A stretch of 64,000 nucleotides of DNA, from assembly GCF_011759505.1 (NCBI RefSeq), contig NZ_JAAOYO010000004.1, forward strand, positions 372,001 to 436,000, written 5' to 3'. The DNA is from Curtobacterium salicis. GTDB taxonomy: Bacteria > Actinomycetota > Actinomycetes > Actinomycetales > Microbacteriaceae. Shown here piece after piece: positions 1 through 64,000 of the stretch. Under the pieces are notes generated by a model. It ran no database searches. It was not told the DNA's origin and saw only the letters and a program-made list of their open reading frames with translations. Both the position numbers and the translations under genes were made by a program. Numbering within the stretch: the first letter of the stretch is position 1; every line of letters begins with the position of its first letter.

Positions 1-49
1 GCCCCCCGTCGACGACCGCCTGCAGGAGGTCACCGGGGCACCGCACCTG

Positions 50-1288
50 ATGACCGACTCGGCCACGGACAGCGAGCGCCGTGAGGGCCGCTGGAGCGAC
101 GCGCTCCGGAGCGTCGTGAACGGCTCGGTCCTGACCACCGTCCTCGCGGTCGTCCTGGCCCTCATCGCCAGCGGTGTCCTCATCGCCCTCACCGACAAGG
201 ACGTCCAGGCCGCAGCCGGGTACTTCTTCGCCCGTCCGCTCGACACGCTCCGTGCGGTCGGTACGGCGATCGGCGGCTCGTACTCGTCGCTGTTCCAAGG
301 CTCGGTCGTGAACTTCGGGGCGCCGTCCTTCGCGACCGCGATCGCCCCGATCACCCGCTCGGTCGACTACGCCGTGCCGCTCATCGCCGCCGGTCTCGGC
401 GTCGCGGTCGCGTTCCGCACCGGCCTGTTCAACATCGGCGGTCAGGGACAGGTCCTGATGGCCGCAGCGGCCGCCGGCTGGGTCGGGTTCTCGTTCGACC
501 TGCCCGCGATCGTGCACATCCCGCTCACGATCCTGGCCGGCATCGTCGGCGGTGCGGTCTGGGCGGGCATCGTCGGACTCGTCAAGGCCCGCACCGGCGC
601 CAACGAGGTCGTCCTGACGATCATGCTCAACTACGTCGCGCTGTACCTGGTGAGCTTCATGCTCCGCACCCCGGGCCTGCTGCAGGCCGGTGGCAGCCCG
701 AACCCGATCTCGCCCGCGACTCGTGACTCCGCGGTCCTGCCGTCGCTGTTCGGTTCCCGGTTCGGCATCGACGTCGGGTTCCTCGTCGCGCTGGGCGCGG
801 TTGTCGTCGTGTGGTGGCTGATGAACAAGTCGTCGCTCGGCTTCCGCTTCCGCACGGTGGGCGAGAACCCCCGCGCGGCACGCGTCGCCGGCATGAGCGT
901 CCCGATGCTCACCATCTGGGTGATGGTCATCTCCGGTGCCCTCATCGGCATCGCCGGCGCGTACCAGGTCGAGGGTGCCGTCACGACGGGCTTCACCTCG
1001 GGCATCGACGCGGGCATCGGGTTCGACGCGATCACCGTCGCGCTGCTCGGCCGCTCGAAGCCGTGGGGCACCTTCTGGGCGGCGATCCTGTTCGGCGTGC
1101 TGAAGAACGGCGGCTACGCCATGCAGGCCGCCAACGGCATCCCGATCGACATCGTCGGCGTCATCCAGGCCCTCATCGTCCTGTTCATCGCGGCCCCGCC
1201 GCTCGTCCGCGCGGTCTTCCGGATCCCGCAGCCGGGCGCACGTCGTCGCACCCGTAAGCACTCCGAGCGGAAGGCGGTCGCCGCGTGA
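50..1288 (+). CDS. Nucleoside ABC transporter permease (BmpA/YufP type), first membrane subunit
   Basis: Integral membrane subunit of an ABC importer of the branched-chain amino acid/ribose permease family (BPD_transp_2), of the subgroup that works with BmpA-like nucleoside-binding proteins. The 412-residue product has a hydrophobic helix near residues 24-46, a long hydrophilic stretch to about residue 105, then roughly eight more hydrophobic segments. The cytoplasmic coupling loop with Gly271-Glu272-Asn273-Pro274 and the following AARVAG is typical of the family. Its stop overlaps the GTG of the next permease, and cytidine deaminase and thymidine phosphorylase follow, so nucleosides are the inferred substrate. 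The ATP-binding and substrate-binding subunits are presumably to the left of the window. The chosen ATG overlaps a TGA (48-50) in another frame. The reading frame of this gene is open to the left edge, so an upstream start cannot be excluded. Confidence 0.86.
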   Translation: MTDSATDSERREGRWSDALRSVVNGSVLTTVLAVVLALIASGVLIALTDKDVQAAAGYFFARPLDTLRAVGTAIGGSYSSLFQGSVVNFGAPSFATAIAPITRSVDYAVPLIAAGLGVAVAFRTGLFNIGGQGQVLMAAAAAGWVGFSFDLPAIVHIPLTILAGIVGGAVWAGIVGLVKARTGANEVVLTIMLNYVALYLVSFMLRTPGLLQAGGSPNPISPATRDSAVLPSLFGSRFGIDVGFLVALGAVVVVWWLMNKSSLGFRFRTVGENPRAARVAGMSVPMLTIWVMVISGALIGIAGAYQVEGAVTTGFTSGIDAGIGFDAITVALLGRSKPWGTFWAAILFGVLKNGGYAMQAANGIPIDIVGVIQALIVLFIAAPPLVRAVFRIPQPGARRRTRKHSERKAVAA

Positions 1289-2574
1289 GCACCCTCAGCC
1301 CCACCGCGGTCCCGGCGACACCCGTCGCGGACCGAGCGGTCGAGACCACCCGCAGCTGGAAGGCACCGATCGCGTTCGCCGTGTTCACGGTGCTCGCCGC
1401 CGTGCTCTTCCTCGGCGTCCGTCGTGGCGGCACGACCACGTTCCGTCTGGCGAACGCCGGCGACTTCGTGCAGCTGCCGGACGTCGGACTGCCGTCGCTG
1501 GCGACCGGTGTCGTCGTCGTCGTGCTGCTCGCGCTCGGCACCGCCGTCGCCTTCTTCCTCGTCGGGCGGTTCCGTCCGGTGCCGCTGTGGGTGACGAGTG
1601 TGTTCGCGGTCGTGTTCGTCGTCGGGTTCCTCACCTGGGCGGCCGCCGGCAAGACGATCCCGCTGCCGGGCCTGCTCGTCGGTGCGATCGGCCTCAGCGT
1701 CCCGCTGGTCTTCGGTGCCCTCGGCGGAGTCATCTCCGAGCGCGTCGGTGTCGTGAACATCGCCATCGAGGGACAGTTCCTCGCCGGTGCGTTCACCTCC
1801 GCGCTCATCGCCTCGCTGACCGGGTCCGCCTGGGTCGGGCTGATCGGTGCCCTCGTCGCCGGTGTGCTCGTGTCGTTCGTCCTCGCGGCGTTCAGCATCA
1901 AGTACCTCGTCGACCAGGTGATCGTCGGCGTCGTCATCAACGCGTTCATCTCCGGGCTCACCGGCTTCCTGTACTCGCAGGTGCTCTCGCCGTCCGAGAC
2001 GACGCTGAACATCGGGATCCGGTTCCCGAAGATCGAGATCCCGGTCCTGCACCAGATCCCGGTGATCGGCCCGGTGTTCTTCGAGCAGACCGTCATCGTC
2101 TACCTGGCGTACATCGCGGTCGCGGTCGTCACCTTCGCGCTGTTCAAGACCCGCTGGGGCCTGCGCCTCCGCGCGGTCGGCGAGCACCCGGAGGCCGCCG
2201 ACACCGTCGGCATCAACGTCACCGGCACGCGGTTCTGGAACGTCTCGCTCGCCGGAGCGATCGCCGGTCTCGGTGGTGCCTACTTCACGCTCGACGCGGT
2301 CGGTCCGTTCACGAAGGACATGACGGCGGGCGCGGGCTACATCGCGCTGGCCGCGGTCATCTTCGGGCGCTGGGACCCGATCAAGGCGACGCTCGCCGCC
2401 CTGCTGTTCGGGTTCGCGTCGAACCTGCAGAACACGCTCGGGGCGATCAACTCGCCGGTGCCCAGCGAGTTCCTGCTGATGCTGCCGTACGTCGTGACGA
2501 TCTTCGCCGTCGCCGGCCTGGTCGGACAGTCGCGGGGCCCGGCGGCGTCCGGCAAGCCGTACATCAAGAACTAG
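1285..2574 (+). CDS. Nucleoside ABC transporter permease (YufQ type), second membrane subunit
   Basis: Second membrane subunit of the same importer, 429 residues, starting at a GTG that overlaps the previous stop as GTGA. About ten hydrophobic segments are visible, and the coupling loop around Gly299-Glu300-His301-Pro302 mirrors that of the first permease. BmpA-type systems generally use two non-identical permeases, which fits this pair. Cytidine deaminase follows after 16 bp with a good ribosome binding site, suggesting one operon for uptake and breakdown. The hydrophilic N-terminal tail of about 30 residues is poorly conserved in such proteins, so the GTG rests mainly on the overlap. Substrate specificity is inferred from neighbours, not from residues. 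Confidence 0.86.
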   Translation: MSTLSPTAVPATPVADRAVETTRSWKAPIAFAVFTVLAAVLFLGVRRGGTTTFRLANAGDFVQLPDVGLPSLATGVVVVVLLALGTAVAFFLVGRFRPVPLWVTSVFAVVFVVGFLTWAAAGKTIPLPGLLVGAIGLSVPLVFGALGGVISERVGVVNIAIEGQFLAGAFTSALIASLTGSAWVGLIGALVAGVLVSFVLAAFSIKYLVDQVIVGVVINAFISGLTGFLYSQVLSPSETTLNIGIRFPKIEIPVLHQIPVIGPVFFEQTVIVYLAYIAVAVVTFALFKTRWGLRLRAVGEHPEAADTVGINVTGTRFWNVSLAGAIAGLGGAYFTLDAVGPFTKDMTAGAGYIALAAVIFGRWDPIKATLAALLFGFASNLQNTLGAINSPVPSEFLLMLPYVVTIFAVAGLVGQSRGPAASGKPYIKN

Positions 2575-2590
2575 CCGGGAGGCACGCCCC

Positions 2591-3103
2591 ATGACCGACA
2601 CGAACGCTGCGGACCGCGACCAGGTCGCGGACGCTACCGCCTGGACGGACCCGGCCAGGAGCCTCCCGTCCGATCCGGACGCCGCGATCGACGGGACCGT
2701 CGACGTCGACTGGACCGCCCTGCGGGAGGCCGCGACCACCGCGATGGGCCGCGCCTACGTGCCGTACTCGTCCTTCCCGGTGGGCGCCGCGGCGCTCACC
2801 GACGACGGCCGGATCGTCTCCGGCTGCAACGTCGAGAACGCCTCCTACGGGGTGACGCTGTGCGCCGAGTGCTCGCTCGTGTCGCAGCTGTTCATGACCG
2901 GCGGCGGCAAGCTCGTCGCGTTCACCTGCGTCGACGGCGACGGGGCGACCCTGATGCCGTGCGGGCGCTGCCGCCAGCTGCTGTTCGAGCACTCCACCGA
3001 GGGCATGCTCCTCGAGACCGTCTCGGGCATCCGCACCATCGACGAGGTCCTGCCGGACGCCTTCGGGCCCCGCACCCTCGCCACCTACCACCAGGAGCAC
3101 TGA
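2591..3103 (+). CDS. cdd: Cytidine deaminase
   Basis: Cytosolic zinc enzyme that deaminates cytidine and deoxycytidine to uridine and deoxyuridine. The product has 170 residues with a hydrophilic N-terminal extension of about 40 residues before the usual core (family members are mostly 130-150). The core shows the substrate-binding segment VENASYG, the zinc and proton-shuttle motif Cys91-Ala-Glu93, and the second zinc motif Pro-Cys124-Gly-Arg-Cys127. A GGGAGG ribosome binding site lies just upstream of the ATG, after the permease stop. Thymidine phosphorylase begins 2 bp after its stop. An internal start trimming the extension is possible, but no better ribosome binding site was seen. Confidence 0.93.
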   Translation: MTDTNAADRDQVADATAWTDPARSLPSDPDAAIDGTVDVDWTALREAATTAMGRAYVPYSSFPVGAAALTDDGRIVSGCNVENASYGVTLCAECSLVSQLFMTGGGKLVAFTCVDGDGATLMPCGRCRQLLFEHSTEGMLLETVSGIRTIDEVLPDAFGPRTLATYHQEH

Positions 3104-3105
3104 CC

Positions 3106-4392
3106 ATGGCCGTCGAGCCGTTCGACACCGTCGACCTCATCCGCACGAAGCGCTCGAGCGGCACGCTGTCCACCGCCGAGATCGACTGGCTCGTCGACGC
3201 GTACACGCGCGGCTACGTCGGCGACGAGCAGATGGCCGCGCTCGCGATGGCGATCTTCCTCAACGGCATGGAGCGTCGCGAGATCCGTGACCTCACGCTC
3301 GCGATGATCGCCTCGGGGGAGCGGATGTCGTTCGGCTCGCTCGGCAAGACCACGGTGGACAAGCACTCGACCGGTGGCGTCGGCGACAAGATCACCCTGC
3401 CGCTCGCACCGCTGGTCGCCACGTTCGGTGTCGCGGTGCCGCAGCTGTCCGGCCGCGGGCTCGGCCACACCGGCGGCACGCTCGACAAGCTCGAGTCGAT
3501 CCCCGGCTGGCAGGCGGCGATCTCGAACGAGCGCATGACCGAGATCCTCTCCGACGTCGGCGCCGTCATCTGCGCGGCCGGCTCGGGTCTGGCCCCCGCC
3601 GACAAGAAGCTCTACGCACTCCGTGACATCACCGGCACGGTCGAGTGCATCCCGCTCATCGCGTCGAGCATCATGTCGAAGAAGATCGCCGAGGGCACGG
3701 CGGCGCTCGTCCTCGACGTGAAGTTCGGCTCGGGCGCGTTCATGGCGGACTTCGAGCAGTCGAAGCTCCTGGCGCAGACGATGGTCGACCTCGGCAAGGA
3801 CGCCGGGGTCGCGACCTCGGCACTCCTCACCGACATGGAGGTCCCGCTCGGCCTGACGATCGGCAACGCCCTCGAGGTCCGTGAGTCCGTCGAGGTGCTC
3901 GCCGGCGGCGGACCCGCCGACGTCGTGTCGCTCACCGTGTCCCTCGCCGAGGAGATGCTGCGCCTGGCCGGGATCACCGACGCCGACCCGGCCGCGGCCC
4001 TCGCCGACGGCCGCGCGATGGACACCTGGCGCCGGATGATCGAGGCGCAGGGCGGCGACGCCGCGGCCACGCTGCCGGTCGCCGCGGAGACGCACGTCGT
4101 CACCGCCACCGAGTCCGGTGTGCTCGCCACCCAGGAGGCACTGCCGTTCGGCATCGCGGCCTGGCGCCTCGGCGCCGGTCGGGCCCGGGCGCAGGACCCC
4201 GTGCAGGCGGGTGCCGGCATCGAACTGCACGTCAGGCCCGGTGACGCGGTCACTGCCGGGCAGCCGCTCTGGACGCTGCACACCGACGAGCCCGACCGCT
4301 TCGAGCGGGCGCTCGAGTCGCTCGAGGGTGCCTGGTCGATCGGCGACTCCGCGCCGGACCGCGGGCCCATCGTGCGCGAGCGGATCCAGTAG
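3106..4392 (+). CDS. deoA: Thymidine/pyrimidine-nucleoside phosphorylase
   Basis: Cytosolic enzyme that phosphorolyses thymidine, deoxyuridine or uridine to the free base and (deoxy)ribose-1-phosphate. The 428-residue length is normal. The N-terminal helical domain is followed by the phosphate-binding motif KHSTGGVGDK (86-95) and the family signature SGRGLGHTGGTLDKLE (115-130); the C-terminal PYNP domain is complete. The ATG, 2 bp after the cytidine deaminase stop with CCAGGAG upstream, gives the family N-terminus; the frame stays open further upstream, but that extension overlaps cdd. The sugar phosphate made here is a substrate for the mutase at 7205. The gene is followed by a strong hairpin that ends the transcription unit. 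Confidence 0.95.
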   Translation: MAVEPFDTVDLIRTKRSSGTLSTAEIDWLVDAYTRGYVGDEQMAALAMAIFLNGMERREIRDLTLAMIASGERMSFGSLGKTTVDKHSTGGVGDKITLPLAPLVATFGVAVPQLSGRGLGHTGGTLDKLESIPGWQAAISNERMTEILSDVGAVICAAGSGLAPADKKLYALRDITGTVECIPLIASSIMSKKIAEGTAALVLDVKFGSGAFMADFEQSKLLAQTMVDLGKDAGVATSALLTDMEVPLGLTIGNALEVRESVEVLAGGGPADVVSLTVSLAEEMLRLAGITDADPAAALADGRAMDTWRRMIEAQGGDAAATLPVAAETHVVTATESGVLATQEALPFGIAAWRLGAGRARAQDPVQAGAGIELHVRPGDAVTAGQPLWTLHTDEPDRFERALESLEGAWSIGDSAPDRGPIVRERIQ

Positions 4393-4414
4393 GCGTCGTC
4401 CGCCCCACGCTCGG

Positions 4415-4453
4415 ACCGGAGGCTCCCCACACGACGTGTGGGGAGCCTCCGGT
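4415..4453 (+). terminator. Perfect 18-bp hairpin after deoA
   Basis: Arms 4415-4432 and 4436-4453 are exact reverse complements with a 3-nt loop. There is no U-tract, which is common for actinobacterial terminators. It separates the uptake/cdd/deoA unit from adenosine deaminase, which has its own promoter. Confidence 0.8.
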
Positions 4454-4504
4454 GCGTGGTCCACGGGTCCGTCGACCCGCCCAGCGGGGGTCGGTGACCA
4501 CCGG

Positions 4505-4510
4505 TAGCCT
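4505..4510 (+). promoter_or_regulatory. -10 box (TAGCCT) of a leaderless promoter for add
   Basis: TAGCCT ends 7 bp before the ATG at 4518, so transcription should start at or next to the start codon. No ribosome binding site is present. This decides the start of add over in-frame upstream codons. Confidence 0.6.
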
Positions 4511-4517
4511 TGTGCCC

Positions 4518-5630
4518 ATGAGCGACGCCGCCCCCATCTACCGCCTGCCCGACGCCGGAGCGGTCATCAACGACCTGCCCAAGGTCTCGCTGCACGACCA
4601 CCTGGACGGCGGCCTCCGCCCCGCGACGATCATCGAGCTCGCCGCGGCCGACGGCGTCGAGCTGCCGACCACCGACCCGACCGAGCTCGCCGCGTGGTTC
4701 GCCGACCAGTCGAACTCCGGGTCCCTGGTGGAGTACCTCAAGACGTTCGACGTCACCACGGCCGTCATGCAGACCGCAGCCGGGCTCACCCGTGTCGCGA
4801 AGGAGTTCGTCGAGGACCTCGTCGCCGACGGCGTCGTCTACGGCGAGATCCGCTGGGCGCCGGAGCAGCACCTGCAGCGCGGTCTGACCCTCGATCAGAC
4901 GGTGGAAGCCGTGCAGGCCGGCGTCGAAGAAGCGGTCGACGCCGCGGGCGGGTCCATCCGGATCGGGCAACTCGTGACCGCCATGCGCCACGCCGACCGC
5001 TCGATGGAGATCGCCGAGCTGGCCGTCCGCCACCGCGACCACGGCGTCGTCGGGTTCGACATCGCCGGTGCCGAAGCCGGGTTCCCCGCGTCGAACCACA
5101 GGGCGGCGTTCGGCTACCTGGCCTCCGAGCTGTTCCCCGTCACGGTCCACGCCGGTGAAGCGGACGGCCTGGCGTCGATCCGCTCGGCGCTCGTCGACGG
5201 ACGTGCGCTGCGTCTCGGGCACGGCGTCCGCGTGTTCGAGGACGTCGCCCTGACCGACGGCGGCGACGGCTCGATGCTCGCCACCCTCGGCGAGGTCGCG
5301 TCCTGGGTCCGCGACCGCGAGATCCCGCTCGAGGTCTCGCCGTCGTCGAACCTGCAGACCGGCGCCATCGCCGCGTGGGGCGACGACCTGGCCGACCACC
5401 CGATCGACGTCCTGTACCAGCTCGGCTTCCGGGTCACGGTCAACACCGACAACCGCCTGATGAGCAACACCTCGCTGTCGAAGGAGCTCGCACTCCTCGC
5501 CGGCACGTTCGGCTACGACCTCGACGACCTCGCCGCGTTCCAGATCAACGCCGCGCTCGGGTCCTTCCTGCCCCTGGAGGACCGCGAGGAGATCATCGCC
5601 GCGATCACCGCCGGGTACGCGGAGGCCTGA
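4518..5630 (+). CDS. add: Adenosine deaminase
   Basis: Zinc amidohydrolase converting adenosine and deoxyadenosine to inosine and deoxyinosine in the cytosol. The product has 370 residues. It shows the N-terminal metal motif His26-Asp-His28-Leu-Asp-Gly, the VHAGE segment with a metal His and catalytic Glu, the SPSSN segment (SNLQTGA), and the C-terminal NTDNR metal aspartate. Its length and motif order match the family. Inosine produced here feeds the purine nucleoside phosphorylase at 6378. The PTS IIA gene starts 4 bp after its stop, indicating co-transcription. An in-frame extension upstream to 4452 overlaps the terminator region and is unlikely to be translated. Confidence 0.94.
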   Translation: MSDAAPIYRLPDAGAVINDLPKVSLHDHLDGGLRPATIIELAAADGVELPTTDPTELAAWFADQSNSGSLVEYLKTFDVTTAVMQTAAGLTRVAKEFVEDLVADGVVYGEIRWAPEQHLQRGLTLDQTVEAVQAGVEEAVDAAGGSIRIGQLVTAMRHADRSMEIAELAVRHRDHGVVGFDIAGAEAGFPASNHRAAFGYLASELFPVTVHAGEADGLASIRSALVDGRALRLGHGVRVFEDVALTDGGDGSMLATLGEVASWVRDREIPLEVSPSSNLQTGAIAAWGDDLADHPIDVLYQLGFRVTVNTDNRLMSNTSLSKELALLAGTFGYDLDDLAAFQINAALGSFLPLEDREEIIAAITAGYAEA

Positions 5631-5634
5631 CCCG

Positions 5635-6084
5635 ATGGGGCTGCCGCCGCTGCCGGACCCGGCCGTCGTCCTCGGGGCGCCCGCGTCGTCGTGGCGCGAG
5701 GCGCTGCGGACGGTCGGCGGCGCCCTGGTCGCCTCCGGGGCCACCACCGACGCCTACACCGACGCCATCATCGCCATGGTCGAGGAACACGGGGCCTACA
5801 TCGTCATCTCGCCTGGCCTCGCGTTCGCGCACGCCCGGCCGGGGTCGAGCGTGCTGCACGACGGGCTCGCCGTGGTGACGCTCGCCGGACCGGTGGCGTT
5901 CGGCCACCCGCACAACGACCCGGTCTCGGTGGTGCTCGGCCTCGCCGTGGCCGAGGTCGGGACGCACCTCGAGTCGATCGGTGCGATCGCGAACCTGTTC
6001 AACGACCCGACGGTCACCAGCCGGCTGGCCGAGGCCACCAGCGCCGACCAGATCCGGAGCATCATGGGAGTGGGCACCACGTGA
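5635..6084 (+). CDS. PTS EIIA component (mannitol/fructose/ascorbate class)
   Basis: Small cytosolic phosphocarrier of the PTS_EIIA_2 family, 149 residues. The phospho-accepting histidine is most likely His66 in the segment LAFAHARPG, which matches the conserved active-site context. EIIA domains take phosphate from HPr and pass it to EIIB. The EIIB gene follows directly (GTGA overlap), but no EIIC permease gene occurs anywhere in the window. Lying between adenosine deaminase and purine nucleoside phosphorylase, the pair may serve a distant permease or act as a regulatory phosphorelay for nucleoside use. The ATG 4 bp after the add stop lacks a strong ribosome binding site, consistent with translational coupling. 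Confidence 0.85.
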   Translation: MGLPPLPDPAVVLGAPASSWREALRTVGGALVASGATTDAYTDAIIAMVEEHGAYIVISPGLAFAHARPGSSVLHDGLAVVTLAGPVAFGHPHNDPVSVVLGLAVAEVGTHLESIGAIANLFNDPTVTSRLAEATSADQIRSIMGVGTT

Positions 6085-6353
6085 AGATCGTGACCATCTG
6101 CGGCGCCGGCATCGGTGCCAGTGCGATCCTCAAGGTGAACGCCGAGAAGGCTCTGGCGGCGCTCGGGCTGACGGCCGAGGTCGTCGCAGCCGACGTCGCC
6201 TCGGTGCGCGACGTCTCCGACGACGCCAACGTGATCCTGACGAGCCAGGAGTTCGTCGAGGCGATCGGGACGACCTACGCCGAGGTCATCGTGATCCGGA
6301 ACCACTTCGACCAGAGCGAGATCACGGCGGCGGTGGAGAAGGCGCTGGGCTGA
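6081..6353 (+). CDS. PTS EIIB component (ascorbate/lactose-like)
   Basis: Cytosolic phosphocarrier of 90 residues. The N-terminal phosphocysteine loop has Cys7 in ICGAGIGAS, the pattern of the ascorbate-type (SgaB/UlaB-like) EIIB family. It would receive phosphate from the EIIA encoded just upstream and normally hand it to the sugar bound in EIIC. The GTG overlaps the EIIA stop. There is no membrane partner nearby. The downstream gene has its own -10 box, so this is probably the last gene of the add unit. Confidence 0.85.
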   Translation: MKIVTICGAGIGASAILKVNAEKALAALGLTAEVVAADVASVRDVSDDANVILTSQEFVEAIGTTYAEVIVIRNHFDQSEITAAVEKALG

Positions 6354-6365
6354 CCGGCTGCCCGG

Positions 6366-6371
6366 TACGAT
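6366..6371 (+). promoter_or_regulatory. -10 box (TACGAT) of a leaderless promoter for the PNP gene
   Basis: TACGAT ends 6 bp before the ATG at 6378 and lies 12 bp after the EIIB stop. No ribosome binding site precedes the ATG, so leaderless expression is inferred. Confidence 0.5.
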
Positions 6372-6377
6372 CGGCGC

Positions 6378-7208
6378 ATGTCCAGCACCGAGAACCCCCT
6401 GAACGAACCTGCCGTCGACCCGTTCGACGTCGCCCGTGACGCCGCCGCAGTCATCGCGGACCGGTCCGGCATCGAACGGCACGACGTCGCGCTGACGCTC
6501 GGCTCCGGCTGGGGCAAGGCCGCCGACCTCCTCGGTGAGACCGTCTCCGAGATCCCCGCAGCGGACGTCCCCGGCTTCAGCGCCTCGGCCGTCCCCGGGC
6601 ACTCCGGCACGGTGCGGTCGATCCGTCTCGCCGACGGCCGGCACGCACTCGTCATCGGTGCGCGGACGCACTACTACGAGGGCCACGGCGTCCGTCGTGT
6701 CGTGCACAGCGTCCGCACCGCAGCCGCGACCGGCGCCTCGGTCATGGTCCTGACGAACGGTGCCGGTGGCATCAAGGAGACCTGGACGCCCGGCACCCCG
6801 GTGCTGATCAGCGACCACATCAACCTGACGGCCGACAGCCCGCTCGAGGGTGCGACGTTCATCGACCTGACCGACCTGTACTCGGCGCGGCTCCGTGCGG
6901 TCGCGAAGACCGTCGACCCGTCCCTCGACGAAGGCGTGTACACCCAGTTCCGCGGGCCGCACTACGAGACCCCGGCCGAGGTCCAGATGGCCAAGGCGAT
7001 CGGCGGCCACATCGTCGGCATGTCGACCGCGCTCGAAGCGATCGCCGCGCGCCAGGCCGGCATGGAGATCCTCGGCTTCTCGCTCATCACGAACCTGGCC
7101 GCCGGCATCCAGAAGACGCCCCTGTCGCACACCGAGGTGCTCGAGGCCGGCAAGCAGGCCGAGCCGGTCATCGCCGACCTGCTCGCCCGCGTGGTGGCGG
7201 CACTGTGA
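6378..7208 (+). CDS. Purine nucleoside phosphorylase (trimeric, PNP/MTAP family)
   Basis: Cytosolic enzyme splitting inosine, guanosine and deoxy forms with phosphate into base and (deoxy)ribose-1-phosphate. The 276 residues match trimeric PNPs. Seen are LGSGWG (41-46), the PGHSG phosphate-binding segment, GARTHYYEGH (94-103, the counterpart of the family's GRxHxYEG), TNGAGG (126-131) and GPHYETPAE with a following MST.EA segment that contacts the purine. Its stop overlaps the GTG of the sugar mutase, tying nucleoside cleavage to use of the sugar phosphate. Activity on methylthioadenosine cannot be excluded from sequence, but the neighbours favour nucleoside salvage. Confidence 0.93.
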   Translation: MSSTENPLNEPAVDPFDVARDAAAVIADRSGIERHDVALTLGSGWGKAADLLGETVSEIPAADVPGFSASAVPGHSGTVRSIRLADGRHALVIGARTHYYEGHGVRRVVHSVRTAAATGASVMVLTNGAGGIKETWTPGTPVLISDHINLTADSPLEGATFIDLTDLYSARLRAVAKTVDPSLDEGVYTQFRGPHYETPAEVQMAKAIGGHIVGMSTALEAIAARQAGMEILGFSLITNLAAGIQKTPLSHTEVLEAGKQAEPVIADLLARVVAAL

Positions 7209-8836
7209 GCGTCGTCGACACCGCCAGGACCTGGATCGAGCAGGACCCCGACGCCGAGACGCGCGCGGAACTGCAGCGGCTCGTCGACACGGGTGACACC
7301 GCGGAACTCGACGCCCGCTTCGCCGGACGGCTGCAGTTCGGCACCGCTGGGCTCCGCGCCGAACTCGGTGCCGGACCCCTGCGGATGAACCGTGTCGTCG
7401 TGACGCAGGCCGCCGCCGGGCTCGCGCACTTCCTCATCGACTCCGGCCGTGACCGCAGCGTCGTCATCGGGTACGACGGCCGCGTCAACTCGGACGTCTT
7501 CGCACGGGACTCCGCCGAGGTGATGCGGGGCCTCGGCCTCGACGTCACGCTGCTGCCCTCGGCGCTGCCCACGCCGCTCGTCGCGTTCGCGGTGCGGCAC
7601 CTCGGCGTCGGTGCTGGCGTCATGGTGACCGCCAGCCACAACCCGCCGCGGGACAACGGCTACAAGGTGTACCTCGGCGGTGACGACGAGGGCTCGCAGA
7701 TCGTGCCGCCCGTCGACGGTGCGATCGCCGCGGCCATCGACGTCGTCGCGGCCGGCGACATCCGCTCGCTCGATCGCCGGACGGACTACACCGTCGCCGA
7801 TGCGTCGCTCGTCCAGGCGTACGTGGACGCGACGATCGCGACGGTGCCGGCCCCGCGCCTCCCGGTCGACGCGCAGCCGTCCGTCGTCTACACGGCCATG
7901 CACGGCGTCGGGTGGGAGACCGCACGCGCGGTCTTCACGCAGGCCGGGTTCCGCGAGCCGGCCGTCGTGCCGGAGCAGATCGAGCCCGACGGTGCGTTCC
8001 CGACCGTTTCGTTCCCGAACCCGGAGGAGCCGGGCGCGATGGACCTGGCGATCGCCCGCGGTGTCGCGGTCGGCGCCGACCTGGTGATCGCGAACGACCC
8101 GGACGCCGACCGCCTTGCGCTCGCGATCCCGGACGGCTCCGGCTCGTACCGCCGGTTGGCCGGCAACGAGGTCGGGTGGCTCCTGGGTTGGCGCGCCGCC
8201 GCACGTGCGGCCGACGCCGGGCTCACCGGAGTGCTCGCCGCGTCGATCGTCAGCTCGCCGGCCCTCGCCCGCGTGGCCGAGCAGTACGGACTCGGACACC
8301 GGGACACGCTCACCGGCTTCAAGTGGGTGTCCCGCGTGCCGGACCTGCTCTTCGGCTACGAGGAGGCGCTCGGGTACCTCGTTGACCCGCAGGTGATCCG
8401 CGACAAGGACGGCATCTCCGCCGCACTGGAGCTGCTGTCGCTCGCGACCGAGCTCGCGGCGGACGGCCGGACCATCGCGGACCAGCTCGACGCCTTCGCC
8501 GAGCGCTTCGGAGCCTTCGCGTCCGGGCAGGTCGCCACCCGCGTGGACGACCTGTCGCGCATCGGCGAGATCATGGCGGCGCTGCGGGCCTCGACACCGA
8601 CCGAACTCGACGGTGTCGCGGTCGAGTCGGTGACGGACTTCCTCGACGGGGTCGAGGGCTTCCCACCGTCGGACATCCTGCGCTTCGACCTCGATGGCGG
8701 CGCGCGCGTCATCATCCGCCCCAGCGGGACCGAGCCGAAGGTGAAGGTCTACATCGACACCGTCGCGGCGACCTCCGCCGAGGCCGCCGCCCTGGCCGAC
8801 CGCCTGGCCGCGTCCGTCCGTCCGCTCGTCTCGTAG
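7205..8836 (+). CDS. Phospho-sugar mutase (PGM2/phosphopentomutase-like)
   Basis: Alpha-D-phosphohexomutase-superfamily enzyme of 543 residues, the length of the PGM2-like subgroup. The N-terminal FGTAGLR (45-51) binds phosphate, the phosphoserine loop is TASHNPP with Ser144, the magnesium loop is DPDADR (298-303), and the C-terminal phosphate-binding loop RPSGTEPK is present. The PGM2 subgroup includes phosphopentomutases. Because the GTG overlaps the stop of purine nucleoside phosphorylase, conversion of (deoxy)ribose-1-phosphate to the 5-phosphate is the likely job. Glucose-1-phosphate or glucose-1,6-bisphosphate activity remains possible. A 70-bp hairpin element begins 10 bp after the stop. 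Confidence 0.9.
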   Translation: MSVVDTARTWIEQDPDAETRAELQRLVDTGDTAELDARFAGRLQFGTAGLRAELGAGPLRMNRVVVTQAAAGLAHFLIDSGRDRSVVIGYDGRVNSDVFARDSAEVMRGLGLDVTLLPSALPTPLVAFAVRHLGVGAGVMVTASHNPPRDNGYKVYLGGDDEGSQIVPPVDGAIAAAIDVVAAGDIRSLDRRTDYTVADASLVQAYVDATIATVPAPRLPVDAQPSVVYTAMHGVGWETARAVFTQAGFREPAVVPEQIEPDGAFPTVSFPNPEEPGAMDLAIARGVAVGADLVIANDPDADRLALAIPDGSGSYRRLAGNEVGWLLGWRAAARAADAGLTGVLAASIVSSPALARVAEQYGLGHRDTLTGFKWVSRVPDLLFGYEEALGYLVDPQVIRDKDGISAALELLSLATELAADGRTIADQLDAFAERFGAFASGQVATRVDDLSRIGEIMAALRASTPTELDGVAVESVTDFLDGVEGFPPSDILRFDLDGGARVIIRPSGTEPKVKVYIDTVAATSAEAAALADRLAASVRPLVS

Positions 8837-8845
8837 GGCGCGCCC

Positions 8846-8915
8846 GCAAAACACCGGTGTTCGTCAGACACGCCGCGGATTGCCGCGATGTGTTCGACGA
8901 ACACCGGTGTTTTGC
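8846..8915. repeat. 70-bp hairpin element, copy A
   Basis: The arms GCAAAACACCGGTGTTCGTC (8846-8865) and its exact reverse complement (8896-8915) bracket a 30-bp centre that pairs imperfectly. Each arm itself contains the palindrome ACACCGGTGT. It begins 10 bp after the sugar mutase stop and could act as a terminator. A second 70-bp element with nearly the same arms lies at 9935-10004, on the other side of the single gene between them. Confidence 0.9.
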
Positions 8916-9005
8916 TTTCCCTGCACTCCGCGTCGGCGAGAGCGACTGTCCACAGGTGCGGGAAGGTGGGGCTCGCTGGGTCCGCCGAAACTGCGACGGT
9001 TCGGC

Positions 9006-9932
9006 ATGGCCGAACTCGTAGTCCTCGCCGTTGATCCTGCTGACCCGGACCCCGCGCACCGTCGGCGGCTCATCGACGAAGCACGGCGCGGCAGAGTTGT
9101 CCGACTCATCGCGGGTCGGTACGTCCTCACGTCCGAGTTCGAGGCCGCGTCCGAGCACGAGCGCCACCGCGCTCGGATCCGAGCAGTCCTCCCATGGGCC
9201 TCCGAGCGACTCGTCGTCTCCCACGAGTCGGCTGTGGCGCTCCACGGACTCCCGTGGTTGGGGACCTTCCCGGACAGCGTGACGGTCACCGATCCGATCC
9301 GGACCGACGGGCAGCGTCGGGCGCACCTCCAGAAGGCGGGGGGCGCCGGACGGGACCTGCAGGAGACGCGCGTGCAGGGCCTCCCGGTCACCTCACTCGT
9401 GGTGACCGGGGTCGACGTCGCGCTCCGCAGCCCCTTCGCGGCAGCAGTCGTCGTGCTCGACGCGCTCATGGCTCGGGGGGTACAGCGGCAGGCGCTGCTC
9501 GATGAACTGCGCAGCCGGACTCCTCCACCGCGGTCGCGGACCCGAGCGCGGCGGGCCATCGAGTTCGCGGATGGTGCGGCGGGATCGCCAGGCGAGTCCG
9601 TCTGTCGCCTGCGGATGGCCGAACTCGGGTTCCCGGCGCCGGTCCTCCAGCAGGAGTTCGCCGACGAACGGGGCAGGATCGGCTTCGTCGACTTCTGGTT
9701 CCCGGAGCAGGGCGTGATCGTGGAGTTCGACGGTTTCGTGAAGTACCGGGATCCGGCCCTCCGTGAGGGGCGGAACCCGGAGGAGGTGGTCATCGCCGAG
9801 AAGCTCCGCGAGGACCGATTACGGGCTCGACCACGAGTCCGGACGCTCGTCCGCGTGGTGTGGGCCGACGTCCAGGACGACGATCGTCTGTCCCGCGCCC
9901 TCACGGGTGCCGGCCTGCCGCGTGGCTCTTGA
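9006..9932 (+). CDS. AbiEi-like / DUF559 (Vsr-fold) nuclease-like protein
   Basis: Protein of 308 residues in two parts. The N-terminal half has a winged-helix-like segment (about 20-45, ending IAGRYVL) and a stretch around SHESAVALHGL (72-82) like AbiEi-type antitoxin/regulator proteins. The C-terminal third (about 190-308) resembles DUF559/very-short-patch-repair endonucleases, with candidate PD-(D/E)xK residues Glu197, Asp229, Glu240 and Asp242 and a following EKLRED helix. No AbiEii-type toxin gene is adjacent. The gene lies alone between two matching 70-bp hairpin elements. It contains a TTA leucine codon (9819-9821), very rare in such DNA, and looser codon use than its neighbours, suggesting transfer. 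No clear ribosome binding site precedes the ATG. Function is unknown; DNA binding and cleavage are inferred from fold resemblance only. Confidence 0.75.
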   Translation: MAELVVLAVDPADPDPAHRRRLIDEARRGRVVRLIAGRYVLTSEFEAASEHERHRARIRAVLPWASERLVVSHESAVALHGLPWLGTFPDSVTVTDPIRTDGQRRAHLQKAGGAGRDLQETRVQGLPVTSLVVTGVDVALRSPFAAAVVVLDALMARGVQRQALLDELRSRTPPPRSRTRARRAIEFADGAAGSPGESVCRLRMAELGFPAPVLQQEFADERGRIGFVDFWFPEQGVIVEFDGFVKYRDPALREGRNPEEVVIAEKLREDRLRARPRVRTLVRVVWADVQDDDRLSRALTGAGLPRGS

Positions 9933-9934
9933 CG

Positions 9935-10004
9935 GCGAAACACCGGTGTTCGTCAGTCACACCGCGAACAAGCGCGGCGTTTCAGACGAACACCGGTGTT
10001 TTGC
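9935..10004. repeat. 70-bp hairpin element, copy B
   Basis: The arms are 9935-9954 and 9985-10004, complementary except for one base. The right arm GACGAACACCGGTGTTTTGC is identical to that of copy A. The centre differs from copy A. It fills the 79-bp space between the converging stops of the nuclease-like gene (9932) and the biotin carboxylase gene (10012), so it may serve as a bidirectional terminator. Confidence 0.9.
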
Positions 10005-10011
10005 GAGAGAC

Positions 10012-11787
10012 CTACGCGAGCTCGAGCAGGACGTGGCCGGACGAGACGGTCTGGCCGACGGGGGCGTTCAGCCCGGTGACGACGCCGTCCTTGTGCGCCT
10101 GGACGGGCTGCTCCATCTTCATGGCCTCGAGGACGACGAGCAGGTCGCCCTTCACCACGGTGTCACCCTCGGCGACCGCCAGCTTGACGACGGTGGCCTG
10201 CATCGGCGACGCGACCGACGAGCCCGAGGCAGCACGGCCGCCCTTGACGCCGGAGGACCGACGCTTCGGGGGAGCGGACGGCCCCGACGGACGACGGGCA
10301 CCGCCGGCACCACCACCGACGACGGCGGGCATGGTCACCTCGATGCGCTTGCCCTGCACCTCGACGACGACCGTGTCGCGGGAGGCCGGGGCGGGCAGCT
10401 CCTCCGGGGATCCGCTCCACGCCGGGATGTCGTTGACGAAGTCCGTCTCGATCCACTGCGTGTAGATGCTGAACGGCTCGTCGTCGGACGTCGCGAACGC
10501 GGGGTCCGCGACGACCGCCCGGTGGAACGGGATGACGGTCGGCAGCCCCGCGACCTCGAACTCGGCCAGGGCACGACGTGAGCGCTCGAGTGCCTCCGCA
10601 CGCGTCGAACCGGTCACGATGAGCTTCGCGAGCATGGAGTCGAACGAGCCGGACACGACGTCGCCGGAGACCACGCCCGAGTCGACGCGGACGCCGGGGC
10701 CGGACGGGGCGTTGAAGACGTGCACGGGGCCCGGCGCCGGGAAGAAGTTGCGGCCCGGGTCCTCGCCGTTGATACGGAACTCGAACGAGTGACCGCGCGG
10801 GGTCGGGTCCTCGTAGTCGAGCGTGCCGCCCTCGGCGATGCGGAACTGCTCGCGCACGAGGTCGATGCCGGTGACCTCTTCGGACACGCAGTGCTCCACC
10901 TGCAGCCGGGTGTTGACCTCGAGGAACGAGACCGTGCCGTCGGCGCCGATGAGGAACTCACAGGTGCCGGCACCGACGTAGCCGACCTCGCGGAGGATGG
11001 CCTTCGACGACTCGTAGAGCAGGGTCTGCTGCGCTTCGGTGAGGTACGGCGCCGGTGCTTCCTCGACGAGCTTCTGGTGGCGACGCTGCAGCGAGCAGTC
11101 GCGCGTGGAGACGACGACGACGTTGCCGTGCTCGTCCGCGAGGCACTGGGTCTCGACGTGGCGCGGCTTGTCGAGGTACTTCTCGACGAAGCACTCGCCG
11201 CGCCCGAAGGCGGCGATGGCCTCACGGGTCGCGGACTCGAACAGCTCCTCGATCTGCGACCGGTCGCGGACGACCTTGAGGCCGCGACCACCGCCACCGA
11301 ATGCGGCCTTGATCGCGACGGGCAGTCCGACCTCGTCGGCGAACGCGACGACCTCGGAGACGTCCTGCACCGGCTCGATCGTGCCGGGGGCGAGGGGTGC
11401 GCCGACCTTCTCGGCCACGTGCCGCGCCGAGACCTTGTCGCCGAGGCGTTCGATCGACTCGGGCGACGGGCCGATCCAGACGAGCCCGGCGTCGATGACG
11501 GCACGGGCGAAGTCGGCGTTCTCGGCGAGGAACCCGTACCCGGGGTGCACGGCGTCGGCGCCGGAACGTCGGGCGACCGAGATGATCTTCTCGATGACCA
11601 GGTAGGTGTCGGCGCTCGTGGTGCCGTTCAGCGCGTAGGCCTCGTCGGCGAGGCGGGCGTGCAGGGCGTCACGGTCCTGGTCGGCGTAGACCGCGACCGA
11701 TGCCTTGCCCGCGTCGCGGGCCGCTCGGATGATGCGGACGGCGATCTCGCCGCGGTTCGCGATGAGGACCTTGCTGATGCGGGGCAT
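10012..11787 (-). CDS. Acyl-CoA carboxylase alpha subunit (biotin carboxylase + BCCP)
   Basis: Cytosolic subunit of acetyl/propionyl-CoA carboxylase, carrying out ATP-dependent carboxylation of its own biotin. The 591 residues join a biotin carboxylase domain (1 to about 450) to a C-terminal biotinyl domain. Seen are the N-terminal [18 protein letters not shown], the ATP-grasp glycine loop [20 protein letters not shown], and EAMKMEQ with Lys557 as the biotinylation site. Fusion of the two domains is typical of actinobacterial AccA-type alpha subunits. The partner carboxyltransferase is about 6 kb away (17923-19518) beside biotin ligase. Maf lies upstream on the same strand, 98 bp away. Confidence 0.95.
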
Positions 11788-11885
11788 GGAACATCAGCGT
11801 ATTCGTGTGCCGGGGTCGTGTTTTGACCGCCATCCACAAGAATCACCACCGGCTGCAGGTGGATGTCTACAGCACGGCGCGAGGT

Positions 11886-12644
11886 CTACTGCGCCCAGAG
11901 GTCGTGCCAGGCGATCCCGAACCCGCGCAGGAGCATCGAGCGGAGCACGGGCAGCGACAGGCCGACGACCGCGGAGGGCGCGCCGTCGATGCGGGTGATG
12001 AACGCAGCGGCGCGCCCGTCGATCGTGAACGCGCCGGCGACCTCGAGCGGCTCGCCCGTCGCCACGTACGCGTCGATCTCCGCGGGCGTCATGTCGTCGG
12101 CGAAGGTCAGCACGGCGCTGTCCACGGCGACGACCCGGTCACCGTCGACCACGAGCGCCGACCCGCCGGGCGCGACCGCGCCGAGTGTGACCGCGGCCAC
12201 GGGGCGGACGGGAGGCTCGTCACCGGCCCGCACCGCGCCTCCCGGTCCGCCGCGCCGGTCCACGATGCAGTGCCCGCTCCACAGTGTCCCGCCGCCCGCG
12301 GCGAGCATCTGCCGCCAACGCTCCCGCGCGACCTCCGGGTCGTGCGGCTTGCCGTACAGGACCCCGTCGACCTCGAAGGCCGAGTCCCCGCCGAAGACGA
12401 TGCCGTCGAGCTCGGCGCCGTCCGCGTCCGCCCGCTCGACCAGGCCGTCCGCGACCGCCGACGCCTTCGCCACCGCGAGCAGCGACACGAGCTCCGGACC
12501 GGTGAGCTCACGACCGATTCGGTCTCGCTCGGCCGCGGCCACGGCGTCCTCGTCGACCCCCGGGGAGACGAGCACCGGATCGATCCCGGACTGCGCCAAC
12601 AGGGCGCGACGGGCGGGGGAGGTGCTCGCGAGGTACAGACGCAT
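11886..12644 (-). CDS. maf: Maf-family nucleoside triphosphate pyrophosphatase
   Basis: Cytosolic house-cleaning enzyme hydrolysing non-canonical or UTP/dTTP-type nucleotides to monophosphates. The N-terminal signature LASTSPARRALL and the GGDSAF motif with its catalytic aspartate are present. At 252 residues it is longer than most Maf proteins (about 190-210) because of a Gly/Pro/Ala-rich insertion in the middle. The ATG at 12644 gives the family N-terminus MRLYLAS; a start 36 bp upstream would add residues overlapping the divergent gene. The 14-bp gap to the divergent methyltransferase start leaves no room for leaders, implying leaderless expression on at least one side. Confidence 0.9.
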   Translation of the reverse strand: MRLYLASTSPARRALLAQSGIDPVLVSPGVDEDAVAAAERDRIGRELTGPELVSLLAVAKASAVADGLVERADADGAELDGIVFGGDSAFEVDGVLYGKPHDPEVARERWRQMLAAGGGTLWSGHCIVDRRGGPGGAVRAGDEPPVRPVAAVTLGAVAPGGSALVVDGDRVVAVDSAVLTFADDMTPAEIDAYVATGEPLEVAGAFTIDGRAAAFITRIDGAPSAVVGLSLPVLRSMLLRGFGIAWHDLWAQ

Positions 12645-12658
12645 GGGAACATCGAACC

Positions 12659-13918
12659 ATGGGTGAATCCGTCGGCACACTGCTCGAACTCGACGTCACC
12701 GGGATCGCCCACGGCGGCATCTCGGTGGCACGGCACGAGGGGCGCGTGGTGTTCGTCACGGACGCGATCCCCGGGGAGCGGGTCGTGGCCCGGGTGACGG
12801 AGGACCGGAAGAAGTCGTTCTGGCGCGCCGACACGGTGCAGGTCCTCGAACCGAGCGAGCACCGCGTGGACCACGTCTGGCCCGAGGCCGGCCTCGACCG
12901 CGACCCCGCAGTCCGCCCGGGTGGTGCCGAGTTCGGGCACATCGCCCTCGCCCACCAGCGGACCCTGAAGCGCGACGTCCTCGTCGACTCGTTCTCGCGG
13001 TTCGGACGCATCGACCTGGACGCCGTCCTCGGCGCGCCCGTCGTGGTGGAGCCCGCTCCCGGTGACGACGACGCGAACGGCCTCGGCTGGCGCACCCGGA
13101 TCCGCCTGCACGTCGACGCCGACGGCACGCCCGGCCCGTTCGCCGCACGCTCGCACACCGTGGTGCCGGTCACCTCGCTCCCGCTGGCGACCGCCACCGT
13201 GCAGGGCTCAGCGCCGCTCGGCCGCGGATCGATGCCCGGCGCCGAGGTCGTCGACGTCCTCAGCCCGAGCGGATCCGGCGGCGCCCGCCTGGTCATCGAC
13301 GCCCAGCGCCCCACCGTCGTGCAGGAGGTCGTCGGCGACCGGACGTTCGCGGTCGACGACGACGGCTTCTGGCAGGTGCACCGCCAGGCCCCCGCCGTCC
13401 TCACGGCGGCCGTGCAGGACCTCGTCGACCATGACCGGCTCGACCCGGAGGGCCAGCACCTCGACCTCTACGGCGGTGTCGGGCTCCTCGCCGCGGCGCT
13501 CGCCGACGTCGTCGGGCCCCGTGCCCGCGTGACGAGCGTCGAGAGCGCGACCCGTGCGACCGAGCACGCGCTCGAGAACCTGTCCGAGTGGATCGGTGCC
13601 CGTGCCGAGACCGGCCGTGTCGACCGGTGGCTCTCCCGCACCGTCGAGTCGGCCTCCCGTCCGGAGCGTGAGCGTTTCCGCGCCGGCACGATCGTGCTCG
13701 ACCCGCCGCGTTCCGGCGCCGGTCGTGACGTCGTCGTGTCGATCGCGGCGCTGCAGCCGGCCCAGGTCGTCTACGTCGCCTGCGACCCGGTCGCGCTGGC
13801 CCGTGACGTCGCCACGTTCGCCGATCTCGGCTACCGCCTGGAGGCCCTCCGCGCCTTCGACCTCTTCCCGCACACCCACCACCTGGAGGCCGTGGCGCGC
13901 CTGGTGCCGGTCGCCTGA
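12659..13918 (+). CDS. TrmA/RlmD-type SAM-dependent RNA methyltransferase
   Basis: Predicted RNA m5U methyltransferase of 419 residues. An N-terminal TRAM-like beta domain (about 5-65) is followed by a central domain, then the Rossmann methyltransferase with SAM motif DLYGGVGLLAAAL, the DPPRSGAG motif, and YVACDP with Cys375 as the likely catalytic nucleophile. The C-terminal HxHHLE segment is typical. The iron-sulfur cysteine cluster of RlmD-type enzymes is absent; the N-terminal half has no cysteine. Whether tRNA U54 or 23S rRNA is the target cannot be told. It is divergent from maf, and a response regulator follows on the same strand with its own promoter. Confidence 0.88.
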   Translation: MGESVGTLLELDVTGIAHGGISVARHEGRVVFVTDAIPGERVVARVTEDRKKSFWRADTVQVLEPSEHRVDHVWPEAGLDRDPAVRPGGAEFGHIALAHQRTLKRDVLVDSFSRFGRIDLDAVLGAPVVVEPAPGDDDANGLGWRTRIRLHVDADGTPGPFAARSHTVVPVTSLPLATATVQGSAPLGRGSMPGAEVVDVLSPSGSGGARLVIDAQRPTVVQEVVGDRTFAVDDDGFWQVHRQAPAVLTAAVQDLVDHDRLDPEGQHLDLYGGVGLLAAALADVVGPRARVTSVESATRATEHALENLSEWIGARAETGRVDRWLSRTVESASRPERERFRAGTIVLDPPRSGAGRDVVVSIAALQPAQVVYVACDPVALARDVATFADLGYRLEALRAFDLFPHTHHLEAVARLVPVA

Positions 13919-13983
13919 GCTCCGATGCGTGGTCGGCCCCTGACGGGTTCCGTGCCGGGGTACGAAGCTGAGGCTGACCTGGG

Positions 13984-13989
13984 TATCCT
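13984..13989 (+). promoter_or_regulatory. -10 box (TATCCT) ahead of the response regulator
   Basis: TATCCT lies 57 bp before the GTG start. A GAGAGG ribosome binding site at 14036-14041 is 5 bp from the GTG, so this gene has a normal leader. No clear -35 was recognised. Confidence 0.45.
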
Positions 13990-14046
13990 TGGAGTCGACG
14001 GCAACCGGGATCAGGGCCCGGTGCGTCGTCGGAACGAGAGGCAACC

Positions 14047-14772
14047 GTGGCAGACACCACCAGCACATCGACCGGCACGACAGGGACTGCCGGTACCGAG
14101 ACACGGCCGGTCCGGGTCGCCATCGTCGACGACCACGAGTCGGTCCGACTGGGCATCCAGGCCGCGTGTCAGAACGAGGGGTTCGAGGTGGTCCTCACCG
14201 CCGCGAGCGTCCCGGAGTACATCGCCCAGCTCGGCGGTCGAGAGGTCGACGTCGTCGTCCTCGACCTGTCGTTGGGCGACGGCTCGACCGTGACCGAGAA
14301 CGTCAAGGGCGTGCAGGGCACCGGCTCCGCCGTGCTCGTGCACAGCATCGCCGACCGCGTCGCGAACGTCCGCGAGGCACTGGCAGCAGGGGCTGCCGGC
14401 GTCATCCCGAAGTCGTCCGCGACGAAGACCGTGATGGCCGCCGTCGCGACGGTGGCACGGGGCGACGTGCTCAACAACCTCGAGTGGGCGAGCGCCATCG
14501 ACGCCGACCGGGACTTCGCGAAGGCCCAGCTCGGTCGCCGCGAGCGCGAGATCCTGCACCTGTACGCATCGGGTCTGCCGCTGAAGCTCGCGGCACAGCA
14601 GCTCGGCATCGGCTACTCGACCGCACGTGAGTACCTGGACCGCATCCGGGTGAAGTACGTCGAGGTCGGTCGCCCCGCACCCACCAAGGTCGACCTGCTC
14701 CGTCGGGCCGTCGAGGACGGGATCCTGCCGGGTCTCGACTCGGGCATCGACCCCGACGGCGATGGTCGCTGA
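14047..14772 (+). CDS. LuxR-type response regulator
   Basis: DNA-binding two-component regulator of 241 residues. A low-complexity Thr/Ser/Gly tail (1-20) precedes a receiver domain with acidic pair IVDDHES, phospho-acceptor Asp73 in VVVLDLSL, and conserved Lys in VIPKSS. The output domain (about 160-225) is a helix-turn-helix with GRREREILHLYASGLPLKLAAQQLGI, shortened here as two recognisable helices around residues 160-200. The cognate kinase starts 24 bp downstream and a second kinase-like membrane protein follows by overlap. It probably controls its own cluster or envelope genes; no target site was identified. The GTG is supported by GAGAGG just upstream. Confidence 0.9.
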   Translation: MADTTSTSTGTTGTAGTETRPVRVAIVDDHESVRLGIQAACQNEGFEVVLTAASVPEYIAQLGGREVDVVVLDLSLGDGSTVTENVKGVQGTGSAVLVHSIADRVANVREALAAGAAGVIPKSSATKTVMAAVATVARGDVLNNLEWASAIDADRDFAKAQLGRREREILHLYASGLPLKLAAQQLGIGYSTAREYLDRIRVKYVEVGRPAPTKVDLLRRAVEDGILPGLDSGIDPDGDGR

Positions 14773-14796
14773 CGCCTGGCGCGCCGGACGGTCCTC

Positions 14797-16140
14797 GTGA
14801 CCACCGACGCATCGGCGGACGCCGGGCCGGCAGCGGCCCGGCGTCCGTCGTCCCCGGGAGCCGCCGCTCCGACGGGGGCCGGCCACGTCCGTGGCCATGA
14901 ATGGGTCGACCCGTCGCGCTCCGTACGGGCCACGATCACTCAGGCTTCCCTCGACCGGGCGTTCACGATCCTGATGGCCATCGCCGCGATCGGGTTCGGC
15001 GCGGCGAACATCCCCGGGCTCCTCAAGCAGTTGCCCTCGCTCGACCCGTTCTGGGCGCCGGCGACGGCGATCGGGATGGCGCTCTCGCTCGTCGCGGTCG
15101 GGGTGTCGGCGATCGTGCAGCGGTGGTCCCAGGCAGCGCAGATCGTCTGCGCGTTGCTGTTCCTGGTCGCGCTCGTGACCTTCCCGTTGACGGTCCGCGA
15201 AGCACTGCCCGTGAACCAACCGCCGTGGCCGTGGTGGCTCTGCAACGTCGGCACGATCGCGGCGTCGCTGAGCTTCGCCACGTGGCGCGCCGCCGTGTAC
15301 AACGCCCTCGTGCCGATCATCTACGTCGTGCTGCGGCTCTCGCCGGCCGGTGGCGCGGTCGGCGTCCAGCGGGCGCTCCTCGACGGTGCCTACACGGCCG
15401 TCCTCGGTATCGCGGCACTGATCCTCATCGTGGTGCTCCGGCGTGCTGCTGCCGCGGTCGATGTGGCCCAGGCCACCGCGGTGCGCCGGTACTCCCGGGC
15501 GATCCGCGAGCACGCGACGGAGGTCGAGCGTGTCCAGGTCGACGCCATCGTGCACGACAGCGTGCTGACCACGTTGCTCTCGGCCGCGCGCGCCGACACC
15601 CCCGACGCGAAGACCCTCGCGGCCCGGATGGCCCGGAACGCCATCGACCACCTCGCGGCTGCGGCCGCCGACGGGCCGGGGGAGGACCAGCTCGTGCCGT
15701 TCGACGTCCTGCGTGACCGCATCGTCGCCTCCGTGACGTCGCTCGGCGCCCCGGTGCAGGTCCGCAGCGTGCCCACGGCCGGTCCCTCGCTGCCGTTCTC
15801 GGCGGCGGACGCGCTCGCCTCGGCGCCACTGCAGGCGGCGGTGAACAGCGTCCAGCACGCCGGCGACGACGTCACCCGGTGGGTCACGATCGCCGCCGAC
15901 GGTCCGTCCGTGCAGGTCGAGGTCGCCGACGACGGCACCGGGTTCGACGCGCACGCCGTCCCGGCCGAACGACTCGGTGTGCGTCGGTCGATCATCGAGC
16001 GGATGGCCGCGGCCGACGGTGAGGCCGACCTCCGGACCGCACCCGGTTCCGGCACCCGGATCGTCCTCCGGTGGCCGGCACTCGGCGCCGACGACGTGTC
16101 CGGTGCCGGTCCGGGCGACCAGCGGGAGGCACGCGCATGA
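14797..16140 (+). CDS. Sensor histidine kinase (HisKA_3-like, six TM helices)
   Basis: Membrane sensor kinase of 447 residues. After an Ala/Pro-rich cytoplasmic tail of about 45 residues there are about six hydrophobic helices (50-215) with very short loops, so the stimulus is probably sensed in the membrane. The dimerisation helix carries His253 in AIVHDSVL. The ATPase domain has an N-box with Asn350 (AAVNSVQHA), a G-box VADDGTGFD and a C-terminal GSGTRIVLRW. It follows the LuxR regulator by 24 bp and is its natural partner. Its stop overlaps the next ATG. The GTG start has only a weak ribosome binding site, so a slightly different start is possible. Confidence 0.88.
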   Translation: MTTDASADAGPAAARRPSSPGAAAPTGAGHVRGHEWVDPSRSVRATITQASLDRAFTILMAIAAIGFGAANIPGLLKQLPSLDPFWAPATAIGMALSLVAVGVSAIVQRWSQAAQIVCALLFLVALVTFPLTVREALPVNQPPWPWWLCNVGTIAASLSFATWRAAVYNALVPIIYVVLRLSPAGGAVGVQRALLDGAYTAVLGIAALILIVVLRRAAAAVDVAQATAVRRYSRAIREHATEVERVQVDAIVHDSVLTTLLSAARADTPDAKTLAARMARNAIDHLAAAAADGPGEDQLVPFDVLRDRIVASVTSLGAPVQVRSVPTAGPSLPFSAADALASAPLQAAVNSVQHAGDDVTRWVTIAADGPSVQVEVADDGTGFDAHAVPAERLGVRRSIIERMAAADGEADLRTAPGSGTRIVLRWPALGADDVSGAGPGDQREARA

Positions 16141-17195
16141 GGGCCTCCGTCCCCGCCGGTGTCGCCATCGGCCTGGCCGCACTCTTCTCGCTGCTCCACC
16201 TGGTGCTCGCCGCCACGACGCTGCCGGGCACGTCGGCCGCCGCCGCTCCGGTCATCGCCTGCATGGTCCTCTACGCCGCCGCGACCGCGCTCGCGCTCTT
16301 CGTCCGTGGTCCGGTCCTGCCGGTCTGGGTGGCGTGGTTCGCGCTCGCCACCGCGGTCGTGATGCCCCTGGTGTGTTCGACCGTCGTCGACCTGCGGGTG
16401 GCACCGACGTACTCGACGTGGTGGATCGCCGCCGTGGGGACCCTGATGGTCGTGCTGGCCGTCCGGCAGCGCGGGCGGTTCGCCTGGGTCGGGGTCGCCT
16501 TCTGCACGGTGCACTCCGTCGCCTGGGCTGGCCTCGGGGCGCTGGGCGAGCTCGGCGCGCTCGGCAACGTGATCTGGCTGTCGGTGGCGACCGGGTTCGC
16601 GATCGCGATGAGCCACGCGAACCGGATCACCCGTGACTTCGTCCGCGCGGAGCAGGAGACCGTCGACTGGCAGGCGGCGCAGGACGCACACGTGTCGGAG
16701 CGCCAGGTCCGGCTCGGCCAGACGACCCGCATGGCGCTGCCGATGCTCCAGCGCATCATCGACACCTGCGGCGGTCTCGACGAGGACGAGCGTGCGGAGA
16801 GCCTGCACCTGGAGCAGGCGATCCGCGACGAGATCCGGGGCCGCTCGCTGCTGTCCGACGACGTCCGGGCAGAGGTGATGCGTCTGCGCCGTCGGGGAGC
16901 GGTCGTGCAGCTGCACGACGACGGGGGGTTGGACGACCTCGAGACCGTCGAGCAGGAGCGTGTGCACGCGGAGCTCGCCGACGCACTCCGGCGTGCGTAC
17001 GAGGCGGACGCCGACAACGTGATCGTCCGGACCGTGCCGGACAACGCCGACTCCGCCGTGACGGTCGTCGGCCTGCGCCTGGACGCGGCGGAGAGCGAGT
17101 CCGCGGCGCTCGGAGCGGCGGACGACGACGAGGAGGACGACGGGAACTCCGTCGCACTGTGGCTCGAGATCGACCGGTACGCCGCACAGGCCTGA
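16137..17195 (+). CDS. Kinase-like membrane protein of unknown function
   Basis: Membrane protein of 352 residues, translationally coupled (ATGA) to the sensor kinase. It has about six hydrophobic helices (8-165) and a cytoplasmic half. The latter contains a helical stretch and LEQAIRDEIRGRSLL followed by RRRGAVVQLHDDGGLDD, a pattern like the ATPase region of actinobacterial sensor kinases. However, no phospho-accepting histidine is found in the helical part (SERQVRLGQTT occupies the region) and there is no clear N-box. It ends with an acidic DDDEEDD tail segment. It may be a degenerate kinase or a sensory partner of the preceding pair. The stop codon lies in the first unit of a 14-bp tandem repeat. 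Confidence 0.72.
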   Translation: MRASVPAGVAIGLAALFSLLHLVLAATTLPGTSAAAAPVIACMVLYAAATALALFVRGPVLPVWVAWFALATAVVMPLVCSTVVDLRVAPTYSTWWIAAVGTLMVVLAVRQRGRFAWVGVAFCTVHSVAWAGLGALGELGALGNVIWLSVATGFAIAMSHANRITRDFVRAEQETVDWQAAQDAHVSERQVRLGQTTRMALPMLQRIIDTCGGLDEDERAESLHLEQAIRDEIRGRSLLSDDVRAEVMRLRRRGAVVQLHDDGGLDDLETVEQERVHAELADALRRAYEADADNVIVRTVPDNADSAVTVVGLRLDAAESESAALGAADDDEEDDGNSVALWLEIDRYAAQA

Positions 17196-17270
17196 CCGCA
17201 CGGGCCTGACCGCACGGGCCTGACCGCACAGGCCTGACCGCACAGGCCTGACCGCATGAGCCTGACCGAG
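17187..17270. repeat. Six tandem copies of a 14-bp unit across a stop codon
   Basis: Units run 17187-17200, 17201-17214, 17215-17228, 17229-17242, 17243-17256 and 17257-17270, with consensus CRGGCCTGACCGCA and a diverged last copy. The first unit holds the stop of the membrane protein. Because 14 is not a multiple of three, the repeated TGA falls in all three frames. Confidence 0.95.
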
Positions 17271-17309
17271 CGGGCGGACGCGATGTCGACGGACACCCCG
17301 GAAACGGGG

Positions 17310-17342
17310 AACGGGCCGGTCGGAGCTACCGACCGGCCCGTT
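17310..17342 (+). terminator. 14-bp perfect hairpin after the two-component cluster
   Basis: The arms 17310-17323 and 17329-17342 are exact complements (AACGGGCCGGTCGG) with loop AGCTA. It follows the tandem repeats and ends the regulator/kinase transcription unit. Confidence 0.8.
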
Positions 17343-17662
17343 CGCGACCCGAGTCAGAGCGACAACCCGAATATCGCCCTGACTCGTCTCGGCGGTGGCT
17401 TCGTACCCTAGTCGGCCACCGACCGGCGATGCACTTCAACGAAGAACACCGAACACCGACAATGATGCCAACAGCACCAGGGGGTGTCAGTCGTCATTTC
17501 GGGGGACAATTCGGCCGATCTGGGACCGATCCCCGTCTGTGCGACCCCCGAGTGAGGGGAGACCGAACGGTGCGTCCGCAGCGTGGTGACGTCGACACCG
17601 GTCGGTATCGAACGGGGTACAGCTCGGAGCCCGGGTGTGACCGGTGGCGGATGCGGGCCGGG
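17343..17662. other. Gene-free stretch with inverted repeat and unassigned promoter
   Basis: This part of the 467-bp intergenic region looks less GC-rich than its surroundings. It contains a 13-bp inverted repeat with one mismatch (17350-17362 and 17374-17386). This overlaps a possible -35 (CTGACT, 17379-17384), 19 bp before a -10-like TACCCT (17404-17409) on the + strand. No gene follows on that strand until 19593. A short open frame from ATG 17429 has no recognisable domain and overlaps the epsilon subunit gene. The stretch could hold a small RNA, a regulatory site or a gene remnant. Confidence 0.5.
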
Positions 17663-17926
17663 TCAGCGGAGTGACCGGCTCCACGAGCCCTGGTGGAGCG
17701 GTTCCCGCATGCCCCGCGCCGACCGCGTCCAGCCGTCGCGCGGTGCGGTCTCCGCCTGTGCGCGTCCGGCCGCGGCGGCCTCGTCGGCCTGGCGCTGCAG
17801 GACCGCGACGACCGCGGCCAGTTCCTCCGGGGACGGGTCGCCGCCCACGACCCGCACGTCCGCGACGGACGCGGACGCGGAGGCGGAGCCGTCGGCCGGA
17901 CCTGCGGCAGCGTGGCGCGGGCTCAC
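17663..17926 (-). CDS. accE: Acyl-CoA carboxylase epsilon subunit
   Basis: Small actinobacterial accessory subunit (87 residues) that binds the carboxyltransferase beta subunit and stimulates the complex. The N-terminal 20 residues are Ala/Ser-rich and disordered-looking. The core [20 protein letters not shown] (23-42) matches the family signature, and the C-terminal part has a conserved Trp near residue 66 and ends with the W-x-R-S-type tail (GSWSRSLR). The GTG at 17926 overlaps the TGA of the beta subunit as GTGA, the usual arrangement. It lies inside a longer open frame, so the start rests on this overlap and on family length. Confidence 0.88.
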
Positions 17927-19518
17927 AGGGGGATGTTCCCGTGCTTCTTCGGCGGCAGGCTGGCACGCTTGCCGCGCAGTGCCCGCAGCGCCTTGATCAC
18001 CGCGACCCGGGTGGCGTGCGGCTGGATGATGCCGTCGAGTTCGCCACGTTCGGCCGCCAGGTACGGCGACGCGACGTTGTAGGTGTACTCGTTGGCGAGC
18101 TTCGTGCGGACCGCGGCGACGTCCTCGCCGGCTTCCTCCGCACGCTTGATCTCGCTGCGGTACAGGATGTTCACGGCACCCTGGCCGCCCATGACCGCGA
18201 TCTCGGCCGTCGGCCACGCGAGGTTGATGTCCGCGCCGAGCTGCTTCGAGCCCATCACGATGTACGCGCCGCCGTAGGCCTTGCGGGTGATGACGGTCAC
18301 GAGCGGGACGGTGGCCTCGGCGTAGGCGTAGAGCAGCTTCGCGCCACGGCGGATCACACCGGTCCACTCCTGGTCGGTGCCGGGGAGGTACCCCGGCACG
18401 TCGACGAGCGTCAGGATCGGGATCCCGAAGGCGTCGCAGAAGCGGACGAAGCGCGCGGCCTTCTCGCCGGCGTCGATGTTCAGCGTGCCGGCCATGGCCT
18501 GCGGCTGGTTCGCGATGATGCCGACCGTGCGGCCCTCGACCCGACCGAAGCCGATCATGATGTTCGGCGCGAAGAGCGGCTGCACCTCGAGGAACTCGGC
18601 GTCGTCGACGACGTGCTCGATGACCTGGGTGACGTCGTACGGCTGGTTCGTGGAGTCCGGGATGACGACGTCGAGCTCGCGGTCGGCGTCGGTCGTCTCG
18701 AGCTCCGGTGCGACGTCGTACGTCGGCGGGTCGGACAGGTTGTTGTCCGGCAGGAAACCGATGAGCGAGCGCGCGTAGTCGAGCGCGTCGGTCTCGTCCT
18801 CGGCCAGGTAGTGCGCGACACCGGAGACCGCGTTGTGGGTCTGCGCGCCGCCGAGCTCCTCGAAGCCGACGTCCTCGCCCGTGACGGTCTTGATGACGTC
18901 GGGGCCGGTGACGAACATGTGGCTGGTCTTGTCGACCATGATCACGAAGTCGGTGAGGGCGGGGGAGTAGACGGCGCCACCCGCGGCCGGGCCCATCACG
19001 ATCGAGATCTGCGGGATGACGCCGGAGGCCGCGGTGTTGAGGCGGAAGATCTCGCCGTACTTGCCGAGCGCGACCACGCCCTCCTGGATGCGTGCGCCGC
19101 CGGAGTCGAGGATGCCGATGATCGGCACGCCCGTCTTCAACGCGTGCTGCATCACCTTGACGATCTTCTCGCCGGCCACCTCGCCGAGCGACCCGCCGAA
19201 GACCGTGAAGTCCTGCGCGTAGACGGCGACCTGGCGGCCGTGGATCGTGCCGTGGCCGGTGACGACCGCGTCGCCGTACGGACGCTTCGACTCCATGCCG
19301 AAGGCGTGGGTGCGGTGGCGGACGAACTCGTCGAGCTCCACGAAGGAGTTCTCGTCGAGCAGCTGCTCGATGCGCTCGCGGGCCGTCATCTTGCCCTTGG
19401 CGTGCTGCTTCGCGATCGCGGACTCGCCTGCGGCGGTCACGGCTTCGTGGTACCGGTCGCGGAGGTCAGCCAGACGGCCGGCGGTCGTCGAGAGATCGGG
19501 GGTGTCTCCTGTGGTCAC
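17923..19518 (-). CDS. Acyl-CoA carboxylase beta subunit (carboxyltransferase)
   Basis: Carboxyltransferase of acetyl/propionyl-CoA carboxylase, 531 residues, moving CO2 from biotin to the acyl-CoA. Both crotonase-like halves are present. The N-terminal half has [21 protein letters not shown] and [12 protein letters not shown]; the C-terminal half has the acyl-CoA/biotin pocket [10 protein letters not shown] and [12 protein letters not shown]. Length and motifs match AccD/PccB proteins. The GTG start at 19518 faces biotin ligase across 74 bp. The epsilon subunit overlaps its 3' end. Substrate preference (acetyl-, propionyl- or longer) cannot be assigned by eye. Confidence 0.94.
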
Positions 19519-19579
19519 CCGCTCACCCTACCGGCGGTCCGGGACGCGTCCGTTGGGGGACCCCCACGGTTCCGGGCCG

Positions 19580-19585
19580 TAGGTT
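19580..19585 (+). promoter_or_regulatory. -10 box (TAGGTT) of a leaderless promoter for birA
   Basis: TAGGTT ends 7 bp before the ATG at 19593, with no ribosome binding site between. This is the leaderless spacing also seen ahead of add and others. Confidence 0.6.
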
Positions 19586-19592
19586 TGCGTGC

Positions 19593-20420
19593 ATGTCCAC
19601 ACCGGTCGCCCCCGAACTCGCCTCCGCTCGCGCCGCCGTCGAGGCCGCCGGCGCGACGATGACGGTGCTGCCGACGACCGGGTCGACGAACGCCGACCTG
19701 CTCCAGGAGGCGCCGGACCTGGCTTCCGGCAGCGTCGTCGTGACCCTCGACCAGACCGCCGGACGGGGACGGCTCGACCGTTCCTGGGTGGCCCCGGCCG
19801 GTGAGACCCTCGCAGCCAGCGTGCTCGTGCGCGCCGACCTCGACCCGCGTGACCGGGGGTGGCTGCCGCTCGTCGCCGGCGCCGCCGTCCGCGACGCCGT
19901 CGTCGACGCGCTCGCGGGCATCGACGCAGATGCGGACGCCGACACCGCTCGTCGGGTCCTCGTGAAGTGGCCGAACGACGTCCTCGTCGACGGCCGCAAG
20001 GTGAGCGGTGTGCTCTGCCAGGTCGCCGCCGACGGGTCCGTCGTCGTCGGCGTGGGCGTGAACCTCACCATCCCGGCGGCCGAGCTGCCGACCCCGACCG
20101 CGACCTCCCTGCTCGTCGCGGGCGCCACCGGACCGGCCACGACGCTCGCCGACACCGTCCTGACGGGCCTGTGGACGGGCCTCCGGGAGGCCGTGGCCGG
20201 GCTGGTCGCCGGCGGTGCGGCCGCCGACGCGGTCCGGTCCCACGTCCGCGCCGTGTGCGGGACCGTCGGCCAACGCGTGCGGCTCGAGCTGCCGGACGGG
20301 TCCACGGTCGAAGCCGATGCGACCGGCGTCGACGACGACGGCCGGATCACGATCCGGGACCGGACCGGCGCCTCCAGGGGCGTCGCGGTGGGGGACGTCA
20401 CCCACCTGCGGTATGCATGA
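19593..20420 (+). CDS. birA: Biotin-[acetyl-CoA carboxylase] ligase
   Basis: Cytosolic enzyme that makes biotinyl-AMP and attaches biotin to the BCCP lysine of the carboxylase alpha subunit. The 275-residue product has the ligase core with TTGSTN, GRGRLDRSW (biotinyl-AMP loop), KWPNDVLVDGRKVSG and the GVGVNL segment, then the C-terminal SH3-like domain. There is no N-terminal DNA-binding domain, so it is a monofunctional ligase and not a repressor. It is divergent from the carboxyltransferase gene, whose complex it activates. The PH-domain gene starts 4 bp after its stop. Confidence 0.94.
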   Translation: MSTPVAPELASARAAVEAAGATMTVLPTTGSTNADLLQEAPDLASGSVVVTLDQTAGRGRLDRSWVAPAGETLAASVLVRADLDPRDRGWLPLVAGAAVRDAVVDALAGIDADADADTARRVLVKWPNDVLVDGRKVSGVLCQVAADGSVVVGVGVNLTIPAAELPTPTATSLLVAGATGPATTLADTVLTGLWTGLREAVAGLVAGGAAADAVRSHVRAVCGTVGQRVRLELPDGSTVEADATGVDDDGRITIRDRTGASRGVAVGDVTHLRYA

Positions 20421-20424
20421 GCCC

Positions 20425-20958
20425 ATGACGGACGAGCCTGCCCCCGAGCTCGTCGTCGCCCGGCTCCGGCCGCATGCCCGGCGGCTCGTCCGCCCCGCCG
20501 TGTTCGTCATCGTCGTCGCGGCCGCCGGCGGGTTCGGGTTCGGGGTCTTCCGGGCGGAGCTCGCCTGGCTCAACGTGGTGGTCGCGGTCCTCGTCGTCGT
20601 GCTCGTCCTGCTCGGCGGGGTGGTGCCGCTGCTGCGCTGGATGTCCGAGCGGTACGTCGTCACGACCCGTCGGCTCGTCGTCTCGCACGGTCTCGGCACA
20701 CGGACCCGGCGGGAGCTCCTGCACTCCCGGGGGTACGACGTCACCGTGCGGCGGCAGGGCGCGCAGGGTCTCTTCCGGTCCGGGGACGTGCTCGTGTTCC
20801 CCGGCGACGACCCGGCCCTCGTGCTCGGCGACGTCCCGCACGCGGACCTCGTCGTCGCGGTGCTGCACGACCTCGTCGAGGCGCACGAAGCCCGCCGCCG
20901 GCACCGGGAGCCCGACTGGGACGACATCGTCCGTGGCACCTCGCGGCACGACCGCTAG
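20425..20958 (+). CDS. PH-domain (bPH_2/DUF304) membrane protein
   Basis: Membrane protein of 177 residues with two hydrophobic helices (about 22-65) followed by a bacterial PH-like domain. The segment RWMSERYVVTTRRLVVSHG and the R.L.H..G.DV.V.R pattern are typical of DUF304/YdbT-like proteins. The C-terminus is basic. Function is unknown; such proteins sit at the cytoplasmic membrane. It follows birA by 4 bp and is probably co-transcribed. An in-frame ATG at 20413 overlapping the birA stop is an alternative start. In related actinobacteria this gene is often followed by purK; here a surface-sugar gene comes next. Confidence 0.82.
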   Translation: MTDEPAPELVVARLRPHARRLVRPAVFVIVVAAAGGFGFGVFRAELAWLNVVVAVLVVVLVLLGGVVPLLRWMSERYVVTTRRLVVSHGLGTRTRRELLHSRGYDVTVRRQGAQGLFRSGDVLVFPGDDPALVLGDVPHADLVVAVLHDLVEAHEARRRHREPDWDDIVRGTSRHDR

Positions 20959-21023
20959 CCGTCCTGCGGGGAACCGCGCGGGTTCTTGCGGTTCACCGTC
21001 ACCACCATCGGGCGACGAGCCGG

Positions 21024-21029
21024 TACCGT
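21024..21029 (+). promoter_or_regulatory. -10 box (TACCGT) of a leaderless promoter for ugd
   Basis: TACCGT ends 6 bp before the GTG at 21036, leaving no room for a ribosome binding site. Confidence 0.5.
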
Positions 21030-21035
21030 CATCCC

Positions 21036-22343
21036 GTGCGTATCTCTGTCATCGGCTGCGGTTACCTCGGTGCCGTCCACGCCGCCTCCATGGCCAAGCT
21101 CGGGCACGACGTCGTCGCGGTGGACGTCGACCCGGGGAAGATCGAACGACTCGCGGCGGGCGAAGCCCCGTTCTTCGAGCCCGGTCTGCCCGAGATCCTG
21201 ACCGAGGCACTCGCCTCCGGCCGGATCCGGTTCACGACCGACATGGCGGAGGTCGCGGGTTCCCGCGTCCACTTCGTCGCCGTCGGCACCCCGCAGGGTC
21301 CGACCGGTGCCGCTGACCTCAAGTACGTCGACGCCGCCGTCGCCTCGCTCACCGAGCACCTGTCCGCCGGCGACTTCGTTGTCGGCAAGTCGACCGTCCC
21401 GGTCGGCACCGCGGCCCGTCTGGCCGAGGGCGTCAGCGCTGCGGTCCCCGGTGCGACGCTCGTCTGGAACCCCGAGTTCCTCCGCGAGGGCTTCGCCGTG
21501 CAGGACACCATCGCGCCGGACCGCCTGGTCTACGGCGTCCCGGCCGGGCCCGAGGGCGAAGCGGCCGTCGCCGCCCTCGACGAGGTCTACGCCGTCGCGC
21601 TCGCCGAGCAGACCCCCCGACTCGTCGTCGACCTGGCGACCGCGGAACTCGTGAAGGTCAGCGCGAACGCCTTCCTCGCGACGAAGATCTCCTTCATCAA
21701 CGCCATGGCCGAGATCGCGGAGGTCGTCGGTGCCGACGTGACGGCGCTCGCCGACGCCATCGGGCACGACGCCCGCATCGGTCGCAAGTTCCTCAACGCC
21801 GGACTCGGTTTCGGCGGTGGGTGCCTGCCGAAGGACATCCGGGCGTTCCAGGCGCGTGCGGACGAACTCGGGGTCGGCGAGTCGCTCGCGTTCCTCGCCG
21901 ACGTCGACGCCATCAACCTGCGTCGTCGGGCCCACGTCGTCGACCTCGCCACCACGGCACTCGGCGGCGACGTCACCGGCAAGCGCGTCGCGGTCCTCGG
22001 GCTGGCGTTCAAGCCGAACTCCGACGACGTCCGGGACTCCCCGTCGCTCGACATCGCGGCCCGTCTGCACGAGCAGGGCGCCGTCGTCGCCGCGTACGAC
22101 CCGGAGGCGACGGGCACCGCCGGTCGTCTGCACCCGGAGCTGGACTACGTGGGTTCGGCGATGGAGGCGCTCACCGGCGCCGACCTCGTGCTGGTCCTCA
22201 CCGAGTGGAACGAGTTCCGTGAGCTCGACGCCACCGCGGTCGCCGCGGTCGTCGCGTCCCCGATCGTCATCGACGGGCGCAACTGCCTGGACCGCGATGC
22301 CTGGCGTGCGGCCGGGTTCGCCCACCACGGCATGGGGCGCTGA
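21036..22343 (+). CDS. UDP-glucose/GDP-mannose-family 6-dehydrogenase
   Basis: NAD-dependent nucleotide-sugar dehydrogenase, 435 residues, most likely turning UDP-glucose into UDP-glucuronate for envelope glycans. The N-terminal Rossmann motif is Gly7-x-Gly9-x-x-Gly12. The substrate motif NPEFLREG and the catalytic Cys263 in GGGCLPKD are present, followed by the linking helix and the C-terminal FKPNSDDVRDSP segment. It starts the surface polysaccharide region. UDP-glucose is favoured over GDP-mannose by overall similarity, but this is inference. The last 16 bp of the gene, including the stop codon, are duplicated directly downstream. Confidence 0.92.
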   Translation: MRISVIGCGYLGAVHAASMAKLGHDVVAVDVDPGKIERLAAGEAPFFEPGLPEILTEALASGRIRFTTDMAEVAGSRVHFVAVGTPQGPTGAADLKYVDAAVASLTEHLSAGDFVVGKSTVPVGTAARLAEGVSAAVPGATLVWNPEFLREGFAVQDTIAPDRLVYGVPAGPEGEAAVAALDEVYAVALAEQTPRLVVDLATAELVKVSANAFLATKISFINAMAEIAEVVGADVTALADAIGHDARIGRKFLNAGLGFGGGCLPKDIRAFQARADELGVGESLAFLADVDAINLRRRAHVVDLATTALGGDVTGKRVAVLGLAFKPNSDDVRDSPSLDIAARLHEQGAVVAAYDPEATGTAGRLHPELDYVGSAMEALTGADLVLVLTEWNEFRELDATAVAAVVASPIVIDGRNCLDRDAWRAAGFAHHGMGR

Positions 22344-22407
22344 CGGCATGGGGCGCTGACGGCCTCACGGCCTCACGGCCTCACGGCCTCACGCCCTGAC
22401 GGCCTGA
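22328..22407. repeat. Duplicated stop-codon segment plus 8-bp tandem repeats
   Basis: The 16-bp segment 22328-22343 (CGGCATGGGGCGCTGA, end of the dehydrogenase gene) is repeated exactly at 22344-22359. It is followed by four copies of CGGCCTCA (22360-22391), then CGCCCTGA and CGGCCTGA (to 22407). The repeats directly precede the terminator hairpin. Confidence 0.95.
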
Positions 22408-22411
22408 GCAC

Positions 22412-22456
22412 CGGCGGACGGCCGGGTGGACCAGCGGTCCGCCCGGCCGTCCGCCG
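22412..22456. terminator. 21-bp hairpin between converging genes
   Basis: The arms 22412-22432 and 22436-22456 pair over 21 bp with one G-T wobble and loop AGC. It lies between the + strand dehydrogenase and the - strand glycosyltransferase and probably ends transcription from both sides. Confidence 0.85.
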
Positions 22457-22499
22457 TTCCGCCGGGCCGGCATCGCGGCCGTCCGGCATCCCGTCCGGG

Positions 22500-23705
22500 T
22501 CAGGCGGAGTGGTCACCACGGGCCGCGGCACGGAGCACGTCGCGGTAGCGGGCGCCGATGCGCTCGGTCGCGTACTCGGCCGCCGCGTGGACCGCACCGT
22601 CCTGGTGGCGTGAGCGGGCGTCCTCGTCGGTGAGTTCCCGGACGAGTGCCGCGCGGAGGGCGTCGACGTCGCCGGGAGCCACGAGGAGGCCCGAGACGTC
22701 GTCCCGCACGACCTCCCGGATGCCGGGCAGGTCGCTGGCGACCACGGCCGCGCCGACCGCCGCGGCCTCGAGCAGGGTCACCGGCAGGCCCTCCTGATCG
22801 CCGTTGGCGGCGGCCACCGACGGCAGTGCCACGACGGTGGCGGAGGCGAGCGTCGCGAGCACCTCGGACTTCCCCCGCTGGCCCAGGAACGTCACGGGCA
22901 GGCCGGCGGCCTGCCGCTCGAGCCGCTCGCGCCACGGCCCGTCCCCGACGACGGTGAGCGACCACGGGACGTCCTCGACGCCGCGGAGCGCCTCGATCAG
23001 GTTCCCGAAGCCCTTCTTCTCGACCAGCCGCCCGACCGCGACGACGTGCCCGGGACGACGCGTCGCCTGTCCCCGTGCCGCGCGGGCCGGACCGAGGTCG
23101 ACGCCCATCGGGATCACGCTCGACCGGTCTTCCGGGACGCCCCACTCGGTGAGCCGCTCGCGCATCTCGTCGTTCACGGTCGTCACGTGGGCGGACCGCC
23201 CGAACACCCACCGCTTCAGCCGGACCAGCGGTGCGGCGCGGAGGGCGTAGACGTCCCCGCCGTGGGTGGTCACGACGAGGGGGACGCCCGGTGCCGCGAG
23301 GGCAGCGACGAACGCCTGCGGGATCGCCCAGTGGGCGTGGATCACGTCGGGGCGTCCGGCGCGCACGGCGCGGCGGACGGCGAAGTACTGGGCGACGACG
23401 AGCGCGGGCACCTGCACGATGCGCTTCCGGTCGGCCTTGAGGTTGTCGAGGATCGCGCCGTCGGCCAGGTCCTCGAAGCGGCGCGGGAAGTACGGGAACC
23501 GGCGGACCCGCACCCCGTCGACGGTCTCGGAGCGTGCGGCCCCGGCGACGCGTGGGGTCAGCACCGCGGTGTCGAACTCCACCGCCTCCTGCCGCGCGAG
23601 GTCGAGCACGAAGGCGGGGACGCCGTCGTCCGCGTGCGACGGGAACGTCGACGCGAGCACGAGCAGACGGGGCCGGGTGGTGGCCGTGCGGGCGGGTGCG
23701 GACAT
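22500..23705 (-). CDS. Glycosyltransferase family 4
   Basis: GT-B fold, retaining glycosyltransferase of 401 residues. The N-terminal acceptor domain contains the glycine-rich DDGVPAFV and HAHWAIPQAF and TTHGGDVY segments. The nucleotide-sugar domain has VGRLVEKKGF and NGDQEGLPVTLLEAAAVG with the EGLPVTLLEA motif of GT4 proteins. It acts at the cytoplasmic face on lipid-linked glycans; donor and acceptor are unknown. It stands alone on the - strand, divergent from the pyruvyltransferase gene (23825) and convergent with the dehydrogenase across the strong hairpin. Confidence 0.88.
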   Translation of the reverse strand: MSAPARTATTRPRLLVLASTFPSHADDGVPAFVLDLARQEAVEFDTAVLTPRVAGAARSETVDGVRVRRFPYFPRRFEDLADGAILDNLKADRKRIVQVPALVVAQYFAVRRAVRAGRPDVIHAHWAIPQAFVAALAAPGVPLVVTTHGGDVYALRAAPLVRLKRWVFGRSAHVTTVNDEMRERLTEWGVPEDRSSVIPMGVDLGPARAARGQATRRPGHVVAVGRLVEKKGFGNLIEALRGVEDVPWSLTVVGDGPWRERLERQAAGLPVTFLGQRGKSEVLATLASATVVALPSVAAANGDQEGLPVTLLEAAAVGAAVVASDLPGIREVVRDDVSGLLVAPGDVDALRAALVRELTDEDARSRHQDGAVHAAAEYATERIGARYRDVLRAAARGDHSA

Positions 23706-23760
23706 GGAGGGACCTCCCGGTCGTCGGACGATCGCGGTCGGGCAGCCCTGGTCGGGTTGG

Positions 23761-23766
23761 TACCCT
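23761..23766 (+). promoter_or_regulatory. -10 box (TACCCT) ahead of the pyruvyltransferase gene
   Basis: TACCCT lies 58 bp before the GTG at 23825, and a CAGGAG ribosome binding site lies close to that GTG. It probably starts the pyruvyltransferase/flippase-like operon. Confidence 0.5.
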
Positions 23767-23824
23767 GCTGGAGGCCCGCGGCGCGACCGGTGTGCGGCGC
23801 GGCCGGACCCGGAGCAGGAGACCC

Positions 23825-25048
23825 GTGCGCGTACTCATCCACAATAGCGATTCGCCCCACAACCGCGGCGACCGGGCGATCCTCGCCGGGAACATCGAGC
23901 TCGCCCGCCGTCGCTGGCCGGGCGCTGAGATCGTGTCGCTGTCGCAGTACCCCGACCGGGACGCCGAGTGGTTCGGCATCCGGTTCCTGCCGATCTCCCC
24001 GTACAGCACCGGGATCGGCGACCTGTTCCTGCTGCTGCGTGCCGCCCGGACCGCCGATGTCGTCCTCTGGGGTGGCGGCGAGATCCTCAAGGACTACACG
24101 AACAAGCTCGGCCTCGTGTACTGGCTGCTGAAGTTCCTGCTCGTCCGCCTGGTCAACCGCCACGTCGTGGGGGCGTTCCAGGGCATCGGCCCGACGTCGG
24201 CGACGATCAGCAAGCGCCTCATCCGCGCGACGGTGGACCTGACCGAGGTCTTCATCGTCCGCGACGAGGAATCGCGCGACAAGCTGCTGTCGTGGGGCGT
24301 CCGGACCCCCGTCATCTCGTCGTTCGACCCGGCGGTCGTCGGGACGGTGACCACGCCCGACGCCGATGTGCTCGCACGCCTCGAGCGCACGACGGGGCTC
24401 ACCGCGGACCGGCTCGACGGCTCGATCGGCATCGGCGTCCGACGGTGGTTCCACTACAAGCGCAGCGGGTGGATCCCGTTCCGCTTCATCCCGAAGGCAC
24501 TGCGCCGCTCCCAGACGGAGTCCGACGACCTCGTCACGTACCGGGCGGCGCTCGCCGAGCTGGTCGACACCGTCGTCGAGCGGTGGGACGCCGACGTGGT
24601 CTTCTACCCGATGCACATGGAGGCGTCCGAGGGTGACGCCGCGTTCGCCCGCGAGGTCATCGCGGCCATGCGCCACGGCGACCGCACCTTCGTCGTGGAG
24701 GCCGACGAGTTCTCGCCGGCCGAGTACGCAGGACTGATGTCCCGCAGCCGGCTCTTCATCGCCAGCCGCCTGCACTCCGCCATCGTCGCGACCATCGCCG
24801 GTGTGCCGGCCACGGTGCTGTACTACGTGGACAAGGGCCGCCTGTTCTTCGAGCAGATCGGTCAGCAGCGCTACGCGCGGCCGATCGAGGACGCCCTCAC
24901 CCCGACGTTCGTCGCCGACGTGGTGGCGTCGCTCGAGGACCTCGACGAGCACCGCGGTCGGGTCGTCACCGACCTCGCCACCGGCGTCGCCCGGATGACG
25001 GACGCGCTGCACGCGGACTTCGCGCGCGGGACCGAGCGCAGCGCGTGA
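23825..25048 (+). CDS. Polysaccharide pyruvyl transferase family protein
   Basis: Member of the CsaB/WcaK family, 407 residues, predicted to add pyruvate ketals from phosphoenolpyruvate to sugars of an envelope polysaccharide. Evidence is the N-terminal NSDSPHNRGDRAILAG segment, the WGGGEILKD glycine motif after two hydrophobic strands, VRDEESRDKL, and the C-terminal SRLHSAIVATIAGVP with its conserved Arg-x-His. The GTG with CAGGAG upstream gives a typical N-terminus. The next gene overlaps by GTGA and encodes a flippase-like membrane protein, so the two may modify and handle the same lipid-linked glycan. Confidence 0.87.
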   Translation: MRVLIHNSDSPHNRGDRAILAGNIELARRRWPGAEIVSLSQYPDRDAEWFGIRFLPISPYSTGIGDLFLLLRAARTADVVLWGGGEILKDYTNKLGLVYWLLKFLLVRLVNRHVVGAFQGIGPTSATISKRLIRATVDLTEVFIVRDEESRDKLLSWGVRTPVISSFDPAVVGTVTTPDADVLARLERTTGLTADRLDGSIGIGVRRWFHYKRSGWIPFRFIPKALRRSQTESDDLVTYRAALAELVDTVVERWDADVVFYPMHMEASEGDAAFAREVIAAMRHGDRTFVVEADEFSPAEYAGLMSRSRLFIASRLHSAIVATIAGVPATVLYYVDKGRLFFEQIGQQRYARPIEDALTPTFVADVVASLEDLDEHRGRVVTDLATGVARMTDALHADFARGTERSA

Positions 25049-26037
25049 GCCCCACGACGAAGAAGGTCCTGCGGCGGGTCGTCCCGATCGCCTTCTACCT
25101 GCTGCTCGCCCTCTTCCTGTTCCTCTACATCCGGGGCGTCGACTGGGCGCAGCTCGCCGACATCCGCTGGAACTGGTGGTGGGTCGCGGTCGCGACGGTC
25201 ATCAGCCTCGGCTTCCGGTACTGGGGCGTCGGCATCTGGTTCTTCCTGCTCCGACGACTCGGCGCGACCGGCCTGCAGGGCAGCGGCGTCGCCCTGACGT
25301 TCGTCTACGCGAAGTCGTGGATGGGGCGGTACATCCCCGGTGCGGCGACCTGGATCATCGGCAAGGTCTACTTCGCCTCGAAGCACGGGGTGTCCCGTGC
25401 CCGGCTCGGTGTCAGCGGGTTGCTCGAGGGGGCGTTGCAGATCGCGGCGACGCTCGCGCTCGCGCTGGTCCTGCTGCTCATCGACCCGCGGACGCACAAC
25501 CTGGACCCGTGGATCATCGTGCTGATGATCGTGGCCTTCGTCGGGTGCGTCGTCTGCCTGGTGCCGAAGGTGTTCGTCTTCCTCATCAGCACCGCGCTGC
25601 GGATCCTCCGCCGGCCGCCGCTCGACGCCGACGTCGCCCCGAGCCTCGGCACCGTCCTCGGCGGAGCCGGGCTCTACGTCGCCGGTGCCGTGCTCTCCGG
25701 GGCCGCGTACTACTTCATCACGCTCGCCGTGTACCCGTCCCTCGCCCCGACCGACGCGACCTTCGTGATCGGTGCCGCCAGCATGGCGTCGGCGATCAGC
25801 ATGCTCGCGGTCTTCGCACCGGGTGGGCTCGGCGTCCGCGAGGGCGTGCAGGCGCTGCTCCTGGGCCTCGTGATGCCCGTGCCGATCGCCCTGGTCGTCG
25901 TGGTCGTCACCCGCGTCTGGAGCCTCGCCGTCGACGGCCTGTTCCTGCTCACGGCGGCCGTCCCGACGTGGTTCGCGCACCGCCGCAGCGGTGACGAGGC
26001 CGGCTCCACCGAGGTGGAGCCGGCACCCGGGCACTGA
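25045..26037 (+). CDS. Flippase-like / lysylphosphatidylglycerol synthase TM-domain protein (UPF0104)
   Basis: Polytopic membrane protein of 330 residues with about eight hydrophobic helices, of the AglD/MprF transmembrane-domain family (LPG_synthase_TM). The SWMGRYIPGAATWIIGK segment and FAPGGLGVREG match the family's conserved P-G...W and PGG.GxREG motifs. Such domains are thought to flip or handle lipid-linked molecules. No lysyltransferase domain is attached. It is coupled to the pyruvyltransferase by GTGA overlap. A hairpin lies inside its last codons. Confidence 0.85.
   Translation: MSPTTKKVLRRVVPIAFYLLLALFLFLYIRGVDWAQLADIRWNWWWVAVATVISLGFRYWGVGIWFFLLRRLGATGLQGSGVALTFVYAKSWMGRYIPGAATWIIGKVYFASKHGVSRARLGVSGLLEGALQIAATLALALVLLLIDPRTHNLDPWIIVLMIVAFVGCVVCLVPKVFVFLISTALRILRRPPLDADVAPSLGTVLGGAGLYVAGAVLSGAAYYFITLAVYPSLAPTDATFVIGAASMASAISMLAVFAPGGLGVREGVQALLLGLVMPVPIALVVVVVTRVWSLAVDGLFLLTAAVPTWFAHRRSGDEAGSTEVEPAPGH
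25999..26024. terminator. 12-bp hairpin inside the 3' end of the coding region
   Basis: The arms 25999-26010 and 26013-26024 (GCCGGCTCCACC) are exact complements with a 2-nt loop. It encodes residues near the flippase-like protein's C-terminus and precedes a converging stop 5 bp after its own stop. Confidence 0.65.
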
Positions 26038-26041
26038 CGGG

Positions 26042-27619
26042 TCAGCCGCGCGGGGCGACCGGTCGGCGCTCGTCCGCGACCGGCACCGCGCCTCCTGTCC
26101 GGACGACCGCGACGACCGTCACGGCGAGCCCGACGAGCACCAGCAGGACCAGTGCCCCGACGAGGACGGGCGGCACCGGTCCGAGCGCCTCGTAGCGCGT
26201 GATCCCCGCGGCCGTGAGCGGACCGCGGGCCGCGTTCCAGAACCAGCTCGACGCGACACCGAGGCCGTACAGCCCGACCGCGGGCAGCGCGATCGCGAGA
26301 CCCACCGCCACGGCGTCGCGACCGCGGGAGCCCGCCGCCGGAGCCAGACGACCCCACGCCACCGCACTGAGCGCGATCAGGCAGACGATCGCCGGGAAGT
26401 AGTAGCGGCCCTGGGTCGCCGCGACCTCGGTCGTCGTCAGGTAGGCGTGCGCACTCGTGTACGTCTGGATGCCGATGAGCAGCGCCGGGAACACCGCGAG
26501 CACGAGGACCTCCCGACGTCCGGCGCCACGACGGAAGGCGAACACGACCACGGCGACGAGGGCGACCAGCGTGAGCAGGCTCGTCAGCAGGTCGCCGATG
26601 CTCACCTGGGCCTTGATGCCCGGGCTGCCCCAGAACGTCCGCGCCAGGGTGCCCCAGCTGACGTCGAGGAAGTGGGCGAGGGTCGGGTGCTCGCCCGGTG
26701 GGAAGTCCTTCGGCGGCCGCATCGCCGTGTAGCCGTTCGGTTGGACCTGGCCGGAGGTCAGCAGGTTGTGCAGCCACCACCAGGCTCCGACCACGGCCGC
26801 GATGCCGAGGGTGACCACGGTCCGCACCACCCGGCGGGTCAGCGGCAGCACCCCGGCCCCGGCGACGAGGACGACGAGCGCCACGAACGGGATCGCGGGC
26901 AGCCCGGTCCCCTTGATCCAGATGAGGGCACCGAGCGCCACCGCGAGTGCGACCGTCGTCCGCCACCGGAGGTCGCCCGTGAGCAGGCGGACCGACAGCC
27001 AGACGACGATGCCGGCGACGAGCATCACGGGGGCGTCGTTCGACACCGACGACGCGATGGAGGCCAACTGCGGTGTGGCGAACAGGGCCAGTGCACCGAC
27101 GACCGCGGCCCGGGGCGATCGTGTCAGGCGGCGGACGGACGCCCACGTCAGCAGGGGCAGCAGGGTGACCGCGGCGACGTCGACCAGGCGGAGCACCAGG
27201 ACCGCGTGGTCCCACCGCAGGTCGGCGAAGTGCACGGCCTTCAGCACGAGTGCTCCGACGAGGTACGCGGTCGGCGGGTGCTGCGTCATCTGGTCGACCG
27301 TGCTGGACTCACCGGGTGCGCCGGCGAGCAGCTCGGCGAAGTCGGACCACTCCGCCTTCGGCAGCGTCGCCTGCTGTCCCGCGGCGGCCTGCACGGCGTT
27401 GAGCACGTGCATCTCGCCGGGCGCGACCCACGCGTCCCCGATCGCCAGGTGCACGGTGGCGTCGATGTGCGCCGTCTCGTCCGGTGCCTGGAAGACCGGG
27501 ACGACGAGCGCCCAGACGAGCAGCCACAGGCCGAAGGTCACCGTCACGACGGCGACGGCGATGCGCTCCCGACGTGTGGTCGGAGGGGCGTCGGCACGGC
27601 GTCCGGTCGTCGTCAGCAC
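26042..27619 (-). CDS. DUF2142-like polytopic membrane protein (putative GT-C glycosyltransferase)
   Basis: Membrane protein of 525 residues with about 12 hydrophobic helices. The first extracytoplasmic loop carries QAPDETAHID, the acidic PDE..H motif of DUF2142 and other GT-C proteins that use polyprenyl-phosphate sugars. Long loops with ASSVSNDAP and QGRYYFP are also characteristic. A role in transferring a sugar from a lipid carrier outside the membrane is inferred. A relative with a PDENRH motif is at 34988. It is a single-gene unit converging on the flippase-like gene and divergent from purK. Confidence 0.8.
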   Translation of the reverse strand: MLTTTGRRADAPPTTRRERIAVAVVTVTFGLWLLVWALVVPVFQAPDETAHIDATVHLAIGDAWVAPGEMHVLNAVQAAAGQQATLPKAEWSDFAELLAGAPGESSTVDQMTQHPPTAYLVGALVLKAVHFADLRWDHAVLVLRLVDVAAVTLLPLLTWASVRRLTRSPRAAVVGALALFATPQLASIASSVSNDAPVMLVAGIVVWLSVRLLTGDLRWRTTVALAVALGALIWIKGTGLPAIPFVALVVLVAGAGVLPLTRRVVRTVVTLGIAAVVGAWWWLHNLLTSGQVQPNGYTAMRPPKDFPPGEHPTLAHFLDVSWGTLARTFWGSPGIKAQVSIGDLLTSLLTLVALVAVVVFAFRRGAGRREVLVLAVFPALLIGIQTYTSAHAYLTTTEVAATQGRYYFPAIVCLIALSAVAWGRLAPAAGSRGRDAVAVGLAIALPAVGLYGLGVASSWFWNAARGPLTAAGITRYEALGPVPPVLVGALVLLVLVGLAVTVVAVVRTGGAVPVADERRPVAPRG

Positions 27620-27665
27620 CGGGCCATCCTACGGTCGCCGGTCCGCGCGGGGTGTCCTGTGTCCG

Positions 27666-27671
27666 TAGAGT
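27666..27671 (+). promoter_or_regulatory. -10 box (TAGAGT) ahead of purK
   Basis: TAGAGT lies 47 bp before the ATG. GGAAGGAA just upstream of the ATG is a good ribosome binding site, so this mRNA has a leader. Confidence 0.5.
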
Positions 27672-27718
27672 TGTGGCTGGTCCGGGCACCGGGCCGGGAC
27701 GCGGAAGGAACGCACAGG

Positions 27719-28855
27719 ATGGCATTGCGAGTCGGAGTCGTGGGCGGTGGGCAGCTCGCTCGGATGATGGTCCCCGCGGCCGTCGAACTCGGTCTGGACA
27801 TCCGGGTCCTGGCAGAGGGACCGGACATGTCCGCGTCGATCGCCGCGACCGCGGAGGGCGACCACCGTGACGCCGCGACCGTCCTCGCGTTCGCCCGGGA
27901 CGTCGACGTCCTGACCTTCGACCACGAGCACGTCCCGCAGGACGTCCTCCGCGCGCTCGTCGAGGCCGGGGTCGCCGTGCACCCGGGGCCGGACGCCCTC
28001 GCCGTCGCCCAGGACAAGATCGTGATGCGCACCCGCCTCACCGGACTCGGGGTGCCGGTGCCGGACTGGGCCGTGGTGCACGATGCGGACGAGCTGCGCG
28101 CGTTCCTCGGCGAGCACGGCGGGCGAGCCGTCGTGAAGACGCCCCGCGGCGGGTACGACGGCAAGGGCGTGCGCGTCGTCGACGACCCGTCCGACGTCGA
28201 CGACTGGTTCCTCGCCGTCGCCGAGGCCGGTGCCGACCAGGCGCTGCTGGTGGAGGAGCTCGTGCCGTTCACGCGCGAGCTCGCGCAGTCCGTCGCCCGT
28301 CGTCCCTCCGGCGAGGTCGTCGCGTGGCCCCTGGTCGAGACGGTCCAGCGCGACGGCGTCTGTGCCGAGGTCATCGCGCCCGCACCGGGCAGCGCCGGAC
28401 GACTCGCGGACGCGGCGGAGTCGCTCGCCGTCCGGATCGCCGAGGAGCTCGGCGTCACGGGCGTGCTCGCGGTCGAGCTGTTCGAGACCGACGACGAGCG
28501 GATCCTGGTCAACGAGCTCGCGATGCGTCCGCACAACACGGGGCACTGGTCGATCGACGGCGCCACCACGAGCCAGTTCGAACAGCACCTGCGCGCGGTC
28601 CTCGACCTGCCGCTCGGCGCCACCGGCATGCACGCGCCCGCCGCCGTGATGGTGAACGTCCTCGGCGGACCCGCGGACGGCGACCTGGCGGGCCGGTACC
28701 CGGCGGCGCTCGCCGCGTTCCCGGAGGCGAAGTACCACTTCTACGGCAAGGCGCCCCGGCCGGGGCGCAAGGTCGGGCACGTCACGGTCACCGGGTCGGA
28801 CGTCGACGACGTCGTCTACCGGGCGCGGGCGGCGGCGGCGCACTTCGACGACTGA
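27719..28855 (+). CDS. purK: 5-(carboxyamino)imidazole ribonucleotide synthase
   Basis: ATP-grasp enzyme of purine synthesis (378 residues) that joins bicarbonate to aminoimidazole ribonucleotide. The N-terminal GVVGGGQLARMM, the central VVKTPRGGYDGKGV, the TVQRDGVC segment and EFAMRPHNTGHWSIDG-like C-terminal motif (here NELAMRPHNTGHW) are diagnostic. The length is normal. Its partner purE lies 2.3 kb downstream on the same strand, separated by a secreted glucanase gene, although the two are usually adjacent in relatives. The start is supported by GGAAGGAA. Confidence 0.95.
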   Translation: MALRVGVVGGGQLARMMVPAAVELGLDIRVLAEGPDMSASIAATAEGDHRDAATVLAFARDVDVLTFDHEHVPQDVLRALVEAGVAVHPGPDALAVAQDKIVMRTRLTGLGVPVPDWAVVHDADELRAFLGEHGGRAVVKTPRGGYDGKGVRVVDDPSDVDDWFLAVAEAGADQALLVEELVPFTRELAQSVARRPSGEVVAWPLVETVQRDGVCAEVIAPAPGSAGRLADAAESLAVRIAEELGVTGVLAVELFETDDERILVNELAMRPHNTGHWSIDGATTSQFEQHLRAVLDLPLGATGMHAPAAVMVNVLGGPADGDLAGRYPAALAAFPEAKYHFYGKAPRPGRKVGHVTVTGSDVDDVVYRARAAAAHFDD

Positions 28856-28878
28856 CCGCGTCGGACCGGTCGCGGGGA

Positions 28879-28898
28879 CGTCGACGGGCCGGTCGACG
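28879..28898 (+). terminator. Weak hairpin after purK
   Basis: CGTCGAC (28879-28885) and GTCGACG (28892-28898) pair over 7 bp with a 6-nt loop. It would separate purK from the glucanase gene. Support is limited to the stem. Confidence 0.35.
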
Positions 28899-29011
28899 GT
28901 CCGCCGGTCGGCCGACACCCGGGTGGGTGGCACCCGCTCTGGGAACTCGTCACGGCGGTCGGCGGGTGGTGCGATGGTCGGGTCCGATCCGTCGTCCCTG
29001 GAGCCGTTCCC

Positions 29012-31027
29012 GTGTCCCGCCCTGCCGCTGTCCCCGTCCCTCCCGTCCGACGCGGCCTGCGCTCGGCGTCGCGGGTCACCGCGCGGCTCGCGGCACTGGT
29101 CGTGACGGTGGTGACGTCGGCCCTGGTGGTCGGTGTCGTCGCCCCGTCGAGTCCCGCGGACGCGGCCACGACGGACGTGCGCACCGCGACCTCGACCCAG
29201 CTCTACGGCACCGGGCCGTACCTGTCGCCGACCAGCGAGGCCGCGAAGAACGCGACGGCCCTGCGGACGAGCGACCCGGCCGGCTCCCGCGCCGCGGCGA
29301 CGATCGCCCGGCACCCGGTCGCCACGTGGCTCGGGGAGTGGGCCACCGGCTCGCTGCTGACGAAGACGATCGACTCCGCGACCGCCGGTGCCGCGGCCTC
29401 GGGGACGACGGCGGTGTTCGTCGTCTACGCGATCCCGGACCGCGACTGCGGCGGCTACTCGGCCGGGGGCTTCGACGAACGGACCTACGACAGCTGGATC
29501 GACCAGGTCGTCGCCCGTGTCGCCGGGAAGCGTGCCGCCGCAGTCGTCGAACCGGACTCCCTCGCGATGCTGAGCAACGCGGCGTGTACCGCCTCGCTCG
29601 ACGAGCAGCGGTACCGGATCCTCTCGCGGACGGTCGCGGCCTTCACGGCGGCGGGGGTGCCGGCCTACCTCGACGGCGGGAACTCGAACTGGGTGCCGCC
29701 GGCGACGATGGCCGCGCGCCTGCAGCGGGCCGGCGTGCAGCAGGCCCGGGGGTTCTCGACGAACGTCGCGAACTACTACCCGGTGGCGCAGGAGCAGGCG
29801 TACGCCCAGGAGGTGTCGGCGCTGACCGGCGGAGCGCACTACGTGATCGACACCTCCCGCAACGGACAGGGGTGGCGCGGCACCTGGTGCAACGCACCCG
29901 GGGCGGGGCTCGGCGCGACGCCACGGGTGGTCGACGACGGCACCGCGGCGGACGCGCTGCTCTGGGTGAAGACCCCGGGCGCCAGCGACGGCACGTGCAA
30001 CGGGGGTCCGGCGGCGGGCAAGTGGTACTCGGCGGCGGCACAGTCGCTGGTGGCGAAGGCCGCGCTCGCGCTGCCGGTCGACACCGGGGTCGTCGGCACG
30101 GTGGACACCGTCGTCGGCGGGCTGGCCGGCGTCCGGGTCACCGGGTGGACCGCGGACGCGGCTGCCCCGACCACGTCGCTGCCCGTCCAGGTCTGGGTCG
30201 ACGGTTCGCCCGCGGGCACCGGCACGGCCGACCGTCCGCGGCAGGACATCGCCGACGCGTACGGCACCGGCGCGGACCACGGCTACGACCTGGCGGTGGC
30301 CGCGCCGGCCGGGCGCCACGAGGTGTGTGTCGGGACGATCTCGGTCGCCGGAGCGACGTCGCGCCTCGGGTGCGAGACCACGGACGTCGCCGGCCACGAC
30401 CCGGTCGTCGTGCTGGACGGCGCGGCGGTCTCCGTCGGTGGCATCCGCGTGCGGGGTCGTGCCGCTGACGCCGACGACCCCACGGCCACACTGAGCACGA
30501 CGCTCCTGGTGGACGGTGCGGTCGTCCGGACGACGGCGGCCGGTCGTTCCCCGCGGGACGTCGACGCGCTGCCGGGCTTCGGTGCGGCGCACGGCTTCGC
30601 CGCCGTGGTCCCGGCCGGTGCCGGGACCCACACGGTCTGCGCCCGTGCGGTGTCGGTCGGCCCCGGGGTGGACACCACCGGGACCTGCCGCCGGGTGTCC
30701 GTCCCCGCGAGCGCCCCGCGTGCTCGGCTCGAGCAGGTCGCGTCGGCGAGCCACCGGCGGGTGACGGTGAGAGGCTGGGCCTTCGACCGGGAGCGCACCG
30801 ACCGCGCCACCACCGTCGTGGTCCGGGTGGCCGGACGGCCGGCCGTGCGGATCGTCGCGGACGACGTCCGGGACGACGTCGACCGGTCCTACGGGGTGGG
30901 GGTCGACCACGGGTTCTCCGCCGTGGTGCCGGCCGTCAGCGGGCAGCGGTCGGTGTGCGTCTCGGTGCGCGGGATCGGTGCGGGCGGCGACCGCTCCCTC
31001 GGCTGCCGGACCGTCCGCGTCCGCTGA
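29012..31027 (+). CDS. Secreted glycoside hydrolase family 6 glucanase with three C-terminal repeat modules
   Basis: Secreted enzyme of 671 residues predicted to cut beta-1,4-glucan (cellulose). A long signal peptide (1 to about 51, basic start, hydrophobic 27-43, cleavage near ADA) is followed by a GH6 catalytic domain (about 60-370). It shows VYAIPDRDCGGY, VEPDSLA, YLDGGNSNWV, FSTNVANYY, DTSRNGQG and the C-terminal VKTPGASDGTC. The last 300 residues are three copies of a module of about 95 residues with G-W-x-x-D, R-x-D-x-x-x-x-Y, HGF, VC and GC positions. The same module occurs four times in the protein at 56261. The modules may bind wall or plant polysaccharide. The GTG follows GGAG at good spacing. 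The gene splits purK from purE. Confidence 0.88.
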   Translation: MSRPAAVPVPPVRRGLRSASRVTARLAALVVTVVTSALVVGVVAPSSPADAATTDVRTATSTQLYGTGPYLSPTSEAAKNATALRTSDPAGSRAAATIARHPVATWLGEWATGSLLTKTIDSATAGAAASGTTAVFVVYAIPDRDCGGYSAGGFDERTYDSWIDQVVARVAGKRAAAVVEPDSLAMLSNAACTASLDEQRYRILSRTVAAFTAAGVPAYLDGGNSNWVPPATMAARLQRAGVQQARGFSTNVANYYPVAQEQAYAQEVSALTGGAHYVIDTSRNGQGWRGTWCNAPGAGLGATPRVVDDGTAADALLWVKTPGASDGTCNGGPAAGKWYSAAAQSLVAKAALALPVDTGVVGTVDTVVGGLAGVRVTGWTADAAAPTTSLPVQVWVDGSPAGTGTADRPRQDIADAYGTGADHGYDLAVAAPAGRHEVCVGTISVAGATSRLGCETTDVAGHDPVVVLDGAAVSVGGIRVRGRAADADDPTATLSTTLLVDGAVVRTTAAGRSPRDVDALPGFGAAHGFAAVVPAGAGTHTVCARAVSVGPGVDTTGTCRRVSVPASAPRARLEQVASASHRRVTVRGWAFDRERTDRATTVVVRVAGRPAVRIVADDVRDDVDRSYGVGVDHGFSAVVPAVSGQRSVCVSVRGIGAGGDRSLGCRTVRVR

Positions 31028-31032
31028 CGGGC

Positions 31033-31115
31033 GTCCGCCGCCGAGCGGCACGGTCCGCCGCTGAGCAGCACGGTCCAGCTACCAGCCACCAGCCACCAGC
31101 CACCGGCCACCGGCC
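31033..31115. repeat. 20-bp and 7-bp tandem repeats after the glucanase gene
   Basis: Two 20-bp units beginning GTCCGCCGC (31033-31052 and 31053-31072, two mismatches) are followed by three ACCAGCC and two ACCGGCC units (31081-31115). The run starts 5 bp after the glucanase stop and ends 57 bp before the purE -10 box. Confidence 0.9.
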
Positions 31116-31171
31116 GCTGGCGTCCGCGGACACACAGCGACGATCCGATCCGATCCGACCCGGCCCGCGGC

Positions 31172-31177
31172 TAGGCT
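31172..31177 (+). promoter_or_regulatory. -10 box (TAGGCT) of a leaderless promoter for purE
   Basis: TAGGCT ends 6 bp before the GTG at 31184. The gene has no ribosome binding site. This gives purE its own promoter despite its link with purK. Confidence 0.6.
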
Positions 31178-31183
31178 CGTCGC

Positions 31184-31690
31184 GTGACCGACACCACCGC
31201 CGCACCGCTCGTCTCGATCATCATGGGGTCCGACTCGGACTGGCCGACCATGCGCGCCGCCGCCGAGACCCTCGACGCCCTCGGCATCCCGTACGAGGCC
31301 GATGTCGTCTCCGCGCACCGCACACCCGACAAGATGATCCGGTTCGGACGGGGAGCTGCGGACCGCGGGATCCGGGTCGTCATCGCCGGCGCCGGCGGTG
31401 CCGCCCACCTGCCGGGGATGGTCGCCTCGGTCACGACCCTGCCCGTGATCGGCGTCCCGGTGCAGCTCGCCCGGCTCGACGGCCTCGACTCCCTGCTGTC
31501 GATCGTGCAGATGCCCGCCGGCATCCCGGTCGCGACGATGGCCATCAACGGCGCCGCCAACGCCGGGCTCTTCGCGGCCCGGATCATCGGCTCGACCGAC
31601 CCGGTGATCGCGGCCGCGCTCCGCGACCACGCCGCCGACCTGGAGCTGATCGTGGAGCGGAAGGCACAGGCGCTCCGCGACAGCCTCTGA
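31184..31690 (+). CDS. purE: 5-(carboxyamino)imidazole ribonucleotide mutase
   Basis: Class I PurE (168 residues), which rearranges N5-CAIR to CAIR in purine synthesis. GSDSDWPTM (15-23) and the catalytic His45 in SAHRTP are present, as is [11 protein letters not shown], the loop closing over the substrate. The length matches bacterial PurE. It works after PurK (27719). The GTG start is fixed by a leaderless -10 box. The gene ends 19 bp before the converging stop of a secreted lysozyme; no strong hairpin was seen between them. Confidence 0.95.
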
Positions 31691-31709
31691 GGCAGGTCGG
31701 CGCCGGGGC

Positions 31710-32705
31710 TCACTCCCGCTTCGCGGCGAAGGCCCGCAGGTTCGAGACCGAGGACGCGTAGACGTCCTGGTCGCCGGGGAACACGCCGCTCGGCGCCCAC
31801 TGCCAGAAGCGCCACTGCTGCCAGCTCCGGCCGAGCGTGCCCGGCGAGGTGAAGTCGTGCGACGGGTAGAGCGCGACGAACAGCGGGTTGGCACTGAAGC
31901 GGACACTGTTGTTGGTGCACTGCCGCCACCAGTCGGTCGTCGTGTAGATCGCGGGCCACCGGCCGGTCTTCTGGTGCACGGTGTCCGAGAAACTGCGGAT
32001 CCAGGTGCGCATCCGGTCCCAGCTCAACCCGTAGCAGGTGCCCTGCGCCGCGCTGCCGTACTCGATGTCGAGCAGCGGGGGCAGCGTCCAACCGTCGGGG
32101 TTCCACTGGCCCATGGACCGGAAGAAGAACTCGGCGGTGGCACGGCCGCTCGCCTGCGACGGCTGCGCGTACACGTACCCGCCGCGGATCAGCCCCGCTC
32201 GTCGTGACGCCTCGTACTGCTGCACGTACGTCCGGCTCTGGTACGTGACGCCCTCGGTCGCCTTCACGTAGGCGAAGCGTGCACCGTTCCGGTACGCGGC
32301 CGTGAAGTCGACGTCCGGCTGCCAGGCGCTGACGTCCATGCCCTGCACCTTGCCGGGAGGCGGACCGCCGGCGGCCGCGGCGGACCGTGACGTCGTCCCC
32401 TGCGTCGTCGTCCCGTGTCCGGCTGCGGTCCCGCTCTGCGCGGCGTGGGCGGCGATGCTCGCACCCATGGCGTGGTCGCCGGTCGCGTCCATCGTCGCGA
32501 GCGACGGGTCCGGCGTCCCGGACGCCGCGGCGACCGTGGTCGGCGCCACGGCGGTCCCCGCGGCGTCGGCGTCGGCGTGGAGACCGGGCACGAGCACCTG
32601 GCCGCTCACGAGTGCCGCCGCGCAGGCGACGGTCAGGCCGAGCGCGAGCCGGCGTGCCGGTCGCCGTCCGGCCGGTCGTGGTGTCGCGCGTGATCGAGTC
32701 GACAT
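31710..32705 (-). CDS. Secreted GH25 muramidase (lysozyme)
   Basis: Secreted peptidoglycan hydrolase of 331 residues. A signal peptide (1 to about 49, hydrophobic 20-40) leads into an Ala/Thr/Gly-rich linker (about 50-120). The GH25 domain follows, with GMDVSAWQPDVDF, FAYVKATEGVTY, LLDIEYG and the C-terminal QWRFWQWAPSG, all typical of Chalaropsis-type lysozymes. It probably trims the organism's own wall or other bacteria. The ATG has GGGGAGG just upstream and a TACCAT -10 box on the same strand at 32780-32775. The frame remains open further upstream, but that region overlaps the promoter. Confidence 0.92.
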   Translation of the reverse strand: MSTRSRATPRPAGRRPARRLALGLTVACAAALVSGQVLVPGLHADADAAGTAVAPTTVAAASGTPDPSLATMDATGDHAMGASIAAHAAQSGTAAGHGTTTQGTTSRSAAAAGGPPPGKVQGMDVSAWQPDVDFTAAYRNGARFAYVKATEGVTYQSRTYVQQYEASRRAGLIRGGYVYAQPSQASGRATAEFFFRSMGQWNPDGWTLPPLLDIEYGSAAQGTCYGLSWDRMRTWIRSFSDTVHQKTGRWPAIYTTTDWWRQCTNNSVRFSANPLFVALYPSHDFTSPGTLGRSWQQWRFWQWAPSGVFPGDQDVYASSVSNLRAFAAKRE

Positions 32706-32774
32706 GTCGTCCTCCCCTGGACGCAGCGTCGGTGCTGCGGTCGGGGCGGCCCTGATCGCCGCCCGTCCGGAGCG

Positions 32775-32780
32775 ATGGTA
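32775..32780 (-). promoter_or_regulatory. -10 box (TACCAT, - strand) for the GH25 gene
   Basis: On the - strand TACCAT lies about 70 bp before the ATG at 32705 and is preceded by a TTGG-containing stretch. It supports the chosen start. Confidence 0.45.
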
Positions 32781-32863
32781 CCCAACCGTCGCGGTCGGTC
32801 CGGACGCTGGTGCGGGGGCTGGCCAGACGACGACGGACACGGTCCGTGGCGGGCCGGACGGGG

Positions 32864-32897
32864 GTGTCGGACGGGAGGCACGCCTCCCGTCCGACAC
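32864..32897 (-). terminator. 16-bp perfect hairpin after the lipoprotein gene
   Basis: The arms 32864-32879 and 32882-32897 (GTGTCGGACGGGAGGC) are exact complements with a 2-nt loop. It lies just downstream of the lipoprotein stop on the - strand. Confidence 0.8.
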
Positions 32898-32914
32898 GGA
32901 CGCACCGGTCCGGC

Positions 32915-33628
32915 TCAGCCCACGCTGGCCGCGCCGGTCAGCCCGTCGACACGGACGGTGCTGGTCGTTCCGGAGGCCTGGACGGTGGCCGTCCACGACG
33001 GGGCAGCCGCCGTGCCCCCGAGCGTGAGGGAACTGAGCGTGCTGCCGGCGACCGCACCGGTCGCCACGGTCGCCGCCGCGTCGGCCTGCGTCCGCAGTCC
33101 TGAGGTCCGTGCGACGTTCGCTGCCTTGGTGGCGGCGTCGACGTCCTTCGGGAACGGGCCGGACGTCACCCGGCCGAGCGTGGCGGACACGACGGACTGC
33201 GTCTGCGATCCGTCGGGCCCGGCGACGACGACGGTCCACTGGTCCCCGGACCCGGCGATCGACACCACGCTGCCGCCACCGGCCGCGGCGACGCCCTGGG
33301 CGGTGACGGCGGACCAGTCGACGGTCGCCGGGGCGTCCGCACCGCTGCCGTTGCCGGTTCCCTGTCCGCTGCCGTCGGTCGGGGTCGCGGCCGGTTCGGA
33401 CGGCTCGGGGGCCGGTGCGGCGGACGGGTCACCCGTGACCGGTGCGCTCGTGGCCGGGGTCGTCGGCGTCGGGGTGCTGCTCGGGGCCGGCGTCCGGGTG
33501 GCGCTCGCACTCGGTGACCGGGTCGGGGTCGGGTCGTCCGGTCCCGCGCAGGCGGCCAGCACGCCGGTGAGCCCGACGGCGAGCGTCAACGAGGTGAGGA
33601 GGACCGGGAAGCGGCGAGTACGGCTCAT
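32915..33628 (-). CDS. Putative lipoprotein, Pro/Thr/Ser-rich linker, unknown function
   Basis: Exported protein of 237 residues with a basic N-terminus, a hydrophobic stretch and the lipobox Leu-Ala-Ala-Cys around residue 27, so it should be lipid-anchored on the outer face of the membrane. Residues 30-100 are a Pro/Thr/Ser/Ala spacer. The C-terminal part (100-237) has two stretches of alternating hydrophobic residues (WTVVVAGPDG and SWTATVQASG) that faintly recall PepSY-type repeats, but no family is assigned. It is monocistronic with its own hairpin. Function unknown. Confidence 0.72.
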   Translation of the reverse strand: MSRTRRFPVLLTSLTLAVGLTGVLAACAGPDDPTPTRSPSASATRTPAPSSTPTPTTPATSAPVTGDPSAAPAPEPSEPAATPTDGSGQGTGNGSGADAPATVDWSAVTAQGVAAAGGGSVVSIAGSGDQWTVVVAGPDGSQTQSVVSATLGRVTSGPFPKDVDAATKAANVARTSGLRTQADAAATVATGAVAGSTLSSLTLGGTAAAPSWTATVQASGTTSTVRVDGLTGAASVG

Positions 33629-33719
33629 GCGAGCGATGATGGCAGCCGGGTGTCACGCTCGACCCCGGCGACACGGCCGACCCGCGGAAGCGATGCCGTC
33701 CCGTGATCGTGCCGGTCGG

Positions 33720-34862
33720 TCAGAGGTCCGCGTGCAGCTGCCAGACCTCGTTCGCGGAGTCCTGCCAGTTGAACATGCGCGCTCGGTCGGGGCCGGCGAC
33801 GGCGAGACGCTGCGCGAGGCCCGGGTCGTTGACGACCTGGTAGACCGCCTGCGCGAGGCGTTCCGGGTAGCTGGCCAGGGCCTCCCGGGCGACGGTTACC
33901 CCGGCGTCCGCGGCGACTTCACGGACCGCGGCGTCGTCGGAGTGCACGACGGGCGTGCCGAAGCTCATCGCCTCGACCACGGGCAGTCCGAAGCCCTCGG
34001 CGAGGCTCGGGAACACGAAGACCGCGGCACGGTCGTACGCGACCGCGAGGTCGGCGTCGTCGATGCGACCCAAGACCTTGACGCGGTCCGGCGCCAGCCC
34101 GACGCGCTCGGCGGTGCCGTGCACGTCGACGTCGCCCCAGCCGTCGGGTCCGGCGATGACGAGCGGGACGTCGGTCGGGGCGGCCGGGTGCGCCATCGCC
34201 TCGATGAGGTGTGCCAGGCCCTTCCGGGGCTCGAGCGTGCCGACCGCCAGGACGTAGCGGTCCGGGAGCCCGAGGCGCTCTGCGCGGAGGTCCGCGTCGA
34301 CGGGCACGGTGAGGCGACCGCCCGGAGCGCCGCCGATCACCCGGATCCGGTCGTCGAACCGGTGGATGGCGTTCAGGTCGGCGGCGACGGCGTGCGTCGG
34401 GACGACGACGGCGTCCGCGTACCGCCAGGCGCGCTTCACCATCGCCTTGTGGAAGTGCACCCCGCGGGGGGTGAGGGTCTCCGGGTGCGTCCACGGCACG
34501 GTGTCGTGGACCGTGACGACCGTCTGGTGGCCGAGGTCCTGGAACCGGTCGTGCTTCACCAGGGGAGCGAGGACGCTCGGAGCGTGCACCATGCCGGCCG
34601 ACGCACCCCGGGCCATCCCGGCCTGCCAGGCCACCGAGAGGGCCCGTCGGGGCAGCGCGAGGCGCTCGAGCCCGGCGAGTCCCGGCAGCAGGGTCCGCAG
34701 CCGGTCGATGTCGGCCGCCGGAGCACCGGAGACGATCGCCTCGACGTCACACCCGGCCGGCGCGGTGGCGATCAACTGCCGGGTGAGTTCCTCCGCGTAG
34801 CGGCCGATCCCGCCGGGGACCGGTGCGATGACCTGGTCCACGATCACGCGGAGTGTGGTCAT
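33720..34862 (-). CDS. Glycosyltransferase family 4
   Basis: GT-B glycosyltransferase of 380 residues. The N-terminal VPGGIGRYAEEL is the acceptor-domain glycine loop, VTVHDTVPW is a mid-domain motif, and the donor domain has VGTLEPRKGLAHLIEA and FPSLAEGFGLPVVEAMSFG, the E-x7-E retaining GT4 signature. It probably adds a sugar (mannose or rhamnose) to a lipid-linked glycan inside the cell. The ATG with GAGGAG at the right distance fixes the start; an upstream in-frame ATG at 34931 has no such site. It is divergent from the membrane protein at 34988. Confidence 0.88.
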   Translation of the reverse strand: MTTLRVIVDQVIAPVPGGIGRYAEELTRQLIATAPAGCDVEAIVSGAPAADIDRLRTLLPGLAGLERLALPRRALSVAWQAGMARGASAGMVHAPSVLAPLVKHDRFQDLGHQTVVTVHDTVPWTHPETLTPRGVHFHKAMVKRAWRYADAVVVPTHAVAADLNAIHRFDDRIRVIGGAPGGRLTVPVDADLRAERLGLPDRYVLAVGTLEPRKGLAHLIEAMAHPAAPTDVPLVIAGPDGWGDVDVHGTAERVGLAPDRVKVLGRIDDADLAVAYDRAAVFVFPSLAEGFGLPVVEAMSFGTPVVHSDDAAVREVAADAGVTVAREALASYPERLAQAVYQVVNDPGLAQRLAVAGPDRARMFNWQDSANEVWQLHADL

Positions 34863-34960
34863 GGGCGGCTCCTCGTGGTGCTGGTGAACGGACCCCGACC
34901 CTACCAGCCGAGCAGTGAGCGGCCTCCCCACGCCGGTTCTGTCGGGGGACGGTCGTTCGT

Positions 34961-34966
34961 TAGAGT
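34961..34966 (+). promoter_or_regulatory. -10 box (TAGAGT) ahead of the DUF2142-like gene at 34988
   Basis: TAGAGT is 21 bp before the TTG start, with GAAGGGGA (34977-34984) as ribosome binding site. Together they support the rare TTG codon as start. Confidence 0.5.
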
Positions 34967-34987
34967 TGGACAGACCGAAGGGGACCC

Positions 34988-36547
34988 TTGGCTACCACGA
35001 TCGCACCGCGGCACGTCCGTGGCTTCGCCGACGTCAACCGGCTCGTCCGGCTCCTCGAGAGCCCGTGGACGTTCCGGATCACCATCGCACTCTTCGTCGT
35101 CGTCGGCGCAGTGCTCTCGGTGGCGATCCACATGCCGGTCGTCGACGGCGTCGGACACGTGCCCTACTCGGGCACCATCGCACCGGACGAGAACCGGCAC
35201 ATCGCGAACATCCTCTACTACGCCGGCCGGAGCGTGTGGGCAGGGCCCGTCATCACCGACGCCCCCGCACAGCTGCTGTCGATGGGCGAGATCGAACGCT
35301 TCCCGAGCTACGTCTACTACTACCTGACGAGCTTCCCGGTGAAGGCGATGCTCGACGTCGGCGCGCCCTACTCCGCCATCGTCGTGGCGCTGCGGTTCCT
35401 CAACGTGCTGATCGCGGCCGCCGGACTCCTCGTCGTGCACCGGCTGGTCCGGACCATGGGCATGGCGCTCTGGGTCGCGACGCTCGTCGTGGTGCTGCTC
35501 GCCGCGACCGGTCGCTACGAGTGGCAGGCCGCCGCGGTCACGTACGACACCCCCGCGAACACCCTGTTCTTCCTCTGTCTGCTGTACTGCGCCCGCTTGA
35601 TCCGCTCCAGTGCGCACGGGTACGCCGACCTGTTCCGGGCGCTCGTCCTGGGCGGGGCGGCCATCGCCGTGAAGTACACGTTCGTCCCGTTCGTGCTCGT
35701 CGCCGTGGCGGTGGCCTTCGTGCTGGTCGTCCAGCGCGACGGGCTGCGGACCTTCGCGCACCCGGTGCAGCGCTTCCGCCGGGTGTTCGCCGAGCACCCG
35801 GTCACCTCGGCCCTGTGGTCCGCGCTCTTCGTCGTCACGCTCGCGGTCCTCGTCGAACGCATCGGCGGGAACCTGCTGCTCTACGGGCAGTTCAACCCGT
35901 CCTGCCCGAAGCTGCACACGCACCAGGAGTGCCTGGCCTTCGACATCTACCGCCGCAACTACTGGGCGGAGCGGACGCACGACCTCGCCATCGCCAACAA
36001 CGTGCCGCAGACGCCGTTCGACGTGTTCGAGTTCGTCGGGAGCTGGATCAGCGCCTACTTCCAGAGCATGTTCTTCTACCGCGGTCGGAACACCACCTGG
36101 CAGGTCGCGACCTGGGTGCAGGTCGCCGGTGCGGTGACGTTCGTGATCGCGCTGGTCGCGATCCTCACCGCCTTCCGCGCACTGCTCCGGACCCGCGCGC
36201 TGGTGTGGGGGATGGTCGTCGCCGGCAGCTACGTGGTCGCGATGTTCCTCTTCAACCTGCGGACGTTCCTGCGGCTGGACAACGAGTACGCGTTCTCCGG
36301 GCGCTACCTGCTGCCGGTGTTGCCGCTGGTCTTCGCCTTCATGGTGTTGGCCGGGGTCGCACTCTGGCGGATGCTGCCCGTCGGGTGGCGTCGTGCGCTG
36401 ATCGTCCCGGGGGTGCTCCTGGCCGCCGCGGTGTTCGTCACCTACCTGGGCCCGGTCGCGTTCTTCACCTACGCCCGCGGCGAGTCGTGGTACACACCGA
36501 TCGCCCTCCACCTGTTGCCGAGCTTCCTGACGGGGGTGTCCTCGTGA
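34988..36547 (+). CDS. DUF2142-like polytopic membrane protein (putative GT-C glycosyltransferase)
   Basis: Membrane protein of 519 residues with about 12 hydrophobic helices. The first large loop has TIAPDENRHIANILYYAG, the PDE..H motif typical of DUF2142/GT-C proteins that take sugars from polyprenyl phosphate. The distal GRYLLPVLPLVF segment is also shared with the relative at 26042. It starts at TTG, supported by GAAGGGGA and a -10 box. The next gene overlaps it by GTGA, so this enzyme and a pentapeptide-repeat protein form a two-gene unit. Confidence 0.8.
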   Translation: MATTIAPRHVRGFADVNRLVRLLESPWTFRITIALFVVVGAVLSVAIHMPVVDGVGHVPYSGTIAPDENRHIANILYYAGRSVWAGPVITDAPAQLLSMGEIERFPSYVYYYLTSFPVKAMLDVGAPYSAIVVALRFLNVLIAAAGLLVVHRLVRTMGMALWVATLVVVLLAATGRYEWQAAAVTYDTPANTLFFLCLLYCARLIRSSAHGYADLFRALVLGGAAIAVKYTFVPFVLVAVAVAFVLVVQRDGLRTFAHPVQRFRRVFAEHPVTSALWSALFVVTLAVLVERIGGNLLLYGQFNPSCPKLHTHQECLAFDIYRRNYWAERTHDLAIANNVPQTPFDVFEFVGSWISAYFQSMFFYRGRNTTWQVATWVQVAGAVTFVIALVAILTAFRALLRTRALVWGMVVAGSYVVAMFLFNLRTFLRLDNEYAFSGRYLLPVLPLVFAFMVLAGVALWRMLPVGWRRALIVPGVLLAAAVFVTYLGPVAFFTYARGESWYTPIALHLLPSFLTGVSS

Positions 36548-37515
36548 CCGACGACCGTTCCACTTCCGAACCGGACCTGCACGGCGCGGTCGCCGTCGAC
36601 GCCGGGGACACCGAGCTCACCCGGACCGGCTCGCTCCGGCCGCGGTTGACCCGGCTGCACTGGTCGCTCGCACTCGTGGTCGTCCTGGTGGCCCTGCTCG
36701 CCGTCGGCTACGAGTTCCTGTCCGCACCCAGCACCCGGATGATCGGGGAGTGCCGCATCGTCCCGGGGGCGTCGACGAGCGACCACAGCGAGTGCGCCGG
36801 GGACGACTTGGCCGGTCGGGACCTGTCCGGGGTGGACCTCCGGCTCGCCGACCTGTCCGGCGCCGACCTCAGCGGTGCCGACCTCGACGGGGCGGTCCTC
36901 TACGGTGCTGACCTGCACGGTGCCGACCTCACGGGTGCGCGCTTCCGCGAGGCCGACCTGACCCAGGCCGACCTCACCGGTGCGACGCTGTCCGACACCG
37001 ACTTCACGCGCGCCGGCATCAACGGGATGGTCATCGAGGACACCGTCCTGGCGGCGTCCGTGTACTCGGAGTGGGTCGACAGCGTCGACCCGGTCCAGGT
37101 CACGACCACCTCGGGCACGCAACCCGGCATCGAGACCAACAGCTGCGCCAAGCGGGTCGGGCTCTACTACCCGGGTGACAACGGCCTCCGGTGCACGTTG
37201 ACGACGGCGGCGAACTACGACAACACGCTGACCTACACGCGCAACGTCGAGGTGAAGCTCCCGCCGCAGCTCGACGTGCCCGCCACCGTAGACCTCCGCG
37301 TCGGCAAGGCCGCCTCCGTGCAGCTGCAGGCCGAGAGCCCCTTCCCGGCGATCGTGACGGCGTTCTCGAAGCCGCTGCCGGCCGGGTTGACGTGGGACTC
37401 GGCGACGCAGACGATCACCGGCACGCCGACGCGGGCGGGGACGACGTCGCTGCAGTTCATCGCGGACAACGGGCGTCAGGTCCGCGCCGACATGACCTTC
37501 CACGTCCGACGCTGA
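36544..37515 (+). CDS. Membrane-anchored pentapeptide-repeat protein with Ig-like (He_PIG) domain
   Basis: Protein of 323 residues with a single membrane helix (about 41-60) and a large outside part. Residues about 88-157 are pentapeptide repeats of the A(D/N)LxG type, including ADLSGADLSGADL. They are followed by a cysteine-containing linker (ETNSCAKR, GLRCTL). The C-terminus (about 265-323) reads LPAGLTWDSATQTITGTPT, an Ig-like putative He_PIG motif. Repeats and Ig-like domain suggest binding or scaffolding at the cell surface. It is coupled to the GT-C-like gene upstream. No enzymatic role is visible. Confidence 0.78.
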   Translation: MTDDRSTSEPDLHGAVAVDAGDTELTRTGSLRPRLTRLHWSLALVVVLVALLAVGYEFLSAPSTRMIGECRIVPGASTSDHSECAGDDLAGRDLSGVDLRLADLSGADLSGADLDGAVLYGADLHGADLTGARFREADLTQADLTGATLSDTDFTRAGINGMVIEDTVLAASVYSEWVDSVDPVQVTTTSGTQPGIETNSCAKRVGLYYPGDNGLRCTLTTAANYDNTLTYTRNVEVKLPPQLDVPATVDLRVGKAASVQLQAESPFPAIVTAFSKPLPAGLTWDSATQTITGTPTRAGTTSLQFIADNGRQVRADMTFHVRR

Positions 37516-37581
37516 TCTGCTGCCCGTCGGCCCACGGGCCGACGGGCGGCGGCGCGGTGCGGACGCTGCGGCCGGGGACAC

Positions 37582-37618
37582 GGAACGGGCGCTCGACCAG
37601 TGGTCGAGCGCCCGTTCC
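37582..37618. terminator. 17-18-bp hairpin after the pentapeptide gene
   Basis: GGAACGGGCGCTCGACCA (37582-37599) is matched exactly by 37601-37618 around a minimal loop. It lies between converging genes. Confidence 0.8.
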
Positions 37619-37633
37619 CTTGATCAGGACCCG

Positions 37634-37655
37634 TGGCCGGGTGCGCACCCGGCCA
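37634..37655. repeat. 22-bp perfect palindrome
   Basis: Positions 37634-37655 read the same on both strands, with core GGGTGCGCACCC. The following 20 bp partly repeat its right half (CACCCGGCCACCGGA twice). With the preceding hairpin it may end transcription of rmlD from the other side. Confidence 0.75.
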
Positions 37656-37687
37656 CCGGATGCACACCCGGCCACCGGACCACGCGA

Positions 37688-38539
37688 TCAGGCGGTCAGG
37701 ACCCCGGCGGCCGCGGCCGCGTGCAGGGCGGCCTGCCAGTCCCGCATCGGGGGGACCCCGACCCGGCCCCAGGCGTCGTGACCGAGGACGCTGTACGCCG
37801 GTCGCGGCGCGGGCCGGACGAAGGCCGAACTGTCGGTCGGCAGGACCCGCTCCGGGTCCAGGCCGGCCTCGGTGAAGATCGCGCGCGTGAAGTCGTACCA
37901 GGACGCCTGCCCGGCGTTCGTGCCGTGGTAGACCCCAACCGGTGCCTCCGCGTCGAGCAGGGCGACGATCTGTCGCGCCAGGTCGCCGGTCCACGTCGGC
38001 TGTCCGACCTGGTCGGTGACCACGCTGACGGTCTCGTGCGACCCGGCCAGGCGGATCATCGTCTTGGCGAAGTTCGGCCCGCCGGCGCCGTAGAGCCACG
38101 CGGTCCGGACGATGTACGAGGAGTCCGGCGCGATCCGGCGGACCGCGGCCTCGCCGGCCGCCTTCGTGCGCCCGTACGCCCCGATCGGGTCGGTCGGCTC
38201 GTCCTCCTGGTACGGCGACGTGCCGTTGCCGTCGAAGACGTAGTCGGTCGACACCTGGACCAGCCGGGCGCCGGCGGCGACGGTGGCGGCGGCGAGGACG
38301 GCCGGACCGTCGGCGTTCACGGCCCGCGCGTCGTCCTCGTGCGTCTCGGCGTCGTCGACCTTGGTGTACGCGGCGGCGTTGACGACGACGTCGTGTCCGG
38401 CGACGGCCTCGTCGACGGCCTGTCGGTCCGTGACGTCGAGGTCGGCGCGCGACAGCGCGGTGACGTCACGCCCGGCGAGTGCCTGCTGCAGGTCCTGGCC
38501 GAGCATGCCGGCGGCGCCGGTGATCAGGTACCGGGTCAT
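37688..38539 (-). CDS. rmlD: dTDP-4-dehydrorhamnose reductase
   Basis: Last enzyme of dTDP-L-rhamnose synthesis, 283 residues, an extended short-chain dehydrogenase using NAD(P)H. The N-terminal TGAAGMLGQDL, the STDYVFDG segment and the catalytic Tyr-x-x-x-Lys (YGRTK) are all present, and the length is usual. Its ATG at 38539 overlaps the TGA of rmlB. The other two rhamnose genes (rmlC, rmlA) lie 5 kb away in the opposite direction. Several glycosyltransferases in the region probably use the rhamnose. Confidence 0.94.
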   Translation of the reverse strand: MTRYLITGAAGMLGQDLQQALAGRDVTALSRADLDVTDRQAVDEAVAGHDVVVNAAAYTKVDDAETHEDDARAVNADGPAVLAAATVAAGARLVQVSTDYVFDGNGTSPYQEDEPTDPIGAYGRTKAAGEAAVRRIAPDSSYIVRTAWLYGAGGPNFAKTMIRLAGSHETVSVVTDQVGQPTWTGDLARQIVALLDAEAPVGVYHGTNAGQASWYDFTRAIFTEAGLDPERVLPTDSSAFVRPAPRPAYSVLGHDAWGRVGVPPMRDWQAALHAAAAAGVLTA

Positions 38540-39522
38540 GCGATGGCCGCGCGCTCCTTGAGCGGCTCCCACCACGAGCGGTTGTCGCGGTACCACTGCA
38601 CGACGTCGTTCAGGCCCTGCTCGAACGGCACGAGCGGCTCGTAGCCCAGCTCGGCCTGGATCTTCGAGATGTCGACCGAGTAGCGCAGGTCGTGCCCGAG
38701 CCGGTCGGCGACGCGGTCGACGTACGACCAGTCCTTGCCGGTGGCGTCGAGCAGGAGCTGCGTGAGCTCCTTGTTGGTCAGCTCGGTGCCGCCACCGATG
38801 TTGTAGATCTCGCCCGCACGACCGCGCGTCAGGACCATCGCGATGCCGCGGGTGTGGTCGTCGACGTGCAGCCAGTCGCGGATGTTGTCGCCCTCGCCGT
38901 ACAGCGGCACGTGCCGGTCGTCGATGAGGTTCGTGACGAAGAGGGGGATGACCTTCTCCGGGAAGTGGTACGGGCCGTAGTTGTTCGAGCACCGCGTGAT
39001 CGACAGGTCGAGTCCGTGCGTGCGGTGGTAGCTGCGGGCGAGGAGGTCGCTGCCCGCCTTCGACGCCGAGTAGGGGGAGTTCGGCTCGAGCGGGCGGTCC
39101 TCGGCCCACGAGCCCTCGCTGATCGACCCGTAGACCTCGTCGGTCGAGACGTGGACGAAGCGCGCGGTGCCGTGTCGGAGTGCCGCGTCGAGCAGGCGCT
39201 GGGTGCCGACGACGTTGGTCTCGACGAAGATCCCGGAGTCGCGGACGGAACGGTCCACGTGGGACTCCGCGGCGAAGTGCACGATCGCGTCGACCGTCGG
39301 GACGACCTCGTCGAGCTTCGCAGCGTCGCGGATGTCGCCCTGCACGAAGGTGTAGCGGGGGGAGTCGGCCACCGGGGCCAGGTTCTCGAGGTTGCCGGAG
39401 TAGGTCAGGGCGTCGTAGACGACGACCTCGGCACCTTCGAGACCCGGGTAGGCGTCCTCCAGGGTCCGACGGACGAAGTTCGAGCCGATGAAGCCGGCTC
39501 CTCCGGTGACGAGGATCTTCAC
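38536..39522 (-). CDS. rmlB: dTDP-glucose 4,6-dehydratase
   Basis: NAD-dependent enzyme (328 residues) making dTDP-4-keto-6-deoxyglucose, the second step of dTDP-rhamnose synthesis. The N-terminal TGGAGFIGSNFV binds NAD. VHFAAESHVDRS, STDEVYG with acidic active-site residues, and the YSASK motif are visible. Its length is typical. The GTG start has AAAGGGA upstream on the - strand. It is translationally coupled to rmlD. Confidence 0.95.
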   Translation of the reverse strand: MKILVTGGAGFIGSNFVRRTLEDAYPGLEGAEVVVYDALTYSGNLENLAPVADSPRYTFVQGDIRDAAKLDEVVPTVDAIVHFAAESHVDRSVRDSGIFVETNVVGTQRLLDAALRHGTARFVHVSTDEVYGSISEGSWAEDRPLEPNSPYSASKAGSDLLARSYHRTHGLDLSITRCSNNYGPYHFPEKVIPLFVTNLIDDRHVPLYGEGDNIRDWLHVDDHTRGIAMVLTRGRAGEIYNIGGGTELTNKELTQLLLDATGKDWSYVDRVADRLGHDLRYSVDISKIQAELGYEPLVPFEQGLNDVVQWYRDNRSWWEPLKERAAIA

Positions 39523-39602
39523 GCTGTATGTCCCTTTCGTGGCCGTTGGCGATCGGTCTGGAGTCTAGCGGGACGCACCCCGGGCACCGGCGACGCTCCC
39601 GG

Positions 39603-41153
39603 TCAGCGCGAGAACTTGAGGATGACGAACTTGCCGGTGAACCACTTCTGGCTGACGGACCAGCCCGCAGCCGCCAGTCGTCGCTGCAGGAGTGCGGGTT
39701 GGTCCTCGGTCCGGGCCCCGACGAACCAGATCCGGTCCACGGTGTCGGTCGGTGGCAGCGGGTCGTGGACGTCGGAGCGTTCGGCCCACAGCTTCCCGGT
39801 CGAGACGGCGGACCGCTCGAGCGTGAGGTCGTGCATGCCCGCGAAGGCGGTGGGGTAGGCGGCCGCCACGAACTCGGTCGTCCGCGTGACGTGCCGCGGG
39901 AGCGGGCCGTACCAGATGCCGTCCCGGGTACCCGGGGCCTCGGCCCGCCGCCCGGTGGCGACGACGTCGGCTGCGGACGCCCAGGTCGACCCGTCCTTCG
40001 CCGTCGGGCCGCGCTGTCCGACCGCGATCGGCACGACGAGCGCGACCAGCACGACGACGGCGGTCAGGGTCACCCAGCGCCACGGCACGCTGGTCAGCGC
40101 GAGTGCGACGAGCATCGCGACGAAGGGTGCGCAGAACGTCAGGTAGCGGGGGTCGTAGAGGGGACGGACGAGCAGGGAGACGAGGACCACGACGACGGTG
40201 GGGACGACGACGACCGGCAGCGCGACCTCCACGGCACCGATCCGGTCGTGGAGGCGGGGGGTGCTCGGGAGCCGGGGGAGACCCGTGGTCGCCACGACGC
40301 CGAGGGCCATCAGCACGAACGGCACGGCGGCCCACGTCCCCGTCCCCGCGAACCACTGTCCGATCAGGATGCGTCCGGCGAGCTCCGGGCCCAGGGTGAA
40401 CGGTCCCATCCAGGACAGCTGCCCGGTCTGCCCGCTGACCATGAGCACGAAGGGGACGAGGGCGAGCGCTGCCAGCACGGCGGCGGTGGCGAAGGACAGC
40501 GCAGCCCGCAGCATGCTCGTGCGCCCGCGTCGGAGCAGCCACACCGCGACCGTGACGGCGTGTGCGATGACCACGAGGTCCGTGTACACGAAGAGCAGCC
40601 CGGCGAGGACGGCGAGGGCCCCGTACGCGGTCCACCACGCCCATGCCCGCCGACGTCGGGCGGTCGTCCGCTCCACCGCGACGACGAACACCAGGGTCAG
40701 CCCGACCGCGGTGACGACCGAGAACGCACTGGACCGCCCCTCGATGCCGGCGAAGGTGAGTCGGGGCACGCAGCAGGTCAGGATGCCGGCGACGAGGGCG
40801 GTCGACCGACCGGCGAGCCGTCCGGTCAGCAGCACGGTCAGTCCCGCCGCGACGCCGATGGCGACCGCGCTCGGCAGCCGGAGCGTGAAGGGGCTGTACG
40901 GCACCACCGTGAACCACAGGTGGAGGAACGCGTAGTACAGCCCGTGGACGCCGTCCACCTCGTGGACCATCCGCCAGAGTTCCGGCAGCGTCCGCCGGGC
41001 TCCGCTCATCGTCGCGCCCTCGTCCGCCCAGGCGGACGGCACCCACGAGCCGACGAGCACCGCCGCGGCGCCGAGGACGGCGACGACCGACGCGGTGCGG
41101 ACCGAGGGGGAGCGCCCGGCTGGCGGTGTCGCTGGTGCCGGCATGGCCGTCAC
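39603..41153 (-). CDS. GT39-like polytopic membrane glycosyltransferase
   Basis: Membrane protein of 516 residues with about 11-12 hydrophobic helices. The first loop has AWADEGATMSG (an acidic pair, as in dolichyl-phosphate-mannose transferases of the PMT/ArnT type) and a HEVDGVHGLYY segment. A C-terminal soluble domain of about 130 residues follows. This suggests transfer of mannose or another sugar from a polyprenyl-phosphate donor on the outer face. Polyprenol-phosphate mannose synthase is in the same locus (59842). ATG at 41153 was chosen; ATG at 41144 is equally possible. Confidence 0.78.
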   Translation of the reverse strand: MTAMPAPATPPAGRSPSVRTASVVAVLGAAAVLVGSWVPSAWADEGATMSGARRTLPELWRMVHEVDGVHGLYYAFLHLWFTVVPYSPFTLRLPSAVAIGVAAGLTVLLTGRLAGRSTALVAGILTCCVPRLTFAGIEGRSSAFSVVTAVGLTLVFVVAVERTTARRRRAWAWWTAYGALAVLAGLLFVYTDLVVIAHAVTVAVWLLRRGRTSMLRAALSFATAAVLAALALVPFVLMVSGQTGQLSWMGPFTLGPELAGRILIGQWFAGTGTWAAVPFVLMALGVVATTGLPRLPSTPRLHDRIGAVEVALPVVVVPTVVVVLVSLLVRPLYDPRYLTFCAPFVAMLVALALTSVPWRWVTLTAVVVLVALVVPIAVGQRGPTAKDGSTWASAADVVATGRRAEAPGTRDGIWYGPLPRHVTRTTEFVAAAYPTAFAGMHDLTLERSAVSTGKLWAERSDVHDPLPPTDTVDRIWFVGARTEDQPALLQRRLAAAGWSVSQKWFTGKFVILKFSR

Positions 41154-41172
41154 CGTAGCAGCGCGGTCCGGG

Positions 41173-42114
41173 TCAGTCGCCGTACCGCGCGAGCTTCTGC
41201 AGGTCGAGTTGCTCCTCGGCCAGGGTGCGGTTCAACCGTGTCAGGTCGGCGACGACCCCGATCGTGATCGAGAGCAGGGCACTGATCATGAGCACCAGCC
41301 CGAGGATCAGCGACTGCAGGTGGTTGCCGCCGCTGTCGGTCCAGAGGAGCACCAGGTACCGGACGAACGGGATGAGGCCGGCGACGCCGAAGACCGCGCT
41401 GACCCAGGCGAACAGCGCCATCGGGCGGTACATCAGGTAGACGCGGGCGATCGCCGACCCGGACTGGAACATGTGCTGCCAGATGTTCTTGAACAGCCGG
41501 GACTCGCGGGTCTTCGCGTTCGTGGTGATCGGGATGCTCGCGATCGCCAGGCGCTTGTAGCCCGCCTGCACGATGGTCTCCATGCAGTAGCTGAAGCGCG
41601 TGACGATGTTCAGCCGGATCAGCGAGTACTTCGAGTACGCGCGGAACCCGCTGGCCGCGTCGGGCAGGTCGAGTCCGGCTGCGCGGCTCGCGACCCACGA
41701 CCCGAACTGCTGCATCGACTTCTTGAAGCCCGAGAAGTGCTCGATGGTCCGGGTCTGCCGGTCACCGATCACGATGTCGGCGTTGCCCTGCAGGATCGGC
41801 TGCACGAGCTCGGAGATGTGCGCCTGCGGGTACTGGTTGTCGCCGTCGGTGTTGACGACGATGTCGGCGCCGTGCAGCAGCGCGTAGTCGACACCGTCGC
41901 GGAACGACCGGGCCAGGCCCATGTTCGTGGTGTGCCGGACGAAGTGGTGGACGCCGTGCGCCCGCGCGACCTCGACGGTCCGGTCGGTGGACCCGTCGTC
42001 GATGATCAGGATCTCGATCTCGTCGATGCCCGGGATCGACGTCGGGATCGTCTCGAGGACCGAGGGCAGCGTCTGCTCCTCGTTGAGGCAGGGGATCTGG
42101 ACGAACAGTTTCAC
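41173..42114 (-). CDS. Membrane-anchored glycosyltransferase family 2
   Basis: Inverting GT-A enzyme of 313 residues. The N-terminal domain shows VQIPCLNEEQTL, IIDDGSTDRTVE, and the metal-binding NTDGDNQYPQA. The C-terminus has two hydrophobic helices (about 230-290), the layout of polyprenyl-phosphate glycosyltransferases such as GtrB-like proteins. It probably loads a sugar onto a polyprenyl carrier for the GT-C-type proteins nearby, especially the one immediately downstream (41153, 19 bp away). The GTG at 42114 gives the conserved N-terminus; the longer open frame overlaps a divergent gene. Confidence 0.86.
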   Translation of the reverse strand: MKLFVQIPCLNEEQTLPSVLETIPTSIPGIDEIEILIIDDGSTDRTVEVARAHGVHHFVRHTTNMGLARSFRDGVDYALLHGADIVVNTDGDNQYPQAHISELVQPILQGNADIVIGDRQTRTIEHFSGFKKSMQQFGSWVASRAAGLDLPDAASGFRAYSKYSLIRLNIVTRFSYCMETIVQAGYKRLAIASIPITTNAKTRESRLFKNIWQHMFQSGSAIARVYLMYRPMALFAWVSAVFGVAGLIPFVRYLVLLWTDSGGNHLQSLILGLVLMISALLSITIGVVADLTRLNRTLAEEQLDLQKLARYGD

Positions 42115-42243
42115 GAGTGGGTGGGTCCCTGGTGTCGTCGGCCGGCGGATGCACCGGGTACGGGAAGTCGGCGACCATCCTACGTGGACGCACAGACCCT
42201 GCAGTCTATGCAGGCTCATCGGCCGTCGTGCGACCATGGGCCC

Positions 42244-43365
42244 ATGGCAGCACTCCGGTCGACCGTCGCCCGCATCCTCGGCAGATCGGCTCGCACGGCG
42301 TCCACGCCGTCGGAACCGGCCCCCCTCGTCGGGTTCGTCGTGCACGGTGCCGGTGGCGTGCACCCGGCCTCCGCGCACGTCCGGGTCACCGGGCGGATGA
42401 GCGCGTTGGCCGCCTCCGGGGCCGCACGCGTCGCCCAGGTCGACCCGGTCCGCTGGGCGGACGGGTCGGACACCGCGCACCTCGACGCGATCCTGGTGCA
42501 GCGTGACGCGTTCCCACTGGCCGCCCTCGACGCGGCGTTCGCACGCGCCTCCCGCGAGGGGACCCGCATCGTCGCCGAGGTGGACGACGACTTCTTCACC
42601 CGGGAGGCACGTGCCCGGCTCGCGCAGGCCGAGTACGACCAGGACCGGCTCGCCGCCGTCGACCGACTGGTCCGTTCCGCGGACGCCGTCGTCGTGTCGA
42701 CCGACACGCTGCGCGACGTCCTCGCCGAGCAGGGCGTGTCCGCGGTGGTCGTCCCGAACGGCGTGCAGCCCGGCCTGTGGGACGCGGCGGACCGGGTGCG
42801 CGCCGACCGCACCGGACCGACGGCCGACGGTGTCCGCCGGGTCCTCTACATGGGCAGCGCGACGCACGGCGGCGACCTCGACCTGCTCCGGCCGGTCTTC
42901 GACGGGCTGACCGACGACGAGGGGCGCCCCGTCCGGCTCGAGGTCGTCGGCGTCACCGGCGCGGACGAGACGTGGTTCGACCGGTTGCCGCTGCCGGACG
43001 ACGCGGTGCACCACCCGGACTTCGTGGCCTTCCTCCGCGACCGGGCGCCGCGGTGGTCGGCGGGCGTGGCACCGCTGACGGGCGATCGGTTCAACGACGC
43101 CAAGAGCGACCTCAAGTTCCTCGAGTACACGATGCTCGGGCTGCCGTTCGTCGGCTCCGACCGGCCGTCGTACCGGGGGGCCGACGGCCACGGGGGTCTC
43201 CTCGTCGGGGACGACCCGGTCGCGTGGCGGGACGCCCTGCTCACCGCCTTCCGGGAGTCCGCCGGGCGGGTCGCCCAGGCCCGGCGGTACGTCCTCGACG
43301 AGCGCACGGTCGGTGCCGACCAGGCCGGCGAGCGGGCCTGGCGGAGCGCGCTCGGCCTGTCCTGA
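42244..43365 (+). CDS. Glycosyltransferase (GT-B type, family 1/4-like)
   Basis: Cytosolic protein of 373 residues. The N-terminal part has FVVHGAGGVHPASAHVR and RIVAEVDDDFFTRE, typical of a group of GT-B proteins of surface loci. The C-terminal half has VLYMGSATHGGDLDLL and the donor-binding KFLEYTMLGLPFVGSD, where Glu replaces the usual E-x7-E start. It likely adds one sugar of the repeat unit. The ATG at 42244 follows a region without a clear ribosome binding site. It is divergent from the GT2 gene at 42114 and precedes rmlC by 43 bp. Confidence 0.8.
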   Translation: MAALRSTVARILGRSARTASTPSEPAPLVGFVVHGAGGVHPASAHVRVTGRMSALAASGAARVAQVDPVRWADGSDTAHLDAILVQRDAFPLAALDAAFARASREGTRIVAEVDDDFFTREARARLAQAEYDQDRLAAVDRLVRSADAVVVSTDTLRDVLAEQGVSAVVVPNGVQPGLWDAADRVRADRTGPTADGVRRVLYMGSATHGGDLDLLRPVFDGLTDDEGRPVRLEVVGVTGADETWFDRLPLPDDAVHHPDFVAFLRDRAPRWSAGVAPLTGDRFNDAKSDLKFLEYTMLGLPFVGSDRPSYRGADGHGGLLVGDDPVAWRDALLTAFRESAGRVAQARRYVLDERTVGADQAGERAWRSALGLS

Positions 43366-43366
43366 G

Positions 43367-43385
43367 GCGCCGACCCGTGCGGCGC
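43367..43385 (+). terminator. Short hairpin before rmlC
   Basis: GCGCCG (43367-43372) pairs with CGGCGC (43380-43385) over 6 bp with a 7-nt loop, 2 bp after the glycosyltransferase stop. Weak but well placed ahead of the rmlC promoter. Confidence 0.4.
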
Positions 43386-43396
43386 GTCGCGCTTGC

Positions 43397-43402
43397 TAGG
43401 CT
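43397..43402 (+). promoter_or_regulatory. -10 box (TAGGCT) of a leaderless promoter for rmlC
   Basis: TAGGCT ends 6 bp before the GTG at 43409. It has the same hexamer and spacing as the purE promoter. Confidence 0.6.
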
Positions 43403-43408
43403 GCAGCG

Positions 43409-44032
43409 GTGCAGATCCGCGAACTGAAGATCCCCGGCGCGTGGGAGTTCACGCCCGTCCAGCACGGCGACGCCAGAGGGGCCTTCCTCGAGGCCTACCG
43501 TGCCGACGTGCTCGAAGAGACGGTGGGCCACCCGCTCGACCTGCGGCAGGTGAACATGTCGATCTCGTCGAAGGGCGTCGCCCGCGGGATCCACTACGCC
43601 CTCGTCGCACCGAGCCAGGCGAAGTACGTCACCGCCGTGCGTGGCGCGTTCATCGACTACATCATCGACATCCGCGTCGGGTCGCCGACGTTCGGGCAGT
43701 GGGACTCGGTCCGCATCGACGACGTCGACCGTCGTGCCGTCTACCTCTCCGAGGGGCTCGGGCACGCGATCGTCGCGCTCGAGGACGCCTCCACCGTGAA
43801 CTACCTGGTCAGCGCGCACTACGACCCGGAGCGCGAGAAGGGCATCAGCATCCTCGACCCCACCGTGGGTCTGGCGCTGCCCGACGGCATCGGTGAACTC
43901 GTCCTGTCCGAGAAGGACACCAGCGCGCCGACGCTCGAGCAGGCCGCCGAGCAGGGCCTCCTGCCGACGTACGAGGAGTGCCTCGCCTACACCGAGTCGC
44001 TCCGCACGAAGCCGCAGGGGAGCGCCGCATGA
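43409..44032 (+). CDS. rmlC: dTDP-4-dehydrorhamnose 3,5-epimerase-like protein
   Basis: Cupin-fold sugar epimerase of 207 residues. The RGIHY segment holds the catalytic His of RmlC and the [13 protein letters not shown] and SPTFGQW segments match the family. However, the usual PEGFAHGF is replaced by SEGLGHAI and the conserved LxP strand differs, so it belongs to a divergent branch. With rmlA overlapping its 3' end (ATGA) and rmlB and rmlD nearby, it is probably the rhamnose pathway epimerase. A 3- or 5-only epimerase making another deoxysugar is an alternative. The GTG is set by the leaderless -10 box. Confidence 0.83.
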
Positions 44033-44892
44033 AGGGCATCATCCTCGCCGGCGGCTCCGGCACGCGCCTCTGGCCGATCACCAAGGGCATCTCGAAGCAG
44101 CTGATGCCCATCTACGACAAGCCGATGGTCTACTACCCGCTGTCGACCCTGATGATGGCCGGCATCCGCGAGGTCCTCGTCATCACGACCCCCGAGTACA
44201 ACGACCAGTTCCGGGCACTCCTCGGCGACGGTTCGGCCCTCGGCATGACGATCGAGTACGCCGTGCAGCCGAGCCCCGACGGCCTGGCCCAGGCGTTCGT
44301 CATCGGCGAGGACTTCATCGGCGACGACAGTGTGGCGCTGGTCCTCGGCGACAACATCTTCCACGGCACCGGCCTCGGCACGAGCCTGCAGAAGAACACC
44401 ACGGTGCAGGGCGCGACGATCTTCGCGTACCACGTGGCCGACCCGAAGGCGTACGGCGTCGTCGAGTTCGACGACGACTTCACCGCGGTCTCCATCGAGG
44501 AGAAGCCGGCGCACCCGAAGTCCAACTACGCGGTGCCCGGGCTGTACTTCTACGACAACGACGTCGTCGAGATCGCCAAGACCATCGAGCCGAGCGCCCG
44601 CGGCGAGCTCGAGATCTCGACGGTCAACGAGCGCTACCTCGAAGCCGGCACGCTCGGCGTCGAGGTCCTCGACCGTGGCACCGCGTGGCTCGACACCGGC
44701 ACGTTCGAGTCGATGATGCAGGCGTCCGAGTACGTCAAGGTCATCGAGGACCGCCAGGGCCACAAGATCGGCTGCATCGAGGAGATCGCCTGGCGCAACG
44801 GCTGGATCGACGACGACGCCCTCGCGGCCCTCGCCGCCCCGCTCGCCAAGAGCGGCTACGGCGTGTACCTGCAGAACCTGCTCCGCAGCTGA
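44029..44892 (+). CDS. rmlA: Glucose-1-phosphate thymidylyltransferase
   Basis: First enzyme of dTDP-rhamnose synthesis, 287 residues, joining dTTP and glucose-1-phosphate. The nucleotidyltransferase motif [11 protein letters not shown] and the following [11 protein letters not shown] are diagnostic, with [17 protein letters not shown] and WLDTGTF further on. Length is typical for the short RmlA class. The ATG overlaps the rmlC stop. A glycosyltransferase gene starts 2 bp after the stop, so the unit rmlC-rmlA-GT is probably one operon. Confidence 0.96.
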
Positions 44893-44894
44893 CC

Positions 44895-46802
44895 GTGGCG
44901 CTCCGCCGACTGCTCGGTCGGGGCACGGCCCCGTCGCCTCCGGACGCACCGGAGCCGGACCCGCACGACGGGGCCGGCCCGGGCCTCCCGGTCGACACGT
45001 CCCTGGTGACCGACGCGCCGGTCGTCGACCGCGACGGGTTCGACGTGGTCGTGACGGTCCGGCAGGCCGTCCACCGGGACGGCGGGCACCTGGCGGCCGT
45101 GCAGGGCGCCCGCGCGGCGGGGGCCGCGACGGTCGTCGTGTCCGTGTACGACGTGCACGCCGGGCCGACGAGCACGTACCCGCCGGTGCTGGCCGGGGAC
45201 GACCACCTCGTGGCGCGCCCGACGGTGGCCGCGACCTGGGGTGGCGCGGTGGCCGCAGCCCGGGCCGTCCTCCGGTCCGCGGTGGTCGTCGTGCAGGACG
45301 CCGACGTCGCCCTGCCGGCCGGGGCCCTCGAGCGCCTCGTCGCAGCGGTCACGCCGGTCGGCGGCGCGGACCGGGAGGCCGTGGTCGCCCTCCCCGTCGT
45401 CCGGTCCGGAGCCGACGTGGTCACGAGCGCCGGCGCGGTGCTGGTGCACGGCACCGCCCCGGTCGCGTCCCTCCTGCGTGGACACCCCGCCGAGGACGCC
45501 GACGCACTGAAGGGAGCGCGGGTCTTCGCCGGTGACGAGCCCTGCTTCGCCGCACGGACCACCGCGCTCGCCGTCCCGGTCCGCACCGTGGACACCCGGA
45601 CCGCCGTGGCCCGCCTCACCCGCGACACCGCGGACGCTGCGGACGGGGACTGCGTCGTGCTGCCGCTCGGACGCGTGTACCGAACCGAGCCGCTCCGCGA
45701 ACGTCGCTACGACGGCGACGCGGCGGACGCACTCGCCACCTGGCGGGACCGCGCCGACGACTCGGCGGTGGACGCGCTCGCCCGCCTCGGCTTCCGTCCG
45801 GCGGCGGGCACCGCCGACCCGGCCGGAGCCCCCGTGGCGTTGCGCGAACCGGTGGTCCGCGCCGAACGCCTGGCCACGGGTGACCGCGGTGAGCGGCTCC
45901 GCTGGTCGATCCGGATCGCGGCACACCCCGGACCCCGTGGCGACGACTGGGGCGACACGTTCTTCGCGCACGACCTCGCCGCCGCGCTGCGCGCCCTCGG
46001 GCAGGACGTCGTCGTGGACCACCGCGAGTCGCACGTCCGGCCGTTCTCCGAGCACCTCGACGACGTCGCGCTGACCCTCCGCGGCCTCGACGACACCCCG
46101 GTCCACCCGACGGCGACCAACGTCCTCTGGGTGATCTCGCACCCTGACCTGGTGACCCCGGCGGAGCTCGCCCGGTACGACCTCCGCTTCGCCGCCGGTC
46201 CGGTGTGGGGTGCACGCGTGGCGCGGGAGACCGGGCTGCCCGTGGCACCCCTGCTGCAGGCCACCGACCCGGCACGGTTCCACCCCGGACCGGCCGACCC
46301 GGCGTTCCCGGACCTCGACACCGCCTTCGTCGGCAAGACGCGTCGGGTGTTCCGCCCGGTCGTGCGCGACGCCGTCACCGCCGGTGTCGACCTCGCGGTC
46401 TGGGGCGAGGGCTGGGAGGGACTGCTGCCCGACGGCGTGCACCGCGGCGTGTTCGTCCCGAACGACCGGCTCCCGGCCCTCTACCGGAGTGCGCGGGTGG
46501 TACTCAACGACCACTGGGACGACATGGCGCGGGACGGCTTCGTGTCGAACCGCCTCTTCGACGCGGCGGCCTCCGGAGCTCTCGTCGTCACCGACCCGGT
46601 GCCCGGCGTCGCCGAGCTGTTCCACGGGGCGGTGCGTCCCTACGCCGACGCTGCCGAGCTCCGTGCGCTCGTCGCACTGGGCGAGTCCGCCTCGGCCGAG
46701 GACCGAGCGGCACGCGGTGCCCGCATCGGCGCGGAGCACTCCTTCACGCGCCGGGCGGAGACGCTGCTCGACGCGGTCCGACGGGAGCGGGCACGCCGCT
46801 GA
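44895..46802 (+). CDS. Two-domain glycosyltransferase (degenerate GT-A-like + CgeB/GT4-like)
   Basis: Large cytosolic protein of 635 residues. Residues about 40-250 resemble a GT2-like fold (VVVTVRQAVHRDGG, VVQDADVALPAGALE) but lack a clear DxD metal motif. Residues about 300-635 look like the CgeB/GT4 group, with GDDWGDTFFAHDLAAALRALG, NVLWVISHPD, VWGEGWEGLLP, and DGFVSNRLFDAAASGALVVTD. The second half is probably the active glycosyltransferase. The GTG at 44895 follows the rmlA stop by 2 bp. Repeats follow the stop codon. Donor and acceptor unknown. Confidence 0.78.
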   Translation: MALRRLLGRGTAPSPPDAPEPDPHDGAGPGLPVDTSLVTDAPVVDRDGFDVVVTVRQAVHRDGGHLAAVQGARAAGAATVVVSVYDVHAGPTSTYPPVLAGDDHLVARPTVAATWGGAVAAARAVLRSAVVVVQDADVALPAGALERLVAAVTPVGGADREAVVALPVVRSGADVVTSAGAVLVHGTAPVASLLRGHPAEDADALKGARVFAGDEPCFAARTTALAVPVRTVDTRTAVARLTRDTADAADGDCVVLPLGRVYRTEPLRERRYDGDAADALATWRDRADDSAVDALARLGFRPAAGTADPAGAPVALREPVVRAERLATGDRGERLRWSIRIAAHPGPRGDDWGDTFFAHDLAAALRALGQDVVVDHRESHVRPFSEHLDDVALTLRGLDDTPVHPTATNVLWVISHPDLVTPAELARYDLRFAAGPVWGARVARETGLPVAPLLQATDPARFHPGPADPAFPDLDTAFVGKTRRVFRPVVRDAVTAGVDLAVWGEGWEGLLPDGVHRGVFVPNDRLPALYRSARVVLNDHWDDMARDGFVSNRLFDAAASGALVVTDPVPGVAELFHGAVRPYADAAELRALVALGESASAEDRAARGARIGAEHSFTRRAETLLDAVRRERARR

Positions 46803-46819
46803 CCGTTCCGGCGCGGCCG

Positions 46820-46853
46820 TCGGTCCGCTCGGGCGGTGTCGGTCCGCTCGGGT
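46820..46853. repeat. Direct repeat of 15 bp (19-bp spacing) after a stop codon
   Basis: GTCGGTCCGCTCGGG occurs at 46820-46834 and again at 46839-46853, within the 59 bp between converging stops at 46802 and 46862. Confidence 0.9.
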
Positions 46854-46861
46854 CGGAGCCC

Positions 46862-47995
46862 TCAGCGGGTGCGCAGTCGACGGGCGAGGACGCCCGCCCG
46901 GTCCGCCAGCCGGACGACGCGGCGAGCGTGCGTGCGGGCGAGTTCCGCCTGGAACGACTCGGCGCGGGTCCGTTCGAACTGCACGGTCCGCCGCAGGGTG
47001 TCGGCGGTCTCCTCGCCGACGCGGACCGCGTCCTCGAGGTCCTGGATCCGGGCGTCCCGTCCGGCGATCGAGCGTCCGAGCCGCTGCAGCGACCGGAGCT
47101 CGTCGGCGCCGACCACCGGGTCCGGGGCAGCCGGCAGCGCGGCGGAGTCGGCACGACGCAGGACCTCGGCGATCCCGTCGTCCCGGGTGAAGGGACCGCT
47201 GGCCGCGTCGGCGTCGGTCACGAACCGCAGCGAGAAGACGGCCTGGAGCACGCCCTCCTGCAGCCGCCGGTAGTCCGTCATGCCGTGGTGGCGCGGGCTC
47301 GGGGTGAGTTCGGGGTTGTCCTCGTACGCCCGGCCGCTGACCTCGACCCGGTGTGCGTACTGCTCCCAGGAGCGCCAGGGCAGGTGCAGCACCTCGAGCG
47401 CGAGTCCCTCCGGCACCGGGGCACCGTTCGCGACGCTGGCGCGGTGGTTGCCCTGGATGACCGTCACCGACGGGTCGCCGACGTGCACCGTGTTCGGCGT
47501 CGGGGGAGCGATGAGCCCCGCCGCCCGCAGTTCGACGACGGAGCGCTCGTCACGCCAGTGCAGCCGCTCGATCCCGGCTCCGGACTCGGCGAGCTCGCCG
47601 GTCAGGTTGACGACCGGGACGAAGAACGCACCGACCACGGGGTCGAGGCGTTCGAAGACCTGGCGGACCGTCAGCGTCCGGTCGACGGGGATGACGAACT
47701 CGTCCGCGTCGGCGTTGACGACCCAGTCCGCGCCGTGCACGGCGGCGGCGTCGCGCGCCATCCCGGTGACGACGGTGCCCTGCTGCTTGCGGTGGACCGG
47801 GTCGTGGCGCAGGTCCACGGTGACGTCGTCCCGCTCGGCGAAGGCCGTCAGCAGCTCGGTCGTGCCGTCAATCGAGCCGTTGTCGGTGATGACGAACACG
47901 TCGAAGCCCTGGGCCACGTGGTGGTCGAGCCAGGCAGGGAGGACGTCCGCTTCGTCGCGGACCATCAGGGTGACGGCGAGGATCATGTGCTGCAT
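46862..47995 (-). CDS. Glycosyltransferase family 2 (Glyco_tranf_2_4-like) with C-terminal coiled coil
   Basis: Cytosolic protein of 377 residues. VTLMVRDEADVLPAWLDHHVAQG and ITDNGSIDGTTE form the N-terminal GT-A motifs, and NADADEFV is the metal-binding motif of the Glyco_tranf_2_4 type. A middle region with WRSWEQYAHR follows. The C-terminal 90 residues (about 285-375) are helical with heptad-like spacing, ending RLRTR, and may mediate oligomerisation. ATG 47995 was chosen; ATG 47986 three codons in would give a shorter protein with the same core. It is the last gene of the - strand cluster from 54835. Confidence 0.83.
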   Translation of the reverse strand: MQHMILAVTLMVRDEADVLPAWLDHHVAQGFDVFVITDNGSIDGTTELLTAFAERDDVTVDLRHDPVHRKQQGTVVTGMARDAAAVHGADWVVNADADEFVIPVDRTLTVRQVFERLDPVVGAFFVPVVNLTGELAESGAGIERLHWRDERSVVELRAAGLIAPPTPNTVHVGDPSVTVIQGNHRASVANGAPVPEGLALEVLHLPWRSWEQYAHRVEVSGRAYEDNPELTPSPRHHGMTDYRRLQEGVLQAVFSLRFVTDADAASGPFTRDDGIAEVLRRADSAALPAAPDPVVGADELRSLQRLGRSIAGRDARIQDLEDAVRVGEETADTLRRTVQFERTRAESFQAELARTHARRVVRLADRAGVLARRLRTR

Positions 47996-48039
47996 TCCGG
48001 TTCGGGGCGGGGGACTGCTCCCTGAGAGGTTACCGGGGT

Positions 48040-48891
48040 TCAGCCGGTGTGCGTCGCACGGGCCCGGACGGCGAGTGCGACGCGGAGCAGTGTCCGGAGC
48101 GGCCAGAGCCACCAGGCGGCGTACTTGTGGGCCAGGAACCGGTAGGCGCTCTGGTGGTGTGCCCGGCGCATCCGCTCGGAGGAGCCCTGCGTGGCGGTCC
48201 CGCCGACGTGGGTCGCGACGGCGTCGGGCTCGTACACGTTCCGGAGGCCGAGCCGCCCGATCCGCCACCCCAGGTCGACGTCCTCGAAGTACATGAAGAA
48301 CGCCTCGTCGAAGCCGCCGAGCCGCTCGAAGACGTCCCGCCGCACGAGCACACAGGCCCCGGAGAGCCAGCCGGCGTCCCGGCGGACGGTGTGGTCGCCG
48401 TCCTGGCGGTAGCGCTTGGTCCAGGGGTTGTCGTGCCACACGTTGGCGAACACCGCGTGACCGAGCCCCGTCCGGAGGGACGGGATCAGCCGGGCGGACG
48501 GGTACACCGCGCCGTCCGGCTCGAGCAGGCGGGGTCCGACCGCACCGATCGTGGGGTCGGCGGACGCGGTGGCGATCATGCGGTCCAGGGCGTCGGGTTC
48601 CAGGACGACGTCGGGGTTGGAGACGAGGATCCAGCGGACGTCCGGGTCGAGGGTCGCCACGGCACGGTTCACCGCTGCGCCGTAGCCCAGGTTCGCCCCG
48701 ACCGCGACGAACCGGGCACCGGCGGCCTCGGTCACCCCCCGCAGGTGCTCCGCGGTCGCCGAGTCGTTGTCCGCCACGACGATCTCGACCGACGTACCGC
48801 TCGCTGCGGTGGTGGAGGCGAGGAAGTCGGGCAGGACGTCGTCGGAGTTGTAGGTGACGGTGACGATCGCCGCGCGGTCGGCGGCGCTCAT
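48040..48891 (-). CDS. Glycosyltransferase family 2 (WbbL-like rhamnosyltransferase)
   Basis: Inverting GT-A enzyme of 283 residues. AAIVTVTYNSDDVLPDFL, VADNDSATAEH, SNPDVVLEPDAL, and the GWLSGACVLVRRDVFERLGGFDEAFFMYFEDVDLGWR-type acceptor loop (quoted in part: FMYFEDVDLGWR) are the signature of WbbL-type rhamnosyltransferases, which add L-rhamnose to a polyprenyl-diphosphate sugar. dTDP-rhamnose genes nearby support this. Its ATG at 48891 overlaps the stop of the upstream GT4 gene (48888-50054). Confidence 0.88.
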   Translation of the reverse strand: MSAADRAAIVTVTYNSDDVLPDFLASTTAASGTSVEIVVADNDSATAEHLRGVTEAAGARFVAVGANLGYGAAVNRAVATLDPDVRWILVSNPDVVLEPDALDRMIATASADPTIGAVGPRLLEPDGAVYPSARLIPSLRTGLGHAVFANVWHDNPWTKRYRQDGDHTVRRDAGWLSGACVLVRRDVFERLGGFDEAFFMYFEDVDLGWRIGRLGLRNVYEPDAVATHVGGTATQGSSERMRRAHHQSAYRFLAHKYAAWWLWPLRTLLRVALAVRARATHTG

Positions 48892-50054
48892 GCGTACACC
48901 TCGAGGTGCCGGTCGGCGCAGGCCGCCCAGGTGAACGTGGCCGCACGCCGCCGTGCCCGACCGGTCCGTTCGGCGCGCACGGCGGCGGTGTCGCCGAGCA
49001 GTGCGGCGAGGCCGTCCCGGATCGCAGTGGTCTCGGGTTCGACGTAGGTGACGGCGTCGCCGCCGACCTCGGGGATCGCCAGACGGTCGGTCGTGAGCAC
49101 GTCGGCGCCCGAGGCCATCGCCTCGAGGACGGGCAGGCCGAACCCCTCACCGGTGCTGGGGTACGCCACCACACGGGCGCCACCGAGGAACGCCCGCAGC
49201 TCGTCGACGGGCAGGTAGCCGAGGTAGCGCAGGGGAGCGCCGGGGGCGTCGCCGGCTGCGGTGAGCGCCGCCGCCGCCGCGTCGTCCCAGCCGAGTCCGC
49301 CCGCGACGAGCAACGTCGGGACAGTGCCGGTGCCGGTGGCGGAGGGGCTGTCGGCGGCAGTGTCGGCCGCGCGATCGCGGAGGGCGCGGTGCGCGGCGAT
49401 CAGCGCCGGCACCTGCTTGCGTGGTTCGACCGTGCCGAGGAACGCGATCCAGTCGGCGCCCGCGTCGAGCTGGTGGGCTGCCCGGAAGGCCGCGACCTCG
49501 TCGGCTGTCGGCACGTGGAACACCCGTGCGTCGACGCCCAGGTGGGCGACGACCGTCCGGCGTCGCGGCCGCCCGGCGAACCGGTCGAGTTCGGCGACGG
49601 TGGCCGCGCTCGGTGCGACGGTCGCGCGGGCAGCCCGGCGGGCGAGCCGCGTCCAGGTCCGGAAGAACGTCCGCTTGAGTCGCGAGTGCGCGGCCGGGTC
49701 CGAGAAGAAGGTCGCGTCGTGCAGGGTGACGACGGTCCGGGAGGCCCGGGTCACCGGGAACGTGTAGTGCGGGCTGTGCAGGACCTCAGCCCCGGCACCG
49801 CGCAGCAGCGCGGGCAGCCCGACCTGCTCCCATACCAGGCGCAGGGGCCGCGAGGACGTCCAGCGCGGTGCGGTGCGGTACCGGTGCCCGGGCGCCAGCG
49901 CGCGCAACCAGTCCAGGTCCTCGGCCTTGACGACGACGGCCACGCTGACGTCGCGTTCCACCAGTCCCTGCAGCAGCCCGGAGATGTACCGGGCGACGCC
50001 ACCTCGGTTCGGCGGGATCGACGTGGCGTCGACGAGCACGGGGAGTGCCCGCAC
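48888..50054 (-). CDS. Glycosyltransferase family 4
   Basis: GT-B enzyme of 388 residues. It has PPNRGGVARYISGLLQGL at the N-terminus, VTLHDATFF, FLGTVEPRKQVPALIAAH and YPSTGEGFGLPVLEAMASG, the retaining GT4 motif with its E-x7-E glutamates. It probably adds mannose or rhamnose during chain growth. Its GTG is 1 bp beyond the ABC ATPase stop and its own stop overlaps the next gene, so it is part of one operon with the exporter. Confidence 0.88.
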   Translation of the reverse strand: MRALPVLVDATSIPPNRGGVARYISGLLQGLVERDVSVAVVVKAEDLDWLRALAPGHRYRTAPRWTSSRPLRLVWEQVGLPALLRGAGAEVLHSPHYTFPVTRASRTVVTLHDATFFSDPAAHSRLKRTFFRTWTRLARRAARATVAPSAATVAELDRFAGRPRRRTVVAHLGVDARVFHVPTADEVAAFRAAHQLDAGADWIAFLGTVEPRKQVPALIAAHRALRDRAADTAADSPSATGTGTVPTLLVAGGLGWDDAAAAALTAAGDAPGAPLRYLGYLPVDELRAFLGGARVVAYPSTGEGFGLPVLEAMASGADVLTTDRLAIPEVGGDAVTYVEPETTAIRDGLAALLGDTAAVRAERTGRARRRAATFTWAACADRHLEVYA

Positions 50055-50055
50055 C

Positions 50056-51294
50056 TCAGCCGACCTGGCGCTCGGTGGTCTGCGTCCAGGCGATGCCGGA
50101 CTGCGTGTCCTCGTCGACGACGACGAAGCGGGCGGCTTCGCGCTGGATCACGATGTGCTCGCCGTTCGGCTTCGCCAGGAAGACGTGCACGAAGTACTGG
50201 CCGCCACCGAGTCGCAAGTCGTGCAGGTGCCACTCGACGGTCGCGGTGCCCCGCAGCGGGTCGTGGTGGGTCTCGAGCTGCCGGCTGTCGACGCCGAACG
50301 CGGGGTGACCCAGGTGCGTCTCGATCTTGATGCCGGCCCGCCACTCGGGCAGCACCGTGGTGTGCGAGAACGTGGCGCGGACCACCAGGTCGTCGCCGTG
50401 CCGGTGCTCGGCGCCCTCGGGCTTGCCGGGGATCTCGAGCTCGACGTGCTCGACCTTGCCGGGGCTGGCGGTCTCCTCCGGGTGGTTCGCCTCGACCTCG
50501 GCGACACGGCGGTCCTCGAGGATCTCGCGGAAGTTCTTCACCGCCAGGCGGGCCGAGCCCTGGAACATGACCTCGCCGTGGTGCAGGACGACGGCGGAGT
50601 CGCAGAGCTCCTGGACCTGCCCGAGCGAGTGCGAGACCAGGATGATCGTCCGACCCTGGGCCTGGAACTCGCGGATCTTGTCGAGGCACTTCTTCTGGAA
50701 CTGCTCGTCGCCGACGGCCAGGACCTCGTCGACCAGCAGCACGTCGGGGTCGGTGTTGATCGCGACGGCGAAGGCCAGTCGGACGTACATGCCGGATGAG
50801 TAGAACTTCACCTGGGTGTCGATGAAGTCGCCGATGCCGGAGAACTGCAGGATGTCCTCGAAGCGGGCTTCGGTCTCCTCCTGCGTCTGGCCGAGGATCG
50901 CGGCGTTGAGGTAGACGTTCTCGCGGCCGGTCAGGTCGGGGTGGAACCCGGCACCGAGTTCGATGAGGGCCGCCAGGCGACCGCGCCGTTCCACGCTGCC
51001 GGTGGTGGGCTCGAGGATGCCGCCGATCGTCTTCAGCAGCGTCGATTTGCCGGAGCCGTTCGGCCCGAGCAGCCCGATCGTGGTGCCGGCGGGGATGTCG
51101 AGGCTGACGTCCTTGAGGGCCCAGAAGTCCTCGCTGTGCCGGCGTCCGGCGCGACCCAGGGTGACGACGCGCTCCTTGAGCGAGTTGTCCTTGCGGATCG
51201 TGAACCGCTTCGAGACGTTCCGGACGGTCACGACGGCGGGAGCGTCGGAGAACGGCGAGGTGGTGGCCTGGACGAGGTCGTTGTCGATGGTCAT
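50056..51294 (-). CDS. Polysaccharide ABC exporter ATPase with C-terminal glycan-binding domain (Wzt type)
   Basis: Cytoplasmic ATPase of 412 residues that powers export of lipid-linked polysaccharide. Walker A GPNGSGKST, the ABC signature YSSGMYVRL, and Walker B VLLVDEVLAVGDEQF are complete. Residues about 270-412 form an added beta-rich domain (HVELEIPGK, WHLHDLRLGGGQYFVHVF, VVVDEDT) like the Wzt C-terminal domain that recognises the chain end. This implies that the chain is terminated or capped before export. ATG 51294 is 4 bp beyond the permease stop; an in-frame codon at 51342 overlaps the permease and lacks a site. Confidence 0.93.
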   Translation of the reverse strand: MTIDNDLVQATTSPFSDAPAVVTVRNVSKRFTIRKDNSLKERVVTLGRAGRRHSEDFWALKDVSLDIPAGTTIGLLGPNGSGKSTLLKTIGGILEPTTGSVERRGRLAALIELGAGFHPDLTGRENVYLNAAILGQTQEETEARFEDILQFSGIGDFIDTQVKFYSSGMYVRLAFAVAINTDPDVLLVDEVLAVGDEQFQKKCLDKIREFQAQGRTIILVSHSLGQVQELCDSAVVLHHGEVMFQGSARLAVKNFREILEDRRVAEVEANHPEETASPGKVEHVELEIPGKPEGAEHRHGDDLVVRATFSHTTVLPEWRAGIKIETHLGHPAFGVDSRQLETHHDPLRGTATVEWHLHDLRLGGGQYFVHVFLAKPNGEHIVIQREAARFVVVDEDTQSGIAWTQTTERQVG

Positions 51295-51298
51295 CGGA

Positions 51299-52195
51299 TC
51301 AGATCTCCTGGGCGAAGTTGCCCTGCAGCTTGGCGAACACACGCTGGCAGACCACCAGGGCGACGAGGCCGACGACGGCCGCGATGCCGAGGCGGAGCAG
51401 CAGGTGGGACGGGTACTGCGCGTCGTTGCCCGCGGTCCAGAACGCCCGGTGGATGCCGAGCACCGCGAGGGTGATCGGGTTGGCGGTGTACAGGTTCAGC
51501 AGCCAGGTGTTCGCGGCGTTCGAGACCATCTGCCAGCTGTAGACGATGGGGGAGCCCCACATCAGCAGCAGCACCAGGACCTCGACGAGGTACTGCATGT
51601 CGCGGAGGTACACGTTGGCCGCCGCGAGCAGGAGCGCCAGTGCCGTCGCCCAGATGAGGATCACGAGCGTGGCGGGGAAGAAGTAGAGCAGGTCCGGGCG
51701 GAGCCAGTCGAACCCGCTCTGCAGGACCGCTGCGGCCAGGAGCACGACGAGCTGCACCACGAAGTTGAACAGCGCGGCACCGACGCTCGCCAGCGGGTAG
51801 ATCTCGCGGGGCAGGTAGACCTTCTTGATCAGGCCGCCGTTCGAGACGATCGAGGCCGTCCCGGAGGCGACGATCTCGCTGAACAGCCCGTAGAGGGTCA
51901 GCCCGGAGAAGACGTAGATGGCGAACTCGGGGATGTTCCGCGACGCCCCGAGGATCTGTCCGAGGACGAAGTAGTAGATCGCGAGCTGCACCAGCGGCCG
52001 GATCAAGGTCCACGCGAAGCCGAGCGCGCTGTCCTTGTACCGCGACTTCAGGTCGCGCCGGATCAGCAGGTCGAGCAGCTGCCGGTGGGCGATGACCTCT
52101 TTGATGGAACCGAGCACCGCGGTGGCCGGACGACCGGCGGGGGCCATGCGCTCCTGACGGAGACGCTCGAACCGCTCGCTGACGATGTTGCTCAT
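51299..52195 (-). CDS. Polysaccharide ABC exporter permease (Wzm/ABC-2 type)
   Basis: Membrane permease of 298 residues with about six hydrophobic helices (60-290). LLDLLIRRDLKSRYKDSALGF precedes the first helix and is the conserved interface of ABC-2 polysaccharide and teichoic acid exporters. LIKKVYLPREIYPLASV and the W-GSPIVYSW segment are also typical. With the ATPase it moves polyprenyl-linked glycan to the outer face. ATG 52195 has GTGAGGAAC just upstream; a codon 36 bp earlier is less likely. It starts the exporter genes after the large glycosyltransferase at 52268. Confidence 0.93.
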   Translation of the reverse strand: MSNIVSERFERLRQERMAPAGRPATAVLGSIKEVIAHRQLLDLLIRRDLKSRYKDSALGFAWTLIRPLVQLAIYYFVLGQILGASRNIPEFAIYVFSGLTLYGLFSEIVASGTASIVSNGGLIKKVYLPREIYPLASVGAALFNFVVQLVVLLAAAVLQSGFDWLRPDLLYFFPATLVILIWATALALLLAAANVYLRDMQYLVEVLVLLLMWGSPIVYSWQMVSNAANTWLLNLYTANPITLAVLGIHRAFWTAGNDAQYPSHLLLRLGIAAVVGLVALVVCQRVFAKLQGNFAQEI

Positions 52196-52267
52196 GGGTT
52201 CCTCACGTTGGTGCGCTGGGGCGACGGACAACTGTACATCGGCCCTCGGGACGGGTCGCTGCGACCC

Positions 52268-54835
52268 TCAGCGCCCGTTCTTGCTCTCCCGCATGATGCG
52301 CACACGGTTCTGGACCTTGTCCCGGAGCCCCGAGACACCGTTCTGCTTGAGGTACCAGGTGGCCAGGCGCACGTCGCGGACCACGCCGTGCCGGCTGTTG
52401 GCGATCTCGTGGAACTCCATCTCGCGCGCACGGGCCGGGCTGAGCGCGACCCGCGGGCGGCTGCCCGCGGTGACCGAACCGACCGGGACGGCGGCGTCGT
52501 GCGCACGGTCCGCGGCGACCTGTGGGTCCTTGCAGAACTCGACGAGCGGTGCGAGCGCGCGCTCCCACGTGAAGTCGTCGCGGACACGGCTGACCGCGGC
52601 ACGTGCGGCGGCGGCGGCCTCGGGGTCGTACAGCATCGACTCGAGGGCGGCAGCGAGCGCGTCCACGTCGCGTTCCTTCACGGCGACGCCCATGCCCTCG
52701 GCCGCGACCAGGTCGCCGAAGCTGTCCCCGTCGGTCGTGACGATCGGCAGGTTCGCCCACATGTAGTCGAGGATCCGGGTGCGGAACGAGAACGTGGTCT
52801 CGATGTGCGCGAAGTGGGTGCTCACGCCGGCGTCGGCCTCGAGCAGGTAGTTCTGTCGGTCGTCGAGCGCGACCCACTGCTCGTTGAAGAAGACGTGCTT
52901 GCCGGTCAGGCCGAGCTGCTCGCTGATGCGCCGGGTCTCGGCGACGATCGCCATCTCCGGCACGTCCGGGTTCGGGTGCGCGACGCCGAGGAAGAACAGG
53001 CGGATGTCGTCGTGGCGTTCGGCGACCTGCGCGACCGCCCGGACGAGCGAGGGGGTGTCGAACCAGTTGTAGATCCCACCGCCCCAGATGACGACCTTGT
53101 CGTCCTCGCCGATGCCCGGTGTGACGCCCCGGATGGCCTTGCGCTCGTGCTGCGGCGGCTTCGAGTCCATGCCGAAGGGCGCGATCGCGATGAGCTTGTT
53201 GAGGTTGTCGTCCGCCAGGTAGTTGTCCGGGTTGACGCGGCCGACCGCGGCCAGCTGCCCGAGCCAGAACAGTCGCTGCCGCTCCGACGCGCAGAGGAAG
53301 AAGTCGCCGCGCTCGAGCTGGGCGTTGATGACCTCGGTCGTGCTGGTCACCTGGTTGCGCCAGCCGACGTCGCCGTTGTCGCGCGCCTGCTCGAGCTGCT
53401 CGAGGTGCATCGGGTCGTACAGGTCGACGACCATGATCTTGTTCGACTTCTGCAGGGTCGTGAAGTGGTGCAGCGCGTAGCCCTGGAAGAAGATGACGTC
53501 GGCCCACTCCTCGTGTTCCCGCATCGCACGCTCGTGCTGGAGCGGGACGCGGGTGACCTCGAAGGCGTCGGACTTCCGGTTCGCGACGTTCCAGGTGACC
53601 AGCCGGACGTCGTTGTCGGACGACAGTGCCTCGGCGATCTTCCACGCGCGCATGCCCGGGCCGGCCATCTTCTCGCCGAGGGCGTCACCCGTGATGACGA
53701 GGACCTTGGTGCGGTGCATCGGCGCCTCGATGTCGAACGCCTCGAGGATGGCGCGGTAGCCCTCCAGGAAGTAGCCGTCCTCGAAGAGCGGCTTGAACGC
53801 GTCGCCGAACAGGCGGAAGACGTCCTTGTCGCTGCGCACGCGCTGTGACTGGATCCGGCGTCGCTCCTCGGACAGGCGCGGCAGGTCGGCCACGAACTGG
53901 TCGAGCGCGAAGAAGCCGGCGACGGTCTCCTTCGAGATCGGCGTCAGGGCGTCGAACTCGTCCGGCGCCCCGGTGAAGCGGCGGATGTCGAACTCCTCCG
54001 AGTCACGGCCGCTCTTGGCGACGGCGCGACGGGCGAGGAGGGCCAGTGCGGCCGGCAGGAAGACCCCGAGGTTCTCGTCGGACAGGTTCTTGTAGAGCAG
54101 GTGCAGGGCGTTCCGCTCGAGCAGGTACATCTCGCGGTGGTCGCCGAACGACTTCATCGAGCCGTGGTGCTTGTGGAACACGACCGAGCGCGGGGCGAAC
54201 CGGACGCGGTAGCCGAGCAGGTTGAGGCGCCAGCCGAGGTCCACGTCGTCGTAGAACATGAACAGGCCCTCGTCGAAGCCGCCGACCTCGAGGAAGACGT
54301 CGCGGCGCACGAACAGTGCCGACCCGGTGCCGAACAGCAGGTCCTGCGGGGTGTCGAAGCGGCCGTCGTCGACCTCGGCGATGTGCGCCTTGTAGCCCAT
54401 GCCGAACCAGCTGAGACCGGACTCGACGAAGTCGATCGTGCGGCCCTCCCAGTCGAGGACCTTGCTCGCGACGGCGGCGACACGGGGGCTCGGGGCGAAC
54501 CCGGCGATGCCCTCCTTGACCCAGTCGACGTGCGGCTTGGCGTCGTTGTTGAGGAACGCCACCACGTCGCCCGAGGCCTCGCGCGCGCCGAGGTTGCTGC
54601 CGCCGGTGAAGCCCAGGTTCTCGGCCGAGACGATGATCCGCACGTTGGCCTGGTCGCCGAGTGCCGCACGGAGCCGGGCTTCGCTGTCGTCGCCGGAGCC
54701 GTTCTCGACGACGACGATCTCCAGACGGTCCGCCGGCCAGTCGACCTCGCTGAGCCGGGCGATGCACTCGAGGGTGTCGTCGGTGCCCCGGAAGTTGATG
54801 ACGACGACGGACACGCGGGGTGCGGAAGTGGACAT
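52268..54835 (-). CDS. Bifunctional glycosyltransferase (GT2 + GT4 domains)
   Basis: Large cytosolic protein of 855 residues. The N-terminal GT-A domain (1 to about 250) has VSVVVINFRGTDDTL, VVENGSGDDSE, FLNNDAKPH, and FMFYDDVDLGWRL, as in rhamnosyl/galactofuranosyl transferases. A helical middle region (about 260-400) follows. The C-terminal GT-B domain (about 400-760) has LGEKMAGPGMRAWKIAEAL, WGGGIYNWFDTPSL, and FRTRILDYMWANLPIVTTDGD. It may add two sugars in turn, or extend a chain. The ATG at 54835 has ACGGAGCC upstream, and a strong TATAGT -10 box lies further upstream on the same strand. Exporter genes follow 72 bp downstream. Confidence 0.88.
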   Translation of the reverse strand: MSTSAPRVSVVVINFRGTDDTLECIARLSEVDWPADRLEIVVVENGSGDDSEARLRAALGDQANVRIIVSAENLGFTGGSNLGAREASGDVVAFLNNDAKPHVDWVKEGIAGFAPSPRVAAVASKVLDWEGRTIDFVESGLSWFGMGYKAHIAEVDDGRFDTPQDLLFGTGSALFVRRDVFLEVGGFDEGLFMFYDDVDLGWRLNLLGYRVRFAPRSVVFHKHHGSMKSFGDHREMYLLERNALHLLYKNLSDENLGVFLPAALALLARRAVAKSGRDSEEFDIRRFTGAPDEFDALTPISKETVAGFFALDQFVADLPRLSEERRRIQSQRVRSDKDVFRLFGDAFKPLFEDGYFLEGYRAILEAFDIEAPMHRTKVLVITGDALGEKMAGPGMRAWKIAEALSSDNDVRLVTWNVANRKSDAFEVTRVPLQHERAMREHEEWADVIFFQGYALHHFTTLQKSNKIMVVDLYDPMHLEQLEQARDNGDVGWRNQVTSTTEVINAQLERGDFFLCASERQRLFWLGQLAAVGRVNPDNYLADDNLNKLIAIAPFGMDSKPPQHERKAIRGVTPGIGEDDKVVIWGGGIYNWFDTPSLVRAVAQVAERHDDIRLFFLGVAHPNPDVPEMAIVAETRRISEQLGLTGKHVFFNEQWVALDDRQNYLLEADAGVSTHFAHIETTFSFRTRILDYMWANLPIVTTDGDSFGDLVAAEGMGVAVKERDVDALAAALESMLYDPEAAAAARAAVSRVRDDFTWERALAPLVEFCKDPQVAADRAHDAAVPVGSVTAGSRPRVALSPARAREMEFHEIANSRHGVVRDVRLATWYLKQNGVSGLRDKVQNRVRIMRESKNGR

Positions 54836-54905
54836 GGGTGGCTCCGTACGTCGACTGGCAGGGGCACGCCGAGGGCGCACCGCGGGTACCCCGGAAGGCG
54901 GCACC

Positions 54906-54911
54906 ACTATA
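54906..54911 (-). promoter_or_regulatory. -10 box (TATAGT, - strand) for the glycosyltransferase/exporter operon
   Basis: TATAGT on the - strand lies 70 bp before the ATG at 54835 and is the closest match to TATAAT seen in the window. It probably drives the run of genes from 54835 down to 46862. Confidence 0.55.
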
Positions 54912-55004
54912 CCGAGAACCCCACGGGCCTCCCGGGGACCTGCTGGGCGTGCTCGCACGGTGCGCCGGGTCCGGCCACCGTGCGCGGACTGGGAGACTGT
55001 CGAC

Positions 55005-56048
55005 GTGGACGTCTCCGTGGTCATCGTCGACTGGCACCAGCCCGAACTCACCCGGCGGGCGCTCGAGTCCGTGCTGTCGCAGCGGGTCGACGCCGCGGTC
55101 GAGGTGGTCCTCGTCGTGAACGACGCCGACGACGCCACCGTGCGGGCGTACCGGTCCGACTTCCCGTCGATCGTGGTCGTCCCGGAACCGACCAACGCCG
55201 GGTTCGCCGGCGGGGTGGCCCGCGGCATCGACGCGTCCACGGGCGAAGTCGTCGTCCTGGTCAACAACGACGCGGTCGCGGACCACGGGTTCCTCGACCG
55301 CGGGCTCGCCGCGCTCGCCGCCGGGGGAGCGGAGACGGCTGCGGTCGCCGCGACCGCGGTGCTCGAGGGTCGGTTCGTCCGTGTCGAGTCCGGTGCGCCG
55401 CGCTCCGACGACGACCTGGTGGCGGCGGACGGGCGGCGGTGGCGTCGGGTGCCGACCGGCGGCGTGACGCTGGTCAACGGGACCGGGGTCGTCCTGGACC
55501 GCTCGGGCAACGGCCGCGACCGGGACTGGCTGCGACCGATCGACGACGCTCCGGAGGTCGCACCGCTCTTCGGTTTCTCCGGTGGCGCCGCGTTCCTCCG
55601 GCGGTCGGCGGTCGCCGCGGTCGGGGGCTTCGACGAGTCCCTCTTCATGTACTACGAGGACCTCGACCTGGCGTGGCGTCTCCGGCTCGCCGGCTACCGG
55701 ATCGGTTCCGCGCCGGACGCCGTCGTCGTGCACCGGCACGCGGCGAGCTCGGGCAGTGACTCGCCACTCGTCCGGTCCCAGAGCATGCGGAACCGGCTGG
55801 TCGTGACGGCCCGGGACGCATCCGACGCGATGGTGGCGCGGGTCCTGGCACGCACGGCCGTGCGGCTGGTCCGGGACCTCGTGCGTCCGAGCCGTGCGCA
55901 GCTGCCGCCGTCGGCCTGGTGGCGTCTCGTCCGGGAGGCTCCTGCCGCGCTCCGGCGTGCGCGTCACCTCCGGCGGCGCGACGGCTGGTCGGCAGCGGAC
56001 CGCCGCCGTGTCGAGGCGCTGTTCGACGGAGCCGACCGCTCGCGGTGA
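55005..56048 (+). CDS. Glycosyltransferase family 2 (rhamnosyltransferase-like)
   Basis: GT-A enzyme of 347 residues. SVVIVDWHQPELTRRALES, NAGFAGGVARGI, LVNNDAVADHG and the acceptor loop FMYYEDLDLAWRLRLAG are like those of WbbL-type rhamnosyltransferases, and its C-terminus is rich in arginine. It probably transfers rhamnose or a related sugar to a lipid-linked acceptor. The GTG is 9 bp after GGGAG. It is divergent from the bifunctional enzyme and precedes a secreted lysozyme-like protein. Confidence 0.86.
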   Translation: MDVSVVIVDWHQPELTRRALESVLSQRVDAAVEVVLVVNDADDATVRAYRSDFPSIVVVPEPTNAGFAGGVARGIDASTGEVVVLVNNDAVADHGFLDRGLAALAAGGAETAAVAATAVLEGRFVRVESGAPRSDDDLVAADGRRWRRVPTGGVTLVNGTGVVLDRSGNGRDRDWLRPIDDAPEVAPLFGFSGGAAFLRRSAVAAVGGFDESLFMYYEDLDLAWRLRLAGYRIGSAPDAVVVHRHAASSGSDSPLVRSQSMRNRLVVTARDASDAMVARVLARTAVRLVRDLVRPSRAQLPPSAWWRLVREAPAALRRARHLRRRDGWSAADRRRVEALFDGADRSR

Positions 56049-56151
56049 GCAGCGGGGCGGGCCCGCGCCGTGCCTCCCGGCCGGTCCGGCCCGGCGGACG
56101 CCCTCCGTTCGGGGGGCCGGACGGGGGGCTGTGTGATCGCTGTGGCGCAGG

Positions 56152-56157
56152 TAGTCT
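56152..56157 (+). promoter_or_regulatory. -10 box (TAGTCT) ahead of the secreted lysozyme-like protein
   Basis: TAGTCT in the 212-bp gap lies 103 bp before the GTG at 56261. A GGAAAGG ribosome binding site is near the start. The leader of about 95 nt showed no recognised riboswitch. Confidence 0.45.
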
Positions 56158-56260
56158 GCTGTGACGCGTGTGTTTCCGCCGCCATCAGGGGTCGGGGGAC
56201 ACAGCACCCGAACCGCGTGCCGAACCCCACCCCGTCGCCGCCCCCGGAAAGGCCTCCGAC

Positions 56261-58339
56261 GTGAAGAAGCTCGTCGCCATCATCGCCAGTGTGCTCGCCG
56301 TCGCGAGCGTGCTGGTCGGCTTCCAGATCGCCGGCCCGGCAGCCCAGCAGGAGCGTGCCAGCGCCCTGAGCGGCTCGTCGTTCCAGGCCGGCAACATCAT
56401 CTCGGACGCGAACTTCTACAACGGCACCGCGATGACCGTCGACCAGGTGCAGACGTTCCTGAACGGGCAGGTGTCCTCCTGCACCAACAGCGGCTGCCTC
56501 CGGAACGGCCGGTACTCGATGAACAGCCGCGGTGCGGACGCCATGTGCAGTGCCGTGACCGGAGGGTCCTCGCTGTCCGCCGCGCAGATCCTGACCCGGG
56601 TCGGCGCCGCCTGCGGGATCAGCCCGAAGGTCATGCTCGTCACGCTCCAGAAGGAGCAGGGACTCGTGACCTCGCGCGGGCCGTCCGCCGCCGTGCTCGA
56701 GCGGGCGATGGGGTACGCGTGCCCCGACAACGTCGGCGGCCACTGCGACCCGGCCTACGCCGGCGTGGGCAACCAGGTGTACTGGTCCGCATGGCAGTGG
56801 AAGCGCTACGGCAACCCGGCCGGCACGAGCAACTACTTCACCTGGTTCAACCCGGGCGGCGACCGCGCGATCCAGTACAACGTCCCGACCTCCTGCGGCA
56901 CGAAGTCCGTCGCGGTGCAGAACAAGGCCACCGCCGCGCTGTACTACTACACGCCGTACACCCCGAACACGGCCGCGCTGGGCAACCTCTACGGCACCGG
57001 TGACGGCTGCTCGGCCTACGGCAACCGGAACTTCTGGCGGATGTACACCGACTGGTTCGGGTCCACCACCTCGGCGCCGACCACGGCCAAGGGCAACCTC
57101 GACGGCGTGACCGCGTCCTGGAACACCGTCAGCGTCAACGGATGGGCGCTCGACACCCGGACGAAGTCGAGCACCAAGGTCGTCGTCACCGTCGGGTCGA
57201 CCACACGGACGATCGCCGCGAACGCGAACCGGTCCGACATCGCCTCCGCGTACGGGCTCGGCGCCGCGCACGGGTTCAGCGCCACGATCGCCGCCCCGCC
57301 CGGCTCGCAGCAGGTCTGCGTCACGGCGAAGGCGGCCACGGGATCGACGAGCGCGTCCCTCGGGTGCAAGACCGTCACCGTCCTCGACGGCTCGCCGACC
57401 GGCTCCCTCGACTCCGTCGTCGCGAACAAGGGCGGCACCGTGACCCTCACCGGCTGGGCCGTCGACCCCGAGGCGAAGGGCGCCATCGGCGCCCGGGTCT
57501 ACCGGGACGGGCAGTACGTCACCCGGGTGAGCGCTGGCGTGTCCCGCGCGGACGTCGCATCGGCCTACCCGGCGCTCGGCGGCAAGCACGGCTTCGCCAC
57601 CACGATCCCGACCACCGTCGGGGCGCACAGCTACTGCGTCACCGGCGTCAACGTCAAGGCCGGCGCCGACCGGCAGGTCGGGTCCTGCCGCAGCGTGACC
57701 TCGCCCGGCAGCACCCCGATCGGCAAGATCACGAGCATCCCGACGACGTCGAGCTCCATCCGCGTCGCGGGCTGGGCACTCGACGGTGACGCCACCGGGC
57801 CGATCACCGTCCGGGTCAGCATCGACGGCGTGGAGCACGGCATCCGCGCGGACCGCACCCGACAGGACGTCGGCAAGACGTACCCGGCGTGGGGGACCGC
57901 GCACGGGTTCTCCGGCACGTGGCTCGCGAGCATCGGGACCCACCGGGTGTGCGTGACCGCGAACGGCGTCGGCGCCGGACCCGCCAGGGCCTCGATCGGC
58001 TGCAAGCAGGTGACCGTCCGGAACACGCTGCCGGTCGGCAGTCTCGACACCGTCACGGGCGGCACGGGCACGGTCACGGCCGCCGGCTGGGCGCTCGACA
58101 CCGACACGAAGGCGGCCCCGGTGTCCGTGGACGTCTACGTCGACGGGGTGGGCAAGCGTGTGCTCGCCCGCGCCGTCCGGTACGACGTCGACGCCGCGTA
58201 CCCGGGCGCCGGCGCCCAGCACGGCTGGACGCTGAAGGTCGCGGCGAAGAAGGGGGCACGCTCGGTGTGCGCCTACGCGATCGACTCGCAGGGCGGCCCG
58301 AACGCCACCCTCGGGTGCCGCACCGTCACCGTCCGCTGA
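56261..58339 (+). CDS. Secreted lysozyme-like protein with four C-terminal repeat modules
   Basis: Secreted protein of 692 residues. A signal peptide (1 to about 35) precedes a domain (about 40-265) with MTVDQVQTFLNGQ, six or more cysteines, MLVTLQKEQGLVTS (a Glu in a lysozyme-like helix), and NFWRMYTDWFG at its end. This looks like a peptidoglycan-acting fold, but the family assignment is tentative. The remaining 425 residues are four modules of about 100 residues each, with GWAxD, R-x-D-V, Y, HGF, VCV and GC positions, the same as in the GH6 glucanase at 29012. The modules may bind wall glycan. GTG with GGAAAGG upstream is favoured over a longer in-frame start. Confidence 0.8.
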   Translation: MKKLVAIIASVLAVASVLVGFQIAGPAAQQERASALSGSSFQAGNIISDANFYNGTAMTVDQVQTFLNGQVSSCTNSGCLRNGRYSMNSRGADAMCSAVTGGSSLSAAQILTRVGAACGISPKVMLVTLQKEQGLVTSRGPSAAVLERAMGYACPDNVGGHCDPAYAGVGNQVYWSAWQWKRYGNPAGTSNYFTWFNPGGDRAIQYNVPTSCGTKSVAVQNKATAALYYYTPYTPNTAALGNLYGTGDGCSAYGNRNFWRMYTDWFGSTTSAPTTAKGNLDGVTASWNTVSVNGWALDTRTKSSTKVVVTVGSTTRTIAANANRSDIASAYGLGAAHGFSATIAAPPGSQQVCVTAKAATGSTSASLGCKTVTVLDGSPTGSLDSVVANKGGTVTLTGWAVDPEAKGAIGARVYRDGQYVTRVSAGVSRADVASAYPALGGKHGFATTIPTTVGAHSYCVTGVNVKAGADRQVGSCRSVTSPGSTPIGKITSIPTTSSSIRVAGWALDGDATGPITVRVSIDGVEHGIRADRTRQDVGKTYPAWGTAHGFSGTWLASIGTHRVCVTANGVGAGPARASIGCKQVTVRNTLPVGSLDTVTGGTGTVTAAGWALDTDTKAAPVSVDVYVDGVGKRVLARAVRYDVDAAYPGAGAQHGWTLKVAAKKGARSVCAYAIDSQGGPNATLGCRTVTVR

Positions 58340-58344
58340 CCCGG

Positions 58345-58374
58345 GGCTGTGGGAGCCCGAGGACACCCACAGCC
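58345..58374 (+). terminator. 9-bp hairpin after the lysozyme-like gene
   Basis: GGCTGTGGG (58345-58353) pairs exactly with CCCACAGCC (58366-58374) with a 12-nt loop, 6 bp after the stop. Confidence 0.55.
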
Positions 58375-58416
58375 GCGCTCCACGGTCGGGCACGACCGCT
58401 GTGAGAGGATCGTCCG

Positions 58417-59811
58417 GTGCTCGAGACAAGACCGCCAGCGCGGGACCCGGCGGACACCGCCCCAGGCGCGGCAGTCGTCCCTGACCGACGGCAGCGCCTC
58501 CTCGCGGTCGCGGTCCCGGTGCTCGTCTGGATCGTCGTCAGCGCGGCGGGTTGGTTCCGGCTGACCCCCCAGGTCCGCAACACCGTGTGGGCCGAGGACG
58601 GCAAGGTCTTCCTCGAGGAGCAGTTCGACCTCGGCGTCGTCGGGGCGCTGTTCCACGACTACGCCGGGTACCTGCACGTGGTGCCGCGCATCGTGGTCGC
58701 GATCGCCTCGCACGTCGCCCCGATCGACCGGTTCGCGGTCACGGTGTCGATCCTCTGCGTGCTGCTGACCGGCGCGGTCGGTGCCGCCGTGTACGTGCTC
58801 ACAGCCGGCGTCGTCCGGTCCGTCGTGGCCCGGGTGCTGCTCGCGTTCGTGCCCGCGCTCGTGCCGCTCGGCCCCATGGAGATCCAGGCCAACGTCGCGA
58901 ACCTGCACTGGTTCCTGATGTTCCTCGTGCCGTTCGCGCTGCTGACCCCGGTCCGGGGCTGGACCAAGGGGATCCTGCTCGGTGTCGCGACACTGCTCGC
59001 CGGCCTGACCGAGATCCAGGTCGTCGCGTTCTTCCCCCTCTTCCTGCTCGGACTCCGGAACCGGCACCGCTGGCCGGTCATCGCCGGCACGTTCCTGGGC
59101 GGTGCGGCGCAGGTGGTGACCACCCTGCTCCACCCGCGCGCGCCGTCCTCGGTCCCGCACGACTCGATCGCGGACATGGTCCTCGGGTACGTCGTGCAGC
59201 CCGTCGCCGGGTCCGTCACCTGGAGCATGCCGACGGTCGGACGGCTCATCGCCGAGCACGGCCTCGCCGTCGTGCTCGTCCCGTTCGCGGTCGCCCTGGT
59301 CGTCGTCCTGGTGGGCTTCTGGTTCGGCGTCGCCCGGCAGCGGTGGCTCCTCGCCTCGATGCTCTGGGGTTCCGCCGCGGTGTGGTTCGGTGCGGTGTGG
59401 TTCAACCCGAACGAGATGCTGGCGTTCGCCCACTTCGACGACGGCAAGTGGGTCGGGATGTGGACGTTCCGCTACACGGCGGCCGCGTCGATGTACATCG
59501 TCGCGGCGTTCGTCGTGGTCGTCGACGTGGCTCTGCTGCGTGCCCGGACGACCACGTCCCGCCGCGCACGGACCGTCGCCGTCGTCGCGGGGGCCGTCCT
59601 CGCGCTGGCGGTCGTGACGACCTTCGTGGCGAACTACCAGATGGACAAGGCGAACCGCCAAGGGGGCCCGTTCTGGGACCAGCAGGTGGACTCCTCGGAG
59701 TCGACCTGCTCGCGCGAACCCACCGGCAACGCCACCGTGCAGATCGCACCGGGTCCGCAGTGGGCCACCACCGTGCCCTGCCTCCTGATCGACCGGAACG
59801 CTTCGCGCTGA
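58417..59811 (+). CDS. Polytopic membrane protein, GT-C-like, copy 1
   Basis: Membrane protein of 464 residues with about 11 hydrophobic helices. The first outside loop has VWAEDGKVFLEEQF, an acidic ED motif, and HDYAGYLHVVPR, both also found in the protein at 62054 (AEDAGLFLRER, HPYAGYLHLGPR), so the two are paralogues. The layout is that of GT-C glycosyltransferases that use polyprenyl-phosphate sugars. The mannose synthase follows 30 bp downstream and may provide the donor. It ends with a cysteine-containing tail (ESTCSREP). Exact function unknown. Confidence 0.75.
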   Translation: MLETRPPARDPADTAPGAAVVPDRRQRLLAVAVPVLVWIVVSAAGWFRLTPQVRNTVWAEDGKVFLEEQFDLGVVGALFHDYAGYLHVVPRIVVAIASHVAPIDRFAVTVSILCVLLTGAVGAAVYVLTAGVVRSVVARVLLAFVPALVPLGPMEIQANVANLHWFLMFLVPFALLTPVRGWTKGILLGVATLLAGLTEIQVVAFFPLFLLGLRNRHRWPVIAGTFLGGAAQVVTTLLHPRAPSSVPHDSIADMVLGYVVQPVAGSVTWSMPTVGRLIAEHGLAVVLVPFAVALVVVLVGFWFGVARQRWLLASMLWGSAAVWFGAVWFNPNEMLAFAHFDDGKWVGMWTFRYTAAASMYIVAAFVVVVDVALLRARTTTSRRARTVAVVAGAVLALAVVTTFVANYQMDKANRQGGPFWDQQVDSSESTCSREPTGNATVQIAPGPQWATTVPCLLIDRNASR

Positions 59812-59841
59812 CCGCGCACGACCGCAGAACCTGAGAGAGAC

Positions 59842-60603
59842 ATGACCAACAGCACCGACCTCCGGACCCTCGTGATCGTCCCGACCTACAACGAGGCCGA
59901 GAACATCCACGACATCGCCGGCCGGATCCTCGAGACGGTGCCGACCGCGCACCTGCTCGTCGTCGACGACGGCAGCCCGGACGGCACCGGTGACCTCGTC
60001 GCGGCCCTCGCCGCCGAGGACGAGCGCGTGCACCTGCTGCGCCGCGCCGGCAAGCTCGGACTCGGTACGGCCTACGTCGCGGGCTTCCGGTGGGGCCTCG
60101 AGCACGGGTTCGACCTGCTGACCGAGATGGACGCGGACGGCTCCCACCCCGCCGACCGGCTCCCGGCGCTCATCAGCGCCGTCGCGGACGCCGACCCGTC
60201 GGACGACGTCGTCCTGGCGATCGGGTCGCGGTGGATGCGCGGCGGGTCGGTCGTCGACTGGCCGAAGCGTCGCGAGGTCCTCAGCCGTGGCGCGAACACC
60301 TACGCCCGGATCCTGCTGGGTCTCGACGTGCACGACATCACCGCCGGGTTCCGGGTCTACCGCGCCGACGCCATCGCGCGGATGGACCTGGGGTCGATCG
60401 ACTCGAAGGGCTACTGCTTCCAGATCGACATGACCCTGCGGGCACACGACCTGGGCGGTCGCATCGTCGAGGTGCCGATCCGCTTCCGGGACCGCATCCA
60501 CGGCGTGTCCAAGATGAGCAAGGACATCATCGTCGAGGCGATGGTCCGCACCACGCAGTGGGGTCTGCAGCGCCGTCTGCACCTGGGTACCAAGCGGGTC
60601 TGA
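59842..60603 (+). CDS. Polyprenol monophosphomannose synthase
   Basis: Cytosolic GT2 enzyme (253 residues) that moves mannose from GDP-mannose to polyprenyl phosphate. VIVPTYNEAENI, VVDDGSPDGTGD, the metal-binding EMDADGSHP, GSRWMRGG, and the KMSKDIIVEA end are all diagnostic of the Dpm1/Ppm1 family. There is no membrane domain, so it is the short, soluble type. The product would feed the GT-C-like proteins in the locus. A GAGAGA site precedes the ATG. Confidence 0.93.
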   Translation: MTNSTDLRTLVIVPTYNEAENIHDIAGRILETVPTAHLLVVDDGSPDGTGDLVAALAAEDERVHLLRRAGKLGLGTAYVAGFRWGLEHGFDLLTEMDADGSHPADRLPALISAVADADPSDDVVLAIGSRWMRGGSVVDWPKRREVLSRGANTYARILLGLDVHDITAGFRVYRADAIARMDLGSIDSKGYCFQIDMTLRAHDLGGRIVEVPIRFRDRIHGVSKMSKDIIVEAMVRTTQWGLQRRLHLGTKRV

Positions 60604-60657
60604 GCCGCTCCGGCCCGCGTGCCCCGGCCTCCGCGGCGAGCGGCGTCAGAGCCGACG

Positions 60658-61959
60658 TCAGAGCTGCGGCAGCCGCCGACGCCAGGACCGGCGTCGGGCC
60701 GAGACGACCAGCACGGTCACGAACACCATCAGGCCGGCGCCGTGCAGCACGTAGCTCTCGGCGGCGCTGGTGACGCCCAGCAGCACGAGCACCGCCGCCG
60801 GCCACACGTAGGCGACGCCGGGGAACGTCGTCGCCGTGACCCAGGAGCGCGTGAAGGCCAGCAGCGCGGCGCCGACCAGCAGCAGCATGCCGGCCAGACC
60901 GACCTGCAACCAGGCGTCCACGACGGCGTCCAGTCCGGACGTGAAGCGGAGCCCGGCCGGGTCCACGAAGCTGACGTAGGGCAGGACCGGTTCGCTCGGC
61001 CAGGTACCCACCCAGCCCCACCCCTGGATCGGGTACTGGTCGATGAAGAGCTGCATCTGACGCCACAGGTCGAGGCGGGTCGACGTCCCGCCGGCGGCGC
61101 CGATCTCCGGCAGGACACGGCGGCGGGCGAGCACCAGGAAGACGCCCATCGCCACGACGGTCGCCGCGAGGACCGTGTTTACCACGGGCCGGGTCCCCGC
61201 TCGCGCGTGCCGCAGCGACCACAGCGCGAGCGCGGTCACGGCCAGGGCGATCATCGCCAGCCCGGTGATCGGTGACTGCACGAGCATCAGCGTGACCACG
61301 GCGATGCCGGTGGAACCGATCGCCCGCCACCGCGTCACGGATCGTGTGAGGAACTCGACGACGAAGGTCACCAGGGCCATGGCGGCGATGAACCCCATGA
61401 AGTTTCGGGTGCCGCCGATGCCCTGGATCGGGCCGCCGTAGGCGATGTCACCACGGATGCCGAACGCCGGGATGGGGGTGTCGAGCACGAGGCCGGCGAG
61501 CACCTCGAGTCCGAGGGTGACGACGAGCAGGACGCGGAAGGCGTCGCCGCACGCCCGGATGACCTGGACCAGGTCACGCCCGAGCGCCAGGTACAGGCCG
61601 AGGCCGACGAAGCCGACGGTCGCGGTGAACCCCCGGAGCGCGACCCAGGAGTACTCGCTCCAGAGCACGCTCAGGCCGCAGTACCCGACGAAGGCGAGCA
61701 GGGACAGCGGCAGGACACCGTGCCACTCGATGCGGTAGCGCTGCCCGAGCAGGCTGAGGCCGGCGAGGACGACCAGGGTCACCAGGACGGCCCAGGTACC
61801 GGCCGTCCCGACCAGCACACGGACGGTGGGCTCGGCGAACGCGAAGAGCACGATGGCGGTGGCGAGCGCCTGGCTGAAACGGCCGCCGGCCGAGAACCCG
61901 ATCCACGCGGACAGGTACCGGCGCGCGAGCACCAGGCGCGTCGTCCGGGCGTCCGTCAT
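60658..61959 (-). CDS. O-antigen ligase/polymerase-like membrane protein (Wzy/WaaL superfamily), copy 1
   Basis: Membrane protein of 433 residues with about 11 helices. The large outside loop near the C-terminus has RLDLWRQMQLFIDQYPIQGWGWVGTW and VVDAWLQVGLAG, the family's conserved H/D..P..G.G and H..(L/W)...G pattern (Asp replaces His in the second). It probably polymerises or ligates lipid-linked glycan outside the membrane. A truncated relative with the same segments lies at 63532. ATG 61959 was chosen; 62001 is possible. Confidence 0.83.
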   Translation of the reverse strand: MTDARTTRLVLARRYLSAWIGFSAGGRFSQALATAIVLFAFAEPTVRVLVGTAGTWAVLVTLVVLAGLSLLGQRYRIEWHGVLPLSLLAFVGYCGLSVLWSEYSWVALRGFTATVGFVGLGLYLALGRDLVQVIRACGDAFRVLLVVTLGLEVLAGLVLDTPIPAFGIRGDIAYGGPIQGIGGTRNFMGFIAAMALVTFVVEFLTRSVTRWRAIGSTGIAVVTLMLVQSPITGLAMIALAVTALALWSLRHARAGTRPVVNTVLAATVVAMGVFLVLARRRVLPEIGAAGGTSTRLDLWRQMQLFIDQYPIQGWGWVGTWPSEPVLPYVSFVDPAGLRFTSGLDAVVDAWLQVGLAGMLLLVGAALLAFTRSWVTATTFPGVAYVWPAAVLVLLGVTSAAESYVLHGAGLMVFVTVLVVSARRRSWRRRLPQL

Positions 61960-62038
61960 CGGACCATCTTCTCGCACGCGGGCGTGGTGCACCTGCGTCA
62001 TCGCGGAGCGTCGATATCGCGGATCGTCGAACCACGGC

Positions 62039-62044
62039 TACCGT
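62039..62044 (+). promoter_or_regulatory. -10 box (TACCGT) ahead of the gene at 62054
   Basis: TACCGT ends 9 bp before the ATG at 62054; the leader is 2-3 nt at most and has no ribosome binding site. Confidence 0.4.
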
Positions 62045-62053
62045 CGGACCCCG

Positions 62054-63451
62054 ATGGCTGTCTCACGGTCCCGCGCCTGGTCGGCCCTGGCCGCTGTGCT
62101 CGTCGGCCTGCTCGCCGCCGGTACGGCCTGGGAACGGCTCGGCCCCCTGGCCCGCGGGACGGCCTGGGCGGAGGACGCCGGCCTGTTCCTGCGGGAGCGG
62201 CTGGCACTCGGTCCGGTCGACAGCCTCCTGCACCCCTACGCGGGCTACCTGCACCTCGGACCGCGCCTGGTCGTCGACGCGGCGCTGCTGCTGCCGGTGG
62301 ACCGGTACGCCCTGGCCGTGTCCGCGATCTGCTGCGCGCTCACCGGGGCGGTGTGCGCCGCGGTGTTCGTGCTGGCGCGGGACGCCGTGCCGTCGTGGCC
62401 GTTCCGCCTGCTGCTCGCCGCCGCACCGGTCCTGCTCCCGACCGCACCGTGGGAGATCTCCGGCAACGCCGCGAACCTGCACACCTTCGGCCTGGTCCTC
62501 GCACCGTGGCTCGTCGCCCACCGCGTCCGGACGTGGGGCGGTGCCCTCGTGCTGGCGGTCGTCACCGTGCTGGTGGTCGGGACCGAGGCGCAGGCCGTGC
62601 TCTTCCTGCCGCTCCTCGCGCTCAGCTGGCGGTCCGCGTCACCATCGACCGGGCCACGCGCGGGGGAGCGCCCGGTCCGGCCCTGGTCCTCGCGCCTCCG
62701 GCCACTGCCGGTGACGCTCGCCGCGGTCGTGGTCGGGACCGCGCAGGTGGTCACCGCACTCACCACGGAACGCGAGTCCGAACCGGGCGACCCCGCACCG
62801 TCCGACGTCGTCACCGGGTGGCTCCTGCAGACCGTCGGCGGGCTCTGGCGTGCCGACCTCGGGGCCGTCGGACGTGCCGTGGCCGACGGCGGCTGGGGCG
62901 TCGTCGCCGTCCCCGCCGTCGCCCTCGGCGTGGTCGTCACCCTCGGCGTGGTCGTCGCGGCCGGCACCCGGCGGCGCCGGGCCGCCGTCCTGGCCGCAGC
63001 ACTCGCCGTGGGGTCCGGCGCGGTGTGGACCGCGGCGCTCGTCGCGAACGCGTCCGCGGACGGCCACTGGTCCAGCGCGGCGCGGCACGCGCTGATCGAG
63101 GCCACGCCGTCCCGCTACGGCGCCGCAGCAGGGCTGCTCGTCACCGGCGCGGTCGTGGTCGCGGCATCGGTCCTGGTCGACCGGCCGCGTCCGGCCGGTC
63201 CGGCGCGTCGGACGGGAGGCGCGATGCGCGTCGTCCTCGCCGTCACCGGCTGGTGCGTGGTGGCGGTGGTCGTCGCCTCCTGGGTGGGCAACGTCCCGGG
63301 CACCGCACAGCGGAGCGCCGGGCCGGCGTGGCAGCCCCAGTTCGCCGACGCCCGGACGTGGTGTCGCGCGGACCCGGACCGGGAGCTGCTCATCGGGGCG
63401 CTGCCGTGGAACGCGCGCGTCCCGTGCTCGCTCGTCCTGCGCTCCCCCTGA
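62054..63451 (+). CDS. Polytopic membrane protein, GT-C-like, copy 2
   Basis: Membrane protein of 465 residues, almost the same length and layout as the protein at 58417 (464). The first outside loop has AWAEDAGLFLRERL and HPYAGYLHLGPRLVVDAAL, and the NAANLH segment also aligns with copy 1 (NVANLH). It is therefore a paralogue, probably a polyprenyl-sugar-using glycosyltransferase. It ends with a cysteine pair in WCRADPDRE and RVPCSLVL. Seventeen-bp tandem repeats follow its stop. Specific role unknown. Confidence 0.75.
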   Translation: MAVSRSRAWSALAAVLVGLLAAGTAWERLGPLARGTAWAEDAGLFLRERLALGPVDSLLHPYAGYLHLGPRLVVDAALLLPVDRYALAVSAICCALTGAVCAAVFVLARDAVPSWPFRLLLAAAPVLLPTAPWEISGNAANLHTFGLVLAPWLVAHRVRTWGGALVLAVVTVLVVGTEAQAVLFLPLLALSWRSASPSTGPRAGERPVRPWSSRLRPLPVTLAAVVVGTAQVVTALTTERESEPGDPAPSDVVTGWLLQTVGGLWRADLGAVGRAVADGGWGVVAVPAVALGVVVTLGVVVAAGTRRRRAAVLAAALAVGSGAVWTAALVANASADGHWSSAARHALIEATPSRYGAAAGLLVTGAVVVAASVLVDRPRPAGPARRTGGAMRVVLAVTGWCVVAVVVASWVGNVPGTAQRSAGPAWQPQFADARTWCRADPDRELLIGALPWNARVPCSLVLRSP

Positions 63452-63479
63452 GCGCAGGAGCGTCCCGGGCACGTGGGCC

Positions 63480-63547
63480 GTCAGCGCGTGTCGGCTGTCA
63501 GGGCATGTCGGCTGTCAGGGCATGTCGGCTCTCAGGGCCGTGCGGCC
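63480..63547. repeat. Four tandem copies of a 17-bp unit between converging genes
   Basis: Units GTCAGSGCRTGTCGGCT lie at 63480-63496, 63497-63513 and 63514-63530, with a diverged fourth copy at 63531-63547 that overlaps the stop of the - strand gene. The block spans most of the gap between stops at 63451 and 63532. Confidence 0.9.
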
Positions 63548-64000
63548 CAACGGAACTCCCGCTTCGTGCGCGGGGTCCGCACCCCGTCACCGACGGACGC
63601 CGGTTCCTCGGTGACCAGGACGATCCGGGACTTGATCGCGATGAGGGCGAAGAAGACCCAGTTGCCCTGGTAGAGCAGCCGCGACTCGGCGACGGCCTGG
63701 ACCAGGAGCGCGACGACGACGAGCAGCGGGAAGAGCGTGACCGGGTCGAACGGCCGGGGCGCGAGGTCCGGGCCGAAGCCGGCGCGCGTGGCGCTCGACC
63801 ACGACCGGCCCAGCGTGGTCAGGACGTACAGGGCGAACAGCGCGAGCCCGACCAGGCCGGTCTGCATCCACACGTCGAGCGCGGCGTCGTGCGCCTGCAG
63901 GTACTGCACGCCGTGCCGGGGGGCCAGGTCGGCGAGCAGGGGGATGTTCGGCCACCAGTAGCCGATCCACCCCCACCCCACGACGGGGTGCTGCTCGACG
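63532..64000 (-). CDS. O-antigen ligase/polymerase-like membrane protein, copy 2 (partial, 5' end off the window)
   Basis: Only the last 155 or so codons are present; the start lies beyond the right edge. The visible part reads VVGWGWIGYWWP, DAALDVWMQTGLVGLALF and two to three more helices, and matches the C-terminal half of the protein at 60658 (IQGWGWVGTW, DAVVDAWLQVGLAG). A soluble basic tail ends it (RTPRTKREFRW). It is therefore a second Wzy/WaaL-like protein in tandem with the first. Its stop codon lies in the last unit of a tandem repeat. Confidence 0.8.
   Translation of the reverse strand, partial: VEQHPVVGWGWIGYWWPNIPLLADLAPRHGVQYLQAHDAALDVWMQTGLVGLALFALYVLTTLGRSWSSATRAGFGPDLAPRPFDPVTLFPLLVVVALLVQAVAESRLLYQGNWVFFALIAIKSRIVLVTEEPASVGDGVRTPRTKREFRWAARP

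Follow-up and report, generated by a model that had tools for sequence, protein, structure and literature searches.

Within the 64,000-nucleotide stretch of Curtobacterium salicis DNA analysed here (the window), a single gene (positions 9006-9932, + strand) sits between two hairpin-forming elements of closely similar sequence, which raises the question of whether gene and hairpins belong together and what the encoded protein would do with them. An initial annotation had described both elements as exactly 70 bp long, with identical 20-bp right arms, left arms differing at one base and a palindrome inside each arm; all of this was confirmed, as were the coordinates of the bracketed gene. The upstream element (8846-8915) and the downstream element (9935-10004), neither of which was assigned a strand, are 81% identical. 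A palindrome search of the window located the outer word, ACACCGGTGT, four times against 0.15 expected, always inside an element and again without an assigned strand (8851-8860 and 8901-8910 in element 1, 9940-9949 and 9990-9999 in element 2). Between the outer words, inner words were read by eye: CGCCGCG at 8871-8877 (+), 19 bp past the outer CACC word, with its mirrored copy at 8884-8890 (-), and CACCGCG at 9960-9966 (+), mirrored at 9973-9979 (-); the lag of 19 was also tested, as described below. The 30-bp centres differ, as had been claimed, but they are not free: they extend the stem, bringing the arms to 33 and 32 nt. Folded as single-stranded DNA, both elements scored better than 200 of 200 shuffles (z = -9.3 and -7.3). 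The Rfam hits to the elements, all microRNA families scoring far under the cut-offs, were put down to chance.

Element 1 begins 9 bp past the stop codon of the upstream gene (7205-8836, +), which is conserved and anchors the locus, and element 2 begins 2 bp past that of the bracketed gene and adjoins a convergent gene (10012-11787, -). We take these two neighbours to be phosphoglucomutase/phosphomannomutase-like and biotin carboxylase-like, respectively, and not toxin genes.

A hairpin family scattered through the genome

The whole 3.49-Mb genome holds 74 occurrences of ACACCGGTGT, and 60 of them form 30 pairs in which every gap is exactly 40 bp, in a search that allowed 25-55 bp. The upstream element of the window is one of these 30 exact genome copies of the hairpin type that we call A; when up to three mismatches are admitted, type A has 34 matches in this genome. 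Those unpaired palindromes that were read lay mostly in other sequence, with two in elements carrying one altered palindrome. Using gene calls estimated from codon position, we classified 27 of 32 copies by their surroundings: the neighbouring genes are convergent for 21, tandem for 5 and divergent for 1, leaving 5 unclear.

Across the 32 aligned copies, 85.9% of the cells in a 28-pair stem are paired, compared with 24-48% when the arms are slid, a level that 18 of 500 shuffles reached. Changes on both sides of a pair occupy 50 cells versus 32.9 in shuffles (reached by 0 of 500) and are found at 12 pairs versus 8.6 (reached by 5 of 500); the count of further pair types was not above shuffles (449 of 500). 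Given this pairing and these both-side changes, the type A stem is kept, its outer words are fixed and its centre drifts.

In 400 kb of the same genome, 33 of 34 strong hairpins fell into three classes, namely type A (15), a GGGAGGC family (12) and type C3 (6), the stretches having been picked around A copies, so that the number of A copies there gives no density. Two bracketed genes were found in this genome (G000), and their hairpins are of types A and C3. The GGGAGGC...GCCTCCC hairpins form a separate abundant family in the stretches from G000 and a relative, G020 (L241-L281), and are perhaps the ordinary terminators of the genus; window positions ~4412-4456 look related to them.

Covariation of gene subtype and hairpin type

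The upstream gene is present in 60 of 60 same-genus genomes. Downstream of it, in 30 genomes including the window's own, a gene-sized stretch precedes the convergent gene in 29, the exception being G035 with 187 bp between the flanking genes and no gene; the locus tails of the other 30 genomes were also taken, one being merely 153 bases long. The earlier label 'accessory gene' is thus misleading, and a lone accessory cassette was ruled out, as the same place holds other versions in relatives. Genes at this locus (locus 1) form subtypes with 34-55% identity from one type to another, and the hairpins, of types A, B, C, D and E plus a single X, change along with the gene subtype. Among 54 typed locus-1 genes, 51 have both hairpins, which share one type in 51 of 51 cases, and three are without one hairpin. 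As the patterns used for typing were drawn up after viewing the hairpins, similarity and Mantel tests are less biased. In the 51 genes, the similarity of upstream and downstream hairpins averaged 33.5 for a gene's own pair versus 12.4 for other pairings, with the best-matching pair used where one side held several hairpins and with type E stems cut short by the hairpin finder. Across the 42 genes with usable data, hairpin similarity correlated with protein identity at r = 0.44 versus -0.05 with species distance, and a partial Mantel test of hairpin type against protein subtype gave 0.444 (p = 2e-4).

Two species whose upstream proteins are more than 95% identical in their C-terminal part may have different gene subtypes together with different hairpin types, and gene pairs more than 70% identical share their type in 42 of 42 cases, which makes it appear, from sequence comparison, that gene and both hairpins are exchanged at the locus as one unit. 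Physical linkage of hairpin and gene could yield part of the type match without function. The suggestion of a small mobile cassette survived in part: gene and hairpins behave as an exchangeable unit at a fixed locus and differ together between close species, but movement of single hairpins was not borne out, no clean empty site being found.

Copies around the same gene family, a check proposed in the initial annotation, were found both within and outside the genus. Most of 36 genus genomes contain 5-9 family matches, and 66 of the 97 distinct family genes scanned are bracketed by a matched pair: 48 of 56 at locus 1, 5 of 5 in group C3, 6 of 6 in P6 and 7 of 11 in P2, with 0 of 19 in the paralogue groups p3 (0/7), p4 (0/4) and p5 (0/8). 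The bracketing rule repeats at two further loci of the genus; the C3 and P6 versions are alternatives within the same flanking genes. That any long hairpin would match was ruled out by controls, in which a matched pair turned up at 0 of 1500 places chosen at random and at 6 of 250 chosen around a hairpin. Some p3 and p5 loci (L131, L133, L139, L194 and the like) carry only one hairpin, 1.1-1.3 kb ahead of the stop codon, and the third-locus gene of the window's own genome (L129, G000:C4:248456-248968) is a partial match with no bracketing hairpins. One P6-type gene (L138, G020:C1:332593-333390) contains one in-frame TGA and is probably broken; a matched hairpin pair still flanks it.

A scan of named genomes gave at least 80 loci, and 56 outside Curtobacterium were examined. 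With the hairpin threshold set looser, and the windows wider, than in the 1500/250-place control, up to 19 of these 56 loci had a matched pair and 37 had none. Matched pairs were found in Frigoribacterium, Frondihabitans, Naasia, Compostimonas, Cryobacterium, Microcella, Arthrobacter, Amnibacterium, Lacisediminihabitans and others, with hairpin sequences quite different from each other; one pair (L291) is doubtful, resembling low-complexity GC repeats.

Many of these unrelated hairpins share a geometry, in that each arm repeats a word of about 8 bp at a distance of 19 bp towards the centre. In the run to be trusted, which took every hairpin of at least 50 nt at all 56 outside-genus loci, 38 loci had such a hairpin and a lag of 19 was best at 22 of them (score 5.64 versus 3.24 ± 0.17 in shuffles). 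The same lag was best in 8 of 9 Curtobacterium hairpin types and in 0 of 59 control hairpins, which came from the same genus but belonged to other classes (3.05 versus 3.02). An earlier run, in which 25 outside-genus hairpins hand-picked after the pattern had been seen by eye were joined with the nine genus types, had it as the best lag in 22 of 34 groups. A word sequence private to each type, set in a common frame, is what related proteins of differing specificity would impose.

Scattered copies were also counted in 60 genomes, with 15 candidates scored per genome, so that the counts saturate, and with 'abundant' set, after the counts were known, at 10 matches for A and 12 for B and C. A elements were abundant in 7 of 7 genomes with a locus-1 A gene versus 6 of 53 others (Fisher p = 4e-6), B elements, queried with one sub-variant, in 6 of 15 genomes with a B gene versus 0 of 45 others (p = 1e-4), and C elements in 13 of 17 genomes with a C gene versus 4 of 43 others (p = 8e-7). 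G035, in which no close family member was found (best match 1.1e-8), has 0 exact A elements and 3 at up to three mismatches, together with 4 B and 8 C matches. In a comparison of 30 copies from G000 with 26 exact copies from G001, gene-flanking A elements agreed with the scattered copies of their own genome at about 27 (G000) and 29 (G001) of 40 inner columns, versus 18 and 20.5 with those of the other genome. Best-match substitution counts were set aside, since a best match is not orthology and the copies had been picked by their palindromes.

Six genomes (G005, G044, G041, G020, G007 and G034) hold A elements, yet no gene more than 51% identical to the window protein, and in them we looked for, and did not find, signs that A copies decay once the cognate gene is lost. 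Intact elements there number 27 of 32 in G005, 31 of 34 in G044, 14 of 14 in G020, 7 of 9 in G007, 16 of 23 in G041 and 5 of 8 in G034, and exact elements number 16 of 33, 12 of 23 and 5 of 12 in G018, G022 and G037 despite an A gene, all totals allowing three mismatches and including a few chance matches. As A elements are mostly intact in G005, G044 and G020, copies do not simply decay without the gene; the intact ones are either recent exchanges or copies with a use of their own, and their terminator-like placing supports the latter. Where flanks could be matched between G000 and G020, an A element was present in both at eight sites, and three sites had A in G000 and a B-type hairpin in G020 (one of them worn). 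At one further site the element was missing along with flanking sequence, about 130 bp in all, and one G000 copy was a local duplicate; a precise, element-only empty site was not found in the stretches compared.

The encoded protein and similar known systems

The structure model of the 308-residue window protein predicts an AbiEi-like part (residues ~2-189) followed by a Vsr/homing-endonuclease-like domain (~194-305), and it aligns with AbiEi and Vsr/homing-endonuclease structures. In this model, an AbiEi fold is joined by a nuclease fold in which acidic and lysine residues are conserved, as in Vsr/EDxHD endonucleases; E197, D229, E240, D242 and K246 are invariant in 50 aligned sequences. The protein is predicted to be a DNA-binding nuclease. 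Pfam gave no match for the window protein and, among 20 family members, AbiEi_4 in two and AbiEi_1 in one; a PDB sequence search with the family profile found no match, and an NCBIfam search returned matches at chance level only. Foldseek alone produced one PDB match with E < 0.001, Rv2827c of M. tuberculosis (2.9e-4). At least 574 relatives were confirmed, the named ones being mostly labelled hypothetical or AbiEi-like. No family member was found in the phages searched, and the one match in the plasmids searched, a weak one, lay on a large Collinsella replicon.

REPINs are doublets of REP sequences that form hairpins, and RAYTs are REP-associated tyrosine transposases. One report (PMC3116915) describes how the enzyme, encoded by a distinctive gene present once, adjoins hairpins whose type is dispersed over the same genome; more than one type may coexist, each having a gene of its own. 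Set against that outline, the present system is similar in that several types, each with its gene, can share a genome and in that an enzyme gene adjoins repeats whose type matches that of the scattered copies, which are mostly intergenic and consist of two inverted repeats with a variable centre (30 exact and 32 aligned copies). It differs in its enzyme, which is a HuH tyrosine (Y1) transposase in REPIN-RAYT systems and a predicted AbiEi-like plus Vsr-like protein here, and because this defining feature differs, the system was not filed under REPIN-RAYT. It further differs in the 19-bp word repeat in each arm, in the variation of gene and both hairpins as a unit at fixed loci, and in lacking an unpaired GTAG/CGTC tag: GTAG occurs in 0 of 32 type A elements, and the CGTC bases are paired in 25 to 32 of the 32 copies, depending on which of the four columns is considered. 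CGTC-tagged REPs are described (PMC3733652), mainly from alphaproteobacteria, as dispersed palindromic repeats that bear an unpaired CGTC tag, lie for the most part between genes in unidirectional or convergent orientation and apparently have no transposase dedicated to them. Compared with that account, type A elements are similarly scattered, palindromic and placed, but their CGTC is paired with GACG in most copies.

Unlike the AbiEi antitoxins of type IV toxin-antitoxin systems (6y8q), the window protein has a nuclease-like domain fused on, and the adjacent AbiEii nucleotidyltransferase toxin gene of AbiE systems is absent from the window locus. Compared with Vsr (1cw0) and the EDxHD homing endonuclease I-Bth0305I (3r3p), no intron or intein was seen here, and the gene is bracketed by hairpins with tens of copies. 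Literature searches on DUF559 with inverted repeats or palindromes, Curtobacterium palindromes, actinobacterial REPs with transposase and nuclease, Microbacteriaceae hairpins, AbiEi with endonuclease, inverted repeats or winged helix, and I-Bth0305I found no report of such a system among the papers listed.

Readings of the association

The early suggestion that the hairpins are a target site for the encoded nuclease-like protein has become the best-supported reading: hairpin type follows protein subtype, and a nuclease-like fold is predicted. Protein and hairpins are, in our judgement, probably functional partners. More specifically, and with a probability of roughly 0.55, the gene at 9006-9932 and its two hairpins would form one exchangeable partnership whose protein recognises the words of its own hairpins and acts in a RAYT-like manner; judged by analogy, a REPIN-RAYT-like partnership built on an unrelated enzyme is likely the best reading. 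The predicted DNA-binding nuclease would then recognise the words repeated in its hairpins and treat them in the way proposed for RAYT transposases and REPINs. Its AbiEi-like part may read the words, its nuclease-like domain may nick or cut at extruded or single-stranded hairpins, and repair of the break could copy hairpins into other gene ends and let the cassette displace rival versions at its locus. For this complete chain of recognition, cutting and copying, our confidence is at best only slightly better than even. Several results speak against it: A copies remain intact in some genomes that lack an A gene, G035 has a few B and C matches despite lacking the family, the stretches compared yielded no clean empty site, paralogue groups p3, p4 and p5 have no bracket (0 of 19), and 37 of 56 outside-genus loci have no matched pair.

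We propose more tentatively, at a little under even odds, that AbiEi-Vsr fusion nucleases across the Micrococcales read, guard and copy their own hairpin, which would consist of four copies of a private word in a 19-bp frame, with several word codes per genome, the codes at fixed loci being swapped by cassette exchange. The many protein-hairpin pairs, differing in sequence and common in geometry, amount to a natural specificity screen whose word code is open to pair swaps, and the partnership would give a likely role to widespread actinobacterial proteins that are mostly called hypothetical or AbiEi-like.

In the most substantial rival, the hairpins serve gene ends, as lineage-specific transcription terminators working in both directions or as RNA stabilisers, and match the gene via joint transfer only. 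We regard this as unlikely, although the scattered A copies lie mainly between convergent genes, their long stems are kept, copies stay intact in some genomes without an A gene, and three shared gene ends carry an A hairpin in one genome and a B-type hairpin in the other. The initial annotation had held that the hairpin would be an ordinary terminator if it followed many unrelated genes without any link to the gene family and if all relatives had the gene at this locus without the elements; the hairpin does follow many unrelated genes, but its link to the family is strong. Type A ends in TTTT, but no T-run follows the stem in the B, C and D hairpins that were read, and a terminator scan matched only a 6-pair sub-hairpin inside element 1 and nothing in element 2. 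A terminator needs no fixed outer word, no fixed length and no 19-bp word repeat, which is absent from other hairpins of the same genomes (0 of 59), and the GGGAGGC...GCCTCCC family in the same stretches is a better candidate for that role. Joint transfer also leaves unexplained why matched pairs of ever-different sequence surround one gene family in several genera.

Were the protein an AbiEi-type regulator, with the hairpins as operators of its own gene and of a scattered regulon, the predicted AbiEi-like part, the regular spacing of repeated words and the element 90 bp upstream of the gene would fall into place. The second element, however, lies downstream, the scattered copies sit at gene ends with only 1 of 27 classified ones in a divergent, promoter-type position, and the conserved nuclease-type residues would have no role, so we consider this reading improbable. 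We give still less credence to movement by an unrelated transposase encoded elsewhere, for example a RAYT or an IS200-like enzyme, that often inserts beside the gene: the inverted words, conserved ends and variable centre are REPIN-like in form, but the tie between hairpin type and protein subtype would remain unexplained, as would the pairs on both sides of the gene at three loci and in other genera.

Type A elements were also seen in duplicated sequence. In G000, two A elements with near-identical centres lie 152 bp apart (G000:C1:848201-848412) where G020 has one, and this is a local duplication that took in the element. In G007, three copies of ACACCGGTGT stand in a row, separated by two identical 40-bp spacers (G007:C1:974851-974960; L060, L065), a tandem doubling with a 50-bp period.
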